Source: Acetobacter suratthaniensis (lineage in GTDB: Bacteria; Pseudomonadota; Alphaproteobacteria; Acetobacterales; Acetobacteraceae). From it: DNA of 64,000 nt. This document shows positions 1-64,000 of the stretch, in pieces; the stretch's first letter is position 1, and each line of letters starts with the position of its first letter. A program made the position numbers and the translations under genes. The stretch covers positions 1-64,000 of the forward strand of contig NZ_JAFVMG010000011.1 of NCBI RefSeq assembly GCF_017377745.1, read 5' to 3'. The notes under the pieces were generated by a model that saw only the letters and a list, made by a program, of their open reading frames with translations, made no database searches and was not told where the DNA came from.

Positions 1-341
1 ACCTTGGGCGGCGTACGCGTGACATGCTGCATGGGCGGCTTGGGCGGCGGCGGCGTCTCGATTTTGGGCGGCGGAATATAGGGCGGGGGCGGCACCGTCA
101 TAACCGGCGGGGGTGGTGGGGGCGGCGGGGGCGGTGGAGGGGGCGGAGGCGGCGGTAGAATGCGCGTCTCAATCGGAGCATGGCGCTGCGGCGGCAGCGA
201 ACTGCCCCGCATGCCATACATCAGGCCCATAACCGCAAAAATGTGCAGAAGGCCAACAATGACCACGATGGCGGCCAGAAAAGCGCCACCCATCCTGAAC
301 ACGTAATTTGCCGAGCTTTTCTGCCGCTCGCCGTCGACCAT
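1..341 (-). CDS. tonB: TonB-family energy transducer, N-terminal part (runs off the window)
   Basis: Only the first 113 or so residues are inside the window. TonB couples the proton motive force of the inner membrane to outer-membrane siderophore and other receptors through ExbB/ExbD. The visible part has a short basic N-terminus, one membrane segment at about residues 18-42, then a periplasmic proline-rich arm containing 17 consecutive prolines followed by PPPPY and PPPPKPP repeats. The C-terminal TonB fold that would confirm the family is outside. The ATG at 341 is preceded by GGGAG about 11 bases upstream. An iron-type promoter lies 200 bp upstream. A TolA or other proline-rich anchor is possible, but tolA is present elsewhere in the window, so TonB is preferred. 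Confidence 0.75.
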   Translation of the reverse strand, partial: MVDGERQKSSANYVFRMGGAFLAAIVVIVGLLHIFAVMGLMYGMRGSSLPPQRHAPIETRILPPPPPPPPPPPPPPPPPVMTVPPPPYIPPPKIETPPPPKPPMQHVTRTPPK

Positions 342-548
342 ACCTGTCCATCTCCCGTGACTACCTACACGACTGAAAAAAACCGATCCGCCAAAGCCTT
401 GCGGGGTATCAGGCACCCACACGCGCTATGGCCTCATGCGCCTGTATGATAGCCGTGGCGCATGGATCGGTTTTCCGTCTTTTCGCTGAGCGCAATTGGG
501 CTATCTGAAACCGAAGATGTCAAGGGCACCCTCTGTGACGCAGCCCGA

Positions 549-576
549 TATATATGAAAATAATTATCATATGCAA
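549..576 (-). promoter_or_regulatory. Promoter with an embedded Fur box, reading toward tonB
   Basis: On the minus strand, TTGCAT (576-571) and TATATA (554-549) are separated by 16 bases. The spacer holds TGATAATTATTTTCA (569-555), which matches the 7-1-7 Fur core TGATAATNATTATCA at all but one defined base. A repressor bound there would cover the promoter. The start codon of tonB is about 200 bases downstream of the expected transcription start. The promoter is inferred from sequence; iron control of tonB is the usual arrangement in proteobacteria. Confidence 0.65.
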
Positions 577-595
577 CCAATGCACACAGGCAGAC

Positions 596-628
596 CGCAC
601 GGAACCGCCACATAAGCGCTTCCGTGCG
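596..628 (-). terminator. Hairpin after prfB
   Basis: Nine-base arms CGCACGGAA (596-604) and TTCCGTGCG (620-628) flank a 15-base loop, starting 10 bases after the prfB stop on the minus strand. No run of T follows, so this may be a weak or Rho-assisted terminator or an RNA-end stabiliser. Confidence 0.4.
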
Positions 629-637
629 TATCAATCC

Positions 638-1769
638 TTACTGCGCCGTGGCGCTGGCCTCCGAGCGGGTGGCACCCACACGCATGGCCAGAGCGGCCGC
701 CATGAACGCGTCGAGCCCGCCATCCAGCACCGCATCCGGGTTGCCGGTTTCAACGTTGGTACGCAAATCCTTGACCATCTGGTACGGGGCAAGAACGTAA
801 GAGCGGATCTGGTGTCCCCAGCCAATATCGGTCTTGGCGGCTTCTGTCGCAGCGGCGGCGGCTTCGCGCTTTTGCAGCTCCGCCTCGTACATCCGCGCAC
901 GCAGCATCTGCATAGCCGTTGCCCGGTTACGATGCTGCGAGCGGTCAGTCTGACAGGCCACCACAATCCCTGTGGGAATATGGGTAATACGAATGGCGCT
1001 GTCCGTTTTGTTGACGTGCTGCCCACCCGCGCCCGAAGCCCGGAACGTATCCACCTTAAGGTCGGAATCGTTGATCTCGATCTCGATCGTATCGTCGATC
1101 ACCGGATAGACCCAGACGGAAGCAAACGATGTCTGCCGCCGGGCTGCCGCATCAAACGGCGAAATACGCACCAGACGGTGCACGCCCGCCTCGGTCTTGA
1201 GCCAGCCATACGCATTGGGGCCAGAGACCAGAATGGTGGCGGATTTCAGCCCGGCCTGTTCGCCTTCCGAGCTTTCAATCAGCGTCACCTTATACTGGTG
1301 CGCCTCGGCCCAGCGGGTGTACATGCGCAGCATCATTTCGGCCCAGTCCTGAGCCTCCGTGCCACCCGCCCCGGCATTGACTTCCAGATAGCAGTCATTG
1401 CTGTCCGCCTCGCCCGAAAGCAGGCTTTCGATCTCACGCCGTTTGGCTTCCTCGGCCAGCGCGCGCAGGGTTGCGACGCCATCGGCCACAAGCTCGGCAT
1501 CGCCTTCCATTTCGGCCAGCTCGACCAGCTCGCAGGTGTCGCTCACATTGGTTTCAAGCTGGAGAACGCCCTCGATCTGGTTAGCCAGCAGGGTGCGCTC
1601 GCGCATCAGCTTTTGCGCGGCTTCGGCATCGTTCCACAGGTCGGGGTCTTCGGCGCGGTTGTTCAGTTCCGCCAGTCGGGCTTCAGCGACATCCCAGTTA
1701 AAGATGCCTCCTCAGCAGCGCCACGGACTGCTTGATCTGGTCGTTAAGGGCTTCTGTCTCGGCAGACAT
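638..1769 (-). CDS. prfB: Peptide chain release factor 2, with programmed +1 frameshift
   Basis: RF2 ends translation at UGA and UAA. The protein is 376 residues after recoding: 23 codons from ATG 1769, then a +1 shift at base 1700 into the frame running to 638. Visible motifs are the GGQ catalytic loop ([11 protein letters not shown]) and SPF in the [12 protein letters not shown] segment, the RF2 tripeptide for stop-codon recognition. The residues after the shift ([13 protein letters not shown]) line up with the E. coli RF2 segment after its own shift. Start ATG 1769 has GGAG 10 bases upstream. mrcA lies just upstream on the same strand, separated by a terminator-like structure. The real product needs both frames; a start at an internal ATG such as 1606 would cut off the N-terminal helical domain. 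Confidence 0.95.
1697..1712 (-). promoter_or_regulatory. prfB recoding site: SD-like AGGAGG, CUU slip codon, in-frame UAA
   Basis: Minus-strand sequence AGGAGG CAT CTT TAA C (1712-1697). The internal Shine-Dalgarno sits three bases before the slippery CTT, as in the E. coli site AGGGGG TAT CTT TGA C. The zero-frame stop here is TAA (1700-1698) instead of TGA. Slipping on CUU by one base gives UUU and continues with AAC. The spacing and surrounding protein alignment make a true recoding site very likely. Confidence 0.9.
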
Positions 1770-1794
1770 GGGGCCTGATCTCCATGAGTTCGGT

Positions 1795-1839
1795 AAAAAA
1801 AGGGCGCAACACTGCCCGGCGGGCCTTCAATAAAGGCCC
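1795..1839 (-). terminator. Probable terminator of mrcA
   Basis: On the minus strand, a hairpin GGGCCTT / AAGGCCC (1839-1821) overlaps the mrcA stop codon. It is followed by a short GC stem (GGGC at 1817-1814, GCCC at 1805-1802) and seven T (1801-1795). It separates mrcA from prfB, whose ATG is 25 bases further on. Confidence 0.5.
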
Positions 1840-4595
1840 CCCATGCCAATGTCACCCCCGGAAGAAGGCTGGGCCGCATGCCCCGCGCTGTCAGAGGCGC
1901 CAGCACCGCTCCCCGCCGCACCGGCAGTCGCCCCTGAAGAAGAACCGGACGCCGCCATGTCGCTTTCAGAATCGGGCATGTTCTCGGCCCCTGTATCCGC
2001 CGCCGTCAGCTCACGCGAGCCATCGGCCAGATACAGGCTTTCGCCGGGGATCTGCCCATCCTTGAAGGCATCAATCCCGACACCGCGCCCGGTATCATAC
2101 TGCACGAGCATGACGCCCGGCGGCGCGGGAAAGTCGAGCCGGGGCTGACCGGCCAGAGCCACCTTCATGACCTTGTTCCAGATCGGCCCGGCAATGGCCC
2201 CGCCGGTTTCATTCCGCCCGAGCGACTGAGGCGTATCAAAGCCGAACCAGACCACCGTAACCGTGTCAGGCGTATAGCCCGCGAACCACGCATCGTTAAA
2301 ATTCTGGCTGGTGCCGGTCTTGCCCGCAACCGGCACATCAATCCCCTGCCCGGCCAGCATGCCGGTGCCGCGCCGGATGACATCCTGCAGCATGGTGGTG
2401 ATCTGAAACGCGCTCTGCTCGCTCGCCACACGCGGCCTGTCATCACGCAGCATAGGCAGGGTATCGGGCGAAAGCAGGCCGGACGATACCGCTGCCGGGG
2501 TGGCCGGTACAGTCGCGGGAGACAGCGCCCCAGCGGCATCCACCGGGGTTAAGTCCGTTGCGGTCTTGTCGGCTGGCGCTGCATCAGCACCCTGCGTATC
2601 GGACTGGGCAGGCAGGGGGGCCAGTGTCAGGCCCGGAGCGCGCCACAGAACCCGGCCCTGCCGGTCCTGCACATCGTCAATCAGGGTGGGGGTGATCCGC
2701 CGCCCGCCCGAAGCCAGCGTGGCGTAAGCCCCGGCTTCCTTCAGCACCGTGGTTTCGACCGCCCCGAGTGCTGCGGGCAGCACCTGCGGCATGGTATCCA
2801 CCAGCCCCAGCTTGATAGCCATGTCGGACACGGCTTTCATGCCAATATGGGCCGCCAGCCGGATGGTGACGAGGTTACGCGACTCCCGTAGCGCATCATG
2901 CAGGGTGGTCGCGCCCCAGAAGTCTTTCTCGTAGTTGTTCGGGTGCCATGTGCCGTAGGAAACGGGCGAATCCTCGAATTCCTGCGAGGGCGAAATGCCC
3001 TGTTCCATAGCCGTCAGATATACAAATGGCTTGAAGGAAGACCCCGGCTGGCGCAGGGCCTGTGTCGCCCGGTTGAACTGCGAGGCCTGAAAAGACCAGC
3101 CGCCCACAAGAGCGAGCACACGCCCGGTATGGGCATCAAGCGTAACCACAGCCCCTTCCACCAGAGGCACCTGCATAAGGGCCGCGCGGCCACCGGCAGC
3201 CTGCGGCTCCACCATGACCACATCCCCATTATGCAGGGGGTGGCTGCGGCGGGCCCATGTCAGATCACGCGCGAGCAGCAACGCTTCCTGAGCAGCCCCA
3301 TCAGGCATGGGAGCAGACGCCTGCGGGTTGCGCCGCACAACGCTGTTTTCAAGCCAGCCTACGCGGCCCTTGGCGGCGTCCAGCACCACGGCCAGCCGCC
3401 ACTGCTCTACAAGGCCAAGCGGCGGGGTCTGGGCGGCAAGAGCGGCTGTCCAGCTTGCCTGCGGGGTGTCAGGGCCAATACCCGGCAGGGTGCGTATCGC
3501 TCCCTGCCAGCCCCTGTGGGCGCGGTCATAGGCCAAAAGCCCCTGACGCAGGATCCCCTGTGCCGCACGCTGGAGCGGCAGATCAAGGCTGGTATGGACA
3601 TCCAGCCCGCCCTGCATGGTCATGTCCTGACCATAGCGCTCGATCAGCTCACGGCGCACCTGCTCGGCAAACCATTCAGACCCCAAAGCCGGGCCGGGCC
3701 GGACAAACGCCCGCGTATCAAGCGGCTGGGCGGCGGCGGCATGGGCGGCCTCGGGCGTGAGCGCACCGATATCGGCCATGCGCTCCAGCACCCAGTTCCG
3801 GCGGCCACGCGCGGCATCGGGAAAACGTTCGGGGTTATAGTTGGTGGGTGATTTGGGCAGTGCGCCCAGAAAAGCCGCCTCGGCATCATCAAGCTGATCG
3901 AGCGGCTTGTTGAAATAGGTCTGGGCGGCGGCACCAATGCCGTATGCCCCGTTCCCGAGGTAAATTTCGTTCAGGTAGATTTCGAGAATCTTTTCCTTGG
4001 GCAGAACCTGCTCCACCCGCATGGCCAGAAACGCTTCCTTGGCCTTGCGCTTGAGGGACACCGCATTGGTGCCCAGCAGCATGATACGCGCCACCTGCTG
4101 CGTAATGGTGGACGCCCCGATAGGCCGCCGCCCCTTGCCGCGCGTAAGGTCCGTCAGCCCCGCGCGCAGAATGGCGGCGGGGTCTACGCCGTTATGAGTC
4201 CAGAATTTCTGGTCTTCCGCCGCGATAAAGGCGTTCTTCACCTTATCCGGGATAGCGTTATACGGCACAAAAATACGCCGCTCATTGGCCAGTTCGGCCA
4301 CAAGCTGGTCATCCTGCGCGTACAGGCGGCTCATGACCGGCGGCTGGTACGAGCGCAGGCCCTCTACCGTAGGCAGATCGGCCATAATGCCCTGATACTG
4401 CCCCCACAGCATAATGCCGCCGCCAAGCCCCCCCGCCAGCACAATAGCCGCCGAAGCGCCAAGAAACCTGCGCAGGGTACGCCGCCGCAGGCCACGCCCG
4501 CTACTGCGCTGCACAACCCTGTCCGGCTGTTGGCCCATCTGCGTATCCTGACTGGAGGAAGAACCCGTTTCACCGGAAGGTGGAGTGCTTGTCAT
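1827..4595 (-). CDS. mrcA: Penicillin-binding protein 1A, bifunctional glycosyltransferase/transpeptidase
   Basis: Polymerises lipid II and cross-links peptidoglycan in the periplasm. The 922-residue protein has a cytosolic N-terminus rich in Ser/Arg, one membrane anchor at about 46-66, and a GT51 domain with the catalytic Glu127 in AAEDQKFW. The transpeptidase domain carries SSFK (519-522, nucleophile Ser519), SRN (572-574) and KTGT (759-762), so both active sites are intact. An insertion rich in Ala/Asp/Thr lies at about 662-715, just before the KTG part, and the last 50 residues are a low-complexity Gly/Ser/Ala tail ending GGLY. Start ATG 4595 has only a weak purine stretch upstream (AAAGAAG). 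It diverges from the GGDEF-EAL gene. Confidence 0.95.
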   Translation of the reverse strand: MTSTPPSGETGSSSSQDTQMGQQPDRVVQRSSGRGLRRRTLRRFLGASAAIVLAGGLGGGIMLWGQYQGIMADLPTVEGLRSYQPPVMSRLYAQDDQLVAELANERRIFVPYNAIPDKVKNAFIAAEDQKFWTHNGVDPAAILRAGLTDLTRGKGRRPIGASTITQQVARIMLLGTNAVSLKRKAKEAFLAMRVEQVLPKEKILEIYLNEIYLGNGAYGIGAAAQTYFNKPLDQLDDAEAAFLGALPKSPTNYNPERFPDAARGRRNWVLERMADIGALTPEAAHAAAAQPLDTRAFVRPGPALGSEWFAEQVRRELIERYGQDMTMQGGLDVHTSLDLPLQRAAQGILRQGLLAYDRAHRGWQGAIRTLPGIGPDTPQASWTAALAAQTPPLGLVEQWRLAVVLDAAKGRVGWLENSVVRRNPQASAPMPDGAAQEALLLARDLTWARRSHPLHNGDVVMVEPQAAGGRAALMQVPLVEGAVVTLDAHTGRVLALVGGWSFQASQFNRATQALRQPGSSFKPFVYLTAMEQGISPSQEFEDSPVSYGTWHPNNYEKDFWGATTLHDALRESRNLVTIRLAAHIGMKAVSDMAIKLGLVDTMPQVLPAALGAVETTVLKEAGAYATLASGGRRITPTLIDDVQDRQGRVLWRAPGLTLAPLPAQSDTQGADAAPADKTATDLTPVDAAGALSPATVPATPAAVSSGLLSPDTLPMLRDDRPRVASEQSAFQITTMLQDVIRRGTGMLAGQGIDVPVAGKTGTSQNFNDAWFAGYTPDTVTVVWFGFDTPQSLGRNETGGAIAGPIWNKVMKVALAGQPRLDFPAPPGVMLVQYDTGRGVGIDAFKDGQIPGESLYLADGSRELTAADTGAENMPDSESDMAASGSSSGATAGAAGSGAGASDSAGHAAQPSSGGDIGMGGLY

Positions 4596-4775
4596 GTCGC
4601 TTCTTTACCATTATCCTATGGGTGCGTCTTCCCCCTCCCGCCGATTGTCTTCACAATCGTGGCGACATTCAGACCGAGCCATATTACGGCTTGCAATGAA
4701 GCGCCGTAAAAAGGCCATGGCGTTCGACTACCCCCCTCCCCCCGTTCGGATTATCCGAAATGGAGCCACACGCCA

Positions 4776-7196
4776 GTGATCGCTTTTCTGCAGCCTCTCT
4801 TTCATGACCATGACATCGGGATCATTACGGTTGCAGCCCTTCTGTGCGGGTGTGGTGCGTGGGTCACCACCGGGCTGTTCAACCGTTTTCTGCTCAGCCC
4901 CCCTCATGGCAAGGCCCGCTGGCTGGCCAAAACTGCCCTGATTGCGGGCACCACGGTGTGGTGTACCCATTTCATTGCCATGCTGGGTTACAGGCCGGGG
5001 GTGGCGGTCGGGTTCTCCTTCAGCCTGACAACCCTTTCACTGCTGATTGCTCTGACAGGCAGCCTGTGCGGCACAGCCCTTGCCGGGTGGCGGTGGGGCC
5101 ACGCGCCGGTGCGGCTGCTCGGTGGGGCTGTCATGGGGTTGGGGATCGCCAGCATGCATTATGTTGGCATGCTGGCCTACCGGGTGCAGGGCAGCATGGA
5201 CTGGAACATACCCTGCCTTGTCCTGTCCGTAGCACTGGCGACAGGGCTTGCCGCCGCGGCCTTTCTGGCCGGGGGCATTGCCGATCAGCAGGTACGGCGA
5301 CCGGGCGTCATGACGGTGCTGCTCATGCTGGCCATTATCAGCCTGCATTTTACCGGCATGCTGGCGCTGCACATAACGCCTTCACCCGTTGCGGGGCATT
5401 TTGCCTCGCCCGAAACGCTCTGGATTCTGGCTCTGGTAACAGCGGGCATGGCGGGCATTATCGTGCTGAGCGGGCTGAACATCGCGCTGATGGACCACCG
5501 CAACGAGCGTGAACACAAGCGCCTGCTGCACATGATAGACGATATGCCCGTAGCAGTGATGACGGTCGAACCCGATACGCTGCGCATCAACTACGCCAAC
5601 ACGACCTCACGCAAGCTGATCCACAGCATCGAACATCTGCTGCCCGTCAAGGCCGAAAACCTGATCGGCACCTGCATTGACATCTTTCATCGCCACCCCG
5701 AGCACCAGCGCCGCATTCTGGCCAACCCTGCCAATCTGCCGCACAATGCGCGGATCAGTCTGGGCAACGAAATTCTTGATCTCAAGATTTCCGCCATCAA
5801 CGACAATAACGGCCAATACCTTGGCCCCATGCTGACATGGGCGCTGGTTACCAAGGAAGTAGAAGCCGAAAACCGTATCCTGCATCTGGCCCGCTACGAC
5901 AGCCTGACAGGCCTTGCCAACCGCAACACCTTTCATGGCCTGCTCGATACGCGGCTCCAGTCCGGCTCAACAGAGCTGAGCCTGCTGTTTATTGATCTGG
6001 ACGGGTTCAAGCTGGTTAACGACACCCACGGCCACCGCGCGGGCGATACCCTGCTGCGCGAAACCGCACGCCGCCTGCAAGCCCTGTGCGATGAACGCAG
6101 CACAGACGCATGCCGGGTGTCGATCTGCCGTCTGGGGGGTGATGAATTTGTCATCATGTCCGAAAGCAACGCCCCAACCTTTAACGAGACACTGGCCGAC
6201 ACCGTTATCCGCTGCGTGGAAGAACCCTACCGGCTTGGCAAGGACCTGCATGTCAGGATCAGCGCCTCTGTGGGTATAGCGCTGTGCCCCCAGCACGGCA
6301 CCGACAGCGAAACCCTGCTCTCGCGCGCGGATATAGCGCTCTACGCCGCCAAGGATGCGGGCAAAAACGCGTTCAAGTTCTTTGCCGATACGATGGAGCA
6401 GAACCTTCAGGATCGCCTGCATCTGGAAGATTCGCTCCGCGAAGCCCTGATTACGGGCGAAAACCTGTTCGTGTTCTATCAGCCCATCGTTAACGCCCAG
6501 ACCAACGCCATTACAGCGCGTGAAGCCCTGATCCGCTGGTATTCGCACGATCAGGGCTGGATTTCGCCTGCCGTGTTCATTCCCGTGGCTGAACAGACCG
6601 GCCTGATCGAACGGCTGGGCCATCTTGTGCTGCACCGCGCCTGCCGCGATGCCGCCGCATGGCCGGACGAAGCGCGCGTGGCGGTCAATATTTCCGCAGC
6701 CCAGCTTGGGCAGGGCTCTCTGGAAGGCATGATTGCCGGTGCCTTGGATGCAGCGGGCCTGCCCGCCACACGGCTGGAAATCGAAGTCACCGAAACAGCG
6801 CTGGTCAATGACGAATCCCGCGTGATGGAAGAACTGCACCAGCTCAGGGCCATAGGCGTGCATGTCGCGCTGGATGACTTTGGCACCGGCTACTCCTCGC
6901 TATCGCATATCCGCAGCTTTCCGTTCGACAAGATCAAGATCGACGGTTCCTTCGTGCGCGATTCCACCACCCGCCCCGATTGTGCGGCCGTTGTGCGCGC
7001 CATTGCCGATATTGGCCACCGGCTGGGTGTCACCACCGTGGCCGAAGGGGTGGAAACGCAGGAGCATCTGGATGCGATCCGCGCCGAAGGCTGTCAGGAA
7101 ATACAGGGGTATGTCTATGCCCGCCCCGAACCCGAACCCCACGACCGCGAGGCCATAAACCGCCTGAACGCACAAAAACCCAAGCCTGCCGCATAA
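4776..7196 (+). CDS. MHYT-PAS-GGDEF-EAL cyclic-di-GMP signalling protein
   Basis: Membrane sensor that can make and/or degrade cyclic-di-GMP. The 806 residues comprise an MHYT sensor of seven membrane helices (1-240) with the repeated motifs CTHFIAM (63-69), SMHYVGM (126-132) and SLHFTGM (189-195), thought to bind a metal or a diatomic gas. A PAS domain follows at about 250-365. GGDEF (454-458) and EAL (583-585, in EALIRW) are both intact, with DDFGTGYSSL and EGVETQEHL also present. The inhibitory RxxD site five residues before GGDEF is absent (ACRV there). Translation starts at GTG 4776; no better ATG is in frame upstream. It is convergent with hrcA. Net direction of activity cannot be told from sequence. 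Confidence 0.93.
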   Translation: MIAFLQPLFHDHDIGIITVAALLCGCGAWVTTGLFNRFLLSPPHGKARWLAKTALIAGTTVWCTHFIAMLGYRPGVAVGFSFSLTTLSLLIALTGSLCGTALAGWRWGHAPVRLLGGAVMGLGIASMHYVGMLAYRVQGSMDWNIPCLVLSVALATGLAAAAFLAGGIADQQVRRPGVMTVLLMLAIISLHFTGMLALHITPSPVAGHFASPETLWILALVTAGMAGIIVLSGLNIALMDHRNEREHKRLLHMIDDMPVAVMTVEPDTLRINYANTTSRKLIHSIEHLLPVKAENLIGTCIDIFHRHPEHQRRILANPANLPHNARISLGNEILDLKISAINDNNGQYLGPMLTWALVTKEVEAENRILHLARYDSLTGLANRNTFHGLLDTRLQSGSTELSLLFIDLDGFKLVNDTHGHRAGDTLLRETARRLQALCDERSTDACRVSICRLGGDEFVIMSESNAPTFNETLADTVIRCVEEPYRLGKDLHVRISASVGIALCPQHGTDSETLLSRADIALYAAKDAGKNAFKFFADTMEQNLQDRLHLEDSLREALITGENLFVFYQPIVNAQTNAITAREALIRWYSHDQGWISPAVFIPVAEQTGLIERLGHLVLHRACRDAAAWPDEARVAVNISAAQLGQGSLEGMIAGALDAAGLPATRLEIEVTETALVNDESRVMEELHQLRAIGVHVALDDFGTGYSSLSHIRSFPFDKIKIDGSFVRDSTTRPDCAAVVRAIADIGHRLGVTTVAEGVETQEHLDAIRAEGCQEIQGYVYARPEPEPHDREAINRLNAQKPKPAA

Positions 7197-7200
7197 AGCG

Positions 7201-7212
7201 CCCCGGCCGGGG
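7201..7212. terminator. Short GC palindrome between convergent genes
   Basis: CCCCGGCCGGGG lies in the 25 bases between the stop codons of the GGDEF-EAL gene (plus) and hrcA (minus). There is no T run, so it is at most a weak bidirectional pause site. Confidence 0.25.
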
Positions 7213-7221
7213 TCTGGCAGG

Positions 7222-8304
7222 TCAGCCCAGCATGTCGCCCAGAAGGCGGGCGGTATAGTCAACCACCGGCACCACGCGACCATAATTGATCCGCGTGGGG
7301 CCAATCACCCCGATAGCCCCCACAATCCGGTTGGCCTCATTACGGGCCGGCGCCATGACCACCGACATGCCCGTGGTGCCAAACAGCCCGCTTTCCGCCC
7401 CGATAAAAATGCGCACGCCTTCGGAGTTTTCCACCAGCTCGAGCAGGCGCAGCATGGTTTCCTGAGCCTCCAGCCGGTCAAACAGCGACTGAATGGCCAG
7501 GAGCCGCTCCTGCCCGTCCACATCCGCCAAAAGGCGTGACTGCCCACGCACGATCAGCGTGCCGCCACTTTCGGCCCGGCCACCATTCCAGATAGCCAGC
7601 CCGCTTTCCACCACCTCGGCCGCCAGACTGTCCAGTGCTGTGCTGTCCTGCTCCATGTCAGTCGCAACCCTGCGCCGCAGATCACCCAGCGAAACCCCCA
7701 TAGCGCGCGCGTTCAGGTAATTGGCGGCCTCCACCAGCGCTGAGGGTGGCATGCCCGGAGGCGTTTCGATCACACGGTTTTCCACATGGCCATCGGCCCC
7801 TACCAGCACCACCAGCGCACGGTTGCTGCCCAGTGCTACGAACTCGATATGCTTGACCCCGCCCTCGCCCTTGGGGGCAATGACCAGCCCCGCCGCACCA
7901 GACATACCCGCCAGCAGGGCAGAAGCCTCCGAGAGCGTGTCCTGCAAGGAACGCCCGAGCGCTTCAAGCGACTGGTCGATCACCTTCTGCTCCTCATCCG
8001 ACAGGGCACCGAACTGTAGCAGCCCGTCCACGAACAGGCGCAGGCCCGCCTCTGTTGGCAGACGCCCGGCAGAAATATGAGGGGCGAACAGCAACCCGGC
8101 CTCTGTCAGCGAGGCCATGACATTACGGATTGTCGCAGGCGAAAGCGGCAGTCCCAACCTGCGCGCCACGGTACGTGAGCCGACAGGCTCGCCACTGGCC
8201 ACGTATTCCTCCACCACCTCGCGCAGGATGGTGGCCGCACGCGCATCCAGACCGGGCGGCAGAGAAGGACGCACAGGCAGCAGGCCACGCATTGTCGTCG
8301 TCAT
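7222..8304 (-). CDS. hrcA: Heat-inducible transcription repressor HrcA
   Basis: HrcA represses groESL and dnaK-type operons by binding the CIRCE element, helped by GroEL. The 360-residue protein has the family N-terminus (EVVEEYVASGEPVGSRTVAR, a winged helix) and the matching ATIRNVMASLTEAGLL and HISAGRLPTEAGLRLFVDG segments, then a GAF-like domain ending in IGPTRINYGRVVPVVDY. It diverges from rdgB. In many alphaproteobacteria hrcA is followed by grpE; here the gene downstream is a convergent GGDEF-EAL gene, so hrcA stands alone. I see no CIRCE inverted repeat in the 230 bp upstream, so self-repression is not evident. Confidence 0.95.
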   Translation of the reverse strand: MTTTMRGLLPVRPSLPPGLDARAATILREVVEEYVASGEPVGSRTVARRLGLPLSPATIRNVMASLTEAGLLFAPHISAGRLPTEAGLRLFVDGLLQFGALSDEEQKVIDQSLEALGRSLQDTLSEASALLAGMSGAAGLVIAPKGEGGVKHIEFVALGSNRALVVLVGADGHVENRVIETPPGMPPSALVEAANYLNARAMGVSLGDLRRRVATDMEQDSTALDSLAAEVVESGLAIWNGGRAESGGTLIVRGQSRLLADVDGQERLLAIQSLFDRLEAQETMLRLLELVENSEGVRIFIGAESGLFGTTGMSVVMAPARNEANRIVGAIGVIGPTRINYGRVVPVVDYTARLLGDMLG

Positions 8305-8534
8305 CGGTCTTGCTCTCCTTCACGCCCCCTGCCCCGCCAGCCTTCCGGCGGCATCGCACAGCAGACCGCCCGCCTACTCCAGCAGAGGTGCAGGCCGGAT
8401 TGCGGGGTTTCCTGATTGTCCTATACCGTGGCATTGGCACGCTGCCACCGGGTAGTCTGCCGCTGTAACAGTCTGCCACCGGCCGCATGACCCGCGCCAC
8501 GTAAAAAACATGACCTGCAAAGGATAGACCCCGC

Positions 8535-9134
8535 ATGACCAAACCCCGGCTCGAACGTGGCAGCCGCCTTGTACTGGCAACCCATAACGCGGGCAAACTG
8601 GCCGAGTTCAAAGCCCTTATGGCCCCTTTTGGCATTACCGTTCTTTCCGCTGGCGAACTGGGCCTGCCTGAACCCGAAGAAACCGCCACGAGCTTTGCAG
8701 GCAATGCCGCCATCAAGGCGCAGGCGGCGGCAAAAGCTGCCAACCTGCCAGCCCTTGCCGATGATTCGGGCCTGTGTGTTTCCGCACTGGGTGGTGCGCC
8801 GGGCATTTACTCCGCCCGCTGGGCCGGCCCGGACAAGGACTTTCCCGCCGCTATGAAACGGATCGAGGAGGGTATCGGCGCGGATGAGCGCACTGCATGG
8901 TTTACCTGCGTGCTGTGTCTGGCTTTCCCCGATGGCACGACCCACAGCTTTGAAGGCCGCGTGGAAGGCGAGATTGTCTGGCCGCCGCGCGGTACTGGCG
9001 GGCATGGCTATGACCCGATTTTCCAGCCCGCAGGCGAAACCCGCAGCTTTGCCGAAATGAGTGACGCCGAAAAAAACGCAATCAGCCACCGCGCCCGCGC
9101 CTTCGAAGCCTTTCGCACAACCTGTCTGGCCTGA
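8535..9134 (+). CDS. rdgB: XTP/dITP diphosphatase (RdgB/HAM1 family)
   Basis: Hydrolyses ITP, dITP and XTP to monophosphates, keeping deaminated purines out of nucleic acids. The 199 residues carry the family motifs: [10 protein letters not shown] near the start, [16 protein letters not shown] with the catalytic acidic pair, [16 protein letters not shown], and [10 protein letters not shown] at the C-terminus. Start ATG 8535 has AAGGA about 10 bases upstream. It is divergent from hrcA, a neighbour pairing common in alphaproteobacteria, though rph, which often sits between them, is missing. A terminator-like hairpin follows. Confidence 0.96.
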
Positions 9135-9143
9135 GTGATAGCG

Positions 9144-9174
9144 GCCCTGTCGGTAGTTCTCCCACCGACAGGGC
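9144..9174 (+). terminator. Hairpin after rdgB
   Basis: Eleven-base perfect arms GCCCTGTCGGT (9144-9154) and ACCGACAGGGC (9164-9174) with a nine-base loop, starting ten bases after the rdgB stop. No T run follows. Position and stem strength favour a transcript end. Confidence 0.55.
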
Positions 9175-9317
9175 ATGCACCACACGGACATCGCCCATAA
9201 TGATCCGGGATAAAAAAATAGAAAAATTCCTGACAGAACCAGAATCTGTCTGATCTGTTATTTTCTATGCCGTGAATGAATAAGGCCAGATACCACGCAG
9301 TGCTTACGCCGTAACAA

Positions 9318-10193
9318 TCAGTTTTCCAGCATAATTTTCTTGCCCCGCGAACCCGCTGTAACGGTCATTCCAATAGAAGCGCAGACAATACTGACAATAC
9401 CCAGCCACTTGATAAGGGGTAACTCTTCATGCAGCAGTAAAAGCCCTGCCAGCGCCCCTACAACCGGCTCACCACTTGTTAAAACCCCAAAAATCCGCAC
9501 GGGCAAACGCCGCAAGGCAAACATTTCCAGAGAATACGGAATAGCGCTCGACAATAAAGCCACCAGTACGGCCAGCATGATGACATGCGGCTGCATGATC
9601 AGCCGACTGGCATCAAGAATACTGAACGGCAAAACACACAGCGCAGCAAAGATCATTCCCAGAGCAGGCGCTTCCACGCCAAGGGCCTTCCCTGCTTTTT
9701 GCCCCATAATGATGTAAATACCCCAAAAGACGCCCGATACCGCCGCCAGCATGACGCCATTGATATTGAGAGCCGCCCCCCCGGCTGAAAACGGCAGTAA
9801 TAATGCCAGGCCCAGTATAACCAGCGTAATCCACCCGAAATCCTGCAAACGCCGCAGGCCAAACGTGGCGACCGTCAGCGGGCCAATAAATTCAATACCA
9901 AGCGCAACCCCCAGAGGAATACGGCTTATGGCCATGTAAAAAAATAAATTCATGGCCCCCAAAGACAGCCCATAGGGAAACGCCGCACGGATCATCCCCC
10001 ACGTGACCCGCACGCGCCAAACCCGAAAAACCCCAGACAGCAACACCGCGCCAATAGCCAGCCGCAAGGCGGTAACACTCGCAGGCCCCGTGACCATAAA
10101 GAGCTGCCGGGCAATGGAAACGCCAGAGGTTACTGAAACCATCGCGGCAACCATTGCGATAATGGGCACTATCAATTGTGATTTTTTATTCAT
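9318..10193 (-). CDS. EamA/RhtA-type transporter, probable amino acid or metabolite exporter
   Basis: Ten-helix drug/metabolite-transporter superfamily protein of 291 residues, made of two EamA repeats of five helices each. The segments GVALGIEFIGPLTVA, NINGVMLAAVSGVFWGIYI and SSAIPYSLEMFALRRLP resemble the threonine/homoserine exporter RhtA (YbiF), so an amino-acid efflux role is likely; the substrate is not shown. The gene and its flanks are more AT-rich than neighbours, with AT-rich codons (AAA, ATT) more frequent. It sits alone between rdgB (convergent) and trmJ. This may be an acquired or inserted gene, inferred only from composition. Confidence 0.85.
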   Translation of the reverse strand: MNKKSQLIVPIIAMVAAMVSVTSGVSIARQLFMVTGPASVTALRLAIGAVLLSGVFRVWRVRVTWGMIRAAFPYGLSLGAMNLFFYMAISRIPLGVALGIEFIGPLTVATFGLRRLQDFGWITLVILGLALLLPFSAGGAALNINGVMLAAVSGVFWGIYIIMGQKAGKALGVEAPALGMIFAALCVLPFSILDASRLIMQPHVIMLAVLVALLSSAIPYSLEMFALRRLPVRIFGVLTSGEPVVGALAGLLLLHEELPLIKWLGIVSIVCASIGMTVTAGSRGKKIMLEN

Positions 10194-10258
10194 TGCGCCA
10201 ATATTTATTTAAATAACCGGCATTGTATTGTTTTTGGTAATTAATAGTCCGCCTGCAT

Positions 10259-10278
10259 GGCCCCGCTGATACGGGGCC
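10259..10278 (-). terminator. Hairpin after trmJ
   Basis: Arms GGCCCCG (10259-10265) and CGGGGCC (10272-10278) around a six-base loop, ten bases beyond the trmJ stop on the minus strand. No T run follows directly. Confidence 0.4.
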
Positions 10279-10287
10279 TACAAGACA

Positions 10288-11055
10288 TCAGGAACGACGC
10301 GGGTGGGCCAGTTCGCGCACCACGCCGTGCAGGGTGCGCAGTTCCTGCTCCGTCACTTCGCCACGGGTAAAGAAATGGCGCAGGTTGCGCACCATTCCGG
10401 GGCGTTTTTCGGGATTGCGCAGAAAACCGCAATCATCCAGCTCGCGCTCCAGATGGGCGAAAAAATTCTCAAGCTCGCCCTTGGTGGCCACATGCGTCTC
10501 ATTGGTCATGAGGCCGCGCGGGGGCGTGCTATCCTCGGTCATCCACCATTCATACGCCATGATCATGACGGCCTGCGCCAGATTGAGCGACATGAAAGCG
10601 GGGTTGAGCGGGTAGCGGATCAGCGCATCCGCACGGGCCATGTCCTCGTTATCCAGCCCCGCACGTTCGGGGCCGAACATCAGCCCCACCTTGAGCCCAC
10701 GCTGGGTGGCGGCGCGTAGCTCGGCCGCGCCGCCGCGTGCGGTCATGACAGTTTTGACCACATGGCGCGGACGCGGACAGGTGGCATAGACATGATGCAG
10801 GTCGGCTATGGCATCATCCACCGTCTCATGCACGGTGGCGGCGTCCAGAATCCTGTCAGCCCCGGAGGCTGCGCGCCAGGCGCGTTCCTGCGGCCAGCCA
10901 TCACGCGGGGCGACAAGCCGCAGGTGGAACAACCCGCCATTAGCCATGGCGCGTGCCGTGGTGCCGACATTCTCCGCCATCTGCGGGCGCACGAGGATAA
11001 CCACGGGCGTATTGCCAATGGGTTCCAGCGGTGCGCCGCCATCACGCCCGGTCAT
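10288..11055 (-). CDS. trmJ: TrmJ-family tRNA/rRNA 2'-O-methyltransferase (SPOUT)
   Basis: Predicted S-adenosylmethionine-dependent methyltransferase that 2'-O-methylates a tRNA anticodon-loop nucleotide (position 32 in E. coli TrmJ). The 255 residues show the SPOUT knot signatures: NTPVVILVRPQMAENVGTTAR at the N-terminus, GLMFGPERAGLDNEDM, and YPLNPAFMSLNLAQAVMIMAYE for cofactor binding, followed by a helical tail. Its ATG overlaps the cysS stop by four bases (ATGA), so the two are translationally coupled. Family membership is clear; the exact target base is inferred. Confidence 0.9.
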   Translation of the reverse strand: MTGRDGGAPLEPIGNTPVVILVRPQMAENVGTTARAMANGGLFHLRLVAPRDGWPQERAWRAASGADRILDAATVHETVDDAIADLHHVYATCPRPRHVVKTVMTARGGAAELRAATQRGLKVGLMFGPERAGLDNEDMARADALIRYPLNPAFMSLNLAQAVMIMAYEWWMTEDSTPPRGLMTNETHVATKGELENFFAHLERELDDCGFLRNPEKRPGMVRNLRHFFTRGEVTEQELRTLHGVVRELAHPRRS

Positions 11056-12446
11056 GCGCGCCTCCAGCTTGTGCCCTCTCGGGTGTCTTCCAGTATAATG
11101 CCCTTGGCCTGCAATTCATCACGCAGGGCATCAGCGCGGGCAAAGTCGCGCGCCTTGCGCGCAGCCAGCCGCTCGGTAATCAGCGCGTCAATAACGGCAT
11201 CATCCTCGCTCGCCCCACCCCGAAACCACTCGCCGGGGCTTGCCTGCAGCAGGCCCATCAGCCCGGCACCCTGCCGCAGGGCCAACGCTGCCTCGTGGTT
11301 GCCTGCAAGGGCGGCATCGGCCAGTGCATGCAGTTCAGCTATGGCCTTGGGGGTGTTCAGATCGTCCGCCAGCGCTTCCAGAACGCCGTGGAGCATGGGG
11401 GCGTCAAGCGGGGTATCATCCGCCGCATCCGCAACACCACCCGCTTCCAGTGCGCGGTAAAAGCGATCCAGCGTGCGCCGCGCTTCGGCCAGTCCGGCCT
11501 GTGTGTAATTGAGGGTGGAGCGATACTGCGCGCCCAGCAGCAAAAGGCGCAGGGCCTCCGCCGGGGCCTGAGCCAGCACATCGCGGATGGTCAGGAAATT
11601 GCCCAGTGACTTGGACATTTTCTCGCCATCCACAAGCAGCATCGCGTTATGCACCCAGTAATTGGCAAAACGCCCACCAGGAAAGCAGCACAGGCTCTGC
11701 GCACGCTCGTTTTCGTGGTGGGGGAACAGAAGATCCGACCCGCCGCCATGAATATCGAAACTGTCGCCCAGATAGCGGTGCGACATGGCCGAACATTCGA
11801 TATGCCAGCCCGGACGCCCCCGGCCCCACGGGCTGTCCCAGCCGGGCTGCTCGGCATCCGAGGGCTTCCACAGCACGAAATCACCCGCCGCCTTCTTGTA
11901 GGGAGCGACCTCGACACGCGCACCGGCCTCAAGCTCGTCAGGATTACGGCCTGACAACGCACCGTATGAGGCAAACGAGCCAACCGAGAACAGCACATGC
12001 CCCTCGGCCTCATAGGCGTGGCCGTTTTCGATCAGGCGGGCGATCATGGCCTGCATTTCGGCAATGTTATGGGTCGCACGCGGCTCGATATCGGGCGGCA
12101 GCACACCAAGAGCCGCAAGATCCGCATGGAATTCCTGCGTGGTGCGCTGCGTCAGTGCTGCAATATCCTCGCCATTGGCGCGGGCGCGGGCGGTAATCTT
12201 GTCATCCACATCCGTGATGTTGCGCACGAAGGTCACACGCGGATACAGGTGGCGCAGGAGCCGCACCAGCACATCCGCTGTCAGCATGGCGCGCAGGTTG
12301 CCGATATGCGCCAGATCATACACCGTGGGGCCACAGTAATAGACCGTGACATGCTCGGGGTTGAGCGGCACGAACGGCACGGTGGCGCGCCGCTGGCTGT
12401 CATGCAGGGACAGGGTCGGCTGTGATCTTTGCGGAGCGTCAGACAT
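11052..12446 (-). CDS. cysS: Cysteine--tRNA ligase
   Basis: Class I aminoacyl-tRNA synthetase charging tRNA-Cys, cytoplasmic monomer. The 464-residue protein has YYCGPTVYDLAHIGN with the zinc-binding Cys and the HIGH-type motif (HIGN), the WHIECSAM and HGGGSDLLFPHHENE zinc/cysteine site, and KMSKSLGNF near residue 270. The helical C-terminal domain is complete. Start ATG 12446 is followed by a short non-conserved lead of about 20 residues. It overlaps trmJ downstream. Divergent from the tRNA-Thr gene. Confidence 0.97.
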   Translation of the reverse strand: MSDAPQRSQPTLSLHDSQRRATVPFVPLNPEHVTVYYCGPTVYDLAHIGNLRAMLTADVLVRLLRHLYPRVTFVRNITDVDDKITARARANGEDIAALTQRTTQEFHADLAALGVLPPDIEPRATHNIAEMQAMIARLIENGHAYEAEGHVLFSVGSFASYGALSGRNPDELEAGARVEVAPYKKAAGDFVLWKPSDAEQPGWDSPWGRGRPGWHIECSAMSHRYLGDSFDIHGGGSDLLFPHHENERAQSLCCFPGGRFANYWVHNAMLLVDGEKMSKSLGNFLTIRDVLAQAPAEALRLLLLGAQYRSTLNYTQAGLAEARRTLDRFYRALEAGGVADAADDTPLDAPMLHGVLEALADDLNTPKAIAELHALADAALAGNHEAALALRQGAGLMGLLQASPGEWFRGGASEDDAVIDALITERLAARKARDFARADALRDELQAKGIILEDTREGTSWRRA

Positions 12447-12527
12447 GACCGCCTAATTGCGCCAGCCGCGAAAGCGATGCAAGACGCCCCGCAGCCAAAA
12501 AAGCATGAGCACACGCAAAAACAGGGC

Positions 12528-12558
12528 TTGACGGAACAGTCGGATTTTCGCTTATAGT
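12528..12558 (+). promoter_or_regulatory. Promoter of tRNA-Thr
   Basis: TTGACG (12528-12533) and TATAGT (12553-12558), separated by 19 bases (18 if TTATAG is used), end 25 bases before the mature tRNA. A GC-rich stretch CCCGCCC follows the -10, resembling the discriminator of stringently controlled stable-RNA promoters. Confidence 0.6.
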
Positions 12559-12583
12559 CCCGCCCTGTGCGTAAAAGCGCCGT

Positions 12584-12658
12584 GCCCTTATAGCTCAGTG
12601 GTAGAGCAACCGCCTTGTAAGCGGTAGGTCGTGGGTTCAAATCCTACTGGGGGCACCA
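12584..12658 (+). tRNA. tRNA-Thr (anticodon TGT)
   Basis: Full cloverleaf: acceptor GCCCTTA / TGGGGGC (with two G-T pairs), D arm GCTC-GAGC, anticodon arm ACCGC-CTTGTAA-GCGGT with TGT at the anticodon, T arm GTGGG-TTCAAAT-CCTAC, encoded CCA. It reads ACA and, by wobble, other Thr codons. It lies between divergent cysS and convergent folC. Confidence 0.97.
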
Positions 12659-12735
12659 CTTTTTTCCCTATAGTGCCAGTATGGCGTTACCGCCGATTCG
12701 GCCCAGACTGGCGGCAAACAGGCCCGCTGTGCGCC

Positions 12736-14079
12736 TTAGCGTGCGCGCCAGCCGTCCTGCCTGAGCGCTACACCAGCCAGATACAGGCTGCCACAGATCA
12801 GCACCCGGCCATGGGCCTGCCCATCCGCTACCGCTTGTGCGGCAATCTCACCGAGCGCACGCGCCAGCGTGGGGCCAACCTGCGCCCGCCCACCCGAAGC
12901 CCTTACGATGTCTTCCACCGGCAAAGCCAGATGCTGCTCCGGCTCGCTAATGGCCCACAGACCCGTGGCAAACGGCAGAATCGGCCCCAAAAAGCCCGTG
13001 GCATCCTTGGTCTGCTTCATACCCACCAGCATATGCAGCGGCGCGTCCGCCCAGCCGGGCAGCGCACCAGCCAGCGCATCGCCCGCACCGGGGTTATGCC
13101 CGCCGTCGAGCCATAGCTCCCACCCGGCAGGCAGCAGGGCCGCCAGCGTGCCGTGCAGGCGCTGCATACGCGCAGGCCATGAGACCCGGCCCACACCCTG
13201 CCATGCCGCCTCCGGCACAGTCAGGCCGGACAGGCGCAGGGCCTCCACGGCCAGACCCGCATTTTCACACTGCCACGGCCCCGGCAGCGAGGGCGCAGGC
13301 AGCTCAAGCGTGCCAAAACGATCCGTCAGGCGCAGGCCTGCACTCACACTCAGGCTACCACCACGAGTCGTATGCATATCGACAGGCAGGGGTTCTACCG
13401 TCCAGTCCTGCCCACGGCAGGCGAGTGGCGCCCCCAGCTTTGCGGCTTCGGCCTGTAGCACGGCCAGCACCTCGGGGTGCTGGTGGCCGGTTACAACCGG
13501 CACACCGGGTTTGATAATCCCGGCTTTTTCCATCGCGATGGCCGCAAGCGTATCGCCCAGAAACGCCTCATGATCGCGCGAGATGGCGGTTATCACGCAG
13601 GCGGCGGGGCGGGTCAGCACGTTCGTGGCATCGCACCGCCCGCCCAGACCCACCTCGATAATGGCCAGTTCAGCGGGGTGGCGGGCAAACAGCACGAAAC
13701 CCGCAGCCGTCAGCACTTCGAAAACGGTAATGGGCGCACCCTCATTAACCCGCTCGATTTCCTCCAGCGTCGCCACCAGCTCGGCTTCGCTGACCAGTTG
13801 CCCCGCAATACGGAAGCGCTCGGTCACATCCACCAGATGCGGCGATGTCATGACATGCACGCGCCAGCCCGCTGCCTCGCCCAGAGCACGCAGCGTGGCG
13901 CAGGTGCTCCCCTTGCCGTTGGTACCGGCCACATGAATAACCGGCGGCAACCTGTTTTCGGGGTGGCCCAGACGGGCCAGCAGCGCCTGCAGACGATCGA
14001 GCGAAAGGTCGATCAGGGCTGGATACAGGCGGTTGAGCCGTTCCAGAATTTCTCCGGGGCGGCCAGTAAACTCCGTCAT
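12736..14079 (-). CDS. folC: Bifunctional folylpolyglutamate synthase/dihydrofolate synthase
   Basis: Adds Glu to dihydropteroate to make dihydrofolate and extends the polyglutamate tail. The 447 residues contain the Mur-ligase-type P-loop HVAGTNGKGSTCA, MTSPHLVDVTERFRI, EVGLGGRCDATNV, and the C-terminal DGGHNPGAGDALAGALP. Start ATG 14079 is chosen because AGGGGG lies nine bases upstream and the protein then begins MTEFTGRPGEILERLN as in relatives; a longer frame to 14181 would overlap accD. It follows accD by 34 bases on the same strand, a common alphaproteobacterial pair. folP is elsewhere in the window, at 27 kb. Confidence 0.95.
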   Translation of the reverse strand: MTEFTGRPGEILERLNRLYPALIDLSLDRLQALLARLGHPENRLPPVIHVAGTNGKGSTCATLRALGEAAGWRVHVMTSPHLVDVTERFRIAGQLVSEAELVATLEEIERVNEGAPITVFEVLTAAGFVLFARHPAELAIIEVGLGGRCDATNVLTRPAACVITAISRDHEAFLGDTLAAIAMEKAGIIKPGVPVVTGHQHPEVLAVLQAEAAKLGAPLACRGQDWTVEPLPVDMHTTRGGSLSVSAGLRLTDRFGTLELPAPSLPGPWQCENAGLAVEALRLSGLTVPEAAWQGVGRVSWPARMQRLHGTLAALLPAGWELWLDGGHNPGAGDALAGALPGWADAPLHMLVGMKQTKDATGFLGPILPFATGLWAISEPEQHLALPVEDIVRASGGRAQVGPTLARALGEIAAQAVADGQAHGRVLICGSLYLAGVALRQDGWRAR

Positions 14080-14113
14080 GGCCGTAGCCCCCTGCCCGGT
14101 GGCCACGGGGCGC

Positions 14114-15019
14114 TTACTCCGCTGCCCGTGCGGGTTCCGCCTTTTTGGGCGGCGGCGGGGCCGTAACATCGGCAGGGGCACGTGTCAGCAGACCGATAAC
14201 CCGTGCCAGAGCCGCGGGGATATTCTTGCGCGCCACCACCATGTCCAGCATGCCATGATCAAGCAGGTATTCGGAGCGCTGGAAGCCCGGCGGCAGCTTT
14301 TCACGCACCGTATCTTCGATCACGCGCGGGCCAGCAAAGCCGATCAGGGCATTGGGTTCGCCAATCTGCACATCACCCAGCATGGCGAAAGAGGCCGTAA
14401 CCCCGCCCGTGGTGGGGTTGGTCAGCACGACAATATAGGGCAGGCCCGCATCGCGCAGCATCTGCACCGCAACGGTGGTGCGCGGCATCTGCATAAGGCT
14501 GATAACGCCTTCCTGCATGCGTGCCCCGCCTGAAGCAGTAAACACCACCAGCGGTGATTTCTGCAAAATGGCCAGACGGGCAGCCGCTACAAAGCGCTCG
14601 CCAAAGGCCGCGCCCATGGTGCCCGCCATGAACTCAAACGCCATAACCGCCACAACAGCGGGATGGCCGCCAATGGTGCCATGCGCCACCGCGAGGGATT
14701 CGTCCTCATGGCTTTTGGCGCGGGCATCCTTCAGGCGGTCGGTATATTTTTTCTGATCGCGGAAGCCCAGCGGATCAACCGGAGCCTGCGGCAGTTCGAT
14801 ACGGCTGAACACGCCGTTATCAAACGTCCATTTCAGGCGGTCGGCCACAAGGGCGCGCATGTGGTGTCCACAATGCGGACACACGTTCTGGGCCTTGCGC
14901 AGCTCCTTGCTGAGCAGCATCTGGTTACAGGACTCACAGGTGGTCCACAGATTATCCGGCACCTCACGACGCAGAAGGCCGCGAAGTTTGGGACGGACAT
15001 ATTCGGTGATCCAGCTCAT
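14114..15019 (-). CDS. accD: Acetyl-CoA carboxylase carboxyltransferase subunit beta
   Basis: Transfers carboxyl from biotin carrier to acetyl-CoA, the first committed step of fatty acid synthesis, in complex with AccA. The 301-residue protein has the N-terminal zinc ribbon (CESC then CPHC about 18 residues on) and the crotonase-fold carboxyltransferase core, with FTASGGARMQEG and NPTTGGVTASFAMLGD. The tail is Pro/Ala/Lys-rich. The ATG at 15019 begins MSWITEYVRPKL, the family N-terminus. It is upstream of folC. The usual trpA partner upstream is absent; trxA is there instead. Confidence 0.96.
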   Translation of the reverse strand: MSWITEYVRPKLRGLLRREVPDNLWTTCESCNQMLLSKELRKAQNVCPHCGHHMRALVADRLKWTFDNGVFSRIELPQAPVDPLGFRDQKKYTDRLKDARAKSHEDESLAVAHGTIGGHPAVVAVMAFEFMAGTMGAAFGERFVAAARLAILQKSPLVVFTASGGARMQEGVISLMQMPRTTVAVQMLRDAGLPYIVVLTNPTTGGVTASFAMLGDVQIGEPNALIGFAGPRVIEDTVREKLPPGFQRSEYLLDHGMLDMVVARKNIPAALARVIGLLTRAPADVTAPPPPKKAEPARAAE

Positions 15020-15132
15020 CGTAAACCCTGTGCCTGCGCTATGATTACTGCCGACCGGAATGCGGCCCAAACGCCTGCATTACGCTGGCCGCGCCATTCT
15101 GCCAAGCTTTATGGCGCGGCCATACCGTCTGT

Positions 15133-15459
15133 TCAGGCTGCGGATTCAACCCATGCACGCAGCTGGCTCTTGGGCAGAGCGCCTACTTTCGTCTCCAGAA
15201 CCTTGCCATCACGCACCAGCATGAGGGTCGGAATGCTGCGCACGCCATAGGTGTTGGGGGTGAGGGGATTCTCGTCAATATTCACCTTGGCAACCGTGAC
15301 CTTGCCCTGCAGATCGCGCCCGATTTCTTCAAGGGCCGGGCCGATCATCTTGCACGGGCCGCACCATTCGGCCCAGAAATCGACCAGCACAAGGCCGGAC
15401 GCCTTGAGGACATCGGCCTCGAAGCTGGAATCGCTGACAGCCAGAGTATGTTCGCTCAT
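15133..15459 (-). CDS. trxA: Thioredoxin
   Basis: Small cytosolic dithiol reductant. The 108 residues include VDFWAEWCGPCKMIGP with the redox pair WCGPC, the cis-proline segment SIPTLMLVRDGK, and a normal C-terminal helix. ATG 15459 is preceded by AGGGAAATTCCGAAC, with AGGGAA about 9 bases upstream. It lies 98 bases after addA on the same strand; this addA-trxA neighbourhood is common in alphaproteobacteria. Confidence 0.97.
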   Translation of the reverse strand: MSEHTLAVSDSSFEADVLKASGLVLVDFWAEWCGPCKMIGPALEEIGRDLQGKVTVAKVNIDENPLTPNTYGVRSIPTLMLVRDGKVLETKVGALPKSQLRAWVESAA

Positions 15460-15556
15460 GTTCGGAATTTCCCTGCTTTAGAAACACCCCACGGGGCCAG
15501 CCGCCCCGGAGGCTGGTTTTTTCAGTCCCCTACACTTAGGGCGACCACGGGCCGGG

Positions 15557-18500
15557 TCAAGGGGCGGCGGGGTGGTTGGCCTGCGGGGCGTGACTGTCCA
15601 GCAGCGTATCGGGCAGCTGATCAACCCGCGGCCCTTCAGTCCAGACCAGCATGCACACAATGGTGCGCTCGGGCCACAGGGCACGCAGCAGGGCGCGGTA
15701 CGCTGCCATCTGCCGCAGGTAGAGCACGGGCGTATCCTGCACGCGGGCGGGCGGGTGGCGGCCACTTTTGTAATCGCACACCACAACCTGCGTGGGCAGC
15801 ACGCACAGGCGATCCACCTGCCCCATGATAACCTGCCCGCCCGCCACACCGGCCAGACGCTGCTCGGCCCGCGCTGAGGGTGAAAACAGCGGCGCGAGAT
15901 CAGGAGCCTGCAACACGGCCACCACCTGCCCGGCCAGTATTTGGGCATCGTGCGTATCTAACCCGCTGGACGGGCGCATGAGCCAGCGCCGCGCCAGTTC
16001 CAGATGCCGCGCGGGCGGATGATCGGGCAGGAACTGCAACAGCGCATGCACCATGTTGCCCCGGTGAAACGCCGCCTCACGCGCCTTGCCCGGCGGCAAT
16101 CCGCCGACTGCCAGCGGAGAACGCGCGGGCGGGAGCGGGCCTAACATCGCATCATCCGGGCGGGCGGGAGCCAGCGGGCGCGCCAGCGGGGCTTCCGCCA
16201 CGGGGGCGATGGCCCGCCACTCCGGCGCACGCCCTGCCCACTCTGGCAGCGCTGCTGGCGGCGTGTCTGGCAACGCGACGGGGGCAGAATCGGCGGCACG
16301 GCCCGTACCCGCCGGGGGGGCTGGCGTTTGGGCGGGGACCTGCGTGGGGGCGGGTGTGTGGGCGTTTTCTTCCAGCACCAGCATATCGCCCGGCCAGTCT
16401 CCGGGGGGGGGAGCCTCCCCCTCCGGCACAGACGTATCGTTCCACGCCACGCTGCGTGCGCCCGCACGCTCAAACCCCTCGCGGCAGCGTTCGTACCAGC
16501 TTTCAGCCGGAACCGTGCGGCCCGGTCGCCAGCCGCACACCACCAGCCGTTCGGCCGCGCGTGTAAGGGCCACGTAAAGCAGGCGGTTATATTCCTCCAC
16601 CGCACGCGCCCGGGCTGTTTCGGCCAGAGCGCGGGTCAGCCCCACGCCCATCGCCACGCGGGGCGTATAAAGCGGCACATCCAGCCCGCTTAGCCTGTCC
16701 TGCGCCCAGAACAGCCTGTCCTCCGAACGGGGGGCCGAGACTGTATCGGGCAAAATGACCAGCCGCGCCTGCAAGCCTTTGGAACCATGCGCCGTCATGA
16801 CCCGCACGGCATTGCCCCCCGCCTCGGCCTCGCGCCGGACAGTCTCGCGGGAATGGCGCAGCCAATGCACGAAGCCCTGTAACGAGGGTGGGTGCTGCTC
16901 CTGATAGCGCAGGGCGGCAGAGAGCAGTTCATCCAGCGGTTCCGCCGCCTCCGGCCCCAGTCGCGCCAGCAGGCGTGCACGCCCGCCAAGCTGGCCCAGC
17001 GCCATCGACAGCAAGGCATACGGCCCCAGATAATCCACCCGCCCGAACAGCGTATCGAGCACATGCCACGCCTGCGCCCAGTCTGCCCGCTCGGCATGGC
17101 GCGTGCGCAGGGCCGACCACAGGGGTTCATGCGCCCCACGCCCCGTAGCCAGCGCCATCAGGCTGTCATCGCTCAGCCCGCCGAGGGGCGATGTCAGCAC
17201 GCAGGCGAGTGTCAGGTCATCCTGCGGCAGCAGCAGGGCCGAACACAGGGCCATGAGATCCTGCACCGCCAGTTGATCCGCCAGCCCCGTACGCACCAGT
17301 GTTGCGACGGGAATATCCTGCTCCTTGAGAGCACGCACCAGCATGGGTACGAAAGAGGAGCGGCGTGGCACCAGCACCAGTACATCCGCCGGGGTCAGCG
17401 GGGTTTCTCCCGCTGCCGGGGGGGCAGCAAGCTGGGCCGCGATATAGCGGGCCAGTGCATCAGCCAGTTTCTGGCGCGGGCTGGGGCGCGTTGTATTGGT
17501 GCGCACGGGCTGCCACGGGCTGGCATCTTCCGCCGCATCCTGCGTTTCGGCCAGCGGCCACAACTCCACCCGCCCGCCCTGACCCGGCCGGGCGGTAATA
17601 TGGCGCATCCCGCGCTCACGCGCCTCCACCACGCCGCGCGCGGCCTCGGGGCTGTCGAACACCGCATCCACCAGCGCCAGAACCGGGGCCGTGGAACGGA
17701 AAGACACCGTCAGTTCGGGTTCGCACCAGGGTAGGCCCGCCTGCTCCGCCCGCTGCTTGAAACGGGCACGCCATGCCCGGAAGGCCTCAGGGTCAGCCCC
17801 CTGAAAACCGTAGATGGACTGCTTGTAGTCCCCCACCGCAAACACCGTGCGCGGTCCGGCCTCCTGTGCGCGTGATCCCGCGCCGGAGAAAAACTCCTCG
17901 GTCAGATCCCCCGCGATCCGCCACTGCTCTGGCGAGGTATCCTGCACCTCGTCCAGCAGCAGATGATCAATCCCGCCATCGAGCTTGTAGAGCACCCACG
18001 CCGCCCCCGGTTCGCGCAGCAGGGATAAGGTGCTGCGGATCAGGTCATCATACTCAAGCTGGCCCTGTAACGCCTTGCGCGCATCGTACAGCCGCGACAC
18101 GGGGGCGACTGTCTGCAACAGAGCGCTCCCCAGCCGGGCAAGCGCACAGGCGCGGCGGTTTTCCTCCACCGCGATAATCCGCTCGGCTTCGCGCAGCAGG
18201 GCTTCAGCCGCCTGTGTGCAGGTTTCCGCCAGCTTGGCGGTAATCAGCCCCTGCTTGCGGGGCCTGCCATCGCGCGTGAGCAGGCCATCGCGCCAGTCCG
18301 CCCACCGCGCCGCACGCTCGGGCGGGGGCAGGGCCAGCCAGTCCAGCAGGTTGAGCGTGTTGGTTTTGATAGCGGGCGTGCCTTTTTCAGACAGTTCCAG
18401 CAGGGCCGCACGGACTGCCCCTTCCCCCGCGAAAGCCGTGCAGGCTTGGGTGACAAGCACCTGATCGGGTGTATCCGGCGCGTCCACTGACAGGCCCAGA

Positions 18501-19234
18501 ACCCGGCACAGGGCGGCACGCGCAGCCACTGGCTGGCTGGCCATAAGATCGAGCATGGGCCTTGCCCGGCTCTCGCGCCGCAGGGCGGAGGCAAGGGTCA
18601 TGAAATCCCCCAGCCCGATCTGTCCCGCCAATGGGGCAATAGCCTCGGCTGTGCTGCCACCCAGAACGGTTTCAGCACAGGTTTGCAGGGCCAGCGCCGC
18701 ATCGGTTTCTTCCATGACCGTAAAATGCGGGTTCATGGCGGCTTCGAGCGGAAAGCGGCGCAGCAGCGACTGGCAGAAGGCGTGGATAGTGCCGATCCGC
18801 ATGCCGCCGGGCATATCCAGCACCTCGGCAAACAGGGCGCGCGCGCGTTTGCGGGTCTGGGGCGAAAGCGGCACCGACAGGGCGCGCAGCTCCGCATCCA
18901 GCCGGGTGTCGGACAGGGTTACCCAGCGGCCCAGCCGCGTTTGCAGGCGAATGGCCATTTCAGCCGCCGCTGCCTTGGTAAAGGTCAGGCACAGGATACG
19001 GCCCGGTGGACTGCCGGGGCAGAGTTCATGCCCACCATCGGCGGCCGGGCGGGGCAGCATCAGGCGCAGCAGACGGTCGATCAGCAGCTTGGTCTTGCCA
19101 CTTCCTGCTGAGGCAGACACGAACACCGAAGCCGTCGGGTCTGACGCCATAGCCTGCTGGGCGTTGGCCTGCGCTACCGCACGCTCAATAGCGCGGGCAA
19201 TATCCTGCGCTTCGGAAAAGGAGCCCTCCGTCAT
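15557..19234 (-). CDS. addA: Double-strand break repair helicase-nuclease AddA
   Basis: UvrD-like 3'-5' helicase with a C-terminal nuclease; with AddB it resects DNA breaks for RecA loading. The 1225 residues contain Walker A SASAGSGKTK near residue 45, the Walker B region LLLDEVQDTSPEQW, GDYKQSIYGFQGAD, VMTAHGSKGLQA and YVALTRA, all superfamily 1 motifs. The nuclease ends with VVVCDYKSGR, the PD-(D/E)XK core. A low-complexity Pro/Ala linker lies near residues 970-1010. Its ATG shares one base with the addB stop (TGATG), so translation is coupled. trxA follows. Confidence 0.96.
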   Translation of the reverse strand: MTEGSFSEAQDIARAIERAVAQANAQQAMASDPTASVFVSASAGSGKTKLLIDRLLRLMLPRPAADGGHELCPGSPPGRILCLTFTKAAAAEMAIRLQTRLGRWVTLSDTRLDAELRALSVPLSPQTRKRARALFAEVLDMPGGMRIGTIHAFCQSLLRRFPLEAAMNPHFTVMEETDAALALQTCAETVLGGSTAEAIAPLAGQIGLGDFMTLASALRRESRARPMLDLMASQPVAARAALCRVLGLSVDAPDTPDQVLVTQACTAFAGEGAVRAALLELSEKGTPAIKTNTLNLLDWLALPPPERAARWADWRDGLLTRDGRPRKQGLITAKLAETCTQAAEALLREAERIIAVEENRRACALARLGSALLQTVAPVSRLYDARKALQGQLEYDDLIRSTLSLLREPGAAWVLYKLDGGIDHLLLDEVQDTSPEQWRIAGDLTEEFFSGAGSRAQEAGPRTVFAVGDYKQSIYGFQGADPEAFRAWRARFKQRAEQAGLPWCEPELTVSFRSTAPVLALVDAVFDSPEAARGVVEARERGMRHITARPGQGGRVELWPLAETQDAAEDASPWQPVRTNTTRPSPRQKLADALARYIAAQLAAPPAAGETPLTPADVLVLVPRRSSFVPMLVRALKEQDIPVATLVRTGLADQLAVQDLMALCSALLLPQDDLTLACVLTSPLGGLSDDSLMALATGRGAHEPLWSALRTRHAERADWAQAWHVLDTLFGRVDYLGPYALLSMALGQLGGRARLLARLGPEAAEPLDELLSAALRYQEQHPPSLQGFVHWLRHSRETVRREAEAGGNAVRVMTAHGSKGLQARLVILPDTVSAPRSEDRLFWAQDRLSGLDVPLYTPRVAMGVGLTRALAETARARAVEEYNRLLYVALTRAAERLVVCGWRPGRTVPAESWYERCREGFERAGARSVAWNDTSVPEGEAPPPGDWPGDMLVLEENAHTPAPTQVPAQTPAPPAGTGRAADSAPVALPDTPPAALPEWAGRAPEWRAIAPVAEAPLARPLAPARPDDAMLGPLPPARSPLAVGGLPPGKAREAAFHRGNMVHALLQFLPDHPPARHLELARRWLMRPSSGLDTHDAQILAGQVVAVLQAPDLAPLFSPSARAEQRLAGVAGGQVIMGQVDRLCVLPTQVVVCDYKSGRHPPARVQDTPVLYLRQMAAYRALLRALWPERTIVCMLVWTEGPRVDQLPDTLLDSHAPQANHPAAP

Positions 19235-22200
19235 CAGGATTCATGCTCCAGACGGCCCTGACTCCATTCCGGCACGCGTGCCAGACGGGCGTAATCGGCA
19301 AAGCGCGGCTCCTGCCCCGGATGTGGGTGCGACAGATACGGCTGATCGGGATCGTCATACGCGACGATACGCTCGATCAGGCTGAGCCATGTCTGCTCGG
19401 CCAGTTCGCTCAGGCCTGCGGCCTCCTTGGGGGTAATGGCCACTTCCTCTCCTGCTTCGGCGCCACCGGTCAGCCGCCAGTAAATCAGCCCATCCATAAG
19501 GCCCGCCTCCGCGCTCTCCTGTGTATGGGCCTGTGCGCTGGCCTGTGCGCCATCCGGCACACCCGCCACGCTGTCCGGCACAACATCCGCAAAACCGCCG
19601 CGCAGGATCATGGCGGCTTCAAGCGGGAGCTGAGGGCTCCAGCCCGCCAGCACATCACGCGCGGGTGGCAGCACGCCGGTCTTGTAATCCAGCACGCTGA
19701 TCCGCCCCGAAGGCCCGCGTTCGATCCGGTCTGCCCGTCCGCTCAGCACGAAAGCGCCCCCCGGTGCATCTGGCACGAGCACACGCCCACGCAGTTCCGT
19801 CCAGATCGCCCGTGGTGCGCCCCCCGCCCTGCGCCGGGTTTCAGCCTGCGCCACCCAGCCCGCAATCCGGGCCAGACGCGGCGCCCACCACGCCCGCAGA
19901 GCGGGGCGCGGCCTGCGGGCAGCCAGACTTTCCACAAACAGGGCGGTCAGTCTGGCCTGTGCATCCTGCGGCCATGCCACGCCATGCAGCCTGACCCAGC
20001 GCTCAAGCGCGTCATGCACGATCATGCCATAATCCGAGGCATCGGCCGCCTCTTCCAGCTCGGGCATGGGGTTCAGCCGCAGAACATGGCGGGCATAGAT
20101 GGCATAAGGGTCGCGCATCCATGTTTCGATCTCGGTCACACTCAGCCGCCGGGGGCGCAGGGCCACGGGGGGGCAGGGCCGTGGAGGTGCTACCGGCTGC
20201 GCCGCCCCACATGGCTGATCCAGCCCATGCAGCCAGTCCAGTACGGGGTGCGTGGGCAGGCTGGCCCCGCGCCCGGCCAGAAAGGCATCAAGCCGGGTGA
20301 GCCAGCGCGCAGGCACCACTGGCGCACCCTCGCGCCGCCGGGGGCAGGACAGTACTACGGCCTGCGCCGCCACCGCCGCTGCAACAAAATCATGCGCGGC
20401 CTGCCCCACCGCCTCCTCAGGCGAAGGCAGACCCACCGTCTGGCGCATGGGGCGGCTCATCCACGGCCCGGCATCCGCCGTGGCAGGCCATACGCCCTCA
20501 CACAGCCCGCCCAGAATAACCGTATGCGCGGTTTGCAGCCGGGCCTCGAACAAGCCCCAGACCAGCACACGCGGGTGCAGGCCTGCGGGGTCTCCCCTAC
20601 GCGCGGCCCGGTCCTGCGCCAGCACAGCCCCCAGCAGCCCATCCAGCACTGCGGGTGGCTGCGTAGGCAGGATATCCGCCGCAAGCATGAGTTCAGACAG
20701 GCGCGTGGCCAGCAGATTGCCATCCTCGCCCCGCCACAGACGGGCCTGTGCGTCCTCGCTCTGCGTGCAGGCCAGACGCTCTGCGGTCTCGACCAGCCCC
20801 GCCAGCAGCACCGGCACCGAGGCCCGGTGCCCTGCCTCGGGCGTTGCGGCTGCGGCTTCATCCGCCTGCCAGCCCAGTACCGGCGCCAGACAGGTTTCAA
20901 GCCTATCCATGAACGTTTCGAGCGGTTCGGGGCCGAAGGGTCTATCCGCCTCCTGCCCGCCTTCTACCTGTTCGCGCTCATGCGCCTGCTGGCGGGCCAG
21001 ACTGTCCGACACGGCCGCGCGCAGGGCGGCAAAACCCGGAGCGGGGGCCGGGCCGCGCAGCACCTGCCGCTCCAGCAGGCGGGCCGAAGCACGACACACG
21101 CCCGGCGGCAGCCCGCAGGCCACCAGCGGGTGCTTGAGCACGGACAGCAGGGCTACGGGAGCAAAGCGGCTTTCCACCATCCGGGCAATCAGACGCAGCA
21201 GCACGGCGCCGGGCGTATCGGCCAGCGCCATGCCCGCGCTGTCATCGGCCATGACACCCCAGCGGGCAAGTTCCGTCACCACCCGCGAGGCCAGAACCCT
21301 GTCAGGCGTGATCAGGGCGACCGTGCGCCCCGGCTGCACGATGACCTCGCGCATGATCATGCTGATAGCCAGCGCTTCTTCCTGCTCATCCTGTGCGCTT
21401 ACCCGCACGACACCGGGCAGCAGCCCCTCTCCCGCCTGCAAGGCAGAATCCTGCCCCGGCTCATCGTCCGTGCGCAGCACCCAGTCATCCAGCGCTGTGG
21501 CGGGTAGCATCACCCGCGACAGAACAGCCGCGCGCGCAGCCCGCCGGGCGGTCTGGGCCTCATCCGCAGCACCTTCTCCCATCTGGGCAACACCGGCCTG
21601 CACCGGCATGGCCGTGGGGGCCGCCAAGCGTGGCTCCTCCGCCCTGTCCCATACCTGCACCTGCCCGCGCCCATGACCCAGCGCCGCCAGCAGGCGGGCC
21701 AGCCCGGCCTGCGGGTGGCTATCTGGCAGGGCGTCAAACACGGGATCGGGCATGGCCATGTCCAGACCGGGCAGGATAACCCGCCCCCCGGGGCAAGCCA
21801 GCACCGCCGCCAACGCCTCGGCCGTGGGGGCCATGGCATGGGTAAAGCCCGCCGCCCACAGCCGCGTTGTCTCACCCCGTGCGGCCATACCGCGCCACAG
21901 GGCCGCCTGCGTGCGTAACAGGGCTACCTGCCGGGCCACCGGGTTCATCAATCCCTGACTGTCCAGCCAGACAGGCCATTCCTCGGTAATGATGGTCAGA
22001 AAACGCAGGATAATCTGCCAGTGCTCGGCAAAATCATCCTGCACCGCGCCGGGCAGGCGCTCTGTCAGGGACACGCCCGCCCATTCGGCCTCGTCCATAA
22101 GTGTGGCCAGAGCCCCGGCCAGCGGCCACGCCTGATCCAGCGTGGGACGGGTGCCAAAGGCTTTCTCCGCCTGCAAGACGAGGCGGGTCAGCACGGCCTG

Positions 22201-22566
22201 CCGGGTCATTGCCCCCACAGCCGGAGGCAGGTCGAGCGGGTCAATTTCGGGACTATCCGCCCCGTACCCGCCCTGTGTCACCACGGACAGGCCCAGCTCG
22301 GCCTCGTCCAGCGCACCGATGGGCAGGATACGGGGTAGCAGCATGGCGCCGCCATCCATCCGGCGCAGGAAGGCTTCGGTCAGGGCGCGCGCGGCGCGGC
22401 GGCCCGGCAGAACAATCAGCCCTTCGCCCATGGCCTCGCGGTCATACCCGCAAGCCTGTAACCAGCGGGCGGCAAGCTGATCCAGAAAGGGCAGATGGGC
22501 CGGAATACTCACCAGCCGGGAGTCAGCCTCCGGCCATTCGGGGCTGATTGCGGTAGGCTGCGGCAT
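19234..22566 (-). CDS. addB: Double-strand break repair protein AddB
   Basis: Partner of AddA: a helicase-like subunit that recognises recombination hotspots, with its own nuclease and, in the family, an iron-sulfur cluster. The 1110-residue length is typical of the alphaproteobacterial type. The C-terminal nuclease motif SVLDYKTGVLPP is intact, followed by QLPLEAAMILRGGF. The N-terminal P-loop has the degenerate form usual in this branch (VLPGRRAARALTEAFL). It is coupled to tsaE upstream and addA downstream by one-base TGATG overlaps. Confidence 0.93.
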   Translation of the reverse strand: MPQPTAISPEWPEADSRLVSIPAHLPFLDQLAARWLQACGYDREAMGEGLIVLPGRRAARALTEAFLRRMDGGAMLLPRILPIGALDEAELGLSVVTQGGYGADSPEIDPLDLPPAVGAMTRQAVLTRLVLQAEKAFGTRPTLDQAWPLAGALATLMDEAEWAGVSLTERLPGAVQDDFAEHWQIILRFLTIITEEWPVWLDSQGLMNPVARQVALLRTQAALWRGMAARGETTRLWAAGFTHAMAPTAEALAAVLACPGGRVILPGLDMAMPDPVFDALPDSHPQAGLARLLAALGHGRGQVQVWDRAEEPRLAAPTAMPVQAGVAQMGEGAADEAQTARRAARAAVLSRVMLPATALDDWVLRTDDEPGQDSALQAGEGLLPGVVRVSAQDEQEEALAISMIMREVIVQPGRTVALITPDRVLASRVVTELARWGVMADDSAGMALADTPGAVLLRLIARMVESRFAPVALLSVLKHPLVACGLPPGVCRASARLLERQVLRGPAPAPGFAALRAAVSDSLARQQAHEREQVEGGQEADRPFGPEPLETFMDRLETCLAPVLGWQADEAAAATPEAGHRASVPVLLAGLVETAERLACTQSEDAQARLWRGEDGNLLATRLSELMLAADILPTQPPAVLDGLLGAVLAQDRAARRGDPAGLHPRVLVWGLFEARLQTAHTVILGGLCEGVWPATADAGPWMSRPMRQTVGLPSPEEAVGQAAHDFVAAAVAAQAVVLSCPRRREGAPVVPARWLTRLDAFLAGRGASLPTHPVLDWLHGLDQPCGAAQPVAPPRPCPPVALRPRRLSVTEIETWMRDPYAIYARHVLRLNPMPELEEAADASDYGMIVHDALERWVRLHGVAWPQDAQARLTALFVESLAARRPRPALRAWWAPRLARIAGWVAQAETRRRAGGAPRAIWTELRGRVLVPDAPGGAFVLSGRADRIERGPSGRISVLDYKTGVLPPARDVLAGWSPQLPLEAAMILRGGFADVVPDSVAGVPDGAQASAQAHTQESAEAGLMDGLIYWRLTGGAEAGEEVAITPKEAAGLSELAEQTWLSLIERIVAYDDPDQPYLSHPHPGQEPRFADYARLARVPEWSQGRLEHES

Positions 22567-23087
22567 CAGCCCTGTGCTCCATCCGGGCTGGCGCGCCCCT
22601 GTTCCACCACACCCTGTGCTGCAGGAGCTGGAGCAAAACCAGCGGCCCGCAGCGCCTGTGCATCAAACCGGTCTGCCCAGCCCCGCAGATGGGCCACGCG
22701 CGTGCCATCGGGCCGGACATCCAGTGTGATATGCAGCGCATCGGCCGGGGTCATGTCTTCCAGCCGTTCGGGCCATTCCACCAGCACCAGCCCGTCACGC
22801 GCATCGTCCCAGCCCAGCTCGTCCAGCTCATCCGGCCCACCAAGGCGCCACAGATCGAAATGATGCACGGTGCATGCGGCGGCTGCGTACGGCTGTACAA
22901 GAGTATAAGTAGGGCTTGGCACATCCAGCCCCGCATCCTGACAGAACGCCCGCACGAACGCTCTGGCCAGCACGCTCTTGCCTGCCCCCAGCGGGCCGGA
23001 CAGCAGAATGGCGTCTCCCGCACCGGCTTTGCCCGCCAGAAAAGACGCCAGAGCCTGCGTTGTTTTTTCCGTTTCCAGAATAATCAT
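22566..23087 (-). CDS. tsaE: tRNA threonylcarbamoyladenosine biosynthesis ATPase TsaE
   Basis: P-loop ATPase that works with TsaB and TsaD in making t6A37 of ANN-reading tRNAs. The 173 residues include Walker A GPLGAGKSVLAR, SPTYTLVQPY, VHHFDLWRL and VEWPERLED, all family hallmarks. The last 25 residues form an Ala/Gln tail beyond the usual end. It is first in a tsaE-addB-addA run, joined to addB by TGATG. Confidence 0.95.
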   Translation of the reverse strand: MIILETEKTTQALASFLAGKAGAGDAILLSGPLGAGKSVLARAFVRAFCQDAGLDVPSPTYTLVQPYAAAACTVHHFDLWRLGGPDELDELGWDDARDGLVLVEWPERLEDMTPADALHITLDVRPDGTRVAHLRGWADRFDAQALRAAGFAPAPAAQGVVEQGRASPDGAQG

Positions 23088-23502
23088 GTGTTCACCCGCC
23101 GCCCGGACGCCCCCGCGTTTTCCCGGCCCGATCCCTCAGGACAGGAGCGCCATATTCCGTTTTCTTTCAAAGCGGTTCTTCCACACCGGGTCAATGGTCA
23201 TGCCCCTGTGCGCAGCGCGGCAAAAATGACACGCAGGACAGCTTTGCCACAAAAAAACCTTTTCTGACGCAACCCACGCGCGAACCATGCGTCACGGTTC
23301 ATGTCAACATCAGAGACAAAACCGCTTATCGGCGGAAAACTGCAATGATCGAGGTTCCCATGTGCGTGAACAGGATACAACCACAGAGATATAAACGGCA
23401 GGGTTGCGCTTCCCAAAAGGACGCATCGCGCTATAATTTCTCTAGCCATTTGCAACCATAGGGTGCAAAAAATTTCTTGCCGCTTTTCTATGAGGTGCAA
23501 CC
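23088..23502. other. 415-bp intergenic region between tsaE and the CtrA-like gene
   Basis: It holds the start regions of two divergent genes. I see no ORF with a ribosome site. The right half is more AT-rich and contains a consensus-like -10 and an inverted repeat, given separately. The left 150 bases are GC-rich and featureless. Confidence 0.6.
23432..23469 (+). promoter_or_regulatory. -10 element and inverted repeat before the CtrA-like regulator
   Basis: TATAAT at 23432-23437 is a perfect -10, though no good -35 is at normal spacing. Just past the likely start point lies an inverted repeat, TTTGCAACC (23449-23457) and GGGTGCAAA (23461-23469), eight of nine bases symmetrical. A related GGTGCAACC sits directly before the ATG (23494-23502). 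This looks like an operator for autoregulation or another regulator; no protein can be named. Confidence 0.45.
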
Positions 23503-24279
23503 ATGCGCATTCTGTTCGTTGAGGATCATTTCGCCTCCAGCCGCGCCATTCTCTCAACACTCAAGAAAGTTGGTCTGACCTGCGATCTGGCACGCTCCGG
23601 GCAGAACGCCCTGGAACTCCTGCGCAATTATGATTATGGCCTCGCCATCATCAGTCAGCGTCTGCCGGGTCTTGACGGGTTTGCAATCCTGACCGCGCTG
23701 CGTTCGCTCAAGATCACGACGCCGGTTATTATTCTCTCTGGCATTGATACGGCCGAAACCAAGCTCCGGGCCTTTGCACTGGGCGCAGATGATTTCATGC
23801 GCCAGCCGCCCGACATGGCCGAGCTTGTCGCCCGTATTCAGGCTATCCTGCGCCGTTCCAACGGTTTTGCCCACCCGGTCATTCAGGTGGGGGATCTGAG
23901 CCTTGATCTCAACAGTCAGTCCGTGACCGTCAGGGATCAAATCCTGCACCTGACCGGCAAGGAATTTGCCGTTCTGGAACTGCTGGTTCTGCGCAAGGGC
24001 ATTGCCCAGACCAAGGAAACATTCCTTAACCACCTCTATGGCGGGCGGGATGAGCCGGATATCAAGATTATTGATGTTTTTGTCTGCAAGCTGCGCAAAA
24101 AGCTTGAACGCGTGGGCATCAGAAACCTGATTTCCACCGTCTGGGGCAAAGGCTATATCCTGCACGAACCGCAGACCCGCAGCCTGCCGGCAACCGTACC
24201 CGCCATGATGCCAATGGGCACGATTGCGCACACACAGCCCCACACCAATCCGGCGGCTTTACGGGTGGTGGGCGAGTAA
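23503..24279 (+). CDS. CtrA-like OmpR-family regulator with a degenerate receiver
   Basis: 258 residues: receiver domain (1-120) and winged-helix DNA-binding domain (130-230). The DNA-binding part follows the CtrA pattern very closely (LTGKEFAVLELLVLRKG, TKETFLNHLYGGRDEP, IKIIDVFVCKLRKKL), suggesting it can bind CtrA-type sites. In the receiver, the position matching the CtrA phospho-acceptor Asp51 is Ser51 (YDYGLAIISQRLP), and the conserved Lys before Pro is Gln101 (MRQPPD). The acidic pair E7/D8 and Ser79 remain. Phosphorylation of the usual kind is therefore not expected. The tail of about 35 residues is Pro/Thr/Ala-rich. GAGGTG lies eight bases before the ATG. A true CtrA is presumably encoded elsewhere; if not, this would be the only one. 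Confidence 0.85.
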   Translation: MRILFVEDHFASSRAILSTLKKVGLTCDLARSGQNALELLRNYDYGLAIISQRLPGLDGFAILTALRSLKITTPVIILSGIDTAETKLRAFALGADDFMRQPPDMAELVARIQAILRRSNGFAHPVIQVGDLSLDLNSQSVTVRDQILHLTGKEFAVLELLVLRKGIAQTKETFLNHLYGGRDEPDIKIIDVFVCKLRKKLERVGIRNLISTVWGKGYILHEPQTRSLPATVPAMMPMGTIAHTQPHTNPAALRVVGE

Positions 24280-24313
24280 CACCCCACCAACCTCTTTCAG
24301 GCTGGCAGCCTGT

Positions 24314-25195
24314 TCAGGCCAGCCCACCATGCCAGCCATGCGCATGCCATAATGGCCCCGCCCCCTGCCCAAAGCCGGGGGCATGGGCAATGGCGGCCTG
24401 CACATAACGCCGGGCCTGCTCTGTCGCTTCAATCAGGGAAAAGCCCTGCCCAAGCCGGGTGGCCAGTGCGCTGGCCAGCGTGCAGCCCGTGCCGTGGGTA
24501 TGCCGCCCCGGCAAGCGCAAACCGGGAAATTCCGTCAGCCCGCTGTCATCAAGCAGAATATCGACAATGGTCTCACCCTGCATATGACCGCCCTTGAGCA
24601 GCACGGCCGCCCCGGTGCGCTCGCGCAGGGTACGGGCGGCCTCGCGCATATCCGCAAGGCTTTCCAGCTCCCGCCCGACAAGCTGCATGGCTTCGGGTAG
24701 GTTGGGGGTCATGACCGTTGCCAGAGGCAGCAATTCCCGCACGAGGCTGTCGAGTGCATCGGCCTGCAACAGAACGGCGCCCCCCTTGGCCACCATAACC
24801 GGGTCTACCACCACAGGCAGGCCGGGGGTCTGGTGTTTGATGGCCGCCACTTCCTCCGCCACGGCATGGATTTCAGCCGCACCGCCCAGCATGCCGGTTT
24901 TGATGGCGTCCAGCCCGATATCGTCGCGCACGCTGCGGATCTGTTCACGCACGAACTCTGGCGGCACAGGGAGGATACCCTGCACACCCAGCGTGTTCTG
25001 CGCTGTCAGGGCGGTCAAAGCGGTCATGGCGTAACCACCGAGCGCCGTTATGGCCTTGATATCCGCCTGAATACCCGCCCCACCGCCGGAATCACTCCCC
25101 GCAATGGACAGCACCCGCGCACGTGGCAGGCCGCCTACCCCCTGCACGGAGGCGGTATTCTCAGGAACGGAGGATGACATGGCGGGGCTTTCCAT
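24314..25195 (-). CDS. thiD: Hydroxymethylpyrimidine/phosphomethylpyrimidine kinase
   Basis: Ribokinase-fold enzyme that phosphorylates HMP and HMP-P for thiamine synthesis. Motifs: SIAGSDSGGGAGIQADIKA near the N-terminus, DAIKTGMLGG, VVVDPVMVAKGGA, TPNLPEA, and the anion-hole HTHGTGCTLASALA. The start is uncertain: ATG 25195 gives 293 residues and ATG 25180 (GGAAAG seven bases before) gives 288; an in-frame ATG at 25273 would overlap glmM and is less likely. It follows glmM on the same strand by about 40 bases. No TPP riboswitch is evident upstream. Confidence 0.93.
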   Translation of the reverse strand: MESPAMSSSVPENTASVQGVGGLPRARVLSIAGSDSGGGAGIQADIKAITALGGYAMTALTALTAQNTLGVQGILPVPPEFVREQIRSVRDDIGLDAIKTGMLGGAAEIHAVAEEVAAIKHQTPGLPVVVDPVMVAKGGAVLLQADALDSLVRELLPLATVMTPNLPEAMQLVGRELESLADMREAARTLRERTGAAVLLKGGHMQGETIVDILLDDSGLTEFPGLRLPGRHTHGTGCTLASALATRLGQGFSLIEATEQARRYVQAAIAHAPGFGQGAGPLWHAHGWHGGLA

Positions 25196-25236
25196 CGGTT
25201 TCTCTGCAGCCTGTTCTTTGTCAGCATGGGCCGTTT

Positions 25237-26586
25237 TCAGGCGGGAAGTATGACCCGTTCCAGACTTTCGCACATCTGGCTGACAGCCAGCTCGACCAGT
25301 GCGCTGTCTTCCGCCTCGACCATAACCCGCACCAGTGGCTCCGTGCCACTCCGGCGCAGAACCAACCGCCCGCGCCCGGCCAGAAGCCGCTCAACGTCCT
25401 GCTGGCGCTCGCGCACGCTTGGGGTTTCCAGTGGGCAGGCTCCTGTATACCGCACATTGCGCAACACCTGCGGCCAGGGCTTGAACAGGCGGCAGACCTC
25501 GCTGGCAGGGCGCTTCTGCTCCACCAGAACAGCCAGAACCTGTAGAGCCGCGATCAGCCCATCGCCCGTGGTGGCAAAGTCTGTCAGCACCATATGGCCC
25601 GACTGCTCACCCCCTACGTTAGCCCCGCGCTCACGCATGCGCTCGACCACGTAGCGGTCGCCTACGGCCGTACGCTCAAGCCCGACATTCAGGCTTTCCA
25701 GAAAACGCTCAAGCCCCAGATTGGACATGACAGTCGCCACAACCGCCCCGCCGACCAGCCGCCCTTCCCGCGCCCATGACTGGGCAATAAGGGCCAGAAG
25801 CTGATCGCCATCAATCAGGTGGCCGGTTTCATCGGCAATCAGCACCCGGTCGGCATCGCCATCCAGGGCAATGCCCAGATGCGCACCATGCCGCACCACC
25901 GCCTCGCACAAAGCTGCCGGCTGGGTGGAGCCGCATCCGGCGTTGATATTCACCCCATCCGGCTCACAACCAACGCGCACCACCTCGGCCCCGAGTTCCC
26001 ACAAGGCCGTGGGGGCCACGCGGTAGGCCGAGCCATTGGCGCAGTCGATCACGATTTTCAGGCCATCGAGCCGCAGGCCACGCGGGAAAGACGCCTTCGC
26101 ACTTTCCACATACCGGCCCGCCGCATCATTCAGCCGCGAGGCACGGCCAATCTGCTCGGGCGGGGCCAGACGGGCGTGCAGGTCGGCTTCCATCAGGCTT
26201 TCGATTTCAAGCTCGTCCTGATCCGACAGCTTGAAACCATCAGGGCCGAACAGCTTGATGCCGTTATCGTAAAACGGATTATGCGAAGCGGAGATCATCA
26301 CCCCGAGGTCGGCCCGGAGCGAGCGGGTCAGCATGGCGATGGCGGGCGTGGGCAGCGGCCCCACCAGCGTCACATCCATACCAGCGGACAGAAAACCGGA
26401 AACCAGAGCGCTTTCGATCATATAGCCTGAAAGCCGCGTGTCCTTACCCAGCAACACACTATGCCGATGCTCGCCCCGCCGGAAGTGCAGGCCCGCCGCC
26501 TGCCCCAGTTTCTGGGCGATTTCCACCGTCATGGGCGGCTGATTGGCCTTGCCCCGAATACCGTCTGTTCCGAAAAAACGCCTCAT
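25237..26586 (-). CDS. glmM: Phosphoglucosamine mutase
   Basis: Converts glucosamine-6-phosphate to glucosamine-1-phosphate for UDP-GlcNAc, feeding peptidoglycan and LPS. The 449-residue protein begins [11 protein letters not shown] and has the phosphoserine loop [14 protein letters not shown], the metal loop [18 protein letters not shown] for sugar binding and [12 protein letters not shown] for phosphate binding. All are intact and length is standard. folP is upstream and thiD downstream on the same strand. The folP-glmM order behind ftsH is common in proteobacteria. Confidence 0.97.
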
Positions 26587-26712
26587 GCCGCCTGTTCCAA
26601 CCCCAGATTGCCGAGCAGACCCGCCTGTATCCGCGCAAACCGCGCTCCGCCCTGTTCCTTCCTTTTCCTAAAACGGTTTAGCCCCCAGTGAAACCGTATC
26701 ATGACAAAGAAA

Positions 26713-27756
26713 TTACGCTTTGGCAGCATAAAGCGCCTGCCATACCCTGACACCTTGCATCATGCCCGGCACATCATGCACCCGCAGCACGGGCTGGCCC
26801 AACGGCATGGCCTGAAGGGAGGCCGCCTGTGTACCCGCATCCCGCGCAGCGGGCGCGGTCTCGCCCGTCATGTCGCCAATCATACGCTTGCGGGACAGGG
26901 CAAACACAACCCGGCACCCCAGATTGGCCAGTAGCAGGCAGCGCCGCAGCAGTTCCACATTCTGCGCCGCTGTTTTGGCAAAACCGAAACCGGGGTCCAC
27001 CATCAGCCGACTACGCGCAATGCCTGCCGCCTCGGCAGCGTCCACCCGCTCACCGAGTTCACGCACGACTTCGCAGGCGACATCCTCATAAACCGCGTAC
27101 TGCTCCATGTCCTGCGGTGTGCCGCGCATGTGCATGAGCACAATGCCGCATGTATGCCCGGCCAACAGTGGCAGGGCGCCGGGATCATGCCGCAGGGCCG
27201 TCACATCGTTGATAACGGCTGCCCCCGCTGCCAGCGCGCGCTCCATCACCAGACCATTGCGCGTATCGACCGACAGGGCCGCCTGCGGCACCGCCTGCCG
27301 TAACGCGGTGATAACCGGCCCCACACGCTCCCATTCCTGCGCGGGCGTAATCACCGCCGAGCCGGGCCGCGTGCTTTCCCCACCAATATCGAGCACCCGG
27401 CACCCGGCCGCCACCATCGCCCGGCCTGCCTGCACGGCGGCCTCGGACGTGTCGTGCTGTCCGCCATCGCTGAAACTGTCCGGCGTTGCATTGAGGATAC
27501 CCATAACCTGAGCCCCCGCAGGCAACCCCGCCGCAGAAACAGGAGCGACAACCCGCGCCAGCTCGCCCTGCCAGCCTGCTGGTATATCAGAAACCGGTCG
27601 CGGCGCGGAAAGCTGTGCGCCTTCAATCAGCCTGACGGCTGAAAAAGCAACATCGCCCCCCATAAGCCACTGCGCCGTGCCCTGCCGCACGGCCGTAACG
27701 GCCGCATCGCCATAAAGCAGGCCCATGGGTTCCACCAGCCGGTGCCACTGACCCAT
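26713..27756 (-). CDS. folP: Dihydropteroate synthase
   Basis: Joins p-aminobenzoate to hydroxymethyl-dihydropterin pyrophosphate to make dihydropteroate, the sulfonamide target. Motifs: MGILNATPDSFSDGG, DIGGESTRPGS, SVDTRNGLV, INDVTALRHD, LMHMRGTPQDM and DPGFGFAKT. The 347-residue form starts at ATG 27756, with GGAG eight bases upstream; residues 1-80 form an N-terminal extension before the TIM barrel, longer than in E. coli. It follows ftsH after a strong terminator and precedes glmM by 126 bp. Confidence 0.95.
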   Translation of the reverse strand: MGQWHRLVEPMGLLYGDAAVTAVRQGTAQWLMGGDVAFSAVRLIEGAQLSAPRPVSDIPAGWQGELARVVAPVSAAGLPAGAQVMGILNATPDSFSDGGQHDTSEAAVQAGRAMVAAGCRVLDIGGESTRPGSAVITPAQEWERVGPVITALRQAVPQAALSVDTRNGLVMERALAAGAAVINDVTALRHDPGALPLLAGHTCGIVLMHMRGTPQDMEQYAVYEDVACEVVRELGERVDAAEAAGIARSRLMVDPGFGFAKTAAQNVELLRRCLLLANLGCRVVFALSRKRMIGDMTGETAPAARDAGTQAASLQAMPLGQPVLRVHDVPGMMQGVRVWQALYAAKA

Positions 27757-27780
27757 GCCCGTACTCCGCTCTCTTACGCC

Positions 27781-27831
27781 AAAAACAAAAGAACCCGGCC
27801 AGCGGCTCCGTAACGGAGCACACTGGCCGGG
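27781..27831 (-). terminator. Rho-independent terminator of ftsH
   Basis: On the minus strand, CCCGGCCAG (27831-27823) pairs with CTGGCCGGG (27802-27794), with an inner GCTCCG-TTA-CGGAGC stem, followed by a T-rich tail TTCTTTTGTTTTT (27793-27781). It lies 48 bases after the ftsH stop and just before folP. Confidence 0.9.
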
Positions 27832-27879
27832 CCATAACACTCAGGCTTGATAAACCAACCCGATAAACCCACCGCAGCC

Positions 27880-29811
27880 CTAGCCGGGCTGTGGCACGGA
27901 CTGAGAACCCTCTTCCGCCGCAGGGGTGGAAGGCGCGTCCTCTCCGGCGGCAACCTGCGGCACGGAAGCCCGGCGGTTGATCGGGCCTTTTTCGTCTTCC
28001 TCGGCCCGCTCGATCGGCTGACCGCGCATGATCTGACGGATTTCCTCGCCCGACAGGGTTTCAAACTCCAGCAGGGCATTGGCCAGACTATGAAGCTGAT
28101 CCACATGGCCATGCAGATAAGTGCGGGCCTGTTCGTAGGCATCCTCGATCAGACGACGGATTTCCTCGTCGATCTCGCGCGCCGTTTCCTCGGAGAAGTT
28201 CCGGCTCGGCCCACCGAAGAAGCTGCCGCCCTGATCGTCATCCACATAGGCGATCATGCCCAGCTTTTCGCTCATGCCCCATTCGGTCACCATGCTGCGG
28301 GCAACGCGGGTGGCCATTTTAATGTCACCCATCGCGCCGTTGCAGATGTTGTCCTTGCCGTAAACCACTTCCTCCGCCACGCGGCCACCCATAGCCACAA
28401 CCAGATGGGCAATGGCGTTGTTGCGGCTCATGGACAGGCGATCATCCTCGGGCAGACGCATGACCATACCCAGCGCACGACCACGCGGAATGATGGTGGC
28501 TTTATGGATAGGCTCGCTTTCGGGCACCAGCACGGCGGTAATGGCGTGTCCGGCCTCGTGATAGGCGGTACGCTTCTTTTCCTCATCGCTCATGACCAGC
28601 GAGCGACGCTCAACACCCATCAGCACCTTGTCCTTGGCGTTTTCAAACTCACGCATGGATACGGTACGCCGCCCCAGACGGGCTGCGGCCAGTGCGGCCT
28701 CGTTCACCAGATTGGCGAGATCCGCACCGGAGAAACCGGGCGTGCCACGCGCAATGATACGCGGCTCAACATCAGCCGCCAGCGGCACCTTGCGCATATG
28801 CACGCGCAGGATTTTCTCGCGCCCCGAAACATCGGGGTTAGGAACCACCACCTGCCGGTCAAACCGGCCGGGGCGCAGCAGGGCGGGGTCAAGCACATCC
28901 GGGCGGTTGGTCGCGGCAATCAGGATCACGCCCTCATTGCTTTCAAAACCGTCCATCTCCACCAGCATCTGGTTGAGGGTCTGCTCGCGTTCGTCGTTAC
29001 CGCCGCCCATGCCCGCACCACGATGGCGGCCCACGGCGTCGATTTCGTCGATGAAGATAATGCACGGTGCGGCTTTCTTGCCCTGCTCGAACATGTCACG
29101 CACGCGGGAGGCACCAACACCGACGAACATTTCAACAAAGTCCGAACCGGAGATGGTGAAGAACGGCACATTGGCTTCCCCCGCAATGGCGCGGGCCAGC
29201 AGCGTCTTACCCGTACCGGGAGGGCCGACAAGCAGCACGCCCTTGGGAATTTTGCCGCCAAGGCGGGTGAACTTCTGCGGGTCTTTCAGAAAATCCACGA
29301 TTTCCTGAAGCTCGGCCTTCGGTTCATCAATGCCCGCCACGTCATCAAACGTCACGCGGCCATGTTTTTCGGTCAGCATTCTGGCGCGCGACTTGCCAAA
29401 GCCCATGGCGCGGCCACCGGCACCCTGCATCTGGCGCATCATGAACAGCCATGCGGCTACCAGCAGCAGAATGGGCAGCGCGTTCAGGAAATAGCGCAGC
29501 AGCGGGCTACCATCCTGATCAAGCGGCTTGGCCGAGACCTCAACCCCCTTGCTCACCAGATGCGAGACAAGGGACGGATCATCCGGCGCGTAGCTTTCAA
29601 ACGCCGTGCCATCCTTGAGCGTGCCGGAAATATTGTGGTTCTGCATGACCACCGAGCGAACATGCCCTGCATCCACATCCGCCACAAAGTCGGAATAGGC
29701 GAGCTGCTGCGCGGCGTGCTGAGCACTTCCGGGCTGGAACATGTTCACAAGCAGGAGAAGCACCAGAATGATGCTGACCCACAGCGCCAGATTGCGGCCT
29801 AAATTATTCAT
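27880..29811 (-). CDS. ftsH: ATP-dependent zinc metalloprotease FtsH
   Basis: Membrane AAA+ protease that degrades unneeded membrane and regulatory proteins. The 643 residues have two membrane segments (about 8-24 and 106-124) with a periplasmic loop between, AAA Walker [13 protein letters not shown], Walker [15 protein letters not shown], the second region of homology [12 protein letters not shown], and the zinc site HEAGH with its downstream acidic ligand region. The C-terminal 40 residues are an acidic Pro/Ser tail. It sits between tilS and folP, the usual tilS-ftsH order. Confidence 0.98.
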
Positions 29812-29927
29812 CGTGCCCGAGTATCCATAGTTCTAGAGCGAGAGCGCGCCCTGTGCTGTATCTTGCCCGCCCATGCTCAGAAAAAGCAACCTCTCCAGCC
29901 TGTAAATGGGTACGAACGCCGCCATTC

Positions 29928-31244
29928 CTAGGGCTGGAAGCAAATATTATCCGGCCCAGCCCCTGACAGGGGGCCATAAACTCCCCCGCCGCTCAGCGGG
30001 GCTGGGGGGGTAAAAAAGAAAGATGCAGCCTTATATCCGCTGGCATCGGCTGGCATCAGCCCCTCTGGCGCAACCCAGTCGAGCGCTGGCACGGCCACCC
30101 GCACGCCACGCCACCACAGGGCAGGCAAGGTCGCACAGAAAGCCGCAGGCCAGCCCTGCCGTGCGGCCCGAGGCAACCCGGCACCCGCAGCCGCCACGTA
30201 AAGCCCGGCGGAGTCCGCTGTGTTATCGGCCCCCTCTGCTGCCGCCCGGCACGAGTCTGCGGGCACGCTCAGGGTAAAGCGTCCGTCCCACACGGCACCC
30301 GCGCGGGCAGGCATGGCCGGGGCCATTGCCGCCGCCTCACGCAGTAGCCACCAGATATCACGCCAGCGCACCAGCCGCGCACCAGCCAGCGTAGCTCCCC
30401 CTTGCGCTGGCCCGCCAGCCTGCACCGCAGCGCACAAACGTTCCACCGCATCGGGTGCAGGCGGATACACCCGCCCGCTGATACAGCGGATCAGCATGGC
30501 CAAAAGCGCTGGTTCGGGCAGGTGCGGCCCCAGTCGCGCCCAGCCCTGCGGCAGCACAGCAACCGTACGGGCCAGCACAGCCGCGCGCTCGGCCTCACGC
30601 GCCATGCGCCCCTCCCCGGCCTCCATCGCCAGACACCAGAATTTTTCGCGCAGGCTCTCATCACCCAGCGCGTGTCTGATCCGCACCCGCTCGGCCCGCC
30701 TGTCCTCATTGGAAGGATCATCCACCCATGCCAGCCCGGCGGCCCGTAGAGTATTGCGCAGCGCCAGCCGCGAAACCCCGAGCAAAGGCCTTACCAGCCG
30801 CAGGTCAGGCAGCAGGCTGATCCAGCCCATACCCGCCAGCCCGTCCGGCCCGCTGCCTGCTGCCTGCCGCATACAGGCGGTTTCAGCCTGATCATCCGCC
30901 TGATGGCCCAACAACAGATCCAGGCACCCTTCCGCCCGGCAGGCCGCACGCAGGGCGGCATAGCGTGCATTCCGCGCACGATGCGCAATGCCCGGCCCAT
31001 ACGGCAGGTCTGTCAGTGTCAGAAGGCGGGCGGGTACGCCCATAACCCGCAGGCGCTCGATGGTAAGGGCCGCTTCGGCAGCGGATTCCGCCCGCAATCC
31101 ATGGTCCACCACAAAAGCCAGAAGAGAGTGCCGCCACTGGCGGGCAAGCCACGCCAGACACAGGCTGTCACCCCCGCCGGAAACCGCCAGCGCTACAGGC
31201 GGCTGGCCGGGGGCATCCGCCACGAATGGCCCCAACCCCGCCAT
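29928..31244 (-). CDS. tilS: tRNA(Ile)-lysidine synthase
   Basis: Changes C34 of tRNA-Ile(CAU) to lysidine so that it reads AUA. The 438-residue protein has the PP-loop SGGGDSLCLAWL near residue 22, VVDHGLRAES, the HQADDQAETACMR segment and the conserved PLLGVSRLALRNT and DDPSNEDRRAERVRIRH. The C-terminal half is Ala-rich and poorly conserved, and the last 30 residues are Pro/Gly-rich. It is upstream of ftsH with a gap of 116 bp. Confidence 0.94.
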   Translation of the reverse strand: MAGLGPFVADAPGQPPVALAVSGGGDSLCLAWLARQWRHSLLAFVVDHGLRAESAAEAALTIERLRVMGVPARLLTLTDLPYGPGIAHRARNARYAALRAACRAEGCLDLLLGHQADDQAETACMRQAAGSGPDGLAGMGWISLLPDLRLVRPLLGVSRLALRNTLRAAGLAWVDDPSNEDRRAERVRIRHALGDESLREKFWCLAMEAGEGRMAREAERAAVLARTVAVLPQGWARLGPHLPEPALLAMLIRCISGRVYPPAPDAVERLCAAVQAGGPAQGGATLAGARLVRWRDIWWLLREAAAMAPAMPARAGAVWDGRFTLSVPADSCRAAAEGADNTADSAGLYVAAAGAGLPRAARQGWPAAFCATLPALWWRGVRVAVPALDWVAPEGLMPADASGYKAASFFFTPPAPLSGGGVYGPLSGAGPDNICFQP

Positions 31245-31352
31245 ATGTCCGGCAAACCATCGGGGGCAGACAGCCTGCCCGGAAAAAACAGGCCGCCCCG
31301 CAAACAGGACGGAAATACCCCTACCCCCCTAAGCCGTGTGGCCGGGCTGGCA

Positions 31353-32213
31353 TCAACCGCATCCACCGCGCTGGGCATAAATGTCCGCCGCGTTACTGAC
31401 ACGCTTGGCAGGCTCAGGAAATTCTGCATGCAGTTTGCTGAGCGCCTGACAGGCGGCCTTCTTGTCACCCAGCGCCAGCAGCGTTGCGGTCACACCCAGC
31501 AGGGCATCAGGTGCGCGGGTGCTTTTGGGAGACAGGCTATAAGCCTCGTAATAGGCCAAAGCCGACTGGCGATACTGCTTCTGCCCGGCAAGAGACTGCG
31601 CCAGCAGGAACTGTGCATCCACCTTGAAAGCGCCCTTGGCGTGCTGTAGGGCCGCCTGCGCGTTTTCATGCGCGGTATCGTAGTCTTTCTTGACCAGCGC
31701 CGCCTTACCCGCCTTGAGCAGATCATCAGGCGTGGTGGGAGCACTTTCGGCCGCCGCTGCAGGTGCGCTGGTGGAGGCTGCCGTGGAAGCCGCTGCACCG
31801 GCAGACGCACCGCCTGCACCATTCTGGGCCGCGAACTGGTTATCGCCAATCTGCTTGGCGAGAGCGGCTGTCTTCTGCTGCAAATCGTTGGTGAGCTGAT
31901 CAATCTCGCCACGCATATCGCGCTGCTGCTGTTCCAGCGTGCTCACACGCTCCAGCAACTGCGAAACCAGATCGCCGTTGGCGGCTGCCCCGCCGGACGA
32001 TGCTGCGGGTGCCACAATATCGCCCCCGTGAGAGGACTGAACCTGTTCAAGCTCCTGCCTGAGCGCCAGAATCTGGTTCTGCAAGGCAATGCCTTCGCGG
32101 CTGGAAACATCCTGCGCCCAGCCTGCGGGGGCCGTTGTAGCCAGCAGTGCCGCTACACCAAGAGCCGCCAGCCCCTGCCGCGCACTCTGCCCTGTCGTGA
32201 ACCTGGCCTTCAT
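31353..32213 (-). CDS. cpoB: Tol-Pal associated cell division coordinator CpoB (YbgF)
   Basis: Periplasmic protein that coordinates peptidoglycan synthesis with outer-membrane constriction. The 286 residues start with a signal peptide ending near GWA-QD (residue 33). A coiled coil follows (about 45-130, with QNQILALRQELEQVQ and RVSTLEQQQRDM), then an Ala/Ser linker and a TPR domain over the last 130 residues (AGKAALVKKDYDTAHENAQA, AQSLAGQKQYRQSALAYYEA). It follows pal on the same strand, the classic tol-pal end, but a strong terminator between them implies partial readthrough or a separate promoter. Confidence 0.93.
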   Translation of the reverse strand: MKARFTTGQSARQGLAALGVAALLATTAPAGWAQDVSSREGIALQNQILALRQELEQVQSSHGGDIVAPAASSGGAAANGDLVSQLLERVSTLEQQQRDMRGEIDQLTNDLQQKTAALAKQIGDNQFAAQNGAGGASAGAAASTAASTSAPAAAAESAPTTPDDLLKAGKAALVKKDYDTAHENAQAALQHAKGAFKVDAQFLLAQSLAGQKQYRQSALAYYEAYSLSPKSTRAPDALLGVTATLLALGDKKAACQALSKLHAEFPEPAKRVSNAADIYAQRGGCG

Positions 32214-32280
32214 GGGAACCTCTCGCTTGCTTTCCTGTCGGGCAAGGATTTCACCATTGTGCCCGGCAAAATCAAGTACG

Positions 32281-32319
32281 TAAAAACAAAACAGGCCGGG
32301 CCTTTGATGGCCCGGCCTG
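32281..32319 (-). terminator. Rho-independent terminator of pal
   Basis: Minus-strand hairpin CAGGCCGGGCC (32319-32309), loop ATCAAA, GGCCCGGCCTG (32302-32292), then TTTTGTTTTTA (32291-32281). It is 40 bases after the pal stop and 67 bases before the cpoB start. Confidence 0.9.
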
Positions 32320-32358
32320 TCAGCCGATCAGATCAGAAATTCAGAAATACTGAAGTTC

Positions 32359-32829
32359 TTACTTAACGGAGGTAATGGCGTTACGGTTCTGCGCCCAAGC
32401 TTCCTCGTTGTCACCAAGAGCCGTGGGACGGTCCTTGCCGTAGGAAATGGTGGAGATGCGCGTGGACGCAACACCCTTGGACACCAGGAAGTCACGCGCG
32501 GCGTTGGCGCGACGCTGGCCCAGGGCGATGTTGTATTCTTCGGTGCCGCGGTCATCGCAGTTACCGGCGACTTCAACATTCACCTGCTGGTACTTCGCCA
32601 GCCAGTCAGCCTGCTTCTGCAGGGTCACCTTGGCGTCGTCCTTCAGGCCGCTCTTGTTGAGGTCGTAGAACACGCGGTCGCCAACGTTGGCAACGAGGTC
32701 AGCTTCGCTGCCCGGGACGGGGCCAGACGGGATGCTCGCACCCGTGGAGGCACCGGTGTTCGCCTTTTCATTCGCGCAGGCTGACAGAAGAGCAACCATA
32801 CCAAGCGCGGCAACAACTTTCAGTCTCAT
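32359..32829 (-). CDS. pal: Peptidoglycan-associated lipoprotein Pal
   Basis: Outer-membrane lipoprotein binding peptidoglycan and TolB; it keeps the envelope layers together during division. The 156 residues start with a lipoprotein signal whose lipobox LLSAC puts the lipidated Cys at 18. The OmpA-like domain contains NVEVAGNCDDRGTEEYNIAL and GQRRANAARDFLV, the diaminopimelate-binding region. ATG 32829 is chosen because AGGA lies nine bases upstream and the signal peptide begins at once; a longer frame to 32961 would bury it. It is followed by a strong terminator and preceded by a 350-bp gap after tolB. Confidence 0.97.
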   Translation of the reverse strand: MRLKVVAALGMVALLSACANEKANTGASTGASIPSGPVPGSEADLVANVGDRVFYDLNKSGLKDDAKVTLQKQADWLAKYQQVNVEVAGNCDDRGTEEYNIALGQRRANAARDFLVSKGVASTRISTISYGKDRPTALGDNEEAWAQNRNAITSVK

Positions 32830-33008
32830 GTGTCGGATCCTGAGAATTAGCCCCAAAAGGGAGCTATTCGGAGAAAAAAGAGTTAATAACCTTGTATCCC
32901 CGCGTATCCCTTCAGCTCCTCTCCGAATCCCTTCAAAGAGCCGACGAATTTTGGAGACCAATTCGCCCTAAGCCATAGCTTATCCGCGAGGTCAAGTTTC
33001 ATTTCAAT

Positions 33009-33029
33009 TTGTCATGACTGGCATGACAA
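33009..33029. repeat. Perfect 8-bp inverted repeat upstream of pal
   Basis: TTGTCATG (33009-33016), a five-base spacer ACTGG, then CATGACAA (33022-33029). The symmetry, 21-bp length and place just upstream of a possible pal promoter suggest a binding site for a dimeric regulator. No T run follows on either strand, so a terminator is unlikely. Confidence 0.5.
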
Positions 33030-33060
33030 TACTGATACCGAAACGACACAATAATTCTTG

Positions 33061-33087
33061 AAAACCCGTGTTCATCCCTTTGAACAC
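33061..33087 (-). terminator. Probable terminator of tolB
   Basis: Minus-strand arms GTGTTCA (33087-33081) and TGAACAC (33074-33068) with a six-base loop, followed by GGGTTTTC. It is about 90 bases after the tolB stop. Stem is short, so efficiency is uncertain. Confidence 0.5.
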
Positions 33088-33180
33088 ACGCAGTTTTGTA
33101 CGGCCTCGAATGGCGTTTTTCCGCCCTGTCGCCTCACGCGCACACAGCGCGGAGACTCCAAGGCAAAAAAATATTCGTGC

Positions 33181-34551
33181 TCAGCCGTTCAACGGCGACC
33201 AGGTCGGGTCAGACGCCTGTTCAGGCGTGGACACCACGCGGTCGTTAAAGCCGGTAATGTCCACCATACCGATCCCGGAGCTGAATCCGCTACCACCGGC
33301 CCCGGCCCGCGTCTGGCGGCAATAAACCAGCACACGCCCGTTGGGGCAGAAGCTCGGGTTTTCAACCGTAAAGCCTTCGGTCATGATCCGCTCGCCCGTG
33401 CCGTCCGGGGACATGACCCCCAGCGAGAAGGCATTGTTGGCAATACGCGTAAAGGCAATCAGATCGCCACGGGGCGACCAGACCGGCGTGCCATACGTAC
33501 CCTGACCATAGGAAATGCGGTGCGCAGCGCCCCCTGTGGCAGGCATGACATAAAGCTGCGGTGCACCCCCACGGTCGGAGTTGAACACGATCTGTGAGCC
33601 ATCAGGGCTGAAACTGGGGCTGGTGTCGATCGCACCCGATGCCGTGATCTGCCGCCGCACGCCCGAAGACAGGTCAACCGTATACAGGTCGGAGCCCCCA
33701 TTGCGCGTGACCGACAGCACAACCGTATGCCCGTCAGGCGAGAAATGCGGCGCGAAGGAAATGCCCTGAAAATCACCCAGAACCCGCTGCCGTCCAGTGC
33801 TGAGGTTGAACAGATACACACGCGGGCGATCATTGGCGTAGGACATGAACGCAATTTCATCGCGCGTGGGGCTGAAGCGCGGCGTCAGGGTCAGCCAGTG
33901 GCCAGCCGTGAGCATACGGCAGTTGGCGCCATCCTGATCCATGATCGCAAGCCGTGTAGTCTGGCGCCCACGCGGGCCATTGCGCGAAATAAAGGCGATC
34001 CGGGTATCAAAATACCCTTTCTCACCCAGCATGCGCTCATAGATCACATCACCCACAATATGGGCGATACGCCGCCAGTTGGCGGCCGAGGTGGTGTAGG
34101 CCGTGCCCTGAATCTGCTGGTGAGCCAGCACGTCCCACAGGCGGATTTCAACCCGCACGGACGAACCGCTACCCGTGACGCTGCCCGTAACCTGTGCATG
34201 CGCGCCCATAGCCTTGGCTGCGGCGAAATCGGGCGTACCCGTATTGGCCCCGCCGGGAATGACGCGGAACAGCCCTGTCGTGTTCAGGTCGTTGGTCAGC
34301 ACCTGTGCAATCTGCTGGCCAAGCCCCGCCCCAAGATCAGGAACGATAATGGGGATAGGAGCCGTGCGGGCCTGATCGACCGTAATTTCGGCCTCGGCCC
34401 CCGTGGTGGCCGCGCGGGCGGTACCCTCAAGCGGCACAGCCAGAATACCGGCAGCGGCCAGACCGCCCCCCAGCAGCGAGCGACGGCCCAGGTTGCTCGC
34501 CAGCAGATCGGCGTCCTGATCGGAAATAAGAGGCCGGGTACTTTTCAGCAT
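33181..34551 (-). CDS. tolB: Tol-Pal system protein TolB
   Basis: Periplasmic beta-propeller that binds Pal and TolA. From ATG 34551 the protein is 456 residues; GGGAGGA sits seven bases before this ATG, far better than the earlier in-frame ATG 34581. An N-terminal domain of about 130 residues follows the signal, then WD40-like propeller repeats with SPTRDEIAFMS, FSPDGHTVVLS, FSPDGSQIVFNSDRGG and WSPRGDLIAFTR. The signal has an unusually long polar start and a twin-arginine pair (GRRSLLGGG, Arg23-Arg24) before a mild hydrophobic stretch ending TARA, so Tat export is possible. It follows tolA by 26 bases. Confidence 0.95.
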   Translation of the reverse strand: MLKSTRPLISDQDADLLASNLGRRSLLGGGLAAAGILAVPLEGTARAATTGAEAEITVDQARTAPIPIIVPDLGAGLGQQIAQVLTNDLNTTGLFRVIPGGANTGTPDFAAAKAMGAHAQVTGSVTGSGSSVRVEIRLWDVLAHQQIQGTAYTTSAANWRRIAHIVGDVIYERMLGEKGYFDTRIAFISRNGPRGRQTTRLAIMDQDGANCRMLTAGHWLTLTPRFSPTRDEIAFMSYANDRPRVYLFNLSTGRQRVLGDFQGISFAPHFSPDGHTVVLSVTRNGGSDLYTVDLSSGVRRQITASGAIDTSPSFSPDGSQIVFNSDRGGAPQLYVMPATGGAAHRISYGQGTYGTPVWSPRGDLIAFTRIANNAFSLGVMSPDGTGERIMTEGFTVENPSFCPNGRVLVYCRQTRAGAGGSGFSSGIGMVDITGFNDRVVSTPEQASDPTWSPLNG

Positions 34552-34577
34552 GTTTTGTCCTCCCTCTGGCCTGATTT

Positions 34578-35579
34578 TCAAGGCCTGAACACAAATTTCA
34601 ACTGCTGGGTCTGTCCGAGCAGTTCCTTGGGAATGGGCAGTTTGGCGCAGGTCGGATTCAGCACCGCGGCCCGGGCGCGTTCGGCCAGCGCACGGTAAGA
34701 GGAATCCGAGTCCATACGCGCCTGGGTTTCGGGCGCGAACTGCACGATACGTGCTTCACCCGTGCCATCGACCGTCACCACCAGATGCGCGACAAAGGTC
34801 GCGTAATCCTTGGCGGCCGTATCTTCGGTGTAGCAACGCCGCACCTGTGCGCCGATAGCCTTCTGCTGGCCAACACTCAGGCTGCCCACGATATTGCCCA
34901 CCGGCGACCCCCCACCACCGGGCGAGCCACCCGCCAGCGGGTTGGCACGGGCCTTGGGCGGGTGCGTCTGCTTCTGATCCGTGCGGAAGGCATCAAGCGT
35001 CGCCAGCAGCGAGTGCGTGTCTGGAACCGATTTCTTGACCTTGTTCGGCTGGGTGATGTGCGAAGGCACCACCATGTCCGGCACCTGATCGGCCTGCTGC
35101 GTAATCGGCGCAGGCGGCGCCACCATAGGAGACGGCTTGACCGGAGCGGGGGGCGAAGGCGGCGTTTTGACAGCCTCGGGCGATGGTTCCTCCGCCTTGG
35201 GGGGCAGCGGCTCGTCAGGCAGCTTTTCCACCTGAGGTTCAGGCGGGGGCGGCACCGGCGGAGGCGGTGGGGGCGGCGGAGGCGGTTCCTCGTTAGGAAC
35301 ATCCTTCGGCTGATCGGGCGTGGGCGGTGCTTCCTGCGCCTGCGGTGCCGGAGGCTTGGGATTGGTCGAAGGCGCATCGGCCTTGGCCGAAGGGCCACCG
35401 CTGTTATCGGATGGCTCGAACTCCATCTCGACTGGTGCTGGCTGCGGCTCTTCCGGCGGGGGCGTATGCGGCAGCGTGACCAGCATGGCCACAATCAACG
35501 CCACATGCAGCGCGCCCGACGTATAAAGTGAGCGACGGAGCAGAACCTGATCAAACCGCCGTGGCCGTGCCATGGGCAT
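34578..35579 (-). CDS. tolA: TolA-type cell envelope protein
   Basis: Inner-membrane protein whose periplasmic arm links TolQR to TolB/Pal. The 333 residues have a basic cytosolic start, one membrane segment at about 20-40, a long Pro/Glu/Lys-rich arm (45-170) with ten consecutive prolines, and a C-terminal domain (about 235-333) with RRCYTEDTAAKDY and ARIVQFAPETQARM typical of TolA/TonB folds. The arm is Pro-rich rather than the Ala/Lys/Glu helix of E. coli TolA, as usual in alphaproteobacteria. Start may be ATG 35579 or ATG 35573. Between tolR and tolB. Confidence 0.93.
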   Translation of the reverse strand: MPMARPRRFDQVLLRRSLYTSGALHVALIVAMLVTLPHTPPPEEPQPAPVEMEFEPSDNSGGPSAKADAPSTNPKPPAPQAQEAPPTPDQPKDVPNEEPPPPPPPPPPVPPPPEPQVEKLPDEPLPPKAEEPSPEAVKTPPSPPAPVKPSPMVAPPAPITQQADQVPDMVVPSHITQPNKVKKSVPDTHSLLATLDAFRTDQKQTHPPKARANPLAGGSPGGGGSPVGNIVGSLSVGQQKAIGAQVRRCYTEDTAAKDYATFVAHLVVTVDGTGEARIVQFAPETQARMDSDSSYRALAERARAAVLNPTCAKLPIPKELLGQTQQLKFVFRP

Positions 35580-35609
35580 TCCCTTAACCTCTGTGCCCTT
35601 GAAGCTGGT

Positions 35610-36041
<432 letters not shown>

Positions 36042-36044
36042 GGC

Positions 36045-36764
36045 TTACGCCCTTTCTTCGGACTGGCGCGACAGGATGGCGGCAAACTCGGCGCCGAAAC
36101 CATCCAGCCTGTCCTCGAACAGATCCAGACTGTTGCTGATGATGTTGTACGCCACATAAGCGGGAATAGCCGTCACCAGACCGATGGCCGTAGCAAACAG
36201 CGCTTCGGAAATACCGGGGGCGACAACGCTCAGGTTGGTATTATGTTCAGCGGCAATGGAGCTGAACGAGTGCATGATGCCCCACACCGTACCGAACAGG
36301 CCCACGAACGGCGCAACCGGAGCCACCGTCGCCAGAAAAATCACCCAGCGGCGCAGGCGATCCATCTCACGGGTGATGGTAATGCCAATCGCGCGGTCAA
36401 CCCGCTCCTTCACCCCGCCACGCACCAGATCAACACCCGGAATACGGGCCGAGCGTCGCCATTCGCCCATGGCCGCGCCAAAAACCGCCGTCATGGGGTT
36501 GGTGGGCTTGGCGCCATCCGTGTCGTACAGATCATCCAGACTGCCACCAGACCAGAAGCGATCCTCAAAGCTGGAAGCCTCGCGATTGATGCGCCGCAGC
36601 GTCAACGTCTTGGCGAAAATAATGGCCCACACCACAATGCTACACCCGAGCAGGCCAAGCATCACCAGTTTCACCACTAGCGAGGCATTGATGAACAACG
36701 CCCATACCGACAGATCTCCCGCCGCGCTCACGCCGAGATTCGCCGTATCAACCGCACGATCCAA
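36045..36764 (-). CDS. tolQ: Proton channel protein TolQ (ExbB family)
   Basis: Three-helix membrane protein forming the proton-powered motor with TolR. The 239 residues have helix 1 at about 25-50, a cytoplasmic loop with NREASSFEDRFWSGGSL, and helices 2 and 3 containing APVAPFVGLFGTVWGIMHSF and SEALFATAIGLVTAIPAYVAYN. First gene of the tolQRA set. A gap of 122 bp separates it from ybgC, so it may have its own promoter. Confidence 0.97.
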   Translation of the reverse strand: MDRAVDTANLGVSAAGDLSVWALFINASLVVKLVMLGLLGCSIVVWAIIFAKTLTLRRINREASSFEDRFWSGGSLDDLYDTDGAKPTNPMTAVFGAAMGEWRRSARIPGVDLVRGGVKERVDRAIGITITREMDRLRRWVIFLATVAPVAPFVGLFGTVWGIMHSFSSIAAEHNTNLSVVAPGISEALFATAIGLVTAIPAYVAYNIISNSLDLFEDRLDGFGAEFAAILSRQSEERA

Positions 36765-36886
36765 TAACGCCTCCTGCCTTTAGCACCCCAACCGGACAAA
36801 ACAGCCACCGACTCGGGAAAAGCCGATACTGCCCGATACTGCCGCCTGTATTACTGTGTTCCTCAACAAAGCAGAAGAGGCGCTTT

Positions 36887-37300
36887 TCAGTCCCTGACCG
36901 CCAGTTTTCGCAGAAGATCACGCCAGTTGGGCGGAAATCGGGCAGGATGGCCATCACTTGCCCGCACGCAGGCCAGACCCACCTCCATTTCCGCAGCGAT
37001 AACCCCCTCGCGCGTGACGGTCTGGCCCAGTACGCAACTGGCCGCACCCAGCCGCAAAAGCCGGGTTGTGACACATAGAATATCATCCAGACGCAGGGGG
37101 CTGCGGTAGGTCAGGCGGGCATCGCGCACCACAAAAACCAGACCATGCTCACGCAAAAGTTCCGAAACCGGCATGCCCATGGAGCGAATGGCCTCGGTGC
37201 GGGCGCGCTCGGCAAAAGCCAGATAGCGCGCGTGATAGACAATGCCCCCCGCGTCGGTATCCTCATAATAAACGCGGAACTCTATGGCGTGTTCGCTCAT
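36887..37300 (-). CDS. ybgC: Tol-Pal associated acyl-CoA thioesterase YbgC
   Basis: Hotdog-fold thioesterase, acting on short or acyl-carrier-bound acyl groups in relatives and associated with phospholipid synthesis at the membrane. The 137 residues carry the catalytic Asp motif [22 protein letters not shown] and the conserved [12 protein letters not shown]. Its ATG overlaps the ruvB stop by four bases, tying it to the ruv operon, and tolQ follows. Confidence 0.94.
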
Positions 37301-38409
37301 GCCTGATCTCCCACGTGCGGCCCGGCGGAATCGCTTGCCGCCTCGTCATTCAGCCAATCGGACTGGGCACTCTGCCCTGTGCGAGCACTTTCATCTGGCG
37401 GGGGCACCAGCCCCAGATGCCGCCAGCCCCGCTCACCCAGAACACGCCCGCGACTTGTCCGCAGCACCAGCCCTTCCTGTATCAGATAAGGCTCGATCAC
37501 ATCTTCCAGCGTATCGCGCGATTCGGCCAGTGCGGCGGCGAGTGTTTCAACCCCAACCGGGCCGCCATTATGGTATTCCGCAATCCGGCGCAGGTAACGC
37601 CTGTCCATGCCATCCAGCCCCAGCGAATCGACCTCAAGCCGTTGCAGGGCGGCATCCACCACCTCGGCCCGTACGGCCTCGCCCGATGGCACGGTCATGG
37701 AGGCAAAATCGCGCACCCGGCGTAAAAGCCGCCCGGCAATACGGGGTGTGCCGCGCGCACGGCGGGCAATTTCCATTGCGCCATCGGTGGACAGGGCAAA
37801 GCCCAGCTTGTCCGCCCCGCGCGCGACAATACGCACCAGCTCTTCGGGCGTGTAGAATACCAGCCGCAGCGGAATACCAAAACGGTCGCGCAAAGGCGTT
37901 GCCAGCAGCCCCGCGCGGGTGGTTGCGGCCACCAGCGTAAAGGGCGGCAGGTCTATACGCACCGAGCGCGCGGCCGGGCCTTCGCCAATAATCAGGTCGA
38001 GCTGAAAATCCTCCATCGCGGGATAGAGAATTTCCTCAATCGCGGGCTGAAGACGATGAATTTCGTCAATAAACAGCACATCGCGCGGCTGCAGGTTGGT
38101 CAGGATAGCCGCCAGATCGCCCGCACGCTGGATAACCGGCCCCGATGTGGCGCGAAACCCCACCCCCAGCTCGCGCGAGACAATCTGGGCCAGCGTGGTT
38201 TTGCCCAGACCCGGCGGGCCATGCAGCAGCACGTGATCCAGCGCCTCGCCACGCTGGCGGGCGGCAGCTATGAAAATGGACAGGTTTTCGCGGCTAGCCT
38301 GCTGGCCAGTAAAATCGGCCAGTGTTTGCGGGCGCAGTGCGCCATCGGCCGGGTCTTCCTCAAGCCGGGCGGGGTCAACCGCCCGCTCGGGCATGAACTC
38401 CGCCGTCAT
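37297..38409 (-). CDS. ruvB: Holliday junction branch migration helicase RuvB
   Basis: AAA+ motor that drives branch migration with RuvA. The 370-residue protein has [16 protein letters not shown] (Walker A), [17 protein letters not shown] (Walker B), [18 protein letters not shown] (sensor 1) and the DNA-binding winged helix at the C-terminus ([21 protein letters not shown]). About 35 residues beyond the usual end form a Ser/Ala/Asp tail. It overlaps ruvA and ybgC by four bases each. Confidence 0.98.
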
Positions 38410-39014
38410 CGCGCCAGATCCTTCAGGCTGTCACGCAGCACGGCATCCAGTGTTGCGCCGGAACCGTGGGCCTCCATCACACGGCGCAGCACAGGCAGCG
38501 CCTCCACCCGGCGGAAACCAAGCCCGGCCAGTGCGAGCAGGGCATCAGCCTCGATCCCCCCTTCAGGGGTAGCGCTCACGGGCAGAACAATATCAGCCCC
38601 CGCACCGGGCATACGGCCCGCCTTATCGCGCAGTTCGGTAATAATCCGTTCGGCCAGACGCCCCCCGACACCGGGTGCACGTGTCAGGCTGGCCTTGTCC
38701 GAAGCGCTCAACACCGCCACCAGCTCCCCCGCGGACAGCGTGGACAGGATCGCCAGCGCCACCTTGGCCCCGACCCCCTGCACCCCTGTCAGCAGCCGGA
38801 ACCATGCACGCTCGGCACTTTCGGCAAAACCGTAAAGCAGGATTGCGTCCTCGCGCACCACGGTTTCCACCAGAATGCGGGCTTTTTCGGGCGGGTTGGG
38901 CAAGGCTGCCAGCGTGCGGCTGGACGCCGCAAGCAGATAGCCCACGCCATTCACATCCACCACGCAGCTTCCGGTTTCAACCTGAATGACCAGACCGCAC
39001 AGAAACGCTATCAT
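38406..39014 (-). CDS. ruvA: Holliday junction DNA-binding protein RuvA
   Basis: Tetramer that clamps Holliday junctions and loads RuvB. The 202 residues show the OB-fold start ([20 protein letters not shown], with NGVGY), two helix-hairpin-helix motifs ([16 protein letters not shown] and [16 protein letters not shown]) and a C-terminal RuvB-binding domain. Coupled by ATGA-type overlaps to ruvC before it and ruvB after it. Confidence 0.97.
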
Positions 39015-39517
39015 GCCATTCTTACCCCAGCCGCAATATGGCGCGCACTGGCGCGATGATGAGCATGGCAGATCGCCACCGCCAGTGCATCGGATGCATC
39101 GGCCCGCGCGACTTCCACCCCCGGCAAAAGGCGGCGCACCATCATTTCAACCTGTGTCTTGTCAGCCGAGCCGGTGCCAACCACCGCTTTTTTGACCGCC
39201 AGCGCCCCGTATTCCGCCACCACCAGCCCCGCCAGCGCCGGGGCCAGCAAGGCCACCCCACGCGCATAACCCAGCTTGAGGGTCGCAGCCCCATTCCGGT
39301 TAACGTAGGTTTCCTCTACCGCCGCCTCATCGGGGCTATGCCTGTCAATCAGGCCGAGAAGGCTCTCATGCAGCGCCCGCAGGCGCTCAGGCACGCTTTC
39401 GGCGCTGTTGGTAGCGATAACGCCATTGGCAACATGGCGCAGCCTGTTGCCCTCGACATCAATCACGCCCCAGCCGGTAAAGCGCAGGCCGGGATCAATG
39501 CCGAGCAGACGCGCCAC
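39011..39517 (-). CDS. ruvC: Crossover junction endodeoxyribonuclease RuvC
   Basis: Resolves Holliday junctions by symmetrical nicking. The 168-residue protein has the four acidic catalytic positions: Asp7 (GIDPGLR), Glu in VEETYVN near residue 68, and the pair in ADASDALA near 138-141. Starts three bases after yebC and overlaps ruvA. Confidence 0.97.
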
Positions 39518-39520
39518 GGA

Positions 39521-40270
39521 TCAGGACGACAGCTTTTCCGCCAGATCATCCGGCAGATCGAAATTGGCGTAAACATTCTGCACATCGTCATGATCGTCCA
39601 GAACATCGAGCAGCTTGAACACGCTGCGCGCCTTTTCCTCGTCCAGTGTCACGGTGTTTTCAGGACGCCAGTCCAGCTTGGCACTTTCGGGTTCACCAAA
39701 GCGGGTTTCCAGCGCGTCACGCACAGCAAAGAACGACTCCACCTCGCAGGTGACTTCGTGCCCGGCAGCGGTGCTCACCACGTTTTCGGCCCCTGCCTCG
39801 ATTGCGGCTTCAAGCATGTCATCTTCCGAGGCGGTGGCCGCCGGATACACGATCACACCCAGACGGCGGAACATGAACGACACGGAATTGGCTTCGCCCA
39901 GAGAACCGCCGTATTTGGAAAAAGCCGCGCGCACATCGGACGCCGTGCGGTTGCGGTTGTCGGTCAGCGCTTCCACGATAACGGCCACACCCGCCGGGCC
40001 GTAGCCCTCGTAGCGAATTTCCACGTAGTCATCACCACCCGCGGCCCCGCTAGCCTTCTTGATCGCGCGTTCGATCGTATCCTTGGGCATATTCACTTCG
40101 CGGGCGGCAACAATGGCCGCGCGCAGGCGCGGATTGGAGCCGGGGTCTGGCAGACCGGAGCGCGTGGCCACCGTCAGTTCGCGGATGATCTTGCCGAACT
40201 GCTTGGCGCGCTTGGCATCCTGCGCACCCTTGCGGTGCATGATGTTCTTGAACTGGGAATGACCAGCCAT
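39521..40270 (-). CDS. yebC: YebC/PmpR-family (TACO1-like) translation or transcription factor
   Basis: The 249 residues start [20 protein letters not shown], the family signature, with [32 protein letters not shown] and a three-domain layout. Relatives act on ribosomes stalled at proline stretches or as DNA-binding regulators. It heads the ruv cluster here, as in many bacteria. The window also encodes proteins with long proline runs (TonB, TolA), which fits a translation role but does not prove it. Confidence 0.94.
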
Positions 40271-40318
40271 ATTCCTTAACCCTGTCTACTATCCTGCCAT
40301 GCCGCCACATGCCCCTTA

Positions 40319-43045
40319 TCAGGGCACGCGACCGTGGCAATGCTTGTATTTCCGCCCCGAGCCGCACGGACACGGCGCATTGCGGGGCGTTTCCCCCCAG
40401 CTTGAGGGGTCATCCGGCATAATGGCGCTGCCCCCGATGGGGGTTGCCATGACCGGAGCGGTACCCGGCGCCAGCTCGGCTGCCGTATTGGCGGCAAAGC
40501 CCGGCACTTCGGGGTCCGCGTGGATGGCGGCGGTATCCGCGAACGGATCGACGGCCATCGGCGGGGGCGTGACTTCCACCCGCGCCATAAGTGATGTCAC
40601 GCGCTGGCGCATTTCCTCCAGCATGAACGTAAACAGCGTGAAAGCCTCATGCTTGTATTCGTTCAGCGGATCTTTCTGCCCGTAAGCGCGCAGGCCAATA
40701 CCCTGACGGAGCTGATCAAGCGCATGCAGATGCTCTTTCCAGACCGCGTCATAGGTTGTCAGCAGAACCTGCTTTTCAATAAAGCGCATCAGATCGGGGC
40801 CAATATTGGCCGCCCGTGCCGCCTGTGCCTGCGTGGCGGCCTGACTAATGCGCGAGGCCATGCCCTCGGCATCCATACCGTCCTCACGCGACCAGTCCGC
40901 CAGTGGCAGATCAAGCGCGAAAGTGCGGCTTACCTCCTGTGTCAGCCCTTCAATATTCCACTGTTCGGCAAACGATTTTTCCGGGATGTGCTGGGCCACC
41001 AGCATGTCGATGACATCATCCTGCGCGTCTGCAACGATGGTGGAGACATCTTCCGTCGCCATGAACTCACGGCGCTGGGTATACACTTCCTTGCGCTGGT
41101 CATTCATCACATCATCATATTTGAGCGTGTTCTTGCGCATGTCGAAGTTGCGGGCTTCGACCTTTTTCTGCGCGCGCTCAAGCGCCTTGCTCAGCCAGGG
41201 ATGAACAATGGCCTCGCCCTCCTTCATGCCCATTTTCTGGAACATGCCGCTCATGCGGTCGGAGCCGAAAATCCGCATCAGGTCATCCTGAAGCGAGATA
41301 AAGAAGCGCGAATTACCCGGATCACCCTGCCGCCCGGCACGGCCGCGCAGCTGGTTATCAATACGGCGGCTTTCATGCCGCTCGGTGCCGATCACGTACA
41401 GACCGCCCGCTTCGCGCACAATTTCGTGATCACGCGCGACACGGGTACGGATCGCCTGCTCAGCGGCGTCGCGCTCGGGGCCTTCGGGGGCATCGCCCAG
41501 TTCCTGAGCGATCAGCATTTCCACATTGCCGCCCAGCTTGATGTCGGTGCCACGCCCGGCCATGTTGGTGGCGATGGTAATCGCACCCGGCGCGCCCGCC
41601 TGCGCGACAATCCCGGCTTCCTTTTCATGGAAACGGGCATTGAGCACATTATGCGGCACGTTTTCGCGCTTGAGCAGCTCGGACAGAGCCTCGCTTTTCT
41701 CAATCGACGTAGTGCCAACCAGAATGGGCTGGCCGCGTTCATGCACCGCACGGATGAGCGTTACCACCGCACCGAATTTTTCGGCCTCGGTCAGGTAGAT
41801 TTCGTCATCCTCGTCCTTGCGGGACACGGGGCGGTTGGTGGGGATGGCCACCACATCGAGATTATAGATCTCGGCAAATTCGTCGGCTTCCGTCATGGCC
41901 GTGCCGGTCATGCCCGACAGGCGCGGATAAAGCCTGAAGAAGTTCTGGAAGGTAATGGAGGCCAGCGTCTGGTTTTCCTGCTGAACCTCGACATGTTCCT
42001 TGGCTTCGAGTGCCTGATGCAGGCCATCGGAATACCGGCGGCCTTCCATCATACGGCCGGTAAACTCGTCGATGATAACGACCTTGCCACCCCGCACGAT
42101 GTAATCCACATCGCGTGCGAACAGGGTATGGGCGCGAAGCGACTGCTGCACATGATGCACCACGGCTACGTGGTGCAGGTCGTACAGCCCGCCTTCGCCC
42201 AGCACACCGGCGGCGCGGAGCAGGTCTTCCACCTGTTCGGAACCGCTGTCCGTCAGAATGACGGTGCGGAACTTTTCGTCTTTTTCGTAGGCTGTCTCAT
42301 CGCGCACCAGCTCGCTCACCACCGCATCCACCGCGCGGTACAGATCGGAACTGTCTTCCGCCGGACCGGAGATGATCAGCGGCGTGCGAGCCTCGTCGAT
42401 CAGGATCGAGTCCACTTCATCGACAATGGCGTGGTGGAAGGGCCTCTGAACCATTTCGTTCAGATGGTACTTCATGTTGTCACGCAGGTAGTCGAAGCCG
42501 AATTCGTTATTGGTACCGTAGGTGATGTCAGCCGCATAGGCCTGCCTGCGGGCATCATCTGGCATGTTGGGCACGATCACGCCCGTGGTCAGGCCCAGAA
42601 ATTCGTAGAGCCGCCCCATTTCGGCCGCGTCACGCGCGGCCAGATAGTCATTGACCGTAACAACATGCACGCCCTTGCCCGACAGCCCGCTGAGATAGAC
42701 GGCCAATGTCGCCACAAGGGTCTTGCCCTCACCAGTGCGCATTTCCGCGATGCGGCCAGCATGCAGCACCATGCCGCCGATAAGCTGCACATCAAAATGC
42801 CGCATGCCCAGCACACGTTTGGCCGCTTCGCGCGTTACAGCAAAAGCCTCGGGCAGGAGATCGTCCAGCGTGGAGCCATTGCTCAGACGTTCTCTGAACT
42901 CCAGAGTTTTTGCGGCAAGGGCTGCATCATCCAGAACCTGGATCTGCGGTTCAAGCGCGTTGATTTCCTGCACACGGCGTTGGAAAACCTTGAGTGTCCG
43001 CTCATTGGCTGTGCCAAACAGGGCGCGGATGACGCGAGAAAACAT
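40319..43045 (-). CDS. secA: Protein translocase motor subunit SecA
   Basis: ATPase that pushes preproteins through SecYEG. From ATG 43045 the protein is 908 residues; GGAAAGG lies six bases upstream and [19 protein letters not shown] is a normal N-terminus, so the longer frame reaching 43231 is rejected. Motifs: [12 protein letters not shown] (Walker A), [30 protein letters not shown], and the C-terminal zinc/SecB site [15 protein letters not shown]. An acidic Ala/Pro linker precedes the zinc site. It is divergent from the parvulin gene, with a 294-bp shared upstream region. Confidence 0.98.
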
Positions 43046-43339
43046 GAACACCTTTCCGGAACTGAACCGCCTTACGAATGATACAGCCATGACGCCTGCC
43101 GGACAGGCAATGGCACCAGCGCGCAGGCCTGTCTTGGGCACGGCTTGCTCCGCAAAATAGGACCGGGCCGGTCTGCGGTCAACCAACCCCTGCCTTTTGT
43201 GCCGAACCTCGCCCCCGCGCGCATGGGCCACACCGGCTGCAAGCGGCAGAGCGGGCGCGCAAGAAACAGGGCTTGCCGGGTGGGTTAGCCTCCTTCATAC
43301 AGGGTGGACAGTTTTCAACCTGTGCAAGGTTCTGATTTC

Positions 43340-44287
43340 ATGCGGTTCACGTCCTACGCGTCCGGGCTGGCGGTTGCCACCCTGCTTGGTTCATCCCTGC
43401 TGGTTCATCCCTCCCATGCAGCCGACCCCGCCTCCCCTCCTGCCGCGGCCCCGGCTGCCGACAAGGAAAAGCCGGCAGACCCGGCCTCCGTTGTCGCAAC
43501 CGTAAACGGTGAAAAAATCACTCTGGCGGACGTGCAGGAAGCTGCGGGCAGCATTCCCCCACAGATGCGCCAGCTCCCGCCCAACGTGATCATTCCCATG
43601 CTGGTCAACCAGCTGATCGACCAGAAGGCGATCCTGCTCGCAGCACGCAAGGACGGGCTGGACAAGAAGCCGGAAACCCAGAAGCTGATGACCTCTGCCG
43701 CCGACACGGCGCTGCAGAACGCCTGGCTGTCGCAGTCGGTCATGCCGCACCTGACGGATGCGGACATGTCCAAGTACTACGAAGAAAACTACGCCAACAA
43801 GGCGCCTGAAAAGGAAGTGCACGCCCGGCACATCCTGCTCAAGACCGAAGCCGAAGGGCAGGATGTCATCAAGAAGCTGAAGGCCGGTGCCGATTTCGGC
43901 AAGCTGGCCGCCGAGCTTTCCACCGACAAGGGCAGCGCCCAGCAGAACGGTGGCGATCTGGGCTGGTTCAAGAAAGGCGACATGATCCCCGCCTTCTCCG
44001 ATGCCGCTTTCGCCATGAAAAAGGGTGATATCAGCACCACTCCGGTCAAGAGCCAGTACGGCTACCACGTGATTCAGGTGCTCGACACCCGCACGGACCC
44101 CGTGCCGTCGCTGGATTCCGTGCGTGACAAGATCCGTCAGGCGCTGATCCAGAAATACGTGCGTGAAGCCGTGGATAAAGCCGCAGCCCACGTCAAGATC
44201 GTGCGTTTCGACCCCACCACCGGCAAGCAGCTGCCTAATGCACCCGCCGCACCGGCCGGGGCAGCAGCCGCACCCGCCAAAAAATAA
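43340..44287 (+). CDS. Periplasmic parvulin-type peptidyl-prolyl isomerase
   Basis: SurA/PpiC-type foldase for exported proteins. From ATG 43340 (AAGG nine bases before) the 315-residue product begins with a signal peptide ending at PSHA-AD near residue 28. A SurA-N-like helical region follows (VATVNGEKITLADVQEAAG), then a parvulin domain (about 150-245) with HARHILLKTEAEGQ, ADFGKLAAELSTDKGSAQQN, GGDLGWFKKGDMIPAF and SQYGYHVIQV. The tail is Ala/Pro/Lys-rich. It is opposite secA, a sensible pairing for export, but not an operon. Too short for full SurA. Confidence 0.92.
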   Translation: MRFTSYASGLAVATLLGSSLLVHPSHAADPASPPAAAPAADKEKPADPASVVATVNGEKITLADVQEAAGSIPPQMRQLPPNVIIPMLVNQLIDQKAILLAARKDGLDKKPETQKLMTSAADTALQNAWLSQSVMPHLTDADMSKYYEENYANKAPEKEVHARHILLKTEAEGQDVIKKLKAGADFGKLAAELSTDKGSAQQNGGDLGWFKKGDMIPAFSDAAFAMKKGDISTTPVKSQYGYHVIQVLDTRTDPVPSLDSVRDKIRQALIQKYVREAVDKAAAHVKIVRFDPTTGKQLPNAPAAPAGAAAAPAKK

Positions 44288-44299
44288 GTAACGCATAAA

Positions 44300-44368
44300 C
44301 CACCCCCATCGCGGCCATGCCGCAAGGGGGTGGCTGGATACGGCACGGGCGGGTATAATCCCGCCCGT
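44300..44368 (+). terminator. Two consecutive hairpins after the parvulin gene
   Basis: The first, CCACCCCC (44300-44307) with GGGGGTGG (44326-44333), has an inner GCGG-CCGC stem. The second, ACGGGCGGG (44345-44353), loop TATAAT, CCCGCCCGT (44360-44368), is followed by a weak T stretch. Together they likely end the transcript before argJ. Confidence 0.7.
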
Positions 44369-44412
44369 CTTCCATTTTACCCCCTGTCCTTACCGTCCAA
44401 GGATTCCGCCTC

Positions 44413-45654
44413 ATGGCGCAGCCTCTGCCTGTTTCTCCGCTTGCTCTTCCCCTGCCTGAACTGGGCCTGGTTCGCGGGGTTCGTCTGGGGGCCATTGCCG
44501 CAGGAATCCGCTACAAAGGCCGCAAGGATCTGGTGCTGGCCGAGTTTGACCCCGGCACCACGGTGGCGGGCGTTTTCACGCGCTCCAAGTGCCCCGGCGC
44601 CCCGGTGGACTGGTGCCGCGCCATCCTGCCCGCAGGCCGTGCGCGCGCACTGGTGGTAAATGCGGGCAACGCCAATGTTTTCACCGGCCGGGCCGGACGC
44701 GAAACCTGCGAGCAGACAGCCCAGGCAGCCGCCACACTCACCCACTGCACGCCGGATGAAGTCTATCTGGCCTCTACGGGTGTTATTGGCGAAATCCTGC
44801 CTGCTCAGCGCATTACCGCAGCCCTGCCCGCCCTGCATGAAGCCCTGAGCGAAACCGGCTGGGAAGCCGCGGCACGCGGGATCATGACCACCGACACCTT
44901 CCCCAAGGCCGCGCGGCGCACGGCCCTACTGGGCGGGGTTGAAGTCACCATTCAGGGCATGGCCAAGGGCAGCGGCATGATCGCGCCCGACATGGCCACC
45001 ATGCTGTCCTTTGTCGCAACCGACGCCGCCCTGCCCGCGCCCCTTTTACAGGCCATGCTGTCAGCCGGGGTCAAGCGTACGTTCAACTGCATTACGGTTG
45101 ATTCCGACACCTCCACCTCCGACATGGTGCTGCTGTTCGCCACGGGTGCGGCAGGGAACGCCCTGCCCGCCAGCACCACGGCCGATGCCCCTGAACTCGC
45201 GGCCTTCCGTCAGGCGCTGGACAGCCTGCTGGAAGAACTGGCCCTGATGGTGATCCGCGATGGTGAGGGTGCGACCAAGCTCATGACCATTGATGTGACC
45301 GGTGCGGTCTCTGACGAATCCGCATGGCGCGTGGCCATGGCCATTGGCAACTCGCCGCTGGTCAAGACCGCTATCGCGGGGGAAGATGCCAACTGGGGCC
45401 GCATTGTCATGGCTGTCGGCAAATGCGGCGAACCCGCAGACCGTGATACGCTGAGCGTTTCCATTGGCGGTGTCTGCATCGCCCAAAACGGCACCGTGCG
45501 GGATGGCTATGACGAAACCCCCGTGGTCGCCCACATGAAGGGGCAGGAAATCGCCATCGCGGTTGATCTGGGACTGGGCGAAGGCCGCACCCGCGCCTGG
45601 AGCTGCGACCTGACCCACGGCTATATCGACATCAACGGCTCCTATCGGAGCTGA
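44413..45654 (+). CDS. argJ: Bifunctional glutamate N-acetyltransferase / amino-acid acetyltransferase ArgJ
   Basis: Moves acetyl from N-acetylornithine to glutamate in the cyclic arginine pathway, and may also use acetyl-CoA. The 413-residue precursor has the self-cleavage site in KGSGMIAPDMATMLSF, where Thr of ATML becomes the new N-terminus and nucleophile. TSTSDMVLLFATG and the C-terminal NGSYRS are family features. It is followed 19 bases later by the RDD gene, so the two probably share a transcript ending at the strong terminator near 46.4 kb. Confidence 0.96.
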   Translation: MAQPLPVSPLALPLPELGLVRGVRLGAIAAGIRYKGRKDLVLAEFDPGTTVAGVFTRSKCPGAPVDWCRAILPAGRARALVVNAGNANVFTGRAGRETCEQTAQAAATLTHCTPDEVYLASTGVIGEILPAQRITAALPALHEALSETGWEAAARGIMTTDTFPKAARRTALLGGVEVTIQGMAKGSGMIAPDMATMLSFVATDAALPAPLLQAMLSAGVKRTFNCITVDSDTSTSDMVLLFATGAAGNALPASTTADAPELAAFRQALDSLLEELALMVIRDGEGATKLMTIDVTGAVSDESAWRVAMAIGNSPLVKTAIAGEDANWGRIVMAVGKCGEPADRDTLSVSIGGVCIAQNGTVRDGYDETPVVAHMKGQEIAIAVDLGLGEGRTRAWSCDLTHGYIDINGSYRS

Positions 45655-45673
45655 AAACCCGGAGCAGGCTTCA

Positions 45674-46345
45674 ATGTCTACATTTACGCCGCCCCCCGGC
45701 TGGGGCTCCCCCCCTGCCACACCCGCCGCGCCAGATAACGGCGCATGGAACAACCCTCAGGCACAGGTCTGGGTTTATGCCGGGTTCTGGTGGCGTGTCT
45801 GGGCCTTTCTGATTGATACCGTGCTGCTTTCCGTTGCGGAAGGCGTGGCGGGGATGTTCGTGGGGCCGGAAATTTCCGTCCGCTGGCAGGAGCTGCCTTT
45901 GTCCGGGGCGGATGGCCAGTCTACCAATGTGGTGGACATCGCAGCACTGGCGGATACCACGCAGCCATACGCGCATATGCTGCATGGCGTGTCCGTTCTG
46001 GTGCCGCACCTGCAAACCGGCAACTGGCAGACCCCCGGCAGCGTCTTGCTGGCCCTGCTGCCAGCACTGTATTTTATCCTGTTCGAATCCTCGCGCCTGC
46101 AGGCCACTCCCGGCAAACAGCTATGCCGCCTGAAGGTTGTCACCCTCACCGGCGAGCGGATTTCGCTACCGCGCGCCGTGGTGCGGTTTGCCATCAAGGC
46201 ATTCATTTCTTTCCCGCTCCTGTATATTGGCGTGCTGATGGTGGCCTTCACCCGCCGCAAGCAGGGGCTGCATGACCTGATCGCGGGCACGCTTGTTGTC
46301 CGCCACGACGCACCGCGCACCGTATCCTTCGGCCCTCGGGGCTGA
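45674..46345 (+). CDS. RDD-family membrane protein
   Basis: 223 residues with a Pro-rich cytosolic start. The RDD-type motif is seen as WWRVWAFLIDTVLLS (residues about 40-54), with Arg and Asp conserved, then further hydrophobic segments near 120-140 and 180-195 and the ending RRKQGLHDLIAGTLVVRHD, a family hallmark. The role of RDD proteins is mostly unknown; some help sodium or proton exchange. It sits between argJ and a strong terminator. Confidence 0.9.
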   Translation: MSTFTPPPGWGSPPATPAAPDNGAWNNPQAQVWVYAGFWWRVWAFLIDTVLLSVAEGVAGMFVGPEISVRWQELPLSGADGQSTNVVDIAALADTTQPYAHMLHGVSVLVPHLQTGNWQTPGSVLLALLPALYFILFESSRLQATPGKQLCRLKVVTLTGERISLPRAVVRFAIKAFISFPLLYIGVLMVAFTRRKQGLHDLIAGTLVVRHDAPRTVSFGPRG

Positions 46346-46356
46346 ACGCGCACCCG

Positions 46357-46397
46357 CTGGCCCCGGCCCGAACCGATCGGGCGGGGCCAGTTTTTTT
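46357..46397 (+). terminator. Rho-independent terminator after the RDD gene
   Basis: CTGGCCCCGGCCCGA (46357-46371) pairs with TCGGGCGGGGCCAG (46377-46390), with one bulged G, and seven T follow (46391-46397). It stands only 35 bases before the next start codon, so the channel gene needs its own promoter, perhaps inside the RDD gene. Confidence 0.95.
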
Positions 46398-46431
46398 CCT
46401 GTTCCTTCATCAGAAAAAGGATATGGCACCC

Positions 46432-48942
46432 ATGGGAACCAGCCCGGACCAGACCCGTTTTCTCACGCATCGTGATGCGGCCCTACCGCCCGATGCCCGC
46501 CCCTCCGGCCCTGAAGGACAGAAACGCGTTTCTTCTTCCGGCCTGTTCAGAATGCTTATGCTGCTGGCGGTGTTCTGCCTTGGCCTGCTGGGCCTGAACA
46601 CCGGCGCACATGCGGCTGACGCCACGGCCGCAGCACAGGCAAACGGGCTGAGCCAGCAGGATGCCCAGCAGCTTCTGTCCGTTCTGAACGACCCGCAAAA
46701 ACGTGCGGACTTTACCCGCACGCTCTCGCTCATGGCCAAGGGGTTACCCGCAGCCCCCGCCACCCCGAAAGCCAACCCAGCCGCCCCTCCGGTCATGCTG
46801 GATACGGATGTGCATTCCGAACTCGGTGTGCTGGGTGACACGGCGCAGTCCTATGTCCAGAACTTCACCAGCCTGTTTACGGATCTGGGTGCGGTCGGCT
46901 CCTGGACGCGCCATGTGATCCATACGCCCGACCTGCGCCAGAAGCTGGTGGATTCCTTCACCCGTGCGTTCCTGATCATGATCGTGGCCCTGCTGGCCGA
47001 GCGTGGCGCCAGTATCGCCCTGCGGCGGCCGCTGCTGTCCGTAACCCACCATGCCGAGGCCCGCGAGGCCCGTCAGGCCATGGCGCAGGCCACAGCCAGT
47101 GTTCAGGAAAGCTCATCCGAAAACCACGATGACGCAGACCAGAACTCCATTCAGGCCCGCGAAACCGACCAGAGGCGCGGCAATGAAGTGCTGCGCTACC
47201 TCGTGCGCGTGCCCTATAACGTGCTGCATTTCCTCATCAAGCTCGTGCCGGTGGGCGTGTGCCTGCTGCTGGGCTATCTGGGGGCGGAATTCCTGACCAC
47301 CACCGATCAGGCCAGCACGGTCACGCTGACCCTGATCAACGCCTATGCCATCGCGCGTGGGCTGTATCTGGTGGTGGAAACCACGCTGGCCCCGCGCTCG
47401 CCCGTTATCCGGCTTGTCCCGGCTTCCGACCCCACAGCACGTCTGCTGACCCGCTGGTGGAACGTGCTGGTGGCAGCACCCTCGCTGGTAATCTGCCTGT
47501 CCACACTGGGCAGCGAGTTTGACATGGCCACCCGTGGCGTGGACGCAATGCTGCGCGCGGTGGTGCTGATCCAGCATCTGATCATTGCCGCGTTCATCTG
47601 GCGTATCCGCACCATTGTCGGCTCAGCCCTTCAGCCTTCGGAAGCCTGGCGGCGCAAGAACGCCCTGTGGGGTTTTGTCAGTTCACTGGCGCGACTGTGG
47701 TGGGTGCCTGTCATGTTTCTGGACATGGCGCTGTGGTTTGTCTGGGCGGCCCATCTCAAGGGTGGCTACCAGTGGATTCTGCATGGCTCGTTGCTGAGCC
47801 TGGTTTTTCTGGTGCTCTCGCGCGTGCTGGCATTGCTGGTCTATGGCCTGCAGGACAGGCTGTTTCGGGTCAGCCCCGAATTGCAGGCCCAGTATCCTGA
47901 CCTGCAGCGCCGGGCTGATTTCTATTACCCCTTCGTGCGCCGGATCATGACGGCGTTCCTGATCCTGATCACCCTGATCGCGCTGGCCCAGAGCTGGGGT
48001 ATTCCGGCCCTGCGCTTTTTCAGCGACTCGCCTATCGGCACACGCCTGCTCGGGGCTGCGATCTGCCTTGTTATCGGTATGGCGGTGGCCGCTGTGGCGT
48101 GGGAGCTGGTCAATGGGCTGCTGAACAAGCAGATCACACGCTATGCTTCCTCCGCGCAGGCGGGGCGCGCGGCCCGGCTGCGAACCATTCTGCCGATTAT
48201 CCGCACCTTCCTGCTCACGCTCATTATCGTGTTTGTGGCGGTTACCACACTCTCCCAGATCGGGATCAATGTGGCGCCACTGCTGACAGGTGCAGGTATT
48301 CTGGGTGTGGGCCTGTCGTTTGGTTCACAAAGTCTGGTCAAAGACGTGATCACCGGCTTTTTCATGCTGGCTGAAGACGCCATACAGGTCGGGGACTGGG
48401 TAACAACCGGCGGCGTTGCGGGTACGGTGGAGCATCTTTCCATCCGCACGCTGCGGGTGCGCTCCTTTGATGGCGATCTGCACATCATCCCGTTTTCGTC
48501 CGTGACCTCCATTGCCAATACCGCGCGTGACTTCAACCAGATTATCGTGCGGCAAACGCTTGATCTGAGCGAAAACTCGGTCAAGGTCGCGCAGATCATG
48601 AAGGACACCATCGCGGCCATGCGCAAGGAAGACGCCTTCGCGCCCATGATCCTGTCCGATTACACTGATCTGGGCGTGGACAGTTCCGACCAGAACGGTG
48701 CGGTGCTGATCGGCATCATCCGAACAGCGCCGATGATGAAATGGAAAGTGCAGCGCGAGTTCTACCGCCGTATTGCCGCACAGATGGCGCAGGCGGGCAT
48801 CAAGTTCTACACGCCCACCGCCTACACCACCTCGCCTCCGGGTATTCCGATGCACATGGCGCTGGACGCCCTGCCCGAAGCGGCTTACCCGCATGCCCCC
48901 GAGGCCGATACCCCCCCCAAACCCGCCACCCCGGCGGGCTGA
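46432..48942 (+). CDS. Large mechanosensitive channel of the MscS family
   Basis: Releases solutes on hypo-osmotic shock. From ATG 46432 (AAGGAT nine bases upstream) the product is 836 residues; the earlier ATG 46423 has no room for a ribosome site. A signal-like segment ends at GAHAAD near residue 52, followed by a periplasmic region, then about eight more membrane helices. The pore helix LLTGAGILGVGLSFGSQSLVKDVITGFFML region and the beta domain (VGDWVTTGGVAGTVEHLSIR, VRSFDGDLHIIPFSSV) define the MscS core. The extra N-terminal helices resemble YbiO/MscM-type channels. The C-terminus is Pro-rich. Confidence 0.93.
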   Translation: MGTSPDQTRFLTHRDAALPPDARPSGPEGQKRVSSSGLFRMLMLLAVFCLGLLGLNTGAHAADATAAAQANGLSQQDAQQLLSVLNDPQKRADFTRTLSLMAKGLPAAPATPKANPAAPPVMLDTDVHSELGVLGDTAQSYVQNFTSLFTDLGAVGSWTRHVIHTPDLRQKLVDSFTRAFLIMIVALLAERGASIALRRPLLSVTHHAEAREARQAMAQATASVQESSSENHDDADQNSIQARETDQRRGNEVLRYLVRVPYNVLHFLIKLVPVGVCLLLGYLGAEFLTTTDQASTVTLTLINAYAIARGLYLVVETTLAPRSPVIRLVPASDPTARLLTRWWNVLVAAPSLVICLSTLGSEFDMATRGVDAMLRAVVLIQHLIIAAFIWRIRTIVGSALQPSEAWRRKNALWGFVSSLARLWWVPVMFLDMALWFVWAAHLKGGYQWILHGSLLSLVFLVLSRVLALLVYGLQDRLFRVSPELQAQYPDLQRRADFYYPFVRRIMTAFLILITLIALAQSWGIPALRFFSDSPIGTRLLGAAICLVIGMAVAAVAWELVNGLLNKQITRYASSAQAGRAARLRTILPIIRTFLLTLIIVFVAVTTLSQIGINVAPLLTGAGILGVGLSFGSQSLVKDVITGFFMLAEDAIQVGDWVTTGGVAGTVEHLSIRTLRVRSFDGDLHIIPFSSVTSIANTARDFNQIIVRQTLDLSENSVKVAQIMKDTIAAMRKEDAFAPMILSDYTDLGVDSSDQNGAVLIGIIRTAPMMKWKVQREFYRRIAAQMAQAGIKFYTPTAYTTSPPGIPMHMALDALPEAAYPHAPEADTPPKPATPAG

Positions 48943-49030
48943 AAAAGCACGGCGTCTGTTCGGCGCGGCCGGTTTGGGGCAGACTGGCCGCGCCGCCCTT
49001 CATGCGGCGCAGATTGCAGGAAACGCCCTC

Positions 49031-49789
49031 ATGTCCACCATCGCTCCGCCCCCTTCCGCGCCGGAAGGGATGCGGCCCCTCCTTGAAACCCTTCTGGAAA
49101 ACCCGCTGGCGCACGATGGTTTCGTGTTCGTGCGGGCCGATACCATGCACACCCTGCTACCGGACCTGGCGCAGTGGGATCGTTTCGCCGCAAGCTGGGA
49201 TGATCTGGGTGTGGATCTTTACATGGCCGATGGCGGGCGCTACCGGCGGCGGCGCTATGCCACGTTCTCGCTCAGTGGCGAGACCATCAGCCGCAAACCC
49301 CACCAGCCCCATTACCAGAGCCGCGATTACAATACGCTCAATGGCGGGATTGAGCGCTGGTTTGAACCGTTCCTGCCCGAAACCGCCACCAGCCCTGCGC
49401 TGGAATCCATTCTCAGGCTGGTATGCCGGGTGGCAACAGACCTTACCCCGCCCACACGCAGGCCCGGCTCATGGCATGCGGAAACGCACCAGTTCCGTAT
49501 CGAGGCGCAGTCAGACAGGCCCGGCCACCCCACACCCGAAGGGCTGCACCGCGATGGCGTGGACTGGGTGTGCGTGATCATGATCCGGCGTGAAAATGTG
49601 GCGAGCGGCGAGACCTCCATTCACGATCTCAACCGCCAGCTTGTGGGCAGCTTTACCCTGACCCAGCCGCTGGACACCGCCTTCGTCAACGATAACCGCG
49701 TGTATCACGGGGTCACGCCGGTTGAACCGCATGATCCCACGCGCCCGGGCTGGCGCGATGTGCTGGTTGTAACCCTGCGGCACGAATAA
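49031..49789 (+). CDS. 2-oxoglutarate/Fe(II) dioxygenase family protein (PF10014-like)
   Basis: 252 residues. The likely iron ligands are in HRDGVDWV (His and Asp) and the distal HGVTPV, with GETSIHDLNRQLVGSFTL between them, matching the 2OG-Fe dioxygenase group that includes Bacillus L-isoleucine 4-hydroxylase. RRYATFSLSGE and HQPHYQSRDYNTLNGGIERWF are further conserved-looking stretches. It may hydroxylate a free amino acid, but the substrate is unknown. ATG 49031 is chosen because the earlier in-frame region overlaps the channel gene. A terminator follows. Confidence 0.85.
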   Translation: MSTIAPPPSAPEGMRPLLETLLENPLAHDGFVFVRADTMHTLLPDLAQWDRFAASWDDLGVDLYMADGGRYRRRRYATFSLSGETISRKPHQPHYQSRDYNTLNGGIERWFEPFLPETATSPALESILRLVCRVATDLTPPTRRPGSWHAETHQFRIEAQSDRPGHPTPEGLHRDGVDWVCVIMIRRENVASGETSIHDLNRQLVGSFTLTQPLDTAFVNDNRVYHGVTPVEPHDPTRPGWRDVLVVTLRHE

Positions 49790-49800
49790 ACCGGGGCAAA

Positions 49801-49825
49801 ACGGGGCCGGTCTGGCCCCGTCTTT
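49801..49825. terminator. Bidirectional terminator between the dioxygenase and a small membrane protein
   Basis: ACGGGGCC (49801-49808), loop of five, GGCCCCGT (49814-49821), then CTTTC on the plus strand. On the minus strand the same hairpin is followed by TTTTG. It serves the plus-strand dioxygenase and overlaps the end of the small minus-strand gene. Confidence 0.75.
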
Positions 49826-49971
49826 CAGTATCCCGCGTAGGATATGGCGTGCAGGCCAAGGGCGAGAATGCCCAGCACAAACAGCATAGCCCCTGCCATC
49901 TGTGCGCCTTCGCGCAGGCCAAGGCGTTCGGGTTGCTGGCTCGTGGCCGCCGGTGTGAGTGTCTCACCCAT
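49825..49971 (-). CDS. Small single-pass membrane protein of 48 residues, unknown function
   Basis: A short frame reads from ATG 49971 to TGA 49825. AAGGAG is eight bases before the start. The protein has a polar N-terminus rich in Thr/Gln/Glu (residues 1-24) and one hydrophobic helix (25-43, MAGAMLFVLGILALGLHAI), ending SYAGY. The ribosome site, hydrophobic helix and terminator immediately after support a real gene. It is convergent with the dioxygenase and has a promoter region of 250 bp upstream shared with the secreted unknown. No family is recognised. Confidence 0.7.
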   Translation of the reverse strand: MGETLTPAATSQQPERLGLREGAQMAGAMLFVLGILALGLHAISYAGY

Positions 49972-50220
49972 AAAGTCTGCTCCTTACCTGTTGCCAGTAA
50001 CAGCCCCGGCCACAGCGCTGTCATGCGCGTCTTTGGCCTTCTTCACGGGGCTTTGCACCTGACATCCTCAGGCGCGCGACTTATCCTGTCTTCCTTATCC
50101 GGTCCGGGGCGGGCCGCCGTCAAGCACTGGACGCACGCCCCCTGAATACGGCACACAGGAGAGCCTGCCCCGAGGCGGTTTGCCGCACCGTGGAACGGCC
50201 TTGCATTTCATGGAGCTGGC

Positions 50221-50673
50221 ATGACCCGTTTTTTCCGTTTTTCCGCAGCACTGCTCTTGAGCATCAGCCCTGCTCTGGCCACACACGCCACCGCAGCACA
50301 GCCAGACGCCAAACCCGCAGCCCCCAAAGCCACGGCAACCGCGCACAAGCCATCTTACCCGACAGCCCTTTTCTGCGGCACATGGGCGATGATGTCCGCC
50401 GCAGACGCTATCGAAGTGGCGGCAAACCGCGCCATGGGGCCTGCCGCCCGCCTGCTGCTGACCCTGCCGCCCATGTACAGCCGGGTGGTCAAGCAGGAGC
50501 GTTTCAGCCTGACACGGGTTGACGGCTCAAGCTGGACAACCTCCAGCCCGCCCCTAACACTTACCTTTACCCTGCAAACGGACAATACAGCGCTGCTGGT
50601 CATCAACAGCACGGATGGCCACAAGATGGAGCTGCCGCTCTACCGCGACGACACCCGCACCCAGAACCCCTGA
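50221..50673 (+). CDS. Secreted protein of unknown function
   Basis: 150 residues with a clear signal peptide (MTRFFRFSAALLLSISPALA then THATAA; cleavage near residue 20-26), an Ala/Pro/Lys linker to about 46, and a small domain with LFCGTWAMMSAADAIEVAA, LTLPPMYSRVVKQERF, WTTSSPPLTLTFTLQTD and ALLVINSTDGHKMELPLYR, likely beta-rich. One Cys is present. Not recognised; it is probably periplasmic. The gene stands alone between a divergent small membrane protein and convergent dnaJ. ATG 50221 has GGAGCTGGC before it. Confidence 0.75.
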   Translation: MTRFFRFSAALLLSISPALATHATAAQPDAKPAAPKATATAHKPSYPTALFCGTWAMMSAADAIEVAANRAMGPAARLLLTLPPMYSRVVKQERFSLTRVDGSSWTTSSPPLTLTFTLQTDNTALLVINSTDGHKMELPLYRDDTRTQNP

Positions 50674-50726
50674 GCCTTCTCCGCCCGCTCAAACCCCGCA
50701 CGCGCCGTACCCTGAAAACGGGTCAT

Positions 50727-50758
50727 AGCCCCGCTGGCCCATGGCCTGTTGCGGGGCT
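50727..50758. terminator. Hairpin between convergent genes
   Basis: AGCCCCGC (50727-50734) and GCGGGGCT (50751-50758), with an inner GGCC-CAT-GGCC stem. It lies between the secreted unknown (plus) and dnaJ (minus). T tracts are weak on both sides. Confidence 0.5.
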
Positions 50759-50770
50759 GGTGTGCGGCCT

Positions 50771-51646
50771 TCAGGCCTGCGGGTTCCAGTCGCGCAGGAA
50801 GGCTTCCAGTGCGGCATCGGCCTTGCCAATTTTAACCTGAAGCGTGACGTACAGATTACCCGCCTCGCGCTTGCCGTGGGCCTGCACACCTTTGCCACGC
50901 AGGCGCAGCATCGTACCGCTATCGGAACCGGCCGGCACATTCATCCTGACCGTACCGGTCGGAGTGGGCACCATGATGGGGCCACCCAGAACAGCGGTTT
51001 TCAGATCAACCGGCAAGGTTTCGCGCAGGTCAGCCCCATCGCGCGTGTAGGTGGGGTCAGCCAGCACGGTTACGGTAATCAGGGCATCGCCATCGGGGCC
51101 GCCCTGCATGCCGGGGTTGCCCTTGCCGCGCAGGCGCAGCACCTGCCCATCCTCTATCCCCGGCGGAATTTTTACATCCAGCGTGCTGCCATCAGGCAGG
51201 GACACGCGCGATGTCGTGCCGTTAACCGCGTCCTGAAAACTAACCTTGAGCGCATAGGACGAATCCGCCCCCTGCCGTGGCCCGCCACGGCGGCCACGCG
51301 TGCCGCCAAACCCGCCGAACATGCTGCCAAACAGGTCGTTGAAGTTTTCCTCATTGAACCCGCCGCCCGCACCGCCGCCGCCGTGAAAGCCGCCACCATA
51401 GCCGGGGGGGGCGCGCTCCTGACCGGAGGCGTCGATTTCGCCCCGGTCGAAACGCGCGCGTTTTTCCGCGTCAGACAGCAGATCATTGGCCTGATTGACC
51501 GCCTTGAACTGCTCTTCCGCCTTTTTGTCATCCGGGTTGAGATCCGGGTGATATTTCTTGGCCAGCTTACGGTATGCCTTGCGGATGTCATCCTGGCTGG
51601 CTGTCCTTGCAACACCAAGAACCTCGTAGGGATCACGTCCGCTCAT
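50771..51646 (-). CDS. DnaJ C-terminal domain co-chaperone (CbpA-like)
   Basis: Stimulates Hsp70 ATPase and presents clients. 291 residues: J domain (1-70) with [10 protein letters not shown] containing the HPD motif, a Gly/Phe-rich linker (about 80-125) and the C-terminal beta domains with [33 protein letters not shown] and [12 protein letters not shown]. The Cys zinc-finger repeats of DnaJ are absent, so it is a type II (CbpA/DjlA-unlike) protein. Divergent from the UbiK-like gene. Confidence 0.93.
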
Positions 51647-51925
51647 GCAACCGGTTTCTCCATCTGCTGCCCATTGGCGGAACCTGCGCCGGGCATTGTC
51701 TTTACCTTTTTATCCATTGCCTTAGATAATGGGAATGCTCCAGCCCCCGGTCAATGGAGCGCTGCACCGAAATGCTCCCTCTCCCCCCGCCACAGACGAC
51801 AGGCATAAAGTTGGGGCGGAACATCTGGGCGCGCCAGCCTTTATCCTTTATAGGTTCAAAGGCAGAACAGGAGATACCAAGCGCGTGAAGGGCTTGTGTA
51901 TCCCGGATTGAATGGAGAACCGGCC

Positions 51926-52201
51926 ATGGCTGATAGACCCCGCTTCCTTGACGACCTTGCCGGTGTGGCGGGTGGCGCCGTTTCCGCCCTGACAGGCGTG
52001 CGCGAGGAAATTCACGCCATTGTCCGCAATCGTGTGGATGAAGTGCTGACCACGCTCCAGGTTGTCCGCCGCGAAGAATTTGAAGTCATGCGCGAACTGG
52101 CCGCTCAGGCCCGTATCGGACAGGAAGAGGCCGAACGCCGCCTCAACGCGCTTGAAGAGCGCGTCCGCACGCTTGAACACGCATCGGCGCATAAGGGCTG
52201 A
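51926..52201 (+). CDS. UbiK-type accessory factor (BMFP domain)
   Basis: 91 residues. A short N-terminal region (MADRPRFLDDLAGVAGGAV) is followed by helical segments, and a coiled coil at the end (EEAERRLNALEERVRTLEH). The layout matches the BMFP/YqiC (UbiK) family, which assists ubiquinone synthesis or fuses membranes. ATG 51926 has GGAG eight bases upstream, favoured over an in-frame start at 51896. First of a same-strand set: this gene, ybjN-like gene, proC, TetR/COQ9-like gene. Confidence 0.85.
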   Translation: MADRPRFLDDLAGVAGGAVSALTGVREEIHAIVRNRVDEVLTTLQVVRREEFEVMRELAAQARIGQEEAERRLNALEERVRTLEHASAHKG

Positions 52202-52274
52202 ACAGGCCGCAACCCGCCCTTTTGCCAGTGTGTCAATCCGTTCATATCTCATGCAGGCACGGAGAACCGCCACC

Positions 52275-52775
52275 ATGCCAGCCCTGACGAGCGATTCCAC
52301 GCCAGTACCCGCCAACCCGCTTGACCTGATGGAACAGGTTATCGGGGGGCTTGGCTGGACATTCGACCGCTGCACCCCCACCGAAATGGCCGCCGAAGCC
52401 CCGGCACGCTGGTGCGATTACGGCCTGTTTTTTTCATGGTCGGCCGAACTGGGCACGATCCTGTTCACCTGCGCGTTCGATCTGCGTGCCGGGGCCACCC
52501 GCCGCGCAGCGCTGTACGAGCTGATCGGCCTTGCCAACGAGCAGATGTGGATCGGCCATTTCAGTGTCGATGCGGAAGACGGCGTGCTGCTGTTCCGCCA
52601 CGCGCTGCTGCTACGGAACACGCAGGCCGTAGCCGATATTTTTGAAGATATGATCGACATCGCCCTGAACGAGTGCGAGCGGTTTTACCCCGCGTTCCGT
52701 TTTTTCCTGACGGAAAAGCTCTCCGCCTCCGAAGCGTTGGGCATGGCCCTGCTGGACTGTCAGGGCGAGGCCTGA
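52275..52775 (+). CDS. YbjN-domain protein
   Basis: 166 residues, a compact alpha/beta protein resembling the type III secretion chaperone-like YbjN family. Features: NPLDLMEQVIGGLGWTFDR, DYGLFFSWSAELGTILFTC, ALYELIGLANEQMWIGHFSV and LFRHALLLRNTQAVADIFE. The start ATG 52275 follows GGAG by ten bases. It is directly before proC, a pairing seen in many alphaproteobacteria. Function is not established; E. coli YbjN affects stress and motility. Confidence 0.88.
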   Translation: MPALTSDSTPVPANPLDLMEQVIGGLGWTFDRCTPTEMAAEAPARWCDYGLFFSWSAELGTILFTCAFDLRAGATRRAALYELIGLANEQMWIGHFSVDAEDGVLLFRHALLLRNTQAVADIFEDMIDIALNECERFYPAFRFFLTEKLSASEALGMALLDCQGEA

Positions 52776-52809
52776 CAGCAGGTTTCGCGCGCATGAACAG
52801 GATTTTTCC

Positions 52810-53631
52810 ATGAGCACATCCACACAACTGCCCTCTATCCTTCTGGTCGGGTGTGGCAAGATGGGCGGCGCCATGCTCGATGGCTGGCTGGCCTGTGGCC
52901 TGCCCCCCTCCGCCGTGATTGACCGCCACCGCGACAGCCTGCCCGCGCCGCATATCCTCGTGCCATCGCTCGATGACCTGCCCGCGGACTTCCTGCCCGA
53001 TGTCATCATTCTTGCGGTCAAACCCCAAAAAGCCGATGCCACGCTGGAAATGCTGGCGCAGCGCTTTGCCCGCGCCACCCTGCTCTCCGTCATGGCCGGG
53101 CGCAGCATTGCCAGCCTGAGCACTGTTTACACCCGCGCGGCGGCGCAGTCCGCCCCGGTCTTTATCCGCGCCATGCCCAACACCCCCAGCACGCTGGGCG
53201 CTGGCATGACCGGCCTGTATGCCCCCGCCGATGCCACACCAGAGCAGAAGCAGCATTGCGACAGCCTCATGCGCGCAGTGGGAGAAACCGTATGGGTGGA
53301 TACGGAACAGCAGATCGACGCCGTAACCGGCATTTCCGGTAGTGGCCCGGCCTATGTGTTCCTACTGGCCGAACTGCTTGAAAAAGCCGGTGTGGAGCAA
53401 GGACTGCCACAGGCAACCGCACGCACGCTGGCCCGCGCCACGCTGTATGGTGCTGGACAGATGCTGCACAGCCTGCCAACCGATGCCGCCGAACTACGGC
53501 GCAATGTTACCAGCCCCGGCGGCACTACGGCCGAAGCACTTGGCGTGCTGATGGCCCCCGATGCCTGGCCCGCGAGCACATCGCAAGCTGTTGCCGCCGC
53601 CGTGCGCCGCGCAGGCGAACTGGCGGGCTGA
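52810..53631 (+). CDS. proC: Pyrroline-5-carboxylate reductase
   Basis: Last step of proline synthesis: reduces pyrroline-5-carboxylate with NADPH. The 273 residues have the Rossmann motif LLVGCGKMGGAMLDGW, ILAVKPQ, FIRAMPNTPSTLGAG, AVTGISGSGPAYVFLL and NVTSPGGTTAEAL, all typical. ATG 52810 is 34 bases after the YbjN-like gene. The TetR/COQ9-like gene follows by 52 bases. Confidence 0.97.
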   Translation: MSTSTQLPSILLVGCGKMGGAMLDGWLACGLPPSAVIDRHRDSLPAPHILVPSLDDLPADFLPDVIILAVKPQKADATLEMLAQRFARATLLSVMAGRSIASLSTVYTRAAAQSAPVFIRAMPNTPSTLGAGMTGLYAPADATPEQKQHCDSLMRAVGETVWVDTEQQIDAVTGISGSGPAYVFLLAELLEKAGVEQGLPQATARTLARATLYGAGQMLHSLPTDAAELRRNVTSPGGTTAEALGVLMAPDAWPASTSQAVAAAVRRAGELAG

Positions 53632-53683
53632 CCCACCCACCACCGCCGTTCCCTGCCTGACGACTCCACCAGAAAGCGCCACC

Positions 53684-54331
53684 ATGACAACCGATCCGTT
53701 CGATACAGCCCTTGTAACCGCTGCCCTGTCTTTAGCGGCTGAAAAGGGTTGGGGGCAATTTAGCGTGCAGGAGGCCGCCCGCGCGGCCGATCTGTCCGAA
53801 ACCGAGGCGCGGCGGCGTTTTTCATGCAAGACAAAAATTGCACTGGCCCTCGGCCGCATGGCGGATGACGCAGCCCTTGCCGACGATGCCGGATATGGCT
53901 CCACGCGTGAGCGGCTGTTTGACCTGCTGATGCGCAGGCTCGATGTCTTTCAGGCCCATCGGGCTGGCGTGCGCGCCCTGCTTAAAGCCATGCCTTTCGA
54001 CCCGCCAATGGTACTGGCACTTGGCGCGGCTACCCTGCAAAGCATGCGCCAGATTGCACAGGCAGCGGGCATTGACGCTGCCGGGCTGACAGGCATGGCC
54101 CGCGCTTCTGCCCTGACCGCACTCTGGACGGCGACCTTCCATACATGGGAAAAAGACGACAGCACCGATATGGGCCGCACCATGGCAGCCCTTGATCAGG
54201 CACTGGACAAAGCGGGCCGCTGGGGACTGTTTGCCAGCAACGGCACAGAGCCGGAAGACGAGGCCGGATTGCCCGACCTGCCCGATGACACGCTGGTAGA
54301 TCAGAACTGGCCGAGCGAAACAACACCCTGA
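53684..54331 (+). CDS. TetR/COQ9-like helix-turn-helix protein
   Basis: 215 residues. The N-terminal 50 form a TetR-type helix-turn-helix (ALVTAALSLAAEKGWGQFSV, EAARAADLSETEARRRF), and the rest is helical with RERLFDLLMRRLDVFQAHRAG, HTWEKDDSTDMGRTMAALDQ and DKAGRW, which matches the bacterial relatives of COQ9. It may bind lipids or regulate; the family in bacteria is poorly understood. ATG 53684 is preceded by AGAAAGCGCCACC. The gene set with a UbiK-like protein upstream makes a quinone link plausible, by context only. Confidence 0.75.
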   Translation: MTTDPFDTALVTAALSLAAEKGWGQFSVQEAARAADLSETEARRRFSCKTKIALALGRMADDAALADDAGYGSTRERLFDLLMRRLDVFQAHRAGVRALLKAMPFDPPMVLALGAATLQSMRQIAQAAGIDAAGLTGMARASALTALWTATFHTWEKDDSTDMGRTMAALDQALDKAGRWGLFASNGTEPEDEAGLPDLPDDTLVDQNWPSETTP

Positions 54332-54393
54332 GAAATCGAAATCTGACGCTATCGGTCTTTACGAAAGCCGGTGCTTCAGCCTAAAAGGAAAAC

Positions 54394-54421
54394 CCCGGAC
54401 AGAATAATTTGTTCTGTCGGG
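54394..54421 (+). terminator. Hairpin between the COQ9-like gene and tRNA-Gln
   Basis: CCCGGACAGAA (54394-54404) and TTCTGTCGGG (54412-54421) pair almost fully with one bulge. It ends six bases before the mature tRNA. It may terminate the upstream operon or form a structured tRNA leader that is processed away. Confidence 0.45.
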
Positions 54422-54426
54422 CATAA

Positions 54427-54501
54427 TGGGGCGTAGCCAAGCGGTAAGGCAGCGGATTTTGATTCCGCCATGCGGAGGTTCGAATCCTCCCGCCCCAGCC
54501 A
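54427..54501 (+). tRNA. tRNA-Gln (anticodon TTG)
   Basis: Acceptor TGGGGCG / CGCCCCA, D arm GCC-GGC, anticodon arm GCGGA-TTTTGAT-TCCGC with TTG, T arm GGAGG-TTCGAAT-CCTCC, discriminator G, encoded CCA. U1 at the 5' end is typical of tRNA-Gln. It reads CAA and, by wobble, CAG. Confidence 0.97.
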
Positions 54502-54733
54502 CGCTCCTGCTTTTCCAAAAAACATCGCTCAAGCCAGTCCGAGCCGGTTTTCTGCCGTGGTGTCATACCCATTGGCCCTGCACGGGTATCTCTGCTCCGT
54601 GACTTTTCTTTTTGTCACGATGAGTGCCAAAGTGCTTCCCCTCAAAAACACTGGAGCGGGTCGTACACGCATCTGCCGTGACACCGCCCGCGCCGGTCGC
54701 CCGTTTTTCCCTCTCCTGTCACGGCCCCCACGC

Positions 54734-55966
54734 ATGTCCGAACCGTCTTCTCCTTCTCTTTTCAGCCAACCGGGGCTGCCTGCTGTTCTCGGTGGGCGCG
54801 CGCTCTCGGCTTTTGCGGCACAAGTACTGGCTGTGGCCGTAGGCTGGCAGATTTACGCCCTGACCCACAGCACTGCAGCGCTAGGTTTTGTCGGGTTGGC
54901 GCAGTTTCTGCCCATGTTCGCGCTGATTTTACCCGCAGGCCACGCCGCCGATCAGCACAACCGCCAGAAAATCGTTCTGACCTGCCAGATCATCGAAATG
55001 CTGGCGACCGCCGCCACAGCCTATGCGGCTTTCACCCACAACCTGACGCCGGGCATGCTGTATGCGCTGGTGGCGTTGTTTGGAGCGTGCAAGGCTTTTG
55101 AAATGCCTGCCCAGCAGACATTTCTCCCCTCTCTGGTCTCACCCGCCCTGTTTCCCCGCGCCACGGCTCTGTCTGCCTCGCTGTTTCAGGTAGCCAGCAT
55201 TGCCGGGCCATCGCTCGGGGGGCTGCTTTACGGTGCGGGGGCAGCGCTCTGTTACAGCCTGTGCGCCGCAGGGTTTGCACTGGCGGCACTGGCAACAGCC
55301 TCGCTGTCCATCACGCGCCCTGCCAAAGCGCGCCAGCCTGCAACACTGGCCAGTGTCTTTGGCGGCATTGCCTTCCTGCGCCGCAAGCCCGCCATGCTGG
55401 GTGCGATCTCGCTTGATCTGTTTGCCGTGCTGCTGGGCGGGGCGACCGCCATGCTGCCGGTTTTTGCCACCGATATTCTGCATGCCGGCCCAGTGGCCCT
55501 TGGCCTACTGCGCGCGGCCCCCGCTGTGGGCGCGCTGCTGGTTGCCGCCATTCTGGCCCGCCATCCGCTGGGCCGCCATGCCGGGTTGTGGATGTTTGCA
55601 GCCGTAGGCATTTTCGGTCTGGCCACCATTGTCTTTGGCCTGTCCCGTTCGGCGTGGCTTTCCGTCATCATGCTGGCGATCCTGGGGGGGGCTGATGTTG
55701 TTAGCGTGATGGTGCGCGGCGCTCTGGTGCAGCTTGGCACCCCGGATGAAATGCGCGGCCGGGTTTCCGCCGTAAACATGCTGTTTATCGGCTCATCCAA
55801 CCAGCTTGGCGAATTCGAAAGCGGAATGCTGGCGTCGCTGGCCGGGCCTGTGGGGGCAGTCGTTCTGGGGGGTGTGGGCACGCTGCTGGTGGCAGCGGGC
55901 TGGATGTTTCTCTTTCCCGGCCTGCGCAAACTCGACCGGCTGGAAGACATTAGCCCCGAAAGCTGA
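54734..55966 (+). CDS. MFS transporter (EntS/MFS_3-like exporter)
   Basis: 410 residues, about 12 membrane helices. The loop ADQHNRQKIVLTCQ after helix 2 is the usual MFS motif region, and FEMPAQQTFLPSLVSPALFPRATALSASLFQVASIAGPSLGG is the pattern of the enterobactin-exporter group (EntS-like). GTPDEMRGRVSAVNMLFIGSSNQLGEFESG is conserved in that group. Substrate is unknown; a siderophore or drug role is possible. The ATG at 54734 follows a 232-bp gap after tRNA-Gln and has no strong ribosome site. A clear terminator follows. Confidence 0.88.
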   Translation: MSEPSSPSLFSQPGLPAVLGGRALSAFAAQVLAVAVGWQIYALTHSTAALGFVGLAQFLPMFALILPAGHAADQHNRQKIVLTCQIIEMLATAATAYAAFTHNLTPGMLYALVALFGACKAFEMPAQQTFLPSLVSPALFPRATALSASLFQVASIAGPSLGGLLYGAGAALCYSLCAAGFALAALATASLSITRPAKARQPATLASVFGGIAFLRRKPAMLGAISLDLFAVLLGGATAMLPVFATDILHAGPVALGLLRAAPAVGALLVAAILARHPLGRHAGLWMFAAVGIFGLATIVFGLSRSAWLSVIMLAILGGADVVSVMVRGALVQLGTPDEMRGRVSAVNMLFIGSSNQLGEFESGMLASLAGPVGAVVLGGVGTLLVAAGWMFLFPGLRKLDRLEDISPES

Positions 55967-56001
55967 ACAGCCGGGGGTAATCACCCTGTGTCACGGACAT
56001 G

Positions 56002-56039
56002 AAAAAACCGCGCTGGCTTTAAAACCAGCGCGGTTTTTT
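56002..56039. terminator. Strong bidirectional terminator between the MFS gene and HU
   Basis: AAAAAA then CCGCGCTGG (56008-56016), eight-base loop, CCAGCGCGG (56025-56033), then TTTTTT. Both strands have a T run after the stem, so it ends both convergent transcripts. Confidence 0.97.
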
Positions 56040-56076
56040 ATCGGCTCTGCCTGAACAGACGAAATGACAGTATGTG

Positions 56077-56346
56077 TCAGACCGCTTTTTTCAGGTTAGG
56101 GCTGGCCTTGAAACGTACGGTCTTGCCCGCCTTGACCTTGACGGGTTCGCCCGTGCGCGGGTTCAGCGCCTTACGGGCCTTTGTCTTGCGAACCGTGAAC
56201 GTACCGAAAGAAGGCAGGGTAAAACCGCCTTCGCGCTTGAGTTCCTGCACGATCGCGTCAATCAGATCATTGGCGGCCTGATTGGCGGCAACACCGGTGC
56301 AGTTGATCGAATCCTGGATCACCGCCGCAATAAAGGCTTTGCTCAT
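56077..56346 (-). CDS. HU-family DNA-binding protein
   Basis: Small nucleoid protein that bends DNA as a dimer. 89 residues with SKAFIAAVIQDSINCTGVAA, FTLPSFGTFTVRKTKARKALNPRTGEP (beta-arm start with the conserved RxxRNP-like region) and VKAGKTVRFKASPNLKKAV. It is close to alphaproteobacterial HU. AGGGAGCC lies upstream of the ATG. It has its own promoter region in AT-rich DNA. Confidence 0.93.
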   Translation of the reverse strand: MSKAFIAAVIQDSINCTGVAANQAANDLIDAIVQELKREGGFTLPSFGTFTVRKTKARKALNPRTGEPVKVKAGKTVRFKASPNLKKAV

Positions 56347-56791
56347 CGAGTTTCTGGCTCCCTATTTTTCAGACAGAATTTTAGAGACAATAATTACCTG
56401 GCCGTGACGCCCATACTTTATGGGCTTGTAGTCATGTTTTGCTGAAAAACCAACCCAAAAATGTGGCCGGTTTCGATTCTTTCCGACAGGGACAGCAGAA
56501 AGGACGGTATCATTTTTCAGTATTCATCCCGCCCCATAACGGAAAGGGTATCAAAACCGCTATTTACCGGCGGTTATCCAGCTTTTCAGGGGAGAGAGCC
56601 GCAAGAGCTTTCTGCGTAAAAAATAAATTAATTACTCTTTCTGTTCTCCTTATTATTACAAAAAAATACACCTCCATTGTCTATTTTTTACTCGTAATAA
56701 CCCCGGCACCCTGCCTGCCTTTTATGGGGATCTGAGGGGCGTCACAATCAGCGGAAAATATGTTGTATTTTATTTATTCCACTATTTTTTA

Positions 56792-56820
56792 TTGACTAAT
56801 AAAATAAAGCACCATAAAGA
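56792..56820 (+). promoter_or_regulatory. Near-consensus promoter
   Basis: TTGACT (56792-56797), 17-base spacer, TAAAGA (56815-56820). The -35 matches five of six and spacing is optimal. Transcription would start near 56827 and read through a 25-codon frame into the small ORF at 57022, giving a leader of about 195 bases. Confidence 0.65.
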
Positions 56821-56893
56821 TTCGTCCCATTGGCGCGCAAAGGGCTGCCACAGCCACCGCGCGCGTTAACACCACGCTGTCAGGAAAGTTCCC

Positions 56894-56971
56894 ATGACCC
56901 CCGCACGAATGCGATGCCCGCCGCGATGTCTCGCGGTTTCAACCAAGCAGGCTTTTCCCTTTCCCGGCTGA
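56894..56971 (+). CDS. Possible 25-residue leader peptide
   Basis: ATG 56894 has AGGAAAG eight bases upstream and reads to TGA 56971. The peptide is basic with two Cys and ends FPFPG. Its place between a strong promoter and the next small ORF suggests a leader or upstream ORF. No family is known and it may be chance. Confidence 0.3.
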   Translation: MTPARMRCPPRCLAVSTKQAFPFPG

Positions 56972-57021
56972 GTACAGCATCTGGCCGGGAGCAGATTTTT
57001 CCCGAACCAGGATACAGAACT

Positions 57022-57228
57022 ATGCGTGACTCCATCATTCTTGAAATCAACGGCGTTTTTGTCGGCACTGTCATTTCTTCGGGCAACCCGCGCCAGAAAC
57101 GCTTTTACGCCGTGCATGAAAGCGTTCATGCCCTGCATAACCACGTTTTTTCAGACCGGGACGATATTCGCCGTCTGATTATCGGGCATTTTCATCATTC
57201 AGCGCCTCGGATCGCCCAGCCTGCCTGA
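57022..57228 (+). CDS. Small protein of 68 residues, unknown function
   Basis: ATG 57022 has AGGA nine bases upstream. The product begins MRDSIILEINGVFVGTVI and continues with KRFYAVHESVHALHNHVFSD and DDIRRLIIGHF, a compact domain with beta-strand then helix pattern and many His. It could begin earlier in frame (ATG 56914). It overlaps the 3' end of lysR by 50 bases on the opposite strand. The regular hydrophobic pattern and the promoter upstream argue for a real gene. Not recognised. Confidence 0.55.
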   Translation: MRDSIILEINGVFVGTVISSGNPRQKRFYAVHESVHALHNHVFSDRDDIRRLIIGHFHHSAPRIAQPA

Positions 57229-58222
57229 GCAGTTCGCGAATGAAAATCTGGAGCACGTTGCGGCTCTGATCAATGGCCCTGAACGCAATATAATGTTGCG
57301 AAACAAAGTAATAGACAGAGGGCTGGATAGGCCGCAACCGGCCCTCGCGCCGGTAGGGAGCGGCGGACTGCTCTGGCAGAAAGCCAATGAACCGGCCTGA
57401 GAGAATCATCATCAACTGTGCTTCCATATGCACAATGCTGCCACTGGCGCGTGGATGGTTGATGCGTTGCAGGTCTTCCAGTTTGCGATACGCCCGCACG
57501 GAAAAACGCGCACGGTCTATCATGTCCTTGGTAATCCGCTCATCCGCCATATCAAAAAACGGATGGCCCTGCCCGCAATAAAGGGCATGTGGCTCCTCGC
57601 ATAAAGGCAGATAACGCACACCCGGCGCATGGCGGGCAAACGGGCCAATCGCGACATCCCGCGTGCCATCCGCCACCTGCAGCTCCAGATCCTGCGGGAT
57701 CCCCAGTTGCAAATCAACATGCACGGTGGATACCTGATCAATCACGCGGGCCAGCACATCCTGCAAGGCTATATCGGGGTTGTTGATAATCCCGCCGATA
57801 CTGCCAATCCGTAGCCGCCCTCCCAGTTCCTGCGGTGCCTGACTGACACGGGCCTGAAAAAGTTCAATACTTTCAAAAAGATCCTGTATGGCGTCCAGCG
57901 TTTCCTGACCAAAGGCCGTCAGGCGAAAACCCTTGCGCCCCCGCAGGCACAATGCCCCGCCCAGACGCTGCTCAAGCGAGGCCAGATGCGTGCTAAGCGT
58001 GGACTGGCTGAGATTGAGAGCAATCTGTGCCGCAGCAAAGCTGCCGGTTTCAGCCAGAACAGCAAAAACCCGCAACAGGCGCAGGTCTATATTATCAAGC
58101 CGCCTGACACGCGTTGCCCCCGAAACAACGCGTTTGGGCGGAAAGCCCGGCTCCGCAGGCGGTGTCTTGTGCCTGCGGGCCGGGCCGGAAGAAGGGGAAC
58201 GCTGCTCTGGATTATCGCTCAT
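57179..58222 (-). CDS. LysR-family transcriptional regulator
   Basis: 347 residues. A basic, Pro/Ser-rich N-terminal tail of about 40 residues precedes the winged helix (IDLRLLRVFAVLAETGSFAAA, NLSQSTLSTHLASLEQRLG), then a substrate-binding domain. The ATG at 58222 lies inside the end of the ureohydrolase gene before it, overlapping 11 bases, so it is the last gene of the catabolic operon and likely regulates it. AGGA is three or four bases before the start, a short spacing. The start 126 bases further upstream would overlap far more. Its ligand is probably a guanidino substrate or product, by context. Confidence 0.9.
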   Translation of the reverse strand: MSDNPEQRSPSSGPARRHKTPPAEPGFPPKRVVSGATRVRRLDNIDLRLLRVFAVLAETGSFAAAQIALNLSQSTLSTHLASLEQRLGGALCLRGRKGFRLTAFGQETLDAIQDLFESIELFQARVSQAPQELGGRLRIGSIGGIINNPDIALQDVLARVIDQVSTVHVDLQLGIPQDLELQVADGTRDVAIGPFARHAPGVRYLPLCEEPHALYCGQGHPFFDMADERITKDMIDRARFSVRAYRKLEDLQRINHPRASGSIVHMEAQLMMILSGRFIGFLPEQSAAPYRREGRLRPIQPSVYYFVSQHYIAFRAIDQSRNVLQIFIRELLRQAGRSEALNDENAR

Positions 58223-59177
58223 TGTTCCTGAAATACAGGATCCGGCCGATGAGATTAAGCAGAAGCTGCGCCGCCAGAATGGGGGTGATGCGCGCGGGGT
58301 CGTAATCAGGGGCGACCTCCACCAGATCAATCCCGGCAATACGGCCACGCGCGGCTAGACCCGCCAGAAACTCCAGCATTTCATAATACAGGAATCCGCC
58401 GTGGCTGGGTGTGCCCGTGCCGGGTGCTATGGAGGGGTCGAACCCGTCAATATCAATCGACACGTAATAGTTCACCCCGGCGGGAATCCGCTCCAGCAGG
58501 GCATCAACCCCCATCTCGCGCACCTGCCGCACGCTCAGAATATCCGAGCCAAACCCACGGGCATCGTCATACCCTTCACGCGCGGTGGATGACACGTTGC
58601 GGATACCGATCTGGGTCATGCCCGTAATATGTGACCGTTCCGCAGCCCGGCGCATGGGGTTGCCATGCCCGTGGCGCACACCATGCCGCTCATCCACAAA
58701 GTCCAGATGGGCATCTATCTGCACAAGGTGCATGGGCGGCTGGTCATCGAACGCGCGAATACAGGGGATATTGATCGAATGATCGCCCCCCAGCACCACC
58801 GGCAGCGCCCCTGCGGCCAGAATGGCACGCACCCCGGCTTCTATGCCTGCATGGCTGCGTTCGGTATCGGTGTGGACAATATCGGCATCGCCTATATCGA
58901 CAATCCGGCAGCCCTCTCCGCCCAGATAAACCCGGTCATCCTCATGATCGTACGCGCCCGCATGGCCAAAGGCGAACAGGGTGGACGCCTCGCGGATACT
59001 ACGTGGCCCGAAACGCGCGCCAGCACGCCACTGGGTGCCGCCATCAAACGGCGCGCCCAGAATGGCAATATCCGCATCAATGGCCGACCAGTCTGTCTGG
59101 ATCGGGTATTTACCAAAGCTGCAAATACCAACAAACGGCAGATTGAGCCTGCCGCTATCGTAACCGTTAGCGCTCAT
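58212..59177 (-). CDS. Ureohydrolase (agmatinase/arginase family), second of a pair
   Basis: Binuclear-metal hydrolase that removes urea from a guanidino group. From ATG 59177 it has 321 residues. Metal ligands are all present: His133 (GGDHS), Asp155, His157, Asp159 (DAHLD) and Asp242, Asp244 (SIDIDGFDP). The segment DERHGVRHGHGNPMRRAAE is the substrate-side loop of an uncharacterised agmatinase-like branch. The ATG overlaps the stop of the first ureohydrolase by four bases. The pair is only distantly alike, so they are not a recent duplication. Substrate unknown; agmatine is one option, creatine-like acids another. Confidence 0.88.
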   Translation of the reverse strand: MSANGYDSGRLNLPFVGICSFGKYPIQTDWSAIDADIAILGAPFDGGTQWRAGARFGPRSIREASTLFAFGHAGAYDHEDDRVYLGGEGCRIVDIGDADIVHTDTERSHAGIEAGVRAILAAGALPVVLGGDHSINIPCIRAFDDQPPMHLVQIDAHLDFVDERHGVRHGHGNPMRRAAERSHITGMTQIGIRNVSSTAREGYDDARGFGSDILSVRQVREMGVDALLERIPAGVNYYVSIDIDGFDPSIAPGTGTPSHGGFLYYEMLEFLAGLAARGRIAGIDLVEVAPDYDPARITPILAAQLLLNLIGRILYFRNNER

Positions 59178-60133
59178 GCGCCCCTCCCCGCAGCAATCGC
59201 GCACAGCAGTTCAAACATGATGGTTGCCCCGGCCAGAGAGGTAACACCCCCCACATCAAACGGCGGCGAAACCTCCACAACATCAGCCCCGACAATGTCG
59301 AGCCCGTTCAGCCCCCGGATCATGCGCTGGGCCTCCCGCGTAAGAAAACCGCCAGCTTCAGGCGTGCCGGTGCCAGGCGCCACGGCGGGATCAAGGCAGT
59401 CCACATCGAACGAAATGTAAACCGGGCCATCGCCCACACGCGCACGAATGGCCTGCACGATCCCGTCCGGCCCGAGTTCGGTCGCCTCGTCCATCAGAAT
59501 CAGGCGAAAACCGGCATTCCGGGCGTAATCGTAATCACGCGGGGTGTACAATGAGCCACGCAGGCCGATCTGGAGCGTGCGCTCACAGTCAATCAACCCT
59601 TCTTCCACCGCCCGACGGAACGGCGTACCGTGGGTGTAACGGTTCTTGCCGAAATACGAATCCGCCGTATCGGTATGGGCGTCAAAATGGATCAACCCCA
59701 CCGGACGCTCCGCCGCAAGGCCACGCAGAATGGGCAGGCTGACCAGATGATCGCCTCCCGCCGCCACAGGAATGGCCTTGGCAGCGGCAATGCGGGCAAA
59801 ATGGCGGGTAATCAGGTCAAGACTGTCCATCACGTCAAACGGGTTGACCGGGCAATCGCCTATATCCGCGACTTTCAGCACCTCATACGGTGCAATACCA
59901 TTGGCATTGACCTGCCGCATAAGCGATGAGGCATTGCGCAGTTCACGCGGGCCATGCCGCGCACCTGAGCGGTTGGTGGTGCCGCCATCATACGGAATGC
60001 CGGTAAAGACGACATCATACCCTTCCGGGCTGGTTGCCTGCGGCAGGCGCATGAACGTTGGCACCCCGGCAAAACGCGGCACCATGCTGGCATCGGCCAC
60101 CTGCGTTTCTGTGCCGTGCGGTTGGCTGCTCAC
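59174..60133 (-). CDS. Ureohydrolase (agmatinase/guanidinobutyrase-like), first of a pair
   Basis: 319 residues, with the family metal sites: His129 (GGDHL), Asp151, His153, Asp155 (DAHTD), Asp243 and Asp245 (SFDVDCLDP). GIPYDGGTTNRSGARHGPREL near residue 45 and TPEAGGFLTREAQRMIRGL resemble guanidinobutyrase and agmatinase enzymes. Its ATG overlaps the creatininase stop by four bases and its stop overlaps the next ureohydrolase, so the three proteins are made in a fixed ratio. Two adjacent unlike ureohydrolases could form a mixed oligomer. Confidence 0.9.
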   Translation of the reverse strand: MSSQPHGTETQVADASMVPRFAGVPTFMRLPQATSPEGYDVVFTGIPYDGGTTNRSGARHGPRELRNASSLMRQVNANGIAPYEVLKVADIGDCPVNPFDVMDSLDLITRHFARIAAAKAIPVAAGGDHLVSLPILRGLAAERPVGLIHFDAHTDTADSYFGKNRYTHGTPFRRAVEEGLIDCERTLQIGLRGSLYTPRDYDYARNAGFRLILMDEATELGPDGIVQAIRARVGDGPVYISFDVDCLDPAVAPGTGTPEAGGFLTREAQRMIRGLNGLDIVGADVVEVSPPFDVGGVTSLAGATIMFELLCAIAAGRGA

Positions 60134-60912
60134 AGCCCGAACTCCTTGCGCAGGGCGGCGGAAAGCAGGCGCACGTGGTCATCCATCAGCCACTGGCCCT
60201 TTTCCGCTGTTGACCCCTGCGCACGCGCCAGCACACCCGAGGCAGGCACCACGCCGGGGCGCAGGGGCCAGCGGTCATAAGTGGGGAAATCCGCCGGGCC
60301 ATCTGATGGCACTTTTTCCATATCTACCAGATCCTCGCGCAGCAGCAGCATGAGCGAGGTTTCAAGCAGGCTGGCATGTTCCAGCTCGGTACCGGGGAAC
60401 CCATCGGGGAACAGCCTGTCCAGCGTAGAACGCTCGACAAAATCCCAGTATTCCAGCCTCATGGCTACAAAATCCGTAATTCCGTCGCGGCGCAGTTCGC
60501 GCATGGCCAGATCAAGCCCTTCGACAGCAGGCCAGGCATTTTCAAAATGCCCGTTCACCAGCACCAGACGCCGCACGCCGTTATGCGCCAGACGGCAGAC
60601 CACATCGCGGATAACCAGAGACAGGGTTGCCGCATCCAGCCCGATACAGCCGGGAAACTGCTCCCCCCCACCCGAGCGGGGCTGTGATTTGTAGCCATAA
60701 GGCAGGGTGGGCGCCACAAGTCCGCCCAGTTCAGCGGCCACACAGTTGGCAACGCCAGTCGGCAGAACCTGATCGACATTCAGCGGCAGGTGCGGGCCAT
60801 GCTGCTCGGTGGCCCCCAGCGGCAGAAACACAACCGGATTGCGGGCAATCCGCTGCGCAAAATCAGGCCAACTCAGTTCGGCAAGCTGAACGGTTTCAGA
60901 CATGATGACCAT
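60130..60912 (-). CDS. Creatininase-family amidohydrolase
   Basis: Opens a cyclic amide; the best-known member turns creatinine into creatine. The 260 residues keep the metal ligands in order: Glu36, His38, Asp47 (ATEQHGPHLPLNVDQ), then His122 and Glu124 (NGHFENAWP). GHFEN matches GHYEN of Pseudomonas creatininase rather than the GHGGN of other family branches. Further stretches (YGYKSQPRSGGGEQFPG, RLEYWDFVE, ETSLMLLLREDLVD) are also of the creatininase type. Start may be ATG 60912 or ATG 60903; AAGGA lies just before. No creatinase (M24-like) gene follows; ureohydrolases do. Confidence 0.9.
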   Translation of the reverse strand: MVIMSETVQLAELSWPDFAQRIARNPVVFLPLGATEQHGPHLPLNVDQVLPTGVANCVAAELGGLVAPTLPYGYKSQPRSGGGEQFPGCIGLDAATLSLVIRDVVCRLAHNGVRRLVLVNGHFENAWPAVEGLDLAMRELRRDGITDFVAMRLEYWDFVERSTLDRLFPDGFPGTELEHASLLETSLMLLLREDLVDMEKVPSDGPADFPTYDRWPLRPGVVPASGVLARAQGSTAEKGQWLMDDHVRLLSAALRKEFGL

Positions 60913-60919
60913 ATTCCTT

Positions 60920-60975
60920 CTGTTTTTAAAAACAGTGTTTTTTTAAAGATTCTTGAAGCACTGATTTTTTCAGTG
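60920..60975. repeat. Two palindromes in the gap before creatininase
   Basis: CTGTTTTTAAAAACAG (60920-60935) is a perfect 16-base palindrome just upstream of the creatininase ribosome site. CACTGA-TTTTT-TCAGTG (60959-60975) overlaps the stop of the SDR gene. This is the only sizeable gap in the otherwise overlapping operon and it is AT-rich. It could be an operator, an internal promoter or an RNA-processing site. No typical terminator T run follows the hairpins. Confidence 0.45.
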
Positions 60976-61683
60976 CATGGCGGCACCGCCATCAACACTC
61001 AGGCACTGGCCTGTAATGAACGCCGCATCCGCCGAGGCCAGAAACAGGGCCGCACGGGCTATTTCATCAGGCTGGCCAATACGCCCCATAGGATTGGCCA
61101 TGTCCTGCGCACGGGTTTTTTCGTCCTGTGCATCAAAGTTGAGCAGCGGTGTATCCACCGGGCCGGGTGCGATCGCATTCACCCTGATACGCGGCCCCAG
61201 TTCGCGCGCCCATGAGCGTGTAAGCGAGAGCATGGCCCCTTTGGTAGCGCAGTAGAGAGACGCACCAGCCCGGCCCAGATACGCCAGTTCCGATGCAATA
61301 TTGAGAATGCACCCTCCCGCCCCCATGAACGGCAGGGCCGCCTGCGCCACCAGAACCGGCGCACGCAGATTGACCGCCAGCGTCAGGTCCAGCGCCTGCT
61401 GCGTAATCTGCGCCAGTTCCTGTTCCAGCATGATACCAGCACAGTTCACCACCACATCAAGACGCCCATCCAGCCGGGCAGCCGCCTGCCGCACCGCATC
61501 GGCCACAGCGTGTGGGGCTGCCAGATCAACTGGAATAATCTCGCACGCTCCCGTATCGCCTGCGTTGATATCCAGCCCCACAACGCGCCCGCCTTCAGCC
61601 TGCCATGCCTGCGCAATGGCCCGCCCGATCCCCGAGGCTGCCCCTGTTACCAGCACATGCTGGCCTGTTTTGCACTCACGCAT
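60970..61683 (-). CDS. Short-chain dehydrogenase/reductase
   Basis: Classical SDR of 237 residues. NAD(P) motif TGAASGIG, NCAGI, the catalytic Ser in LNIASELAYLG, and YCATK (Tyr/Lys) are intact, with PGPVDTPLLNF. A basic residue pattern for NADP is not obvious (GLDINAGD suggests NAD). Substrate unknown. It ends 58 bases before creatininase and begins 11 bases after another SDR. Confidence 0.9.
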   Translation of the reverse strand: MRECKTGQHVLVTGAASGIGRAIAQAWQAEGGRVVGLDINAGDTGACEIIPVDLAAPHAVADAVRQAAARLDGRLDVVVNCAGIMLEQELAQITQQALDLTLAVNLRAPVLVAQAALPFMGAGGCILNIASELAYLGRAGASLYCATKGAMLSLTRSWARELGPRIRVNAIAPGPVDTPLLNFDAQDEKTRAQDMANPMGRIGQPDEIARAALFLASADAAFITGQCLSVDGGAAMH

Positions 61684-61694
61684 GATCCCCGCCC

Positions 61695-62453
61695 CTAAAA
61701 CGGATGTTCGCCACGATCGACGCCAAATGTCTGCCCGGTAATGCTGGCGGCAAAGGGCGATGCCAGAAACAGATACGTGCAGCTGATATCATCAGGGTTC
61801 ATAAAACCAGAGAGAGCCTGCCCATCCAGTATCGCCTGCATCAACACGTCTTCTTCCTTGCCCGAACGCTCAGCCATGGCCGTAAGCGAACGGAGGGATG
61901 CCTCGGTTCTCACCCAGCCGGGAGCAACGGCATTCACGCGGATTGCGCGTGGCCCAAGCTCCTTTGCCCATGTTTTTGTCAGGCCGATAAGCGCATGTTT
62001 GGAGGCCACATACGCCCCGAATAGTGGCTCGGCCACACGCCCCCAGATAGACGCCGTGTTAATAATACACCCGCCCGCAACCATATGCGGCAGGGCCAGC
62101 CGGGTTACATGATAAGTACCCACGATGTTGGTGTGGATCACCTGCTCGAACAGGCTGACGGTCTGCTCATCCTGTGCGGTAACAGGGGTCAGGCGCTCCA
62201 GCCCTGCATTGTTGACCAGCACATCCACCTGCCCATGATCGCGCAGAATATCGGCCATGGCAGCAGCATTGCCAATATCAGCCACATAACCACGCGCGCC
62301 GAGTGTGGCCGCAACGTCTGGCATGGTTTCATCTTGCGCAACAAGGCTGAGCGAAGCCCCGGCCGCGGCAAAAGCCTGTGCGATACCAAGCCCTATGCCC
62401 CGGCTGGCCCCCGTAATCAGAACTGACCGGCCAGAAAAATCGAACGTATTCAT
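61695..62453 (-). CDS. Short-chain dehydrogenase/reductase
   Basis: 252 residues with TGASRGIG, NNAG, Ser in INTASIWGR and YVASK, all needed for catalysis. The loop GWVRTEASLRSLTAMAERSGKEED is longer than usual and probably shapes the substrate pocket. It is clearly different in sequence from the SDR after it, so two separate oxidation steps or a mixed complex are possible. Its ATG overlaps the ABC ATPase stop by four bases. Confidence 0.9.
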   Translation of the reverse strand: MNTFDFSGRSVLITGASRGIGLGIAQAFAAAGASLSLVAQDETMPDVAATLGARGYVADIGNAAAMADILRDHGQVDVLVNNAGLERLTPVTAQDEQTVSLFEQVIHTNIVGTYHVTRLALPHMVAGGCIINTASIWGRVAEPLFGAYVASKHALIGLTKTWAKELGPRAIRVNAVAPGWVRTEASLRSLTAMAERSGKEEDVLMQAILDGQALSGFMNPDDISCTYLFLASPFAASITGQTFGVDRGEHPF

Positions 62454-63277
62454 GCGCCCTCCTGCCCGGCTTCGCGCAGGCGACCACGCAAAAGATGAAG
62501 AATATCTGTACGGATATGAAAAAATCTTTCACTGTCACGCAAGGTTTCATCGCGTACAGGGCCGACCATGGACAGAATATCCATATCCGCCATAACCCGC
62601 GCGGGCCTGCTGCCGAATACGATAATGCGGTCAGCCAGAAACACCGCCTCTTCCACATCATGGGTTACAAAAATCGTTGTCTTACCCGATTTTTTCTGGA
62701 TTTTTCGTAGTTCGTACTGAAGGTCTTCACGCAGGTTGGCATCCAGTGCGCCAAACGGCTCATCCATCAGCAGAACATCAGGATCAGCCGCGAGGGTGCG
62801 GGCAATAGCCACACGCTGGCGCATACCGCCCGAAATACGCGAGGGATAACTGCTGGCAAAGTCTGAAAGCCCCACCAGATCAAGAAAATATCCCGCTCTT
62901 TCGCGTTTCTGTGCCTTTGTCATATCACGGCGGAAACGCATGCCAAACTCGACATTTTTTCGCACGCTCAACCACGGAAAGGACGAATAGGACTGAAACA
63001 CCATACCCCGGCGGATATCCGGCCCCCCCACAGGCTGACCCTGTAGCAGAATGCGACCTGATGAGGGCGTATCCAGCCCCCCGATCATGCGCATGAGCGT
63101 GGTTTTGCCGCAGCCCGAAGGCCCCAGAAACACCACGAACTGCCCGGCAGGAATATCCAGTGAAAATGGCTCTTGCACCACAGGCACGGCGCCGAACGTT
63201 TTTGTTACGGACTCGAAGCGCAGATACGCCCCGGCCTGATCGGGCATGCTGCCCGTATTGCCCAGCGTATTACTCAT
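62450..63277 (-). CDS. ABC transporter ATPase (nitrate/sulfonate/taurine import type)
   Basis: 275 residues from ATG 63277. Walker A GPSGCGKTT, Q-loop VFQSYSSFPWLSV, signature SGGMRQRVAIARTLA, Walker B LLMDEPFGALD and the switch His in FVTHDVEEAVFLADRI are all present. It resembles SsuB/TauB ATPases, which drive import of small organic solutes. It overlaps the permease stop and the SDR start by four bases each. The solute-binding protein must be elsewhere, probably just outside the window. Confidence 0.94.
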   Translation of the reverse strand: MSNTLGNTGSMPDQAGAYLRFESVTKTFGAVPVVQEPFSLDIPAGQFVVFLGPSGCGKTTLMRMIGGLDTPSSGRILLQGQPVGGPDIRRGMVFQSYSSFPWLSVRKNVEFGMRFRRDMTKAQKRERAGYFLDLVGLSDFASSYPSRISGGMRQRVAIARTLAADPDVLLMDEPFGALDANLREDLQYELRKIQKKSGKTTIFVTHDVEEAVFLADRIIVFGSRPARVMADMDILSMVGPVRDETLRDSERFFHIRTDILHLLRGRLREAGQEGA

Positions 63278-64000
63278 GACGACTGATACCTGAAAAGAAA
63301 GCGATGCAGCAGACGCAGGCACTGATCTGTCAGCAGCCCGATCAGGCCGATCATGATCACACCGGCCATCACCTGATCGGTTTTCATGAAACGACGCGCT
63401 GTCCAGATAACAAAGCCCAGCCCGCTATCCGATGCGACAATTTCTGCAATAATCACATAAGTCCAGCACCAGCCAAGGCTTATGCGCATGCTGTCCATAA
63501 GCTGTGGCAGCATGGCAGGCAGGGCAACCGTACCCAGTGTCTGGCGTGGCTTGGCTCCTAGCGTATAGGCGGTTTCAAAATACTCGCCCGGTACACGCTT
63601 CATGTCGGCGGCCACCATCAACACGAGCTGGAAGAACGTGCCGAGCCAGAGCAGGAAAATCTTGGTTTCCTCCCCCACGCCAAACCAGATGATGGCCAGC
63701 GGTACCAAAGCGGGCACAGGCAGATACCGAATGAAGTCGATCAACGGCTCCAAAAACGCACCGATAATCCTGTATCCGCTCATGAGAATACCAAGCGGCA
63801 CCGCAATAATTGCAGACAGCAGAAATGCCGACCACACCCTGCTGATGGAAATCAGCGCATTGGGCATGGCCACACCATCGGCACACATGGTCCAGAATGC
63901 GCGGGCCACAGTCGCGGGAGAGGGCAGGAAGATGGGCGCTACAACATGCAGCGCCACAATCAACCACCATGCGCCCAGAAAGCTCATGGCCCCCAAAAGC
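63274..64000 (-). CDS. ABC transporter permease (SsuC/TauC-like), start outside the window
   Basis: At least 240 residues are visible; the frame is open to the window edge, and relatives carry about 20-30 more residues before the visible first helix (LGAWWLIVALHVVAPIFLPSP). The BPD_transp_1 core contains LGAKPRQTLGTVALPAMLPQLMDSMRI, including the EAA-loop region that contacts the ATPase, and GLGFVIWTARRFMKTDQVMAG, typical of the sulfonate/taurine/nitrate group. It is the most upstream gene visible in the catabolic operon. Confidence 0.9.
   Translation of the reverse strand, partial: LLGAMSFLGAWWLIVALHVVAPIFLPSPATVARAFWTMCADGVAMPNALISISRVWSAFLLSAIIAVPLGILMSGYRIIGAFLEPLIDFIRYLPVPALVPLAIIWFGVGEETKIFLLWLGTFFQLVLMVAADMKRVPGEYFETAYTLGAKPRQTLGTVALPAMLPQLMDSMRISLGWCWTYVIIAEIVASDSGLGFVIWTARRFMKTDQVMAGVIMIGLIGLLTDQCLRLLHRFLFRYQSS

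Follow-up and report, generated by a model that had tools for sequence, protein, structure and literature searches.

An Acetobacter operon that looks like a variant of guanidino-compound catabolism, different from the known creatinine pathway

Introduction

The described systems closest to the locus considered here act on creatinine, guanidino acids and metformin. Classical creatinine operons combine a creatininase, exemplified by the Pseudomonas putida enzyme (EC 3.5.2.10), with an M24 creatinase. Two residues of creatininase, Trp154 and Trp174, have both been mutated in PDB entries, and we take them to belong to the substrate pocket. IolN, also a creatininase-family enzyme, acts on a cyclic diketone. 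Among the ureohydrolases, GpuA of Pseudomonas aeruginosa is a 3-guanidinopropionase, and PMC10833137 and PMC9772407 identify R72 and Y157 as recognition positions, the latter source giving carboxylate binding by R72 as possible. Metformin hydrolase MetCaCb (MfmAB) is encoded by two adjacent arginase-family genes and, according to PMC11271267, MetCb has lost five of its six metal ligands. Here we describe a nine-gene operon, with counterparts in many related bacteria, that lies largely within a stretch of 64,000 nucleotides of Acetobacter suratthaniensis DNA (the window), on a contig of 91,081 bases that extends past it. No description of this operon was found in the literature searched. Its probable role is to take up a compound with a guanidine group, to oxidise it, to open a ring resembling that of creatinine, and to set urea free as a supply of nitrogen.

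Results

Read down from position 64,000, the minus strand of the window encodes an ABC permease of the NitT/TauT type (PERM, 63274..64000, the gene running on to contig position 64077; BPD_transp_1, 88 bits), an ABC ATPase (62450..63277; ABC_tran, 108 bits), the short-chain dehydrogenases SDRa (61695..62453; adh_short_C2, 169 bits) and SDRb (60970..61683; adh_short_C2, 198 bits), a creatininase-family amidohydrolase (CRN, 60130..60912), two ureohydrolases (U1, 59174..60133, and U2, 58212..59177) and a LysR regulator (57179..58222; HTH_1, 60 bits, and LysR_substrate, 72 bits). The eight families agree with those named in a first-pass annotation. Extension of the sequence upstream, as suggested there, places a gene for an NMT1/THI5-type solute-binding protein (SBP, contig 64074-65060; NMT1, 58 bits) next after the permease and just past the window. 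The same annotation described the genes as packed with 4-bp overlaps, which holds at five of the eight junctions (SBP/PERM, PERM/ATPase, ATPase/SDRa, CRN/U1 and U1/U2), while SDRa/SDRb and SDRb/CRN are separated by gaps of 11 and 57 nt and U2/LysR overlap by 11 bp. The likely starts of the ATPase (ATG 63277, from its 4-bp overlap), U2 (ATG 59177) and LysR (ATG 58222) genes were chosen by overlap geometry.

Conservation was assessed in 80 named loci gathered with the creatininase alignment. SDRa is present in 72 of these, SDRb in 74, both SDRs together with U1 in 64, and a LysR in 67. The first-pass annotation called for a search for the same gene order in other genomes, and SDRa-SDRb-CRN-U1 are contiguous, in that order and on one strand, in 58 of the 80 loci, a frequency that argues against chance grouping. 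Neither ureohydrolase was found in 11 loci, although in one of these, L087, tblastn picks up a partial copy. An M24 creatinase is absent from this operon, and none of the 80 neighbourhoods carries one.

CRN shares the family, fold and metal ligands of P. putida creatininase. It scores 342.9 bits against the curated creatininase model TIGR04448 (cut-off 235), and all five ligands are present (E34, H36, D45, H120 and E122 in Pseudomonas numbering), as had been proposed. Trp154 and His178 are also retained, but Trp174 is replaced by Thr. All 21 creatinase-linked copies have Trp at position 174, against none of the 95 SDR-linked ones (20 and 90 distinct sequences, respectively, compared over 200 residues); 79 of the 95 were selected by motif, and an unselected sample is likewise free of Trp174 (0 of 11). 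In a tree from which L018 was excluded (10 aa recovered), the creatinase-linked clade that contains the P. putida enzyme does not include CRN. The motif GHFEN, earlier read as the signature of true creatininases, does not serve as such a marker: P. putida creatininase reads GHYEN, and Phe and Tyr both occur in creatinase-linked and SDR-linked groups. Relatives with Phe or Leu at position 174 carry a biuret-hydrolase-like enzyme, so the chemistry of the wider CRN clade is not uniform. By analogy with Pseudomonas creatininase, a cyclic-guanidine amide would be the expected type of substrate for CRN too, and we infer that CRN is a hydrolase of cyclic acylguanidines rather than a classical creatininase.

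U1 (426 bits to 3nip) groups with GpuA rather than with GbuA, in a FastTree clade of 77 rows with support 98, and is 61% identical to GpuA. It shares with GpuA the complete set of six metal ligands and the recognition residues, with Arg at the R72 position, as in 71 of 71 other U1 copies, and Tyr at the Y157 position. By clade and residues U1 is probably of the 3-guanidinopropionase type, and hydrolysis of 3-guanidinopropionate is predicted. It differs from GpuA in its setting, an operon in which CRN and the SDRs are putative suppliers of its substrate. U2 is agmatinase-like (195 bits to 1wog); it also keeps all six metal ligands and has no carboxylate-binding Arg. The NCBIfam agmatinase model TIGR01230 (cut-off 174.3) fails to separate the two proteins, since both score above its cut-off, U1 at 185.7 and U2 at 185.9 bits.

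U2 is optional, being present in 32 of the 80 loci, and does not behave as a dedicated operon gene, because it is widespread away from the CRN operon and in several genomes adjoins unrelated genes. Among 66 plasmid records with a U2 match, five were examined: two have a set of SDRs with a PuuE-like hydrolase; Roseateles has U2 beside an aldehyde dehydrogenase and a BetA-like alcohol dehydrogenase, with no ring hydrolase; in R. leguminosarum an amino-acid transporter is the sole partner of U2; and Haematobacter has neither set. These distributions bear on a further reading, in which U1 and U2 would be the two subunits of a heteromer of the metformin-hydrolase kind, with a biguanide or a comparable compound as substrate. 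The genes are adjacent as in MetCaCb, U2 never occurs without U1 among the 80 loci, U1-U2-LysR units occur away from CRN in three genomes, and PMC11271267 raises as an open question those arginase pairs in which both partners have their ligands intact. However, neither U1 nor U2 is a metal-free pseudoenzyme comparable to MetCb, 37 of the 69 U1-bearing loci have no U2, and U2 occurs elsewhere without a neighbouring U1, including on plasmids such as that of Roseateles. We consider a heteromer highly improbable.

Variant clusters extend the comparison. In Roseovarius, Shinella and Ensifer, U2, SDRa and SDRb (73-76%, 50% and 41-42% identical to the Acetobacter proteins) are clustered without CRN, and the position of CRN is taken by a PuuE-like protein of a cyclic-amide hydrolase family, whose fold is unrelated to that of CRN and whose match to PuuE is weak (87.5 bits, cut-off 424.6). 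No published description of these clusters was found in a literature search that was aimed at other subjects. Plasmid records were examined for 19 of 376 with a CRN match and for one new record of the two with an SDRa match. Three kinds of oxygenase recur in variant loci, an FMN monooxygenase, a desaturase-like protein and a Rieske protein resembling carnitine/betaine monooxygenases (the last in 7 of the 80 loci), as would suit a hydroxylation step before the SDRs act. The operon could instead be mixed, with SDRa-SDRb-CRN acting on an unrelated lactam or cyclic ketone beside two ordinary ureohydrolases, U2 as an agmatinase and U1 as a guanidinopropionase or a hydrolase of guanidino acids. The occurrence of U1 and U2 elsewhere without CRN, the CRN-SDR loci with no ureohydrolase and the weak match of CRN to the IolN model (59 bits, cut-off 245) are consistent with such an arrangement, but the contiguity of SDRa-SDRb-CRN-U1 in 58 loci and the association of both SDRs with U2 in the absence of CRN make it unlikely.

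Neither the dehydrogenases nor the binding protein point to a particular ligand. The nearest solved relatives of SDRa and SDRb in the PDB are generic and name no ligand; for SBP, phmmer found no solved relative, and the Foldseek matches, to TauA (19% identity, TM 0.71-0.78) and to Thi5 and SsuA folds, name none either. No guanidine riboswitch was detected at the Rfam gathering threshold in this locus and five relatives. Elsewhere the genome encodes a urease alpha subunit and two sarcosine-oxidase beta (soxB) genes, and no M24 creatinase was found in it by a search run without a positive control there.

Discussion

The first-pass annotation proposed that the operon serves to take up and break down a guanidino compound, possibly creatinine, with ureohydrolases in place of creatinase. 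The general proposal is supported by the present analysis, and its creatinine version fares less well. In that version CRN would convert creatinine to creatine, U1 and U2 would cleave creatine to sarcosine and urea, sarcosine oxidase would follow, and the SDRs would have side functions. The TIGR04448 score, the conserved metal ligands, Trp154 and His178, the urease gene and the failure to find an M24 creatinase in the genome are consistent with this scheme, and the two soxB genes leave room for creatinine. However, the scheme leaves two conserved SDRs unexplained, U2 is optional, and creatinine is an unlikely substrate of CRN because Trp174 is lost and U1 falls in the 3-guanidinopropionase clade with its carboxylate-binding Arg; the separate clade and gene neighbourhood of CRN weaken the case further. 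In addition, the human GbuA-like enzyme does not accept creatine or guanidinoacetate, according to PMC9772407. Taken together, we judge the creatinine pathway improbable here. The accompanying suggestion, that the substrate is a compound other than creatinine bearing an oxidisable hydroxyl, agrees with the arrangement of genes that we find.

The reading we favour, although held at slightly less than even confidence and built on families, residues and gene order, is a catabolic operon, likely one that scavenges nitrogen, whose substrate would be a small guanidino compound carrying an alcohol, or the cyclic hemiaminal of its aldehyde. The route that we infer, in its substrate, its reactions and their order, would begin with uptake by the NMT1-type binding protein and ABC importer. 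One SDR would oxidise the alcohol to an aldehyde, which would close on the guanidine to give a cyclic hemiaminal, and from this hemiaminal the other SDR would make a cyclic acylguanidine. Such a lactam would resemble creatinine, and a C3 chain would give it a six-membered ring. SDRa is a candidate for oxidation of the alcohol or of the hemiaminal, and SDRb for a second oxidation. Ring opening by CRN would then yield a guanidino acid, from which U1 would split off urea, to be used by urease, and leave an amino acid (beta-alanine in the case of 3-guanidinopropionate). Where present, U2 would be an optional second ureohydrolase, perhaps acting on a non-acid form.

The NCBI models for creatininase and agmatinase accept proteins of this clade, and relatives are annotated under those names, but what the proteins do in the cell is probably something else. 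In the copies examined, a single residue, 174, splits creatinase-linked from SDR-linked enzymes. U1 and U2 also add to the known arginase pairs that retain their metal sites, a group with functions that PMC11271267 calls open. A small panel of compounds would be enough to screen for the substrate of this conserved operon. More tentatively still, these loci may represent a widespread and undescribed route from guanidino alcohols to amino acids and urea that operates without an aldehyde dehydrogenase, in which the aldehyde would be trapped as a hemiaminal and then oxidised to a cyclic acylguanidine, and the ring opened by a creatininase re-tuned through loss of Trp174. Elsewhere this step would be filled by an allantoinase-type hydrolase, so that two ring hydrolases without common origin in fold, CRN and the PuuE-like protein, may serve one step of a pathway.

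Operon structure and distribution

The eight minus-strand genes described by the first-pass annotation are present where it placed them, and its 4-bp overlaps hold at five of the eight junctions; the other three are an 11-nt gap between the short-chain dehydrogenase genes SDRa and SDRb, a 57-nt gap between SDRb and the creatininase-family gene (CRN), and an 11-bp overlap between the second ureohydrolase gene (U2) and LysR. Following the contig upstream beyond the window (91,081 bases in all), as had been proposed, revealed an NMT1/THI5-type solute-binding protein (SBP) gene just past it (contig 64074-65060). This is the first gene of the operon, whose complete order is SBP, permease, ATPase, SDRa, SDRb, CRN, U1 (the first ureohydrolase), U2, LysR. 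Comparison of the binding protein by sequence and structure pointed to no ligand. Its relatives place the host genome in Acetobacter, and among named CRN proteins the one from A. papayae is closest (96%). CRN distribution within the genus is patchy, since only 9 of 49 genomes have it, host counted. An exonuclease VII large subunit-like gene, recognized by eye (full-length contig 65251-66303; 9252-10307 in the operon's own locus, L003) and present in only 2 of the 49 Acetobacter genomes, adjoins the operon together with a tRNA gene (about 66498-66569; L003 10499-10570), which suggests a variable island.

Co-occurrence in other genomes was examined by scanning named genome contigs with an alignment of five CRN proteins, which yielded 134 candidate stretches. 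The best 80 were kept as loci of up to about 20 kb, within which genes were counted; the scan patterns contain PG[IT]ELEHA, a motif for which these loci are therefore selected. Among these best 80 of 134, SDRa occurs in 72, SDRb in 74, U1 in 69, U2 in 32, LysR in 67, the ATPase in 57, the permease in 53 and the binding protein in 46, and SDRa-SDRb-CRN-U1 are contiguous in the same order in 58. The 64 loci with SDRa, SDRb and U1 together span 13 named families, including two in Halomonadaceae; Alphaproteobacteria account for 75 of the 80. Both ureohydrolases are missing from 11, one of which (L087) has a partial ureohydrolase by tblastn. A protein of ~258 aa with no Pfam match recurs in seven of the 80 loci (L009 8469-9245, with relatives in L034, L037, L038, L042, L062 and L067).

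Ureohydrolases

U1 matches P. aeruginosa 3-guanidinopropionase (GpuA, 3nip) at 426 bits and 61% identity, against 317 bits and 48% for guanidinobutyrase (GbuA, 3nio). Across 71 other U1 copies, identity is 58-70% with GpuA and 47-52% with GbuA. The six metal ligands and Arg at the GbuA R72 position are kept in all 71; where GpuA has Y157, 43 copies have Tyr and 28 have Phe. A 77-row clade holds GpuA together with operon U1 copies (FastTree, 147 rows, support 98), with GbuA outside. In passages of PMC10833137, Y157 and M161 are cited as recognizing substrate, and passages of PMC9772407 name R72 as a possible carboxylate-binding residue and state that a human GbuA-like enzyme accepts linear guanidino acids, not creatine or guanidinoacetate. 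Because of this clade membership, the conserved residues and what these passages say of recognition, the U1 substrate should be a short guanidino acid.

U2 resembles agmatinases (195 bits to 1wog) and retains all metal ligands; in 32 other copies the place of the Arg is taken by Ala or Ser. Of 385 genomes of the class, 37 carry U2, host counted, many copies lying without CRN close by. One genome (G240) carries CRN with SDRb ~34 kb from a U1-U2-LysR unit on the same contig (L185, a CRN-SDRb-Rieske cluster, and L148), as if a single pathway had been split.

Clusters lacking CRN came to light when plasmids were searched with SDRa (2 records at 1e-60) and with U2 (66 at 1e-80, of which 5 were examined). 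Roseovarius THAF9 combines a GpuA-like enzyme (58% to GpuA, with Arg and Tyr at both recognition positions), an ABC transporter (ATPase 50%, permease 38% identity), U2 (76%), SDRa (50%), SDRb (41%) and a polysaccharide-deacetylase-family protein. The same type of protein accompanies U2-SDRa-SDRb in Shinella HZN7 and Ensifer CTYH (Shinella versus Ensifer 91%, Roseovarius versus Ensifer 66%). Its top NCBIfam match, the allantoinase PuuE, is weak (87.5 bits, cut-off 424.6), and PuuE is among its solved relatives. Since a PuuE-like ring-hydrolase family of unrelated fold occupies CRN's place, the analogy suggests a cyclic amide as the target of ring opening by CRN. In Roseateles XES5, U2 is accompanied by a cytosine-type permease, a BetA-like alcohol dehydrogenase and an aldehyde dehydrogenase, and the cluster contains no ring hydrolase; in this one example, with an aldehyde dehydrogenase present, no ring needs opening. 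U2's only partner in Rhizobium leguminosarum is an amino-acid transporter, and the Haematobacter U2 record shows neither the SDR/PuuE-like nor the dehydrogenase pattern.

Oxygenases and variant CRN clusters

Oxygenases of three types are found repeatedly in CRN clusters. An NtaA/DmoA-type FMN monooxygenase occurs in Salipiger, Acidocella facilis, one proteobacterial MAG and two Ancylobacter clusters; the others are a desaturase-like protein and a Rieske protein. The last occurs in seven of the best 80 of 134 loci (L030, L034, L037, L038, L047, L062, L063) and in L185, lies between CRN and U1 in five loci, and most resembles the monooxygenases of carnitine and glycine betaine (128.6 bits, far under the model cut-off of 670). 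The hydroxyl oxidized by the SDRs could come from such oxygenases; placed on the carbon adjoining nitrogen, it would give the hemiaminal directly.

The wider CRN clade is not uniform, because a biuret-hydrolase-like enzyme is encoded in clusters where residue 174 (Pseudomonas creatininase numbering) is Phe (L201, 245 bits) or Leu (L192, 317 bits), both scores lying below that enzyme's cut-off of 370. In L199-L201 and L203, from unselected genomes, the CRN near 6 kb has Phe174 and is clustered with an NMT1-type binding protein, a desaturase-like oxygenase, SDRs, permease and ATPase; L201 adds the biuret-hydrolase-like enzyme, of isochorismatase fold, and a lactonase-like protein. Ensifer adhaerens OV14 plasmid pOV14c (L147, 82409-93167) holds another creatininase-ureohydrolase grouping, in which three genes annotated as agmatinases, an amidase gene (gatA) and LysR surround a distant CRN relative (39%, Ala174). 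A CRN copy on a Salipiger sp. CCB-MM3 plasmid (L021 7965-8756) has Asn at metal ligand His120 (GNYEN), the sole SDR-linked row of 95 without this His, and its activity is possibly changed or gone.

Discussion

In the route we propose, the compound would be taken up and its alcohol oxidized by an SDR to an aldehyde that closes on the guanidine as a hemiaminal; oxidation of this would give a cyclic acylguanidine, the two SDRs together covering both oxidations. CRN would then hydrolyze the lactam, U1 would free urea, and urease, whose alpha gene is found in the host genome, would consume it. If the U1 substrate is 3-guanidinopropionate the ring would be six-membered, and loss of Trp174 would provide the space for it. 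Counting against this scheme, a clear ureohydrolase is missing in 11 of the best 80 of 134 loci, the wider CRN clade is non-uniform (L201 Phe174, L192 Leu174), and the binding protein pointed to no ligand. As a whole, from uptake through SDR oxidation, CRN ring opening and U1 urea release to urease, the route is tentative, and we rate it at a little under an even chance. Creatinine use by the host is a possible alternative, for which two sarcosine-oxidase beta genes in its genome leave room; M24 creatinase was found in none of the best 80 of 134 CRN loci, and the operon probably differs from the known creatinine route.

In sum, the operon is real and conserved, and there is a strong likelihood that it serves guanidino-compound catabolism distinct from the classical creatinine pathway. 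No description of it was found in the literature searched (open-licence PMC papers). It probably represents a new form of guanidino-compound catabolism, a proposal that is testable.
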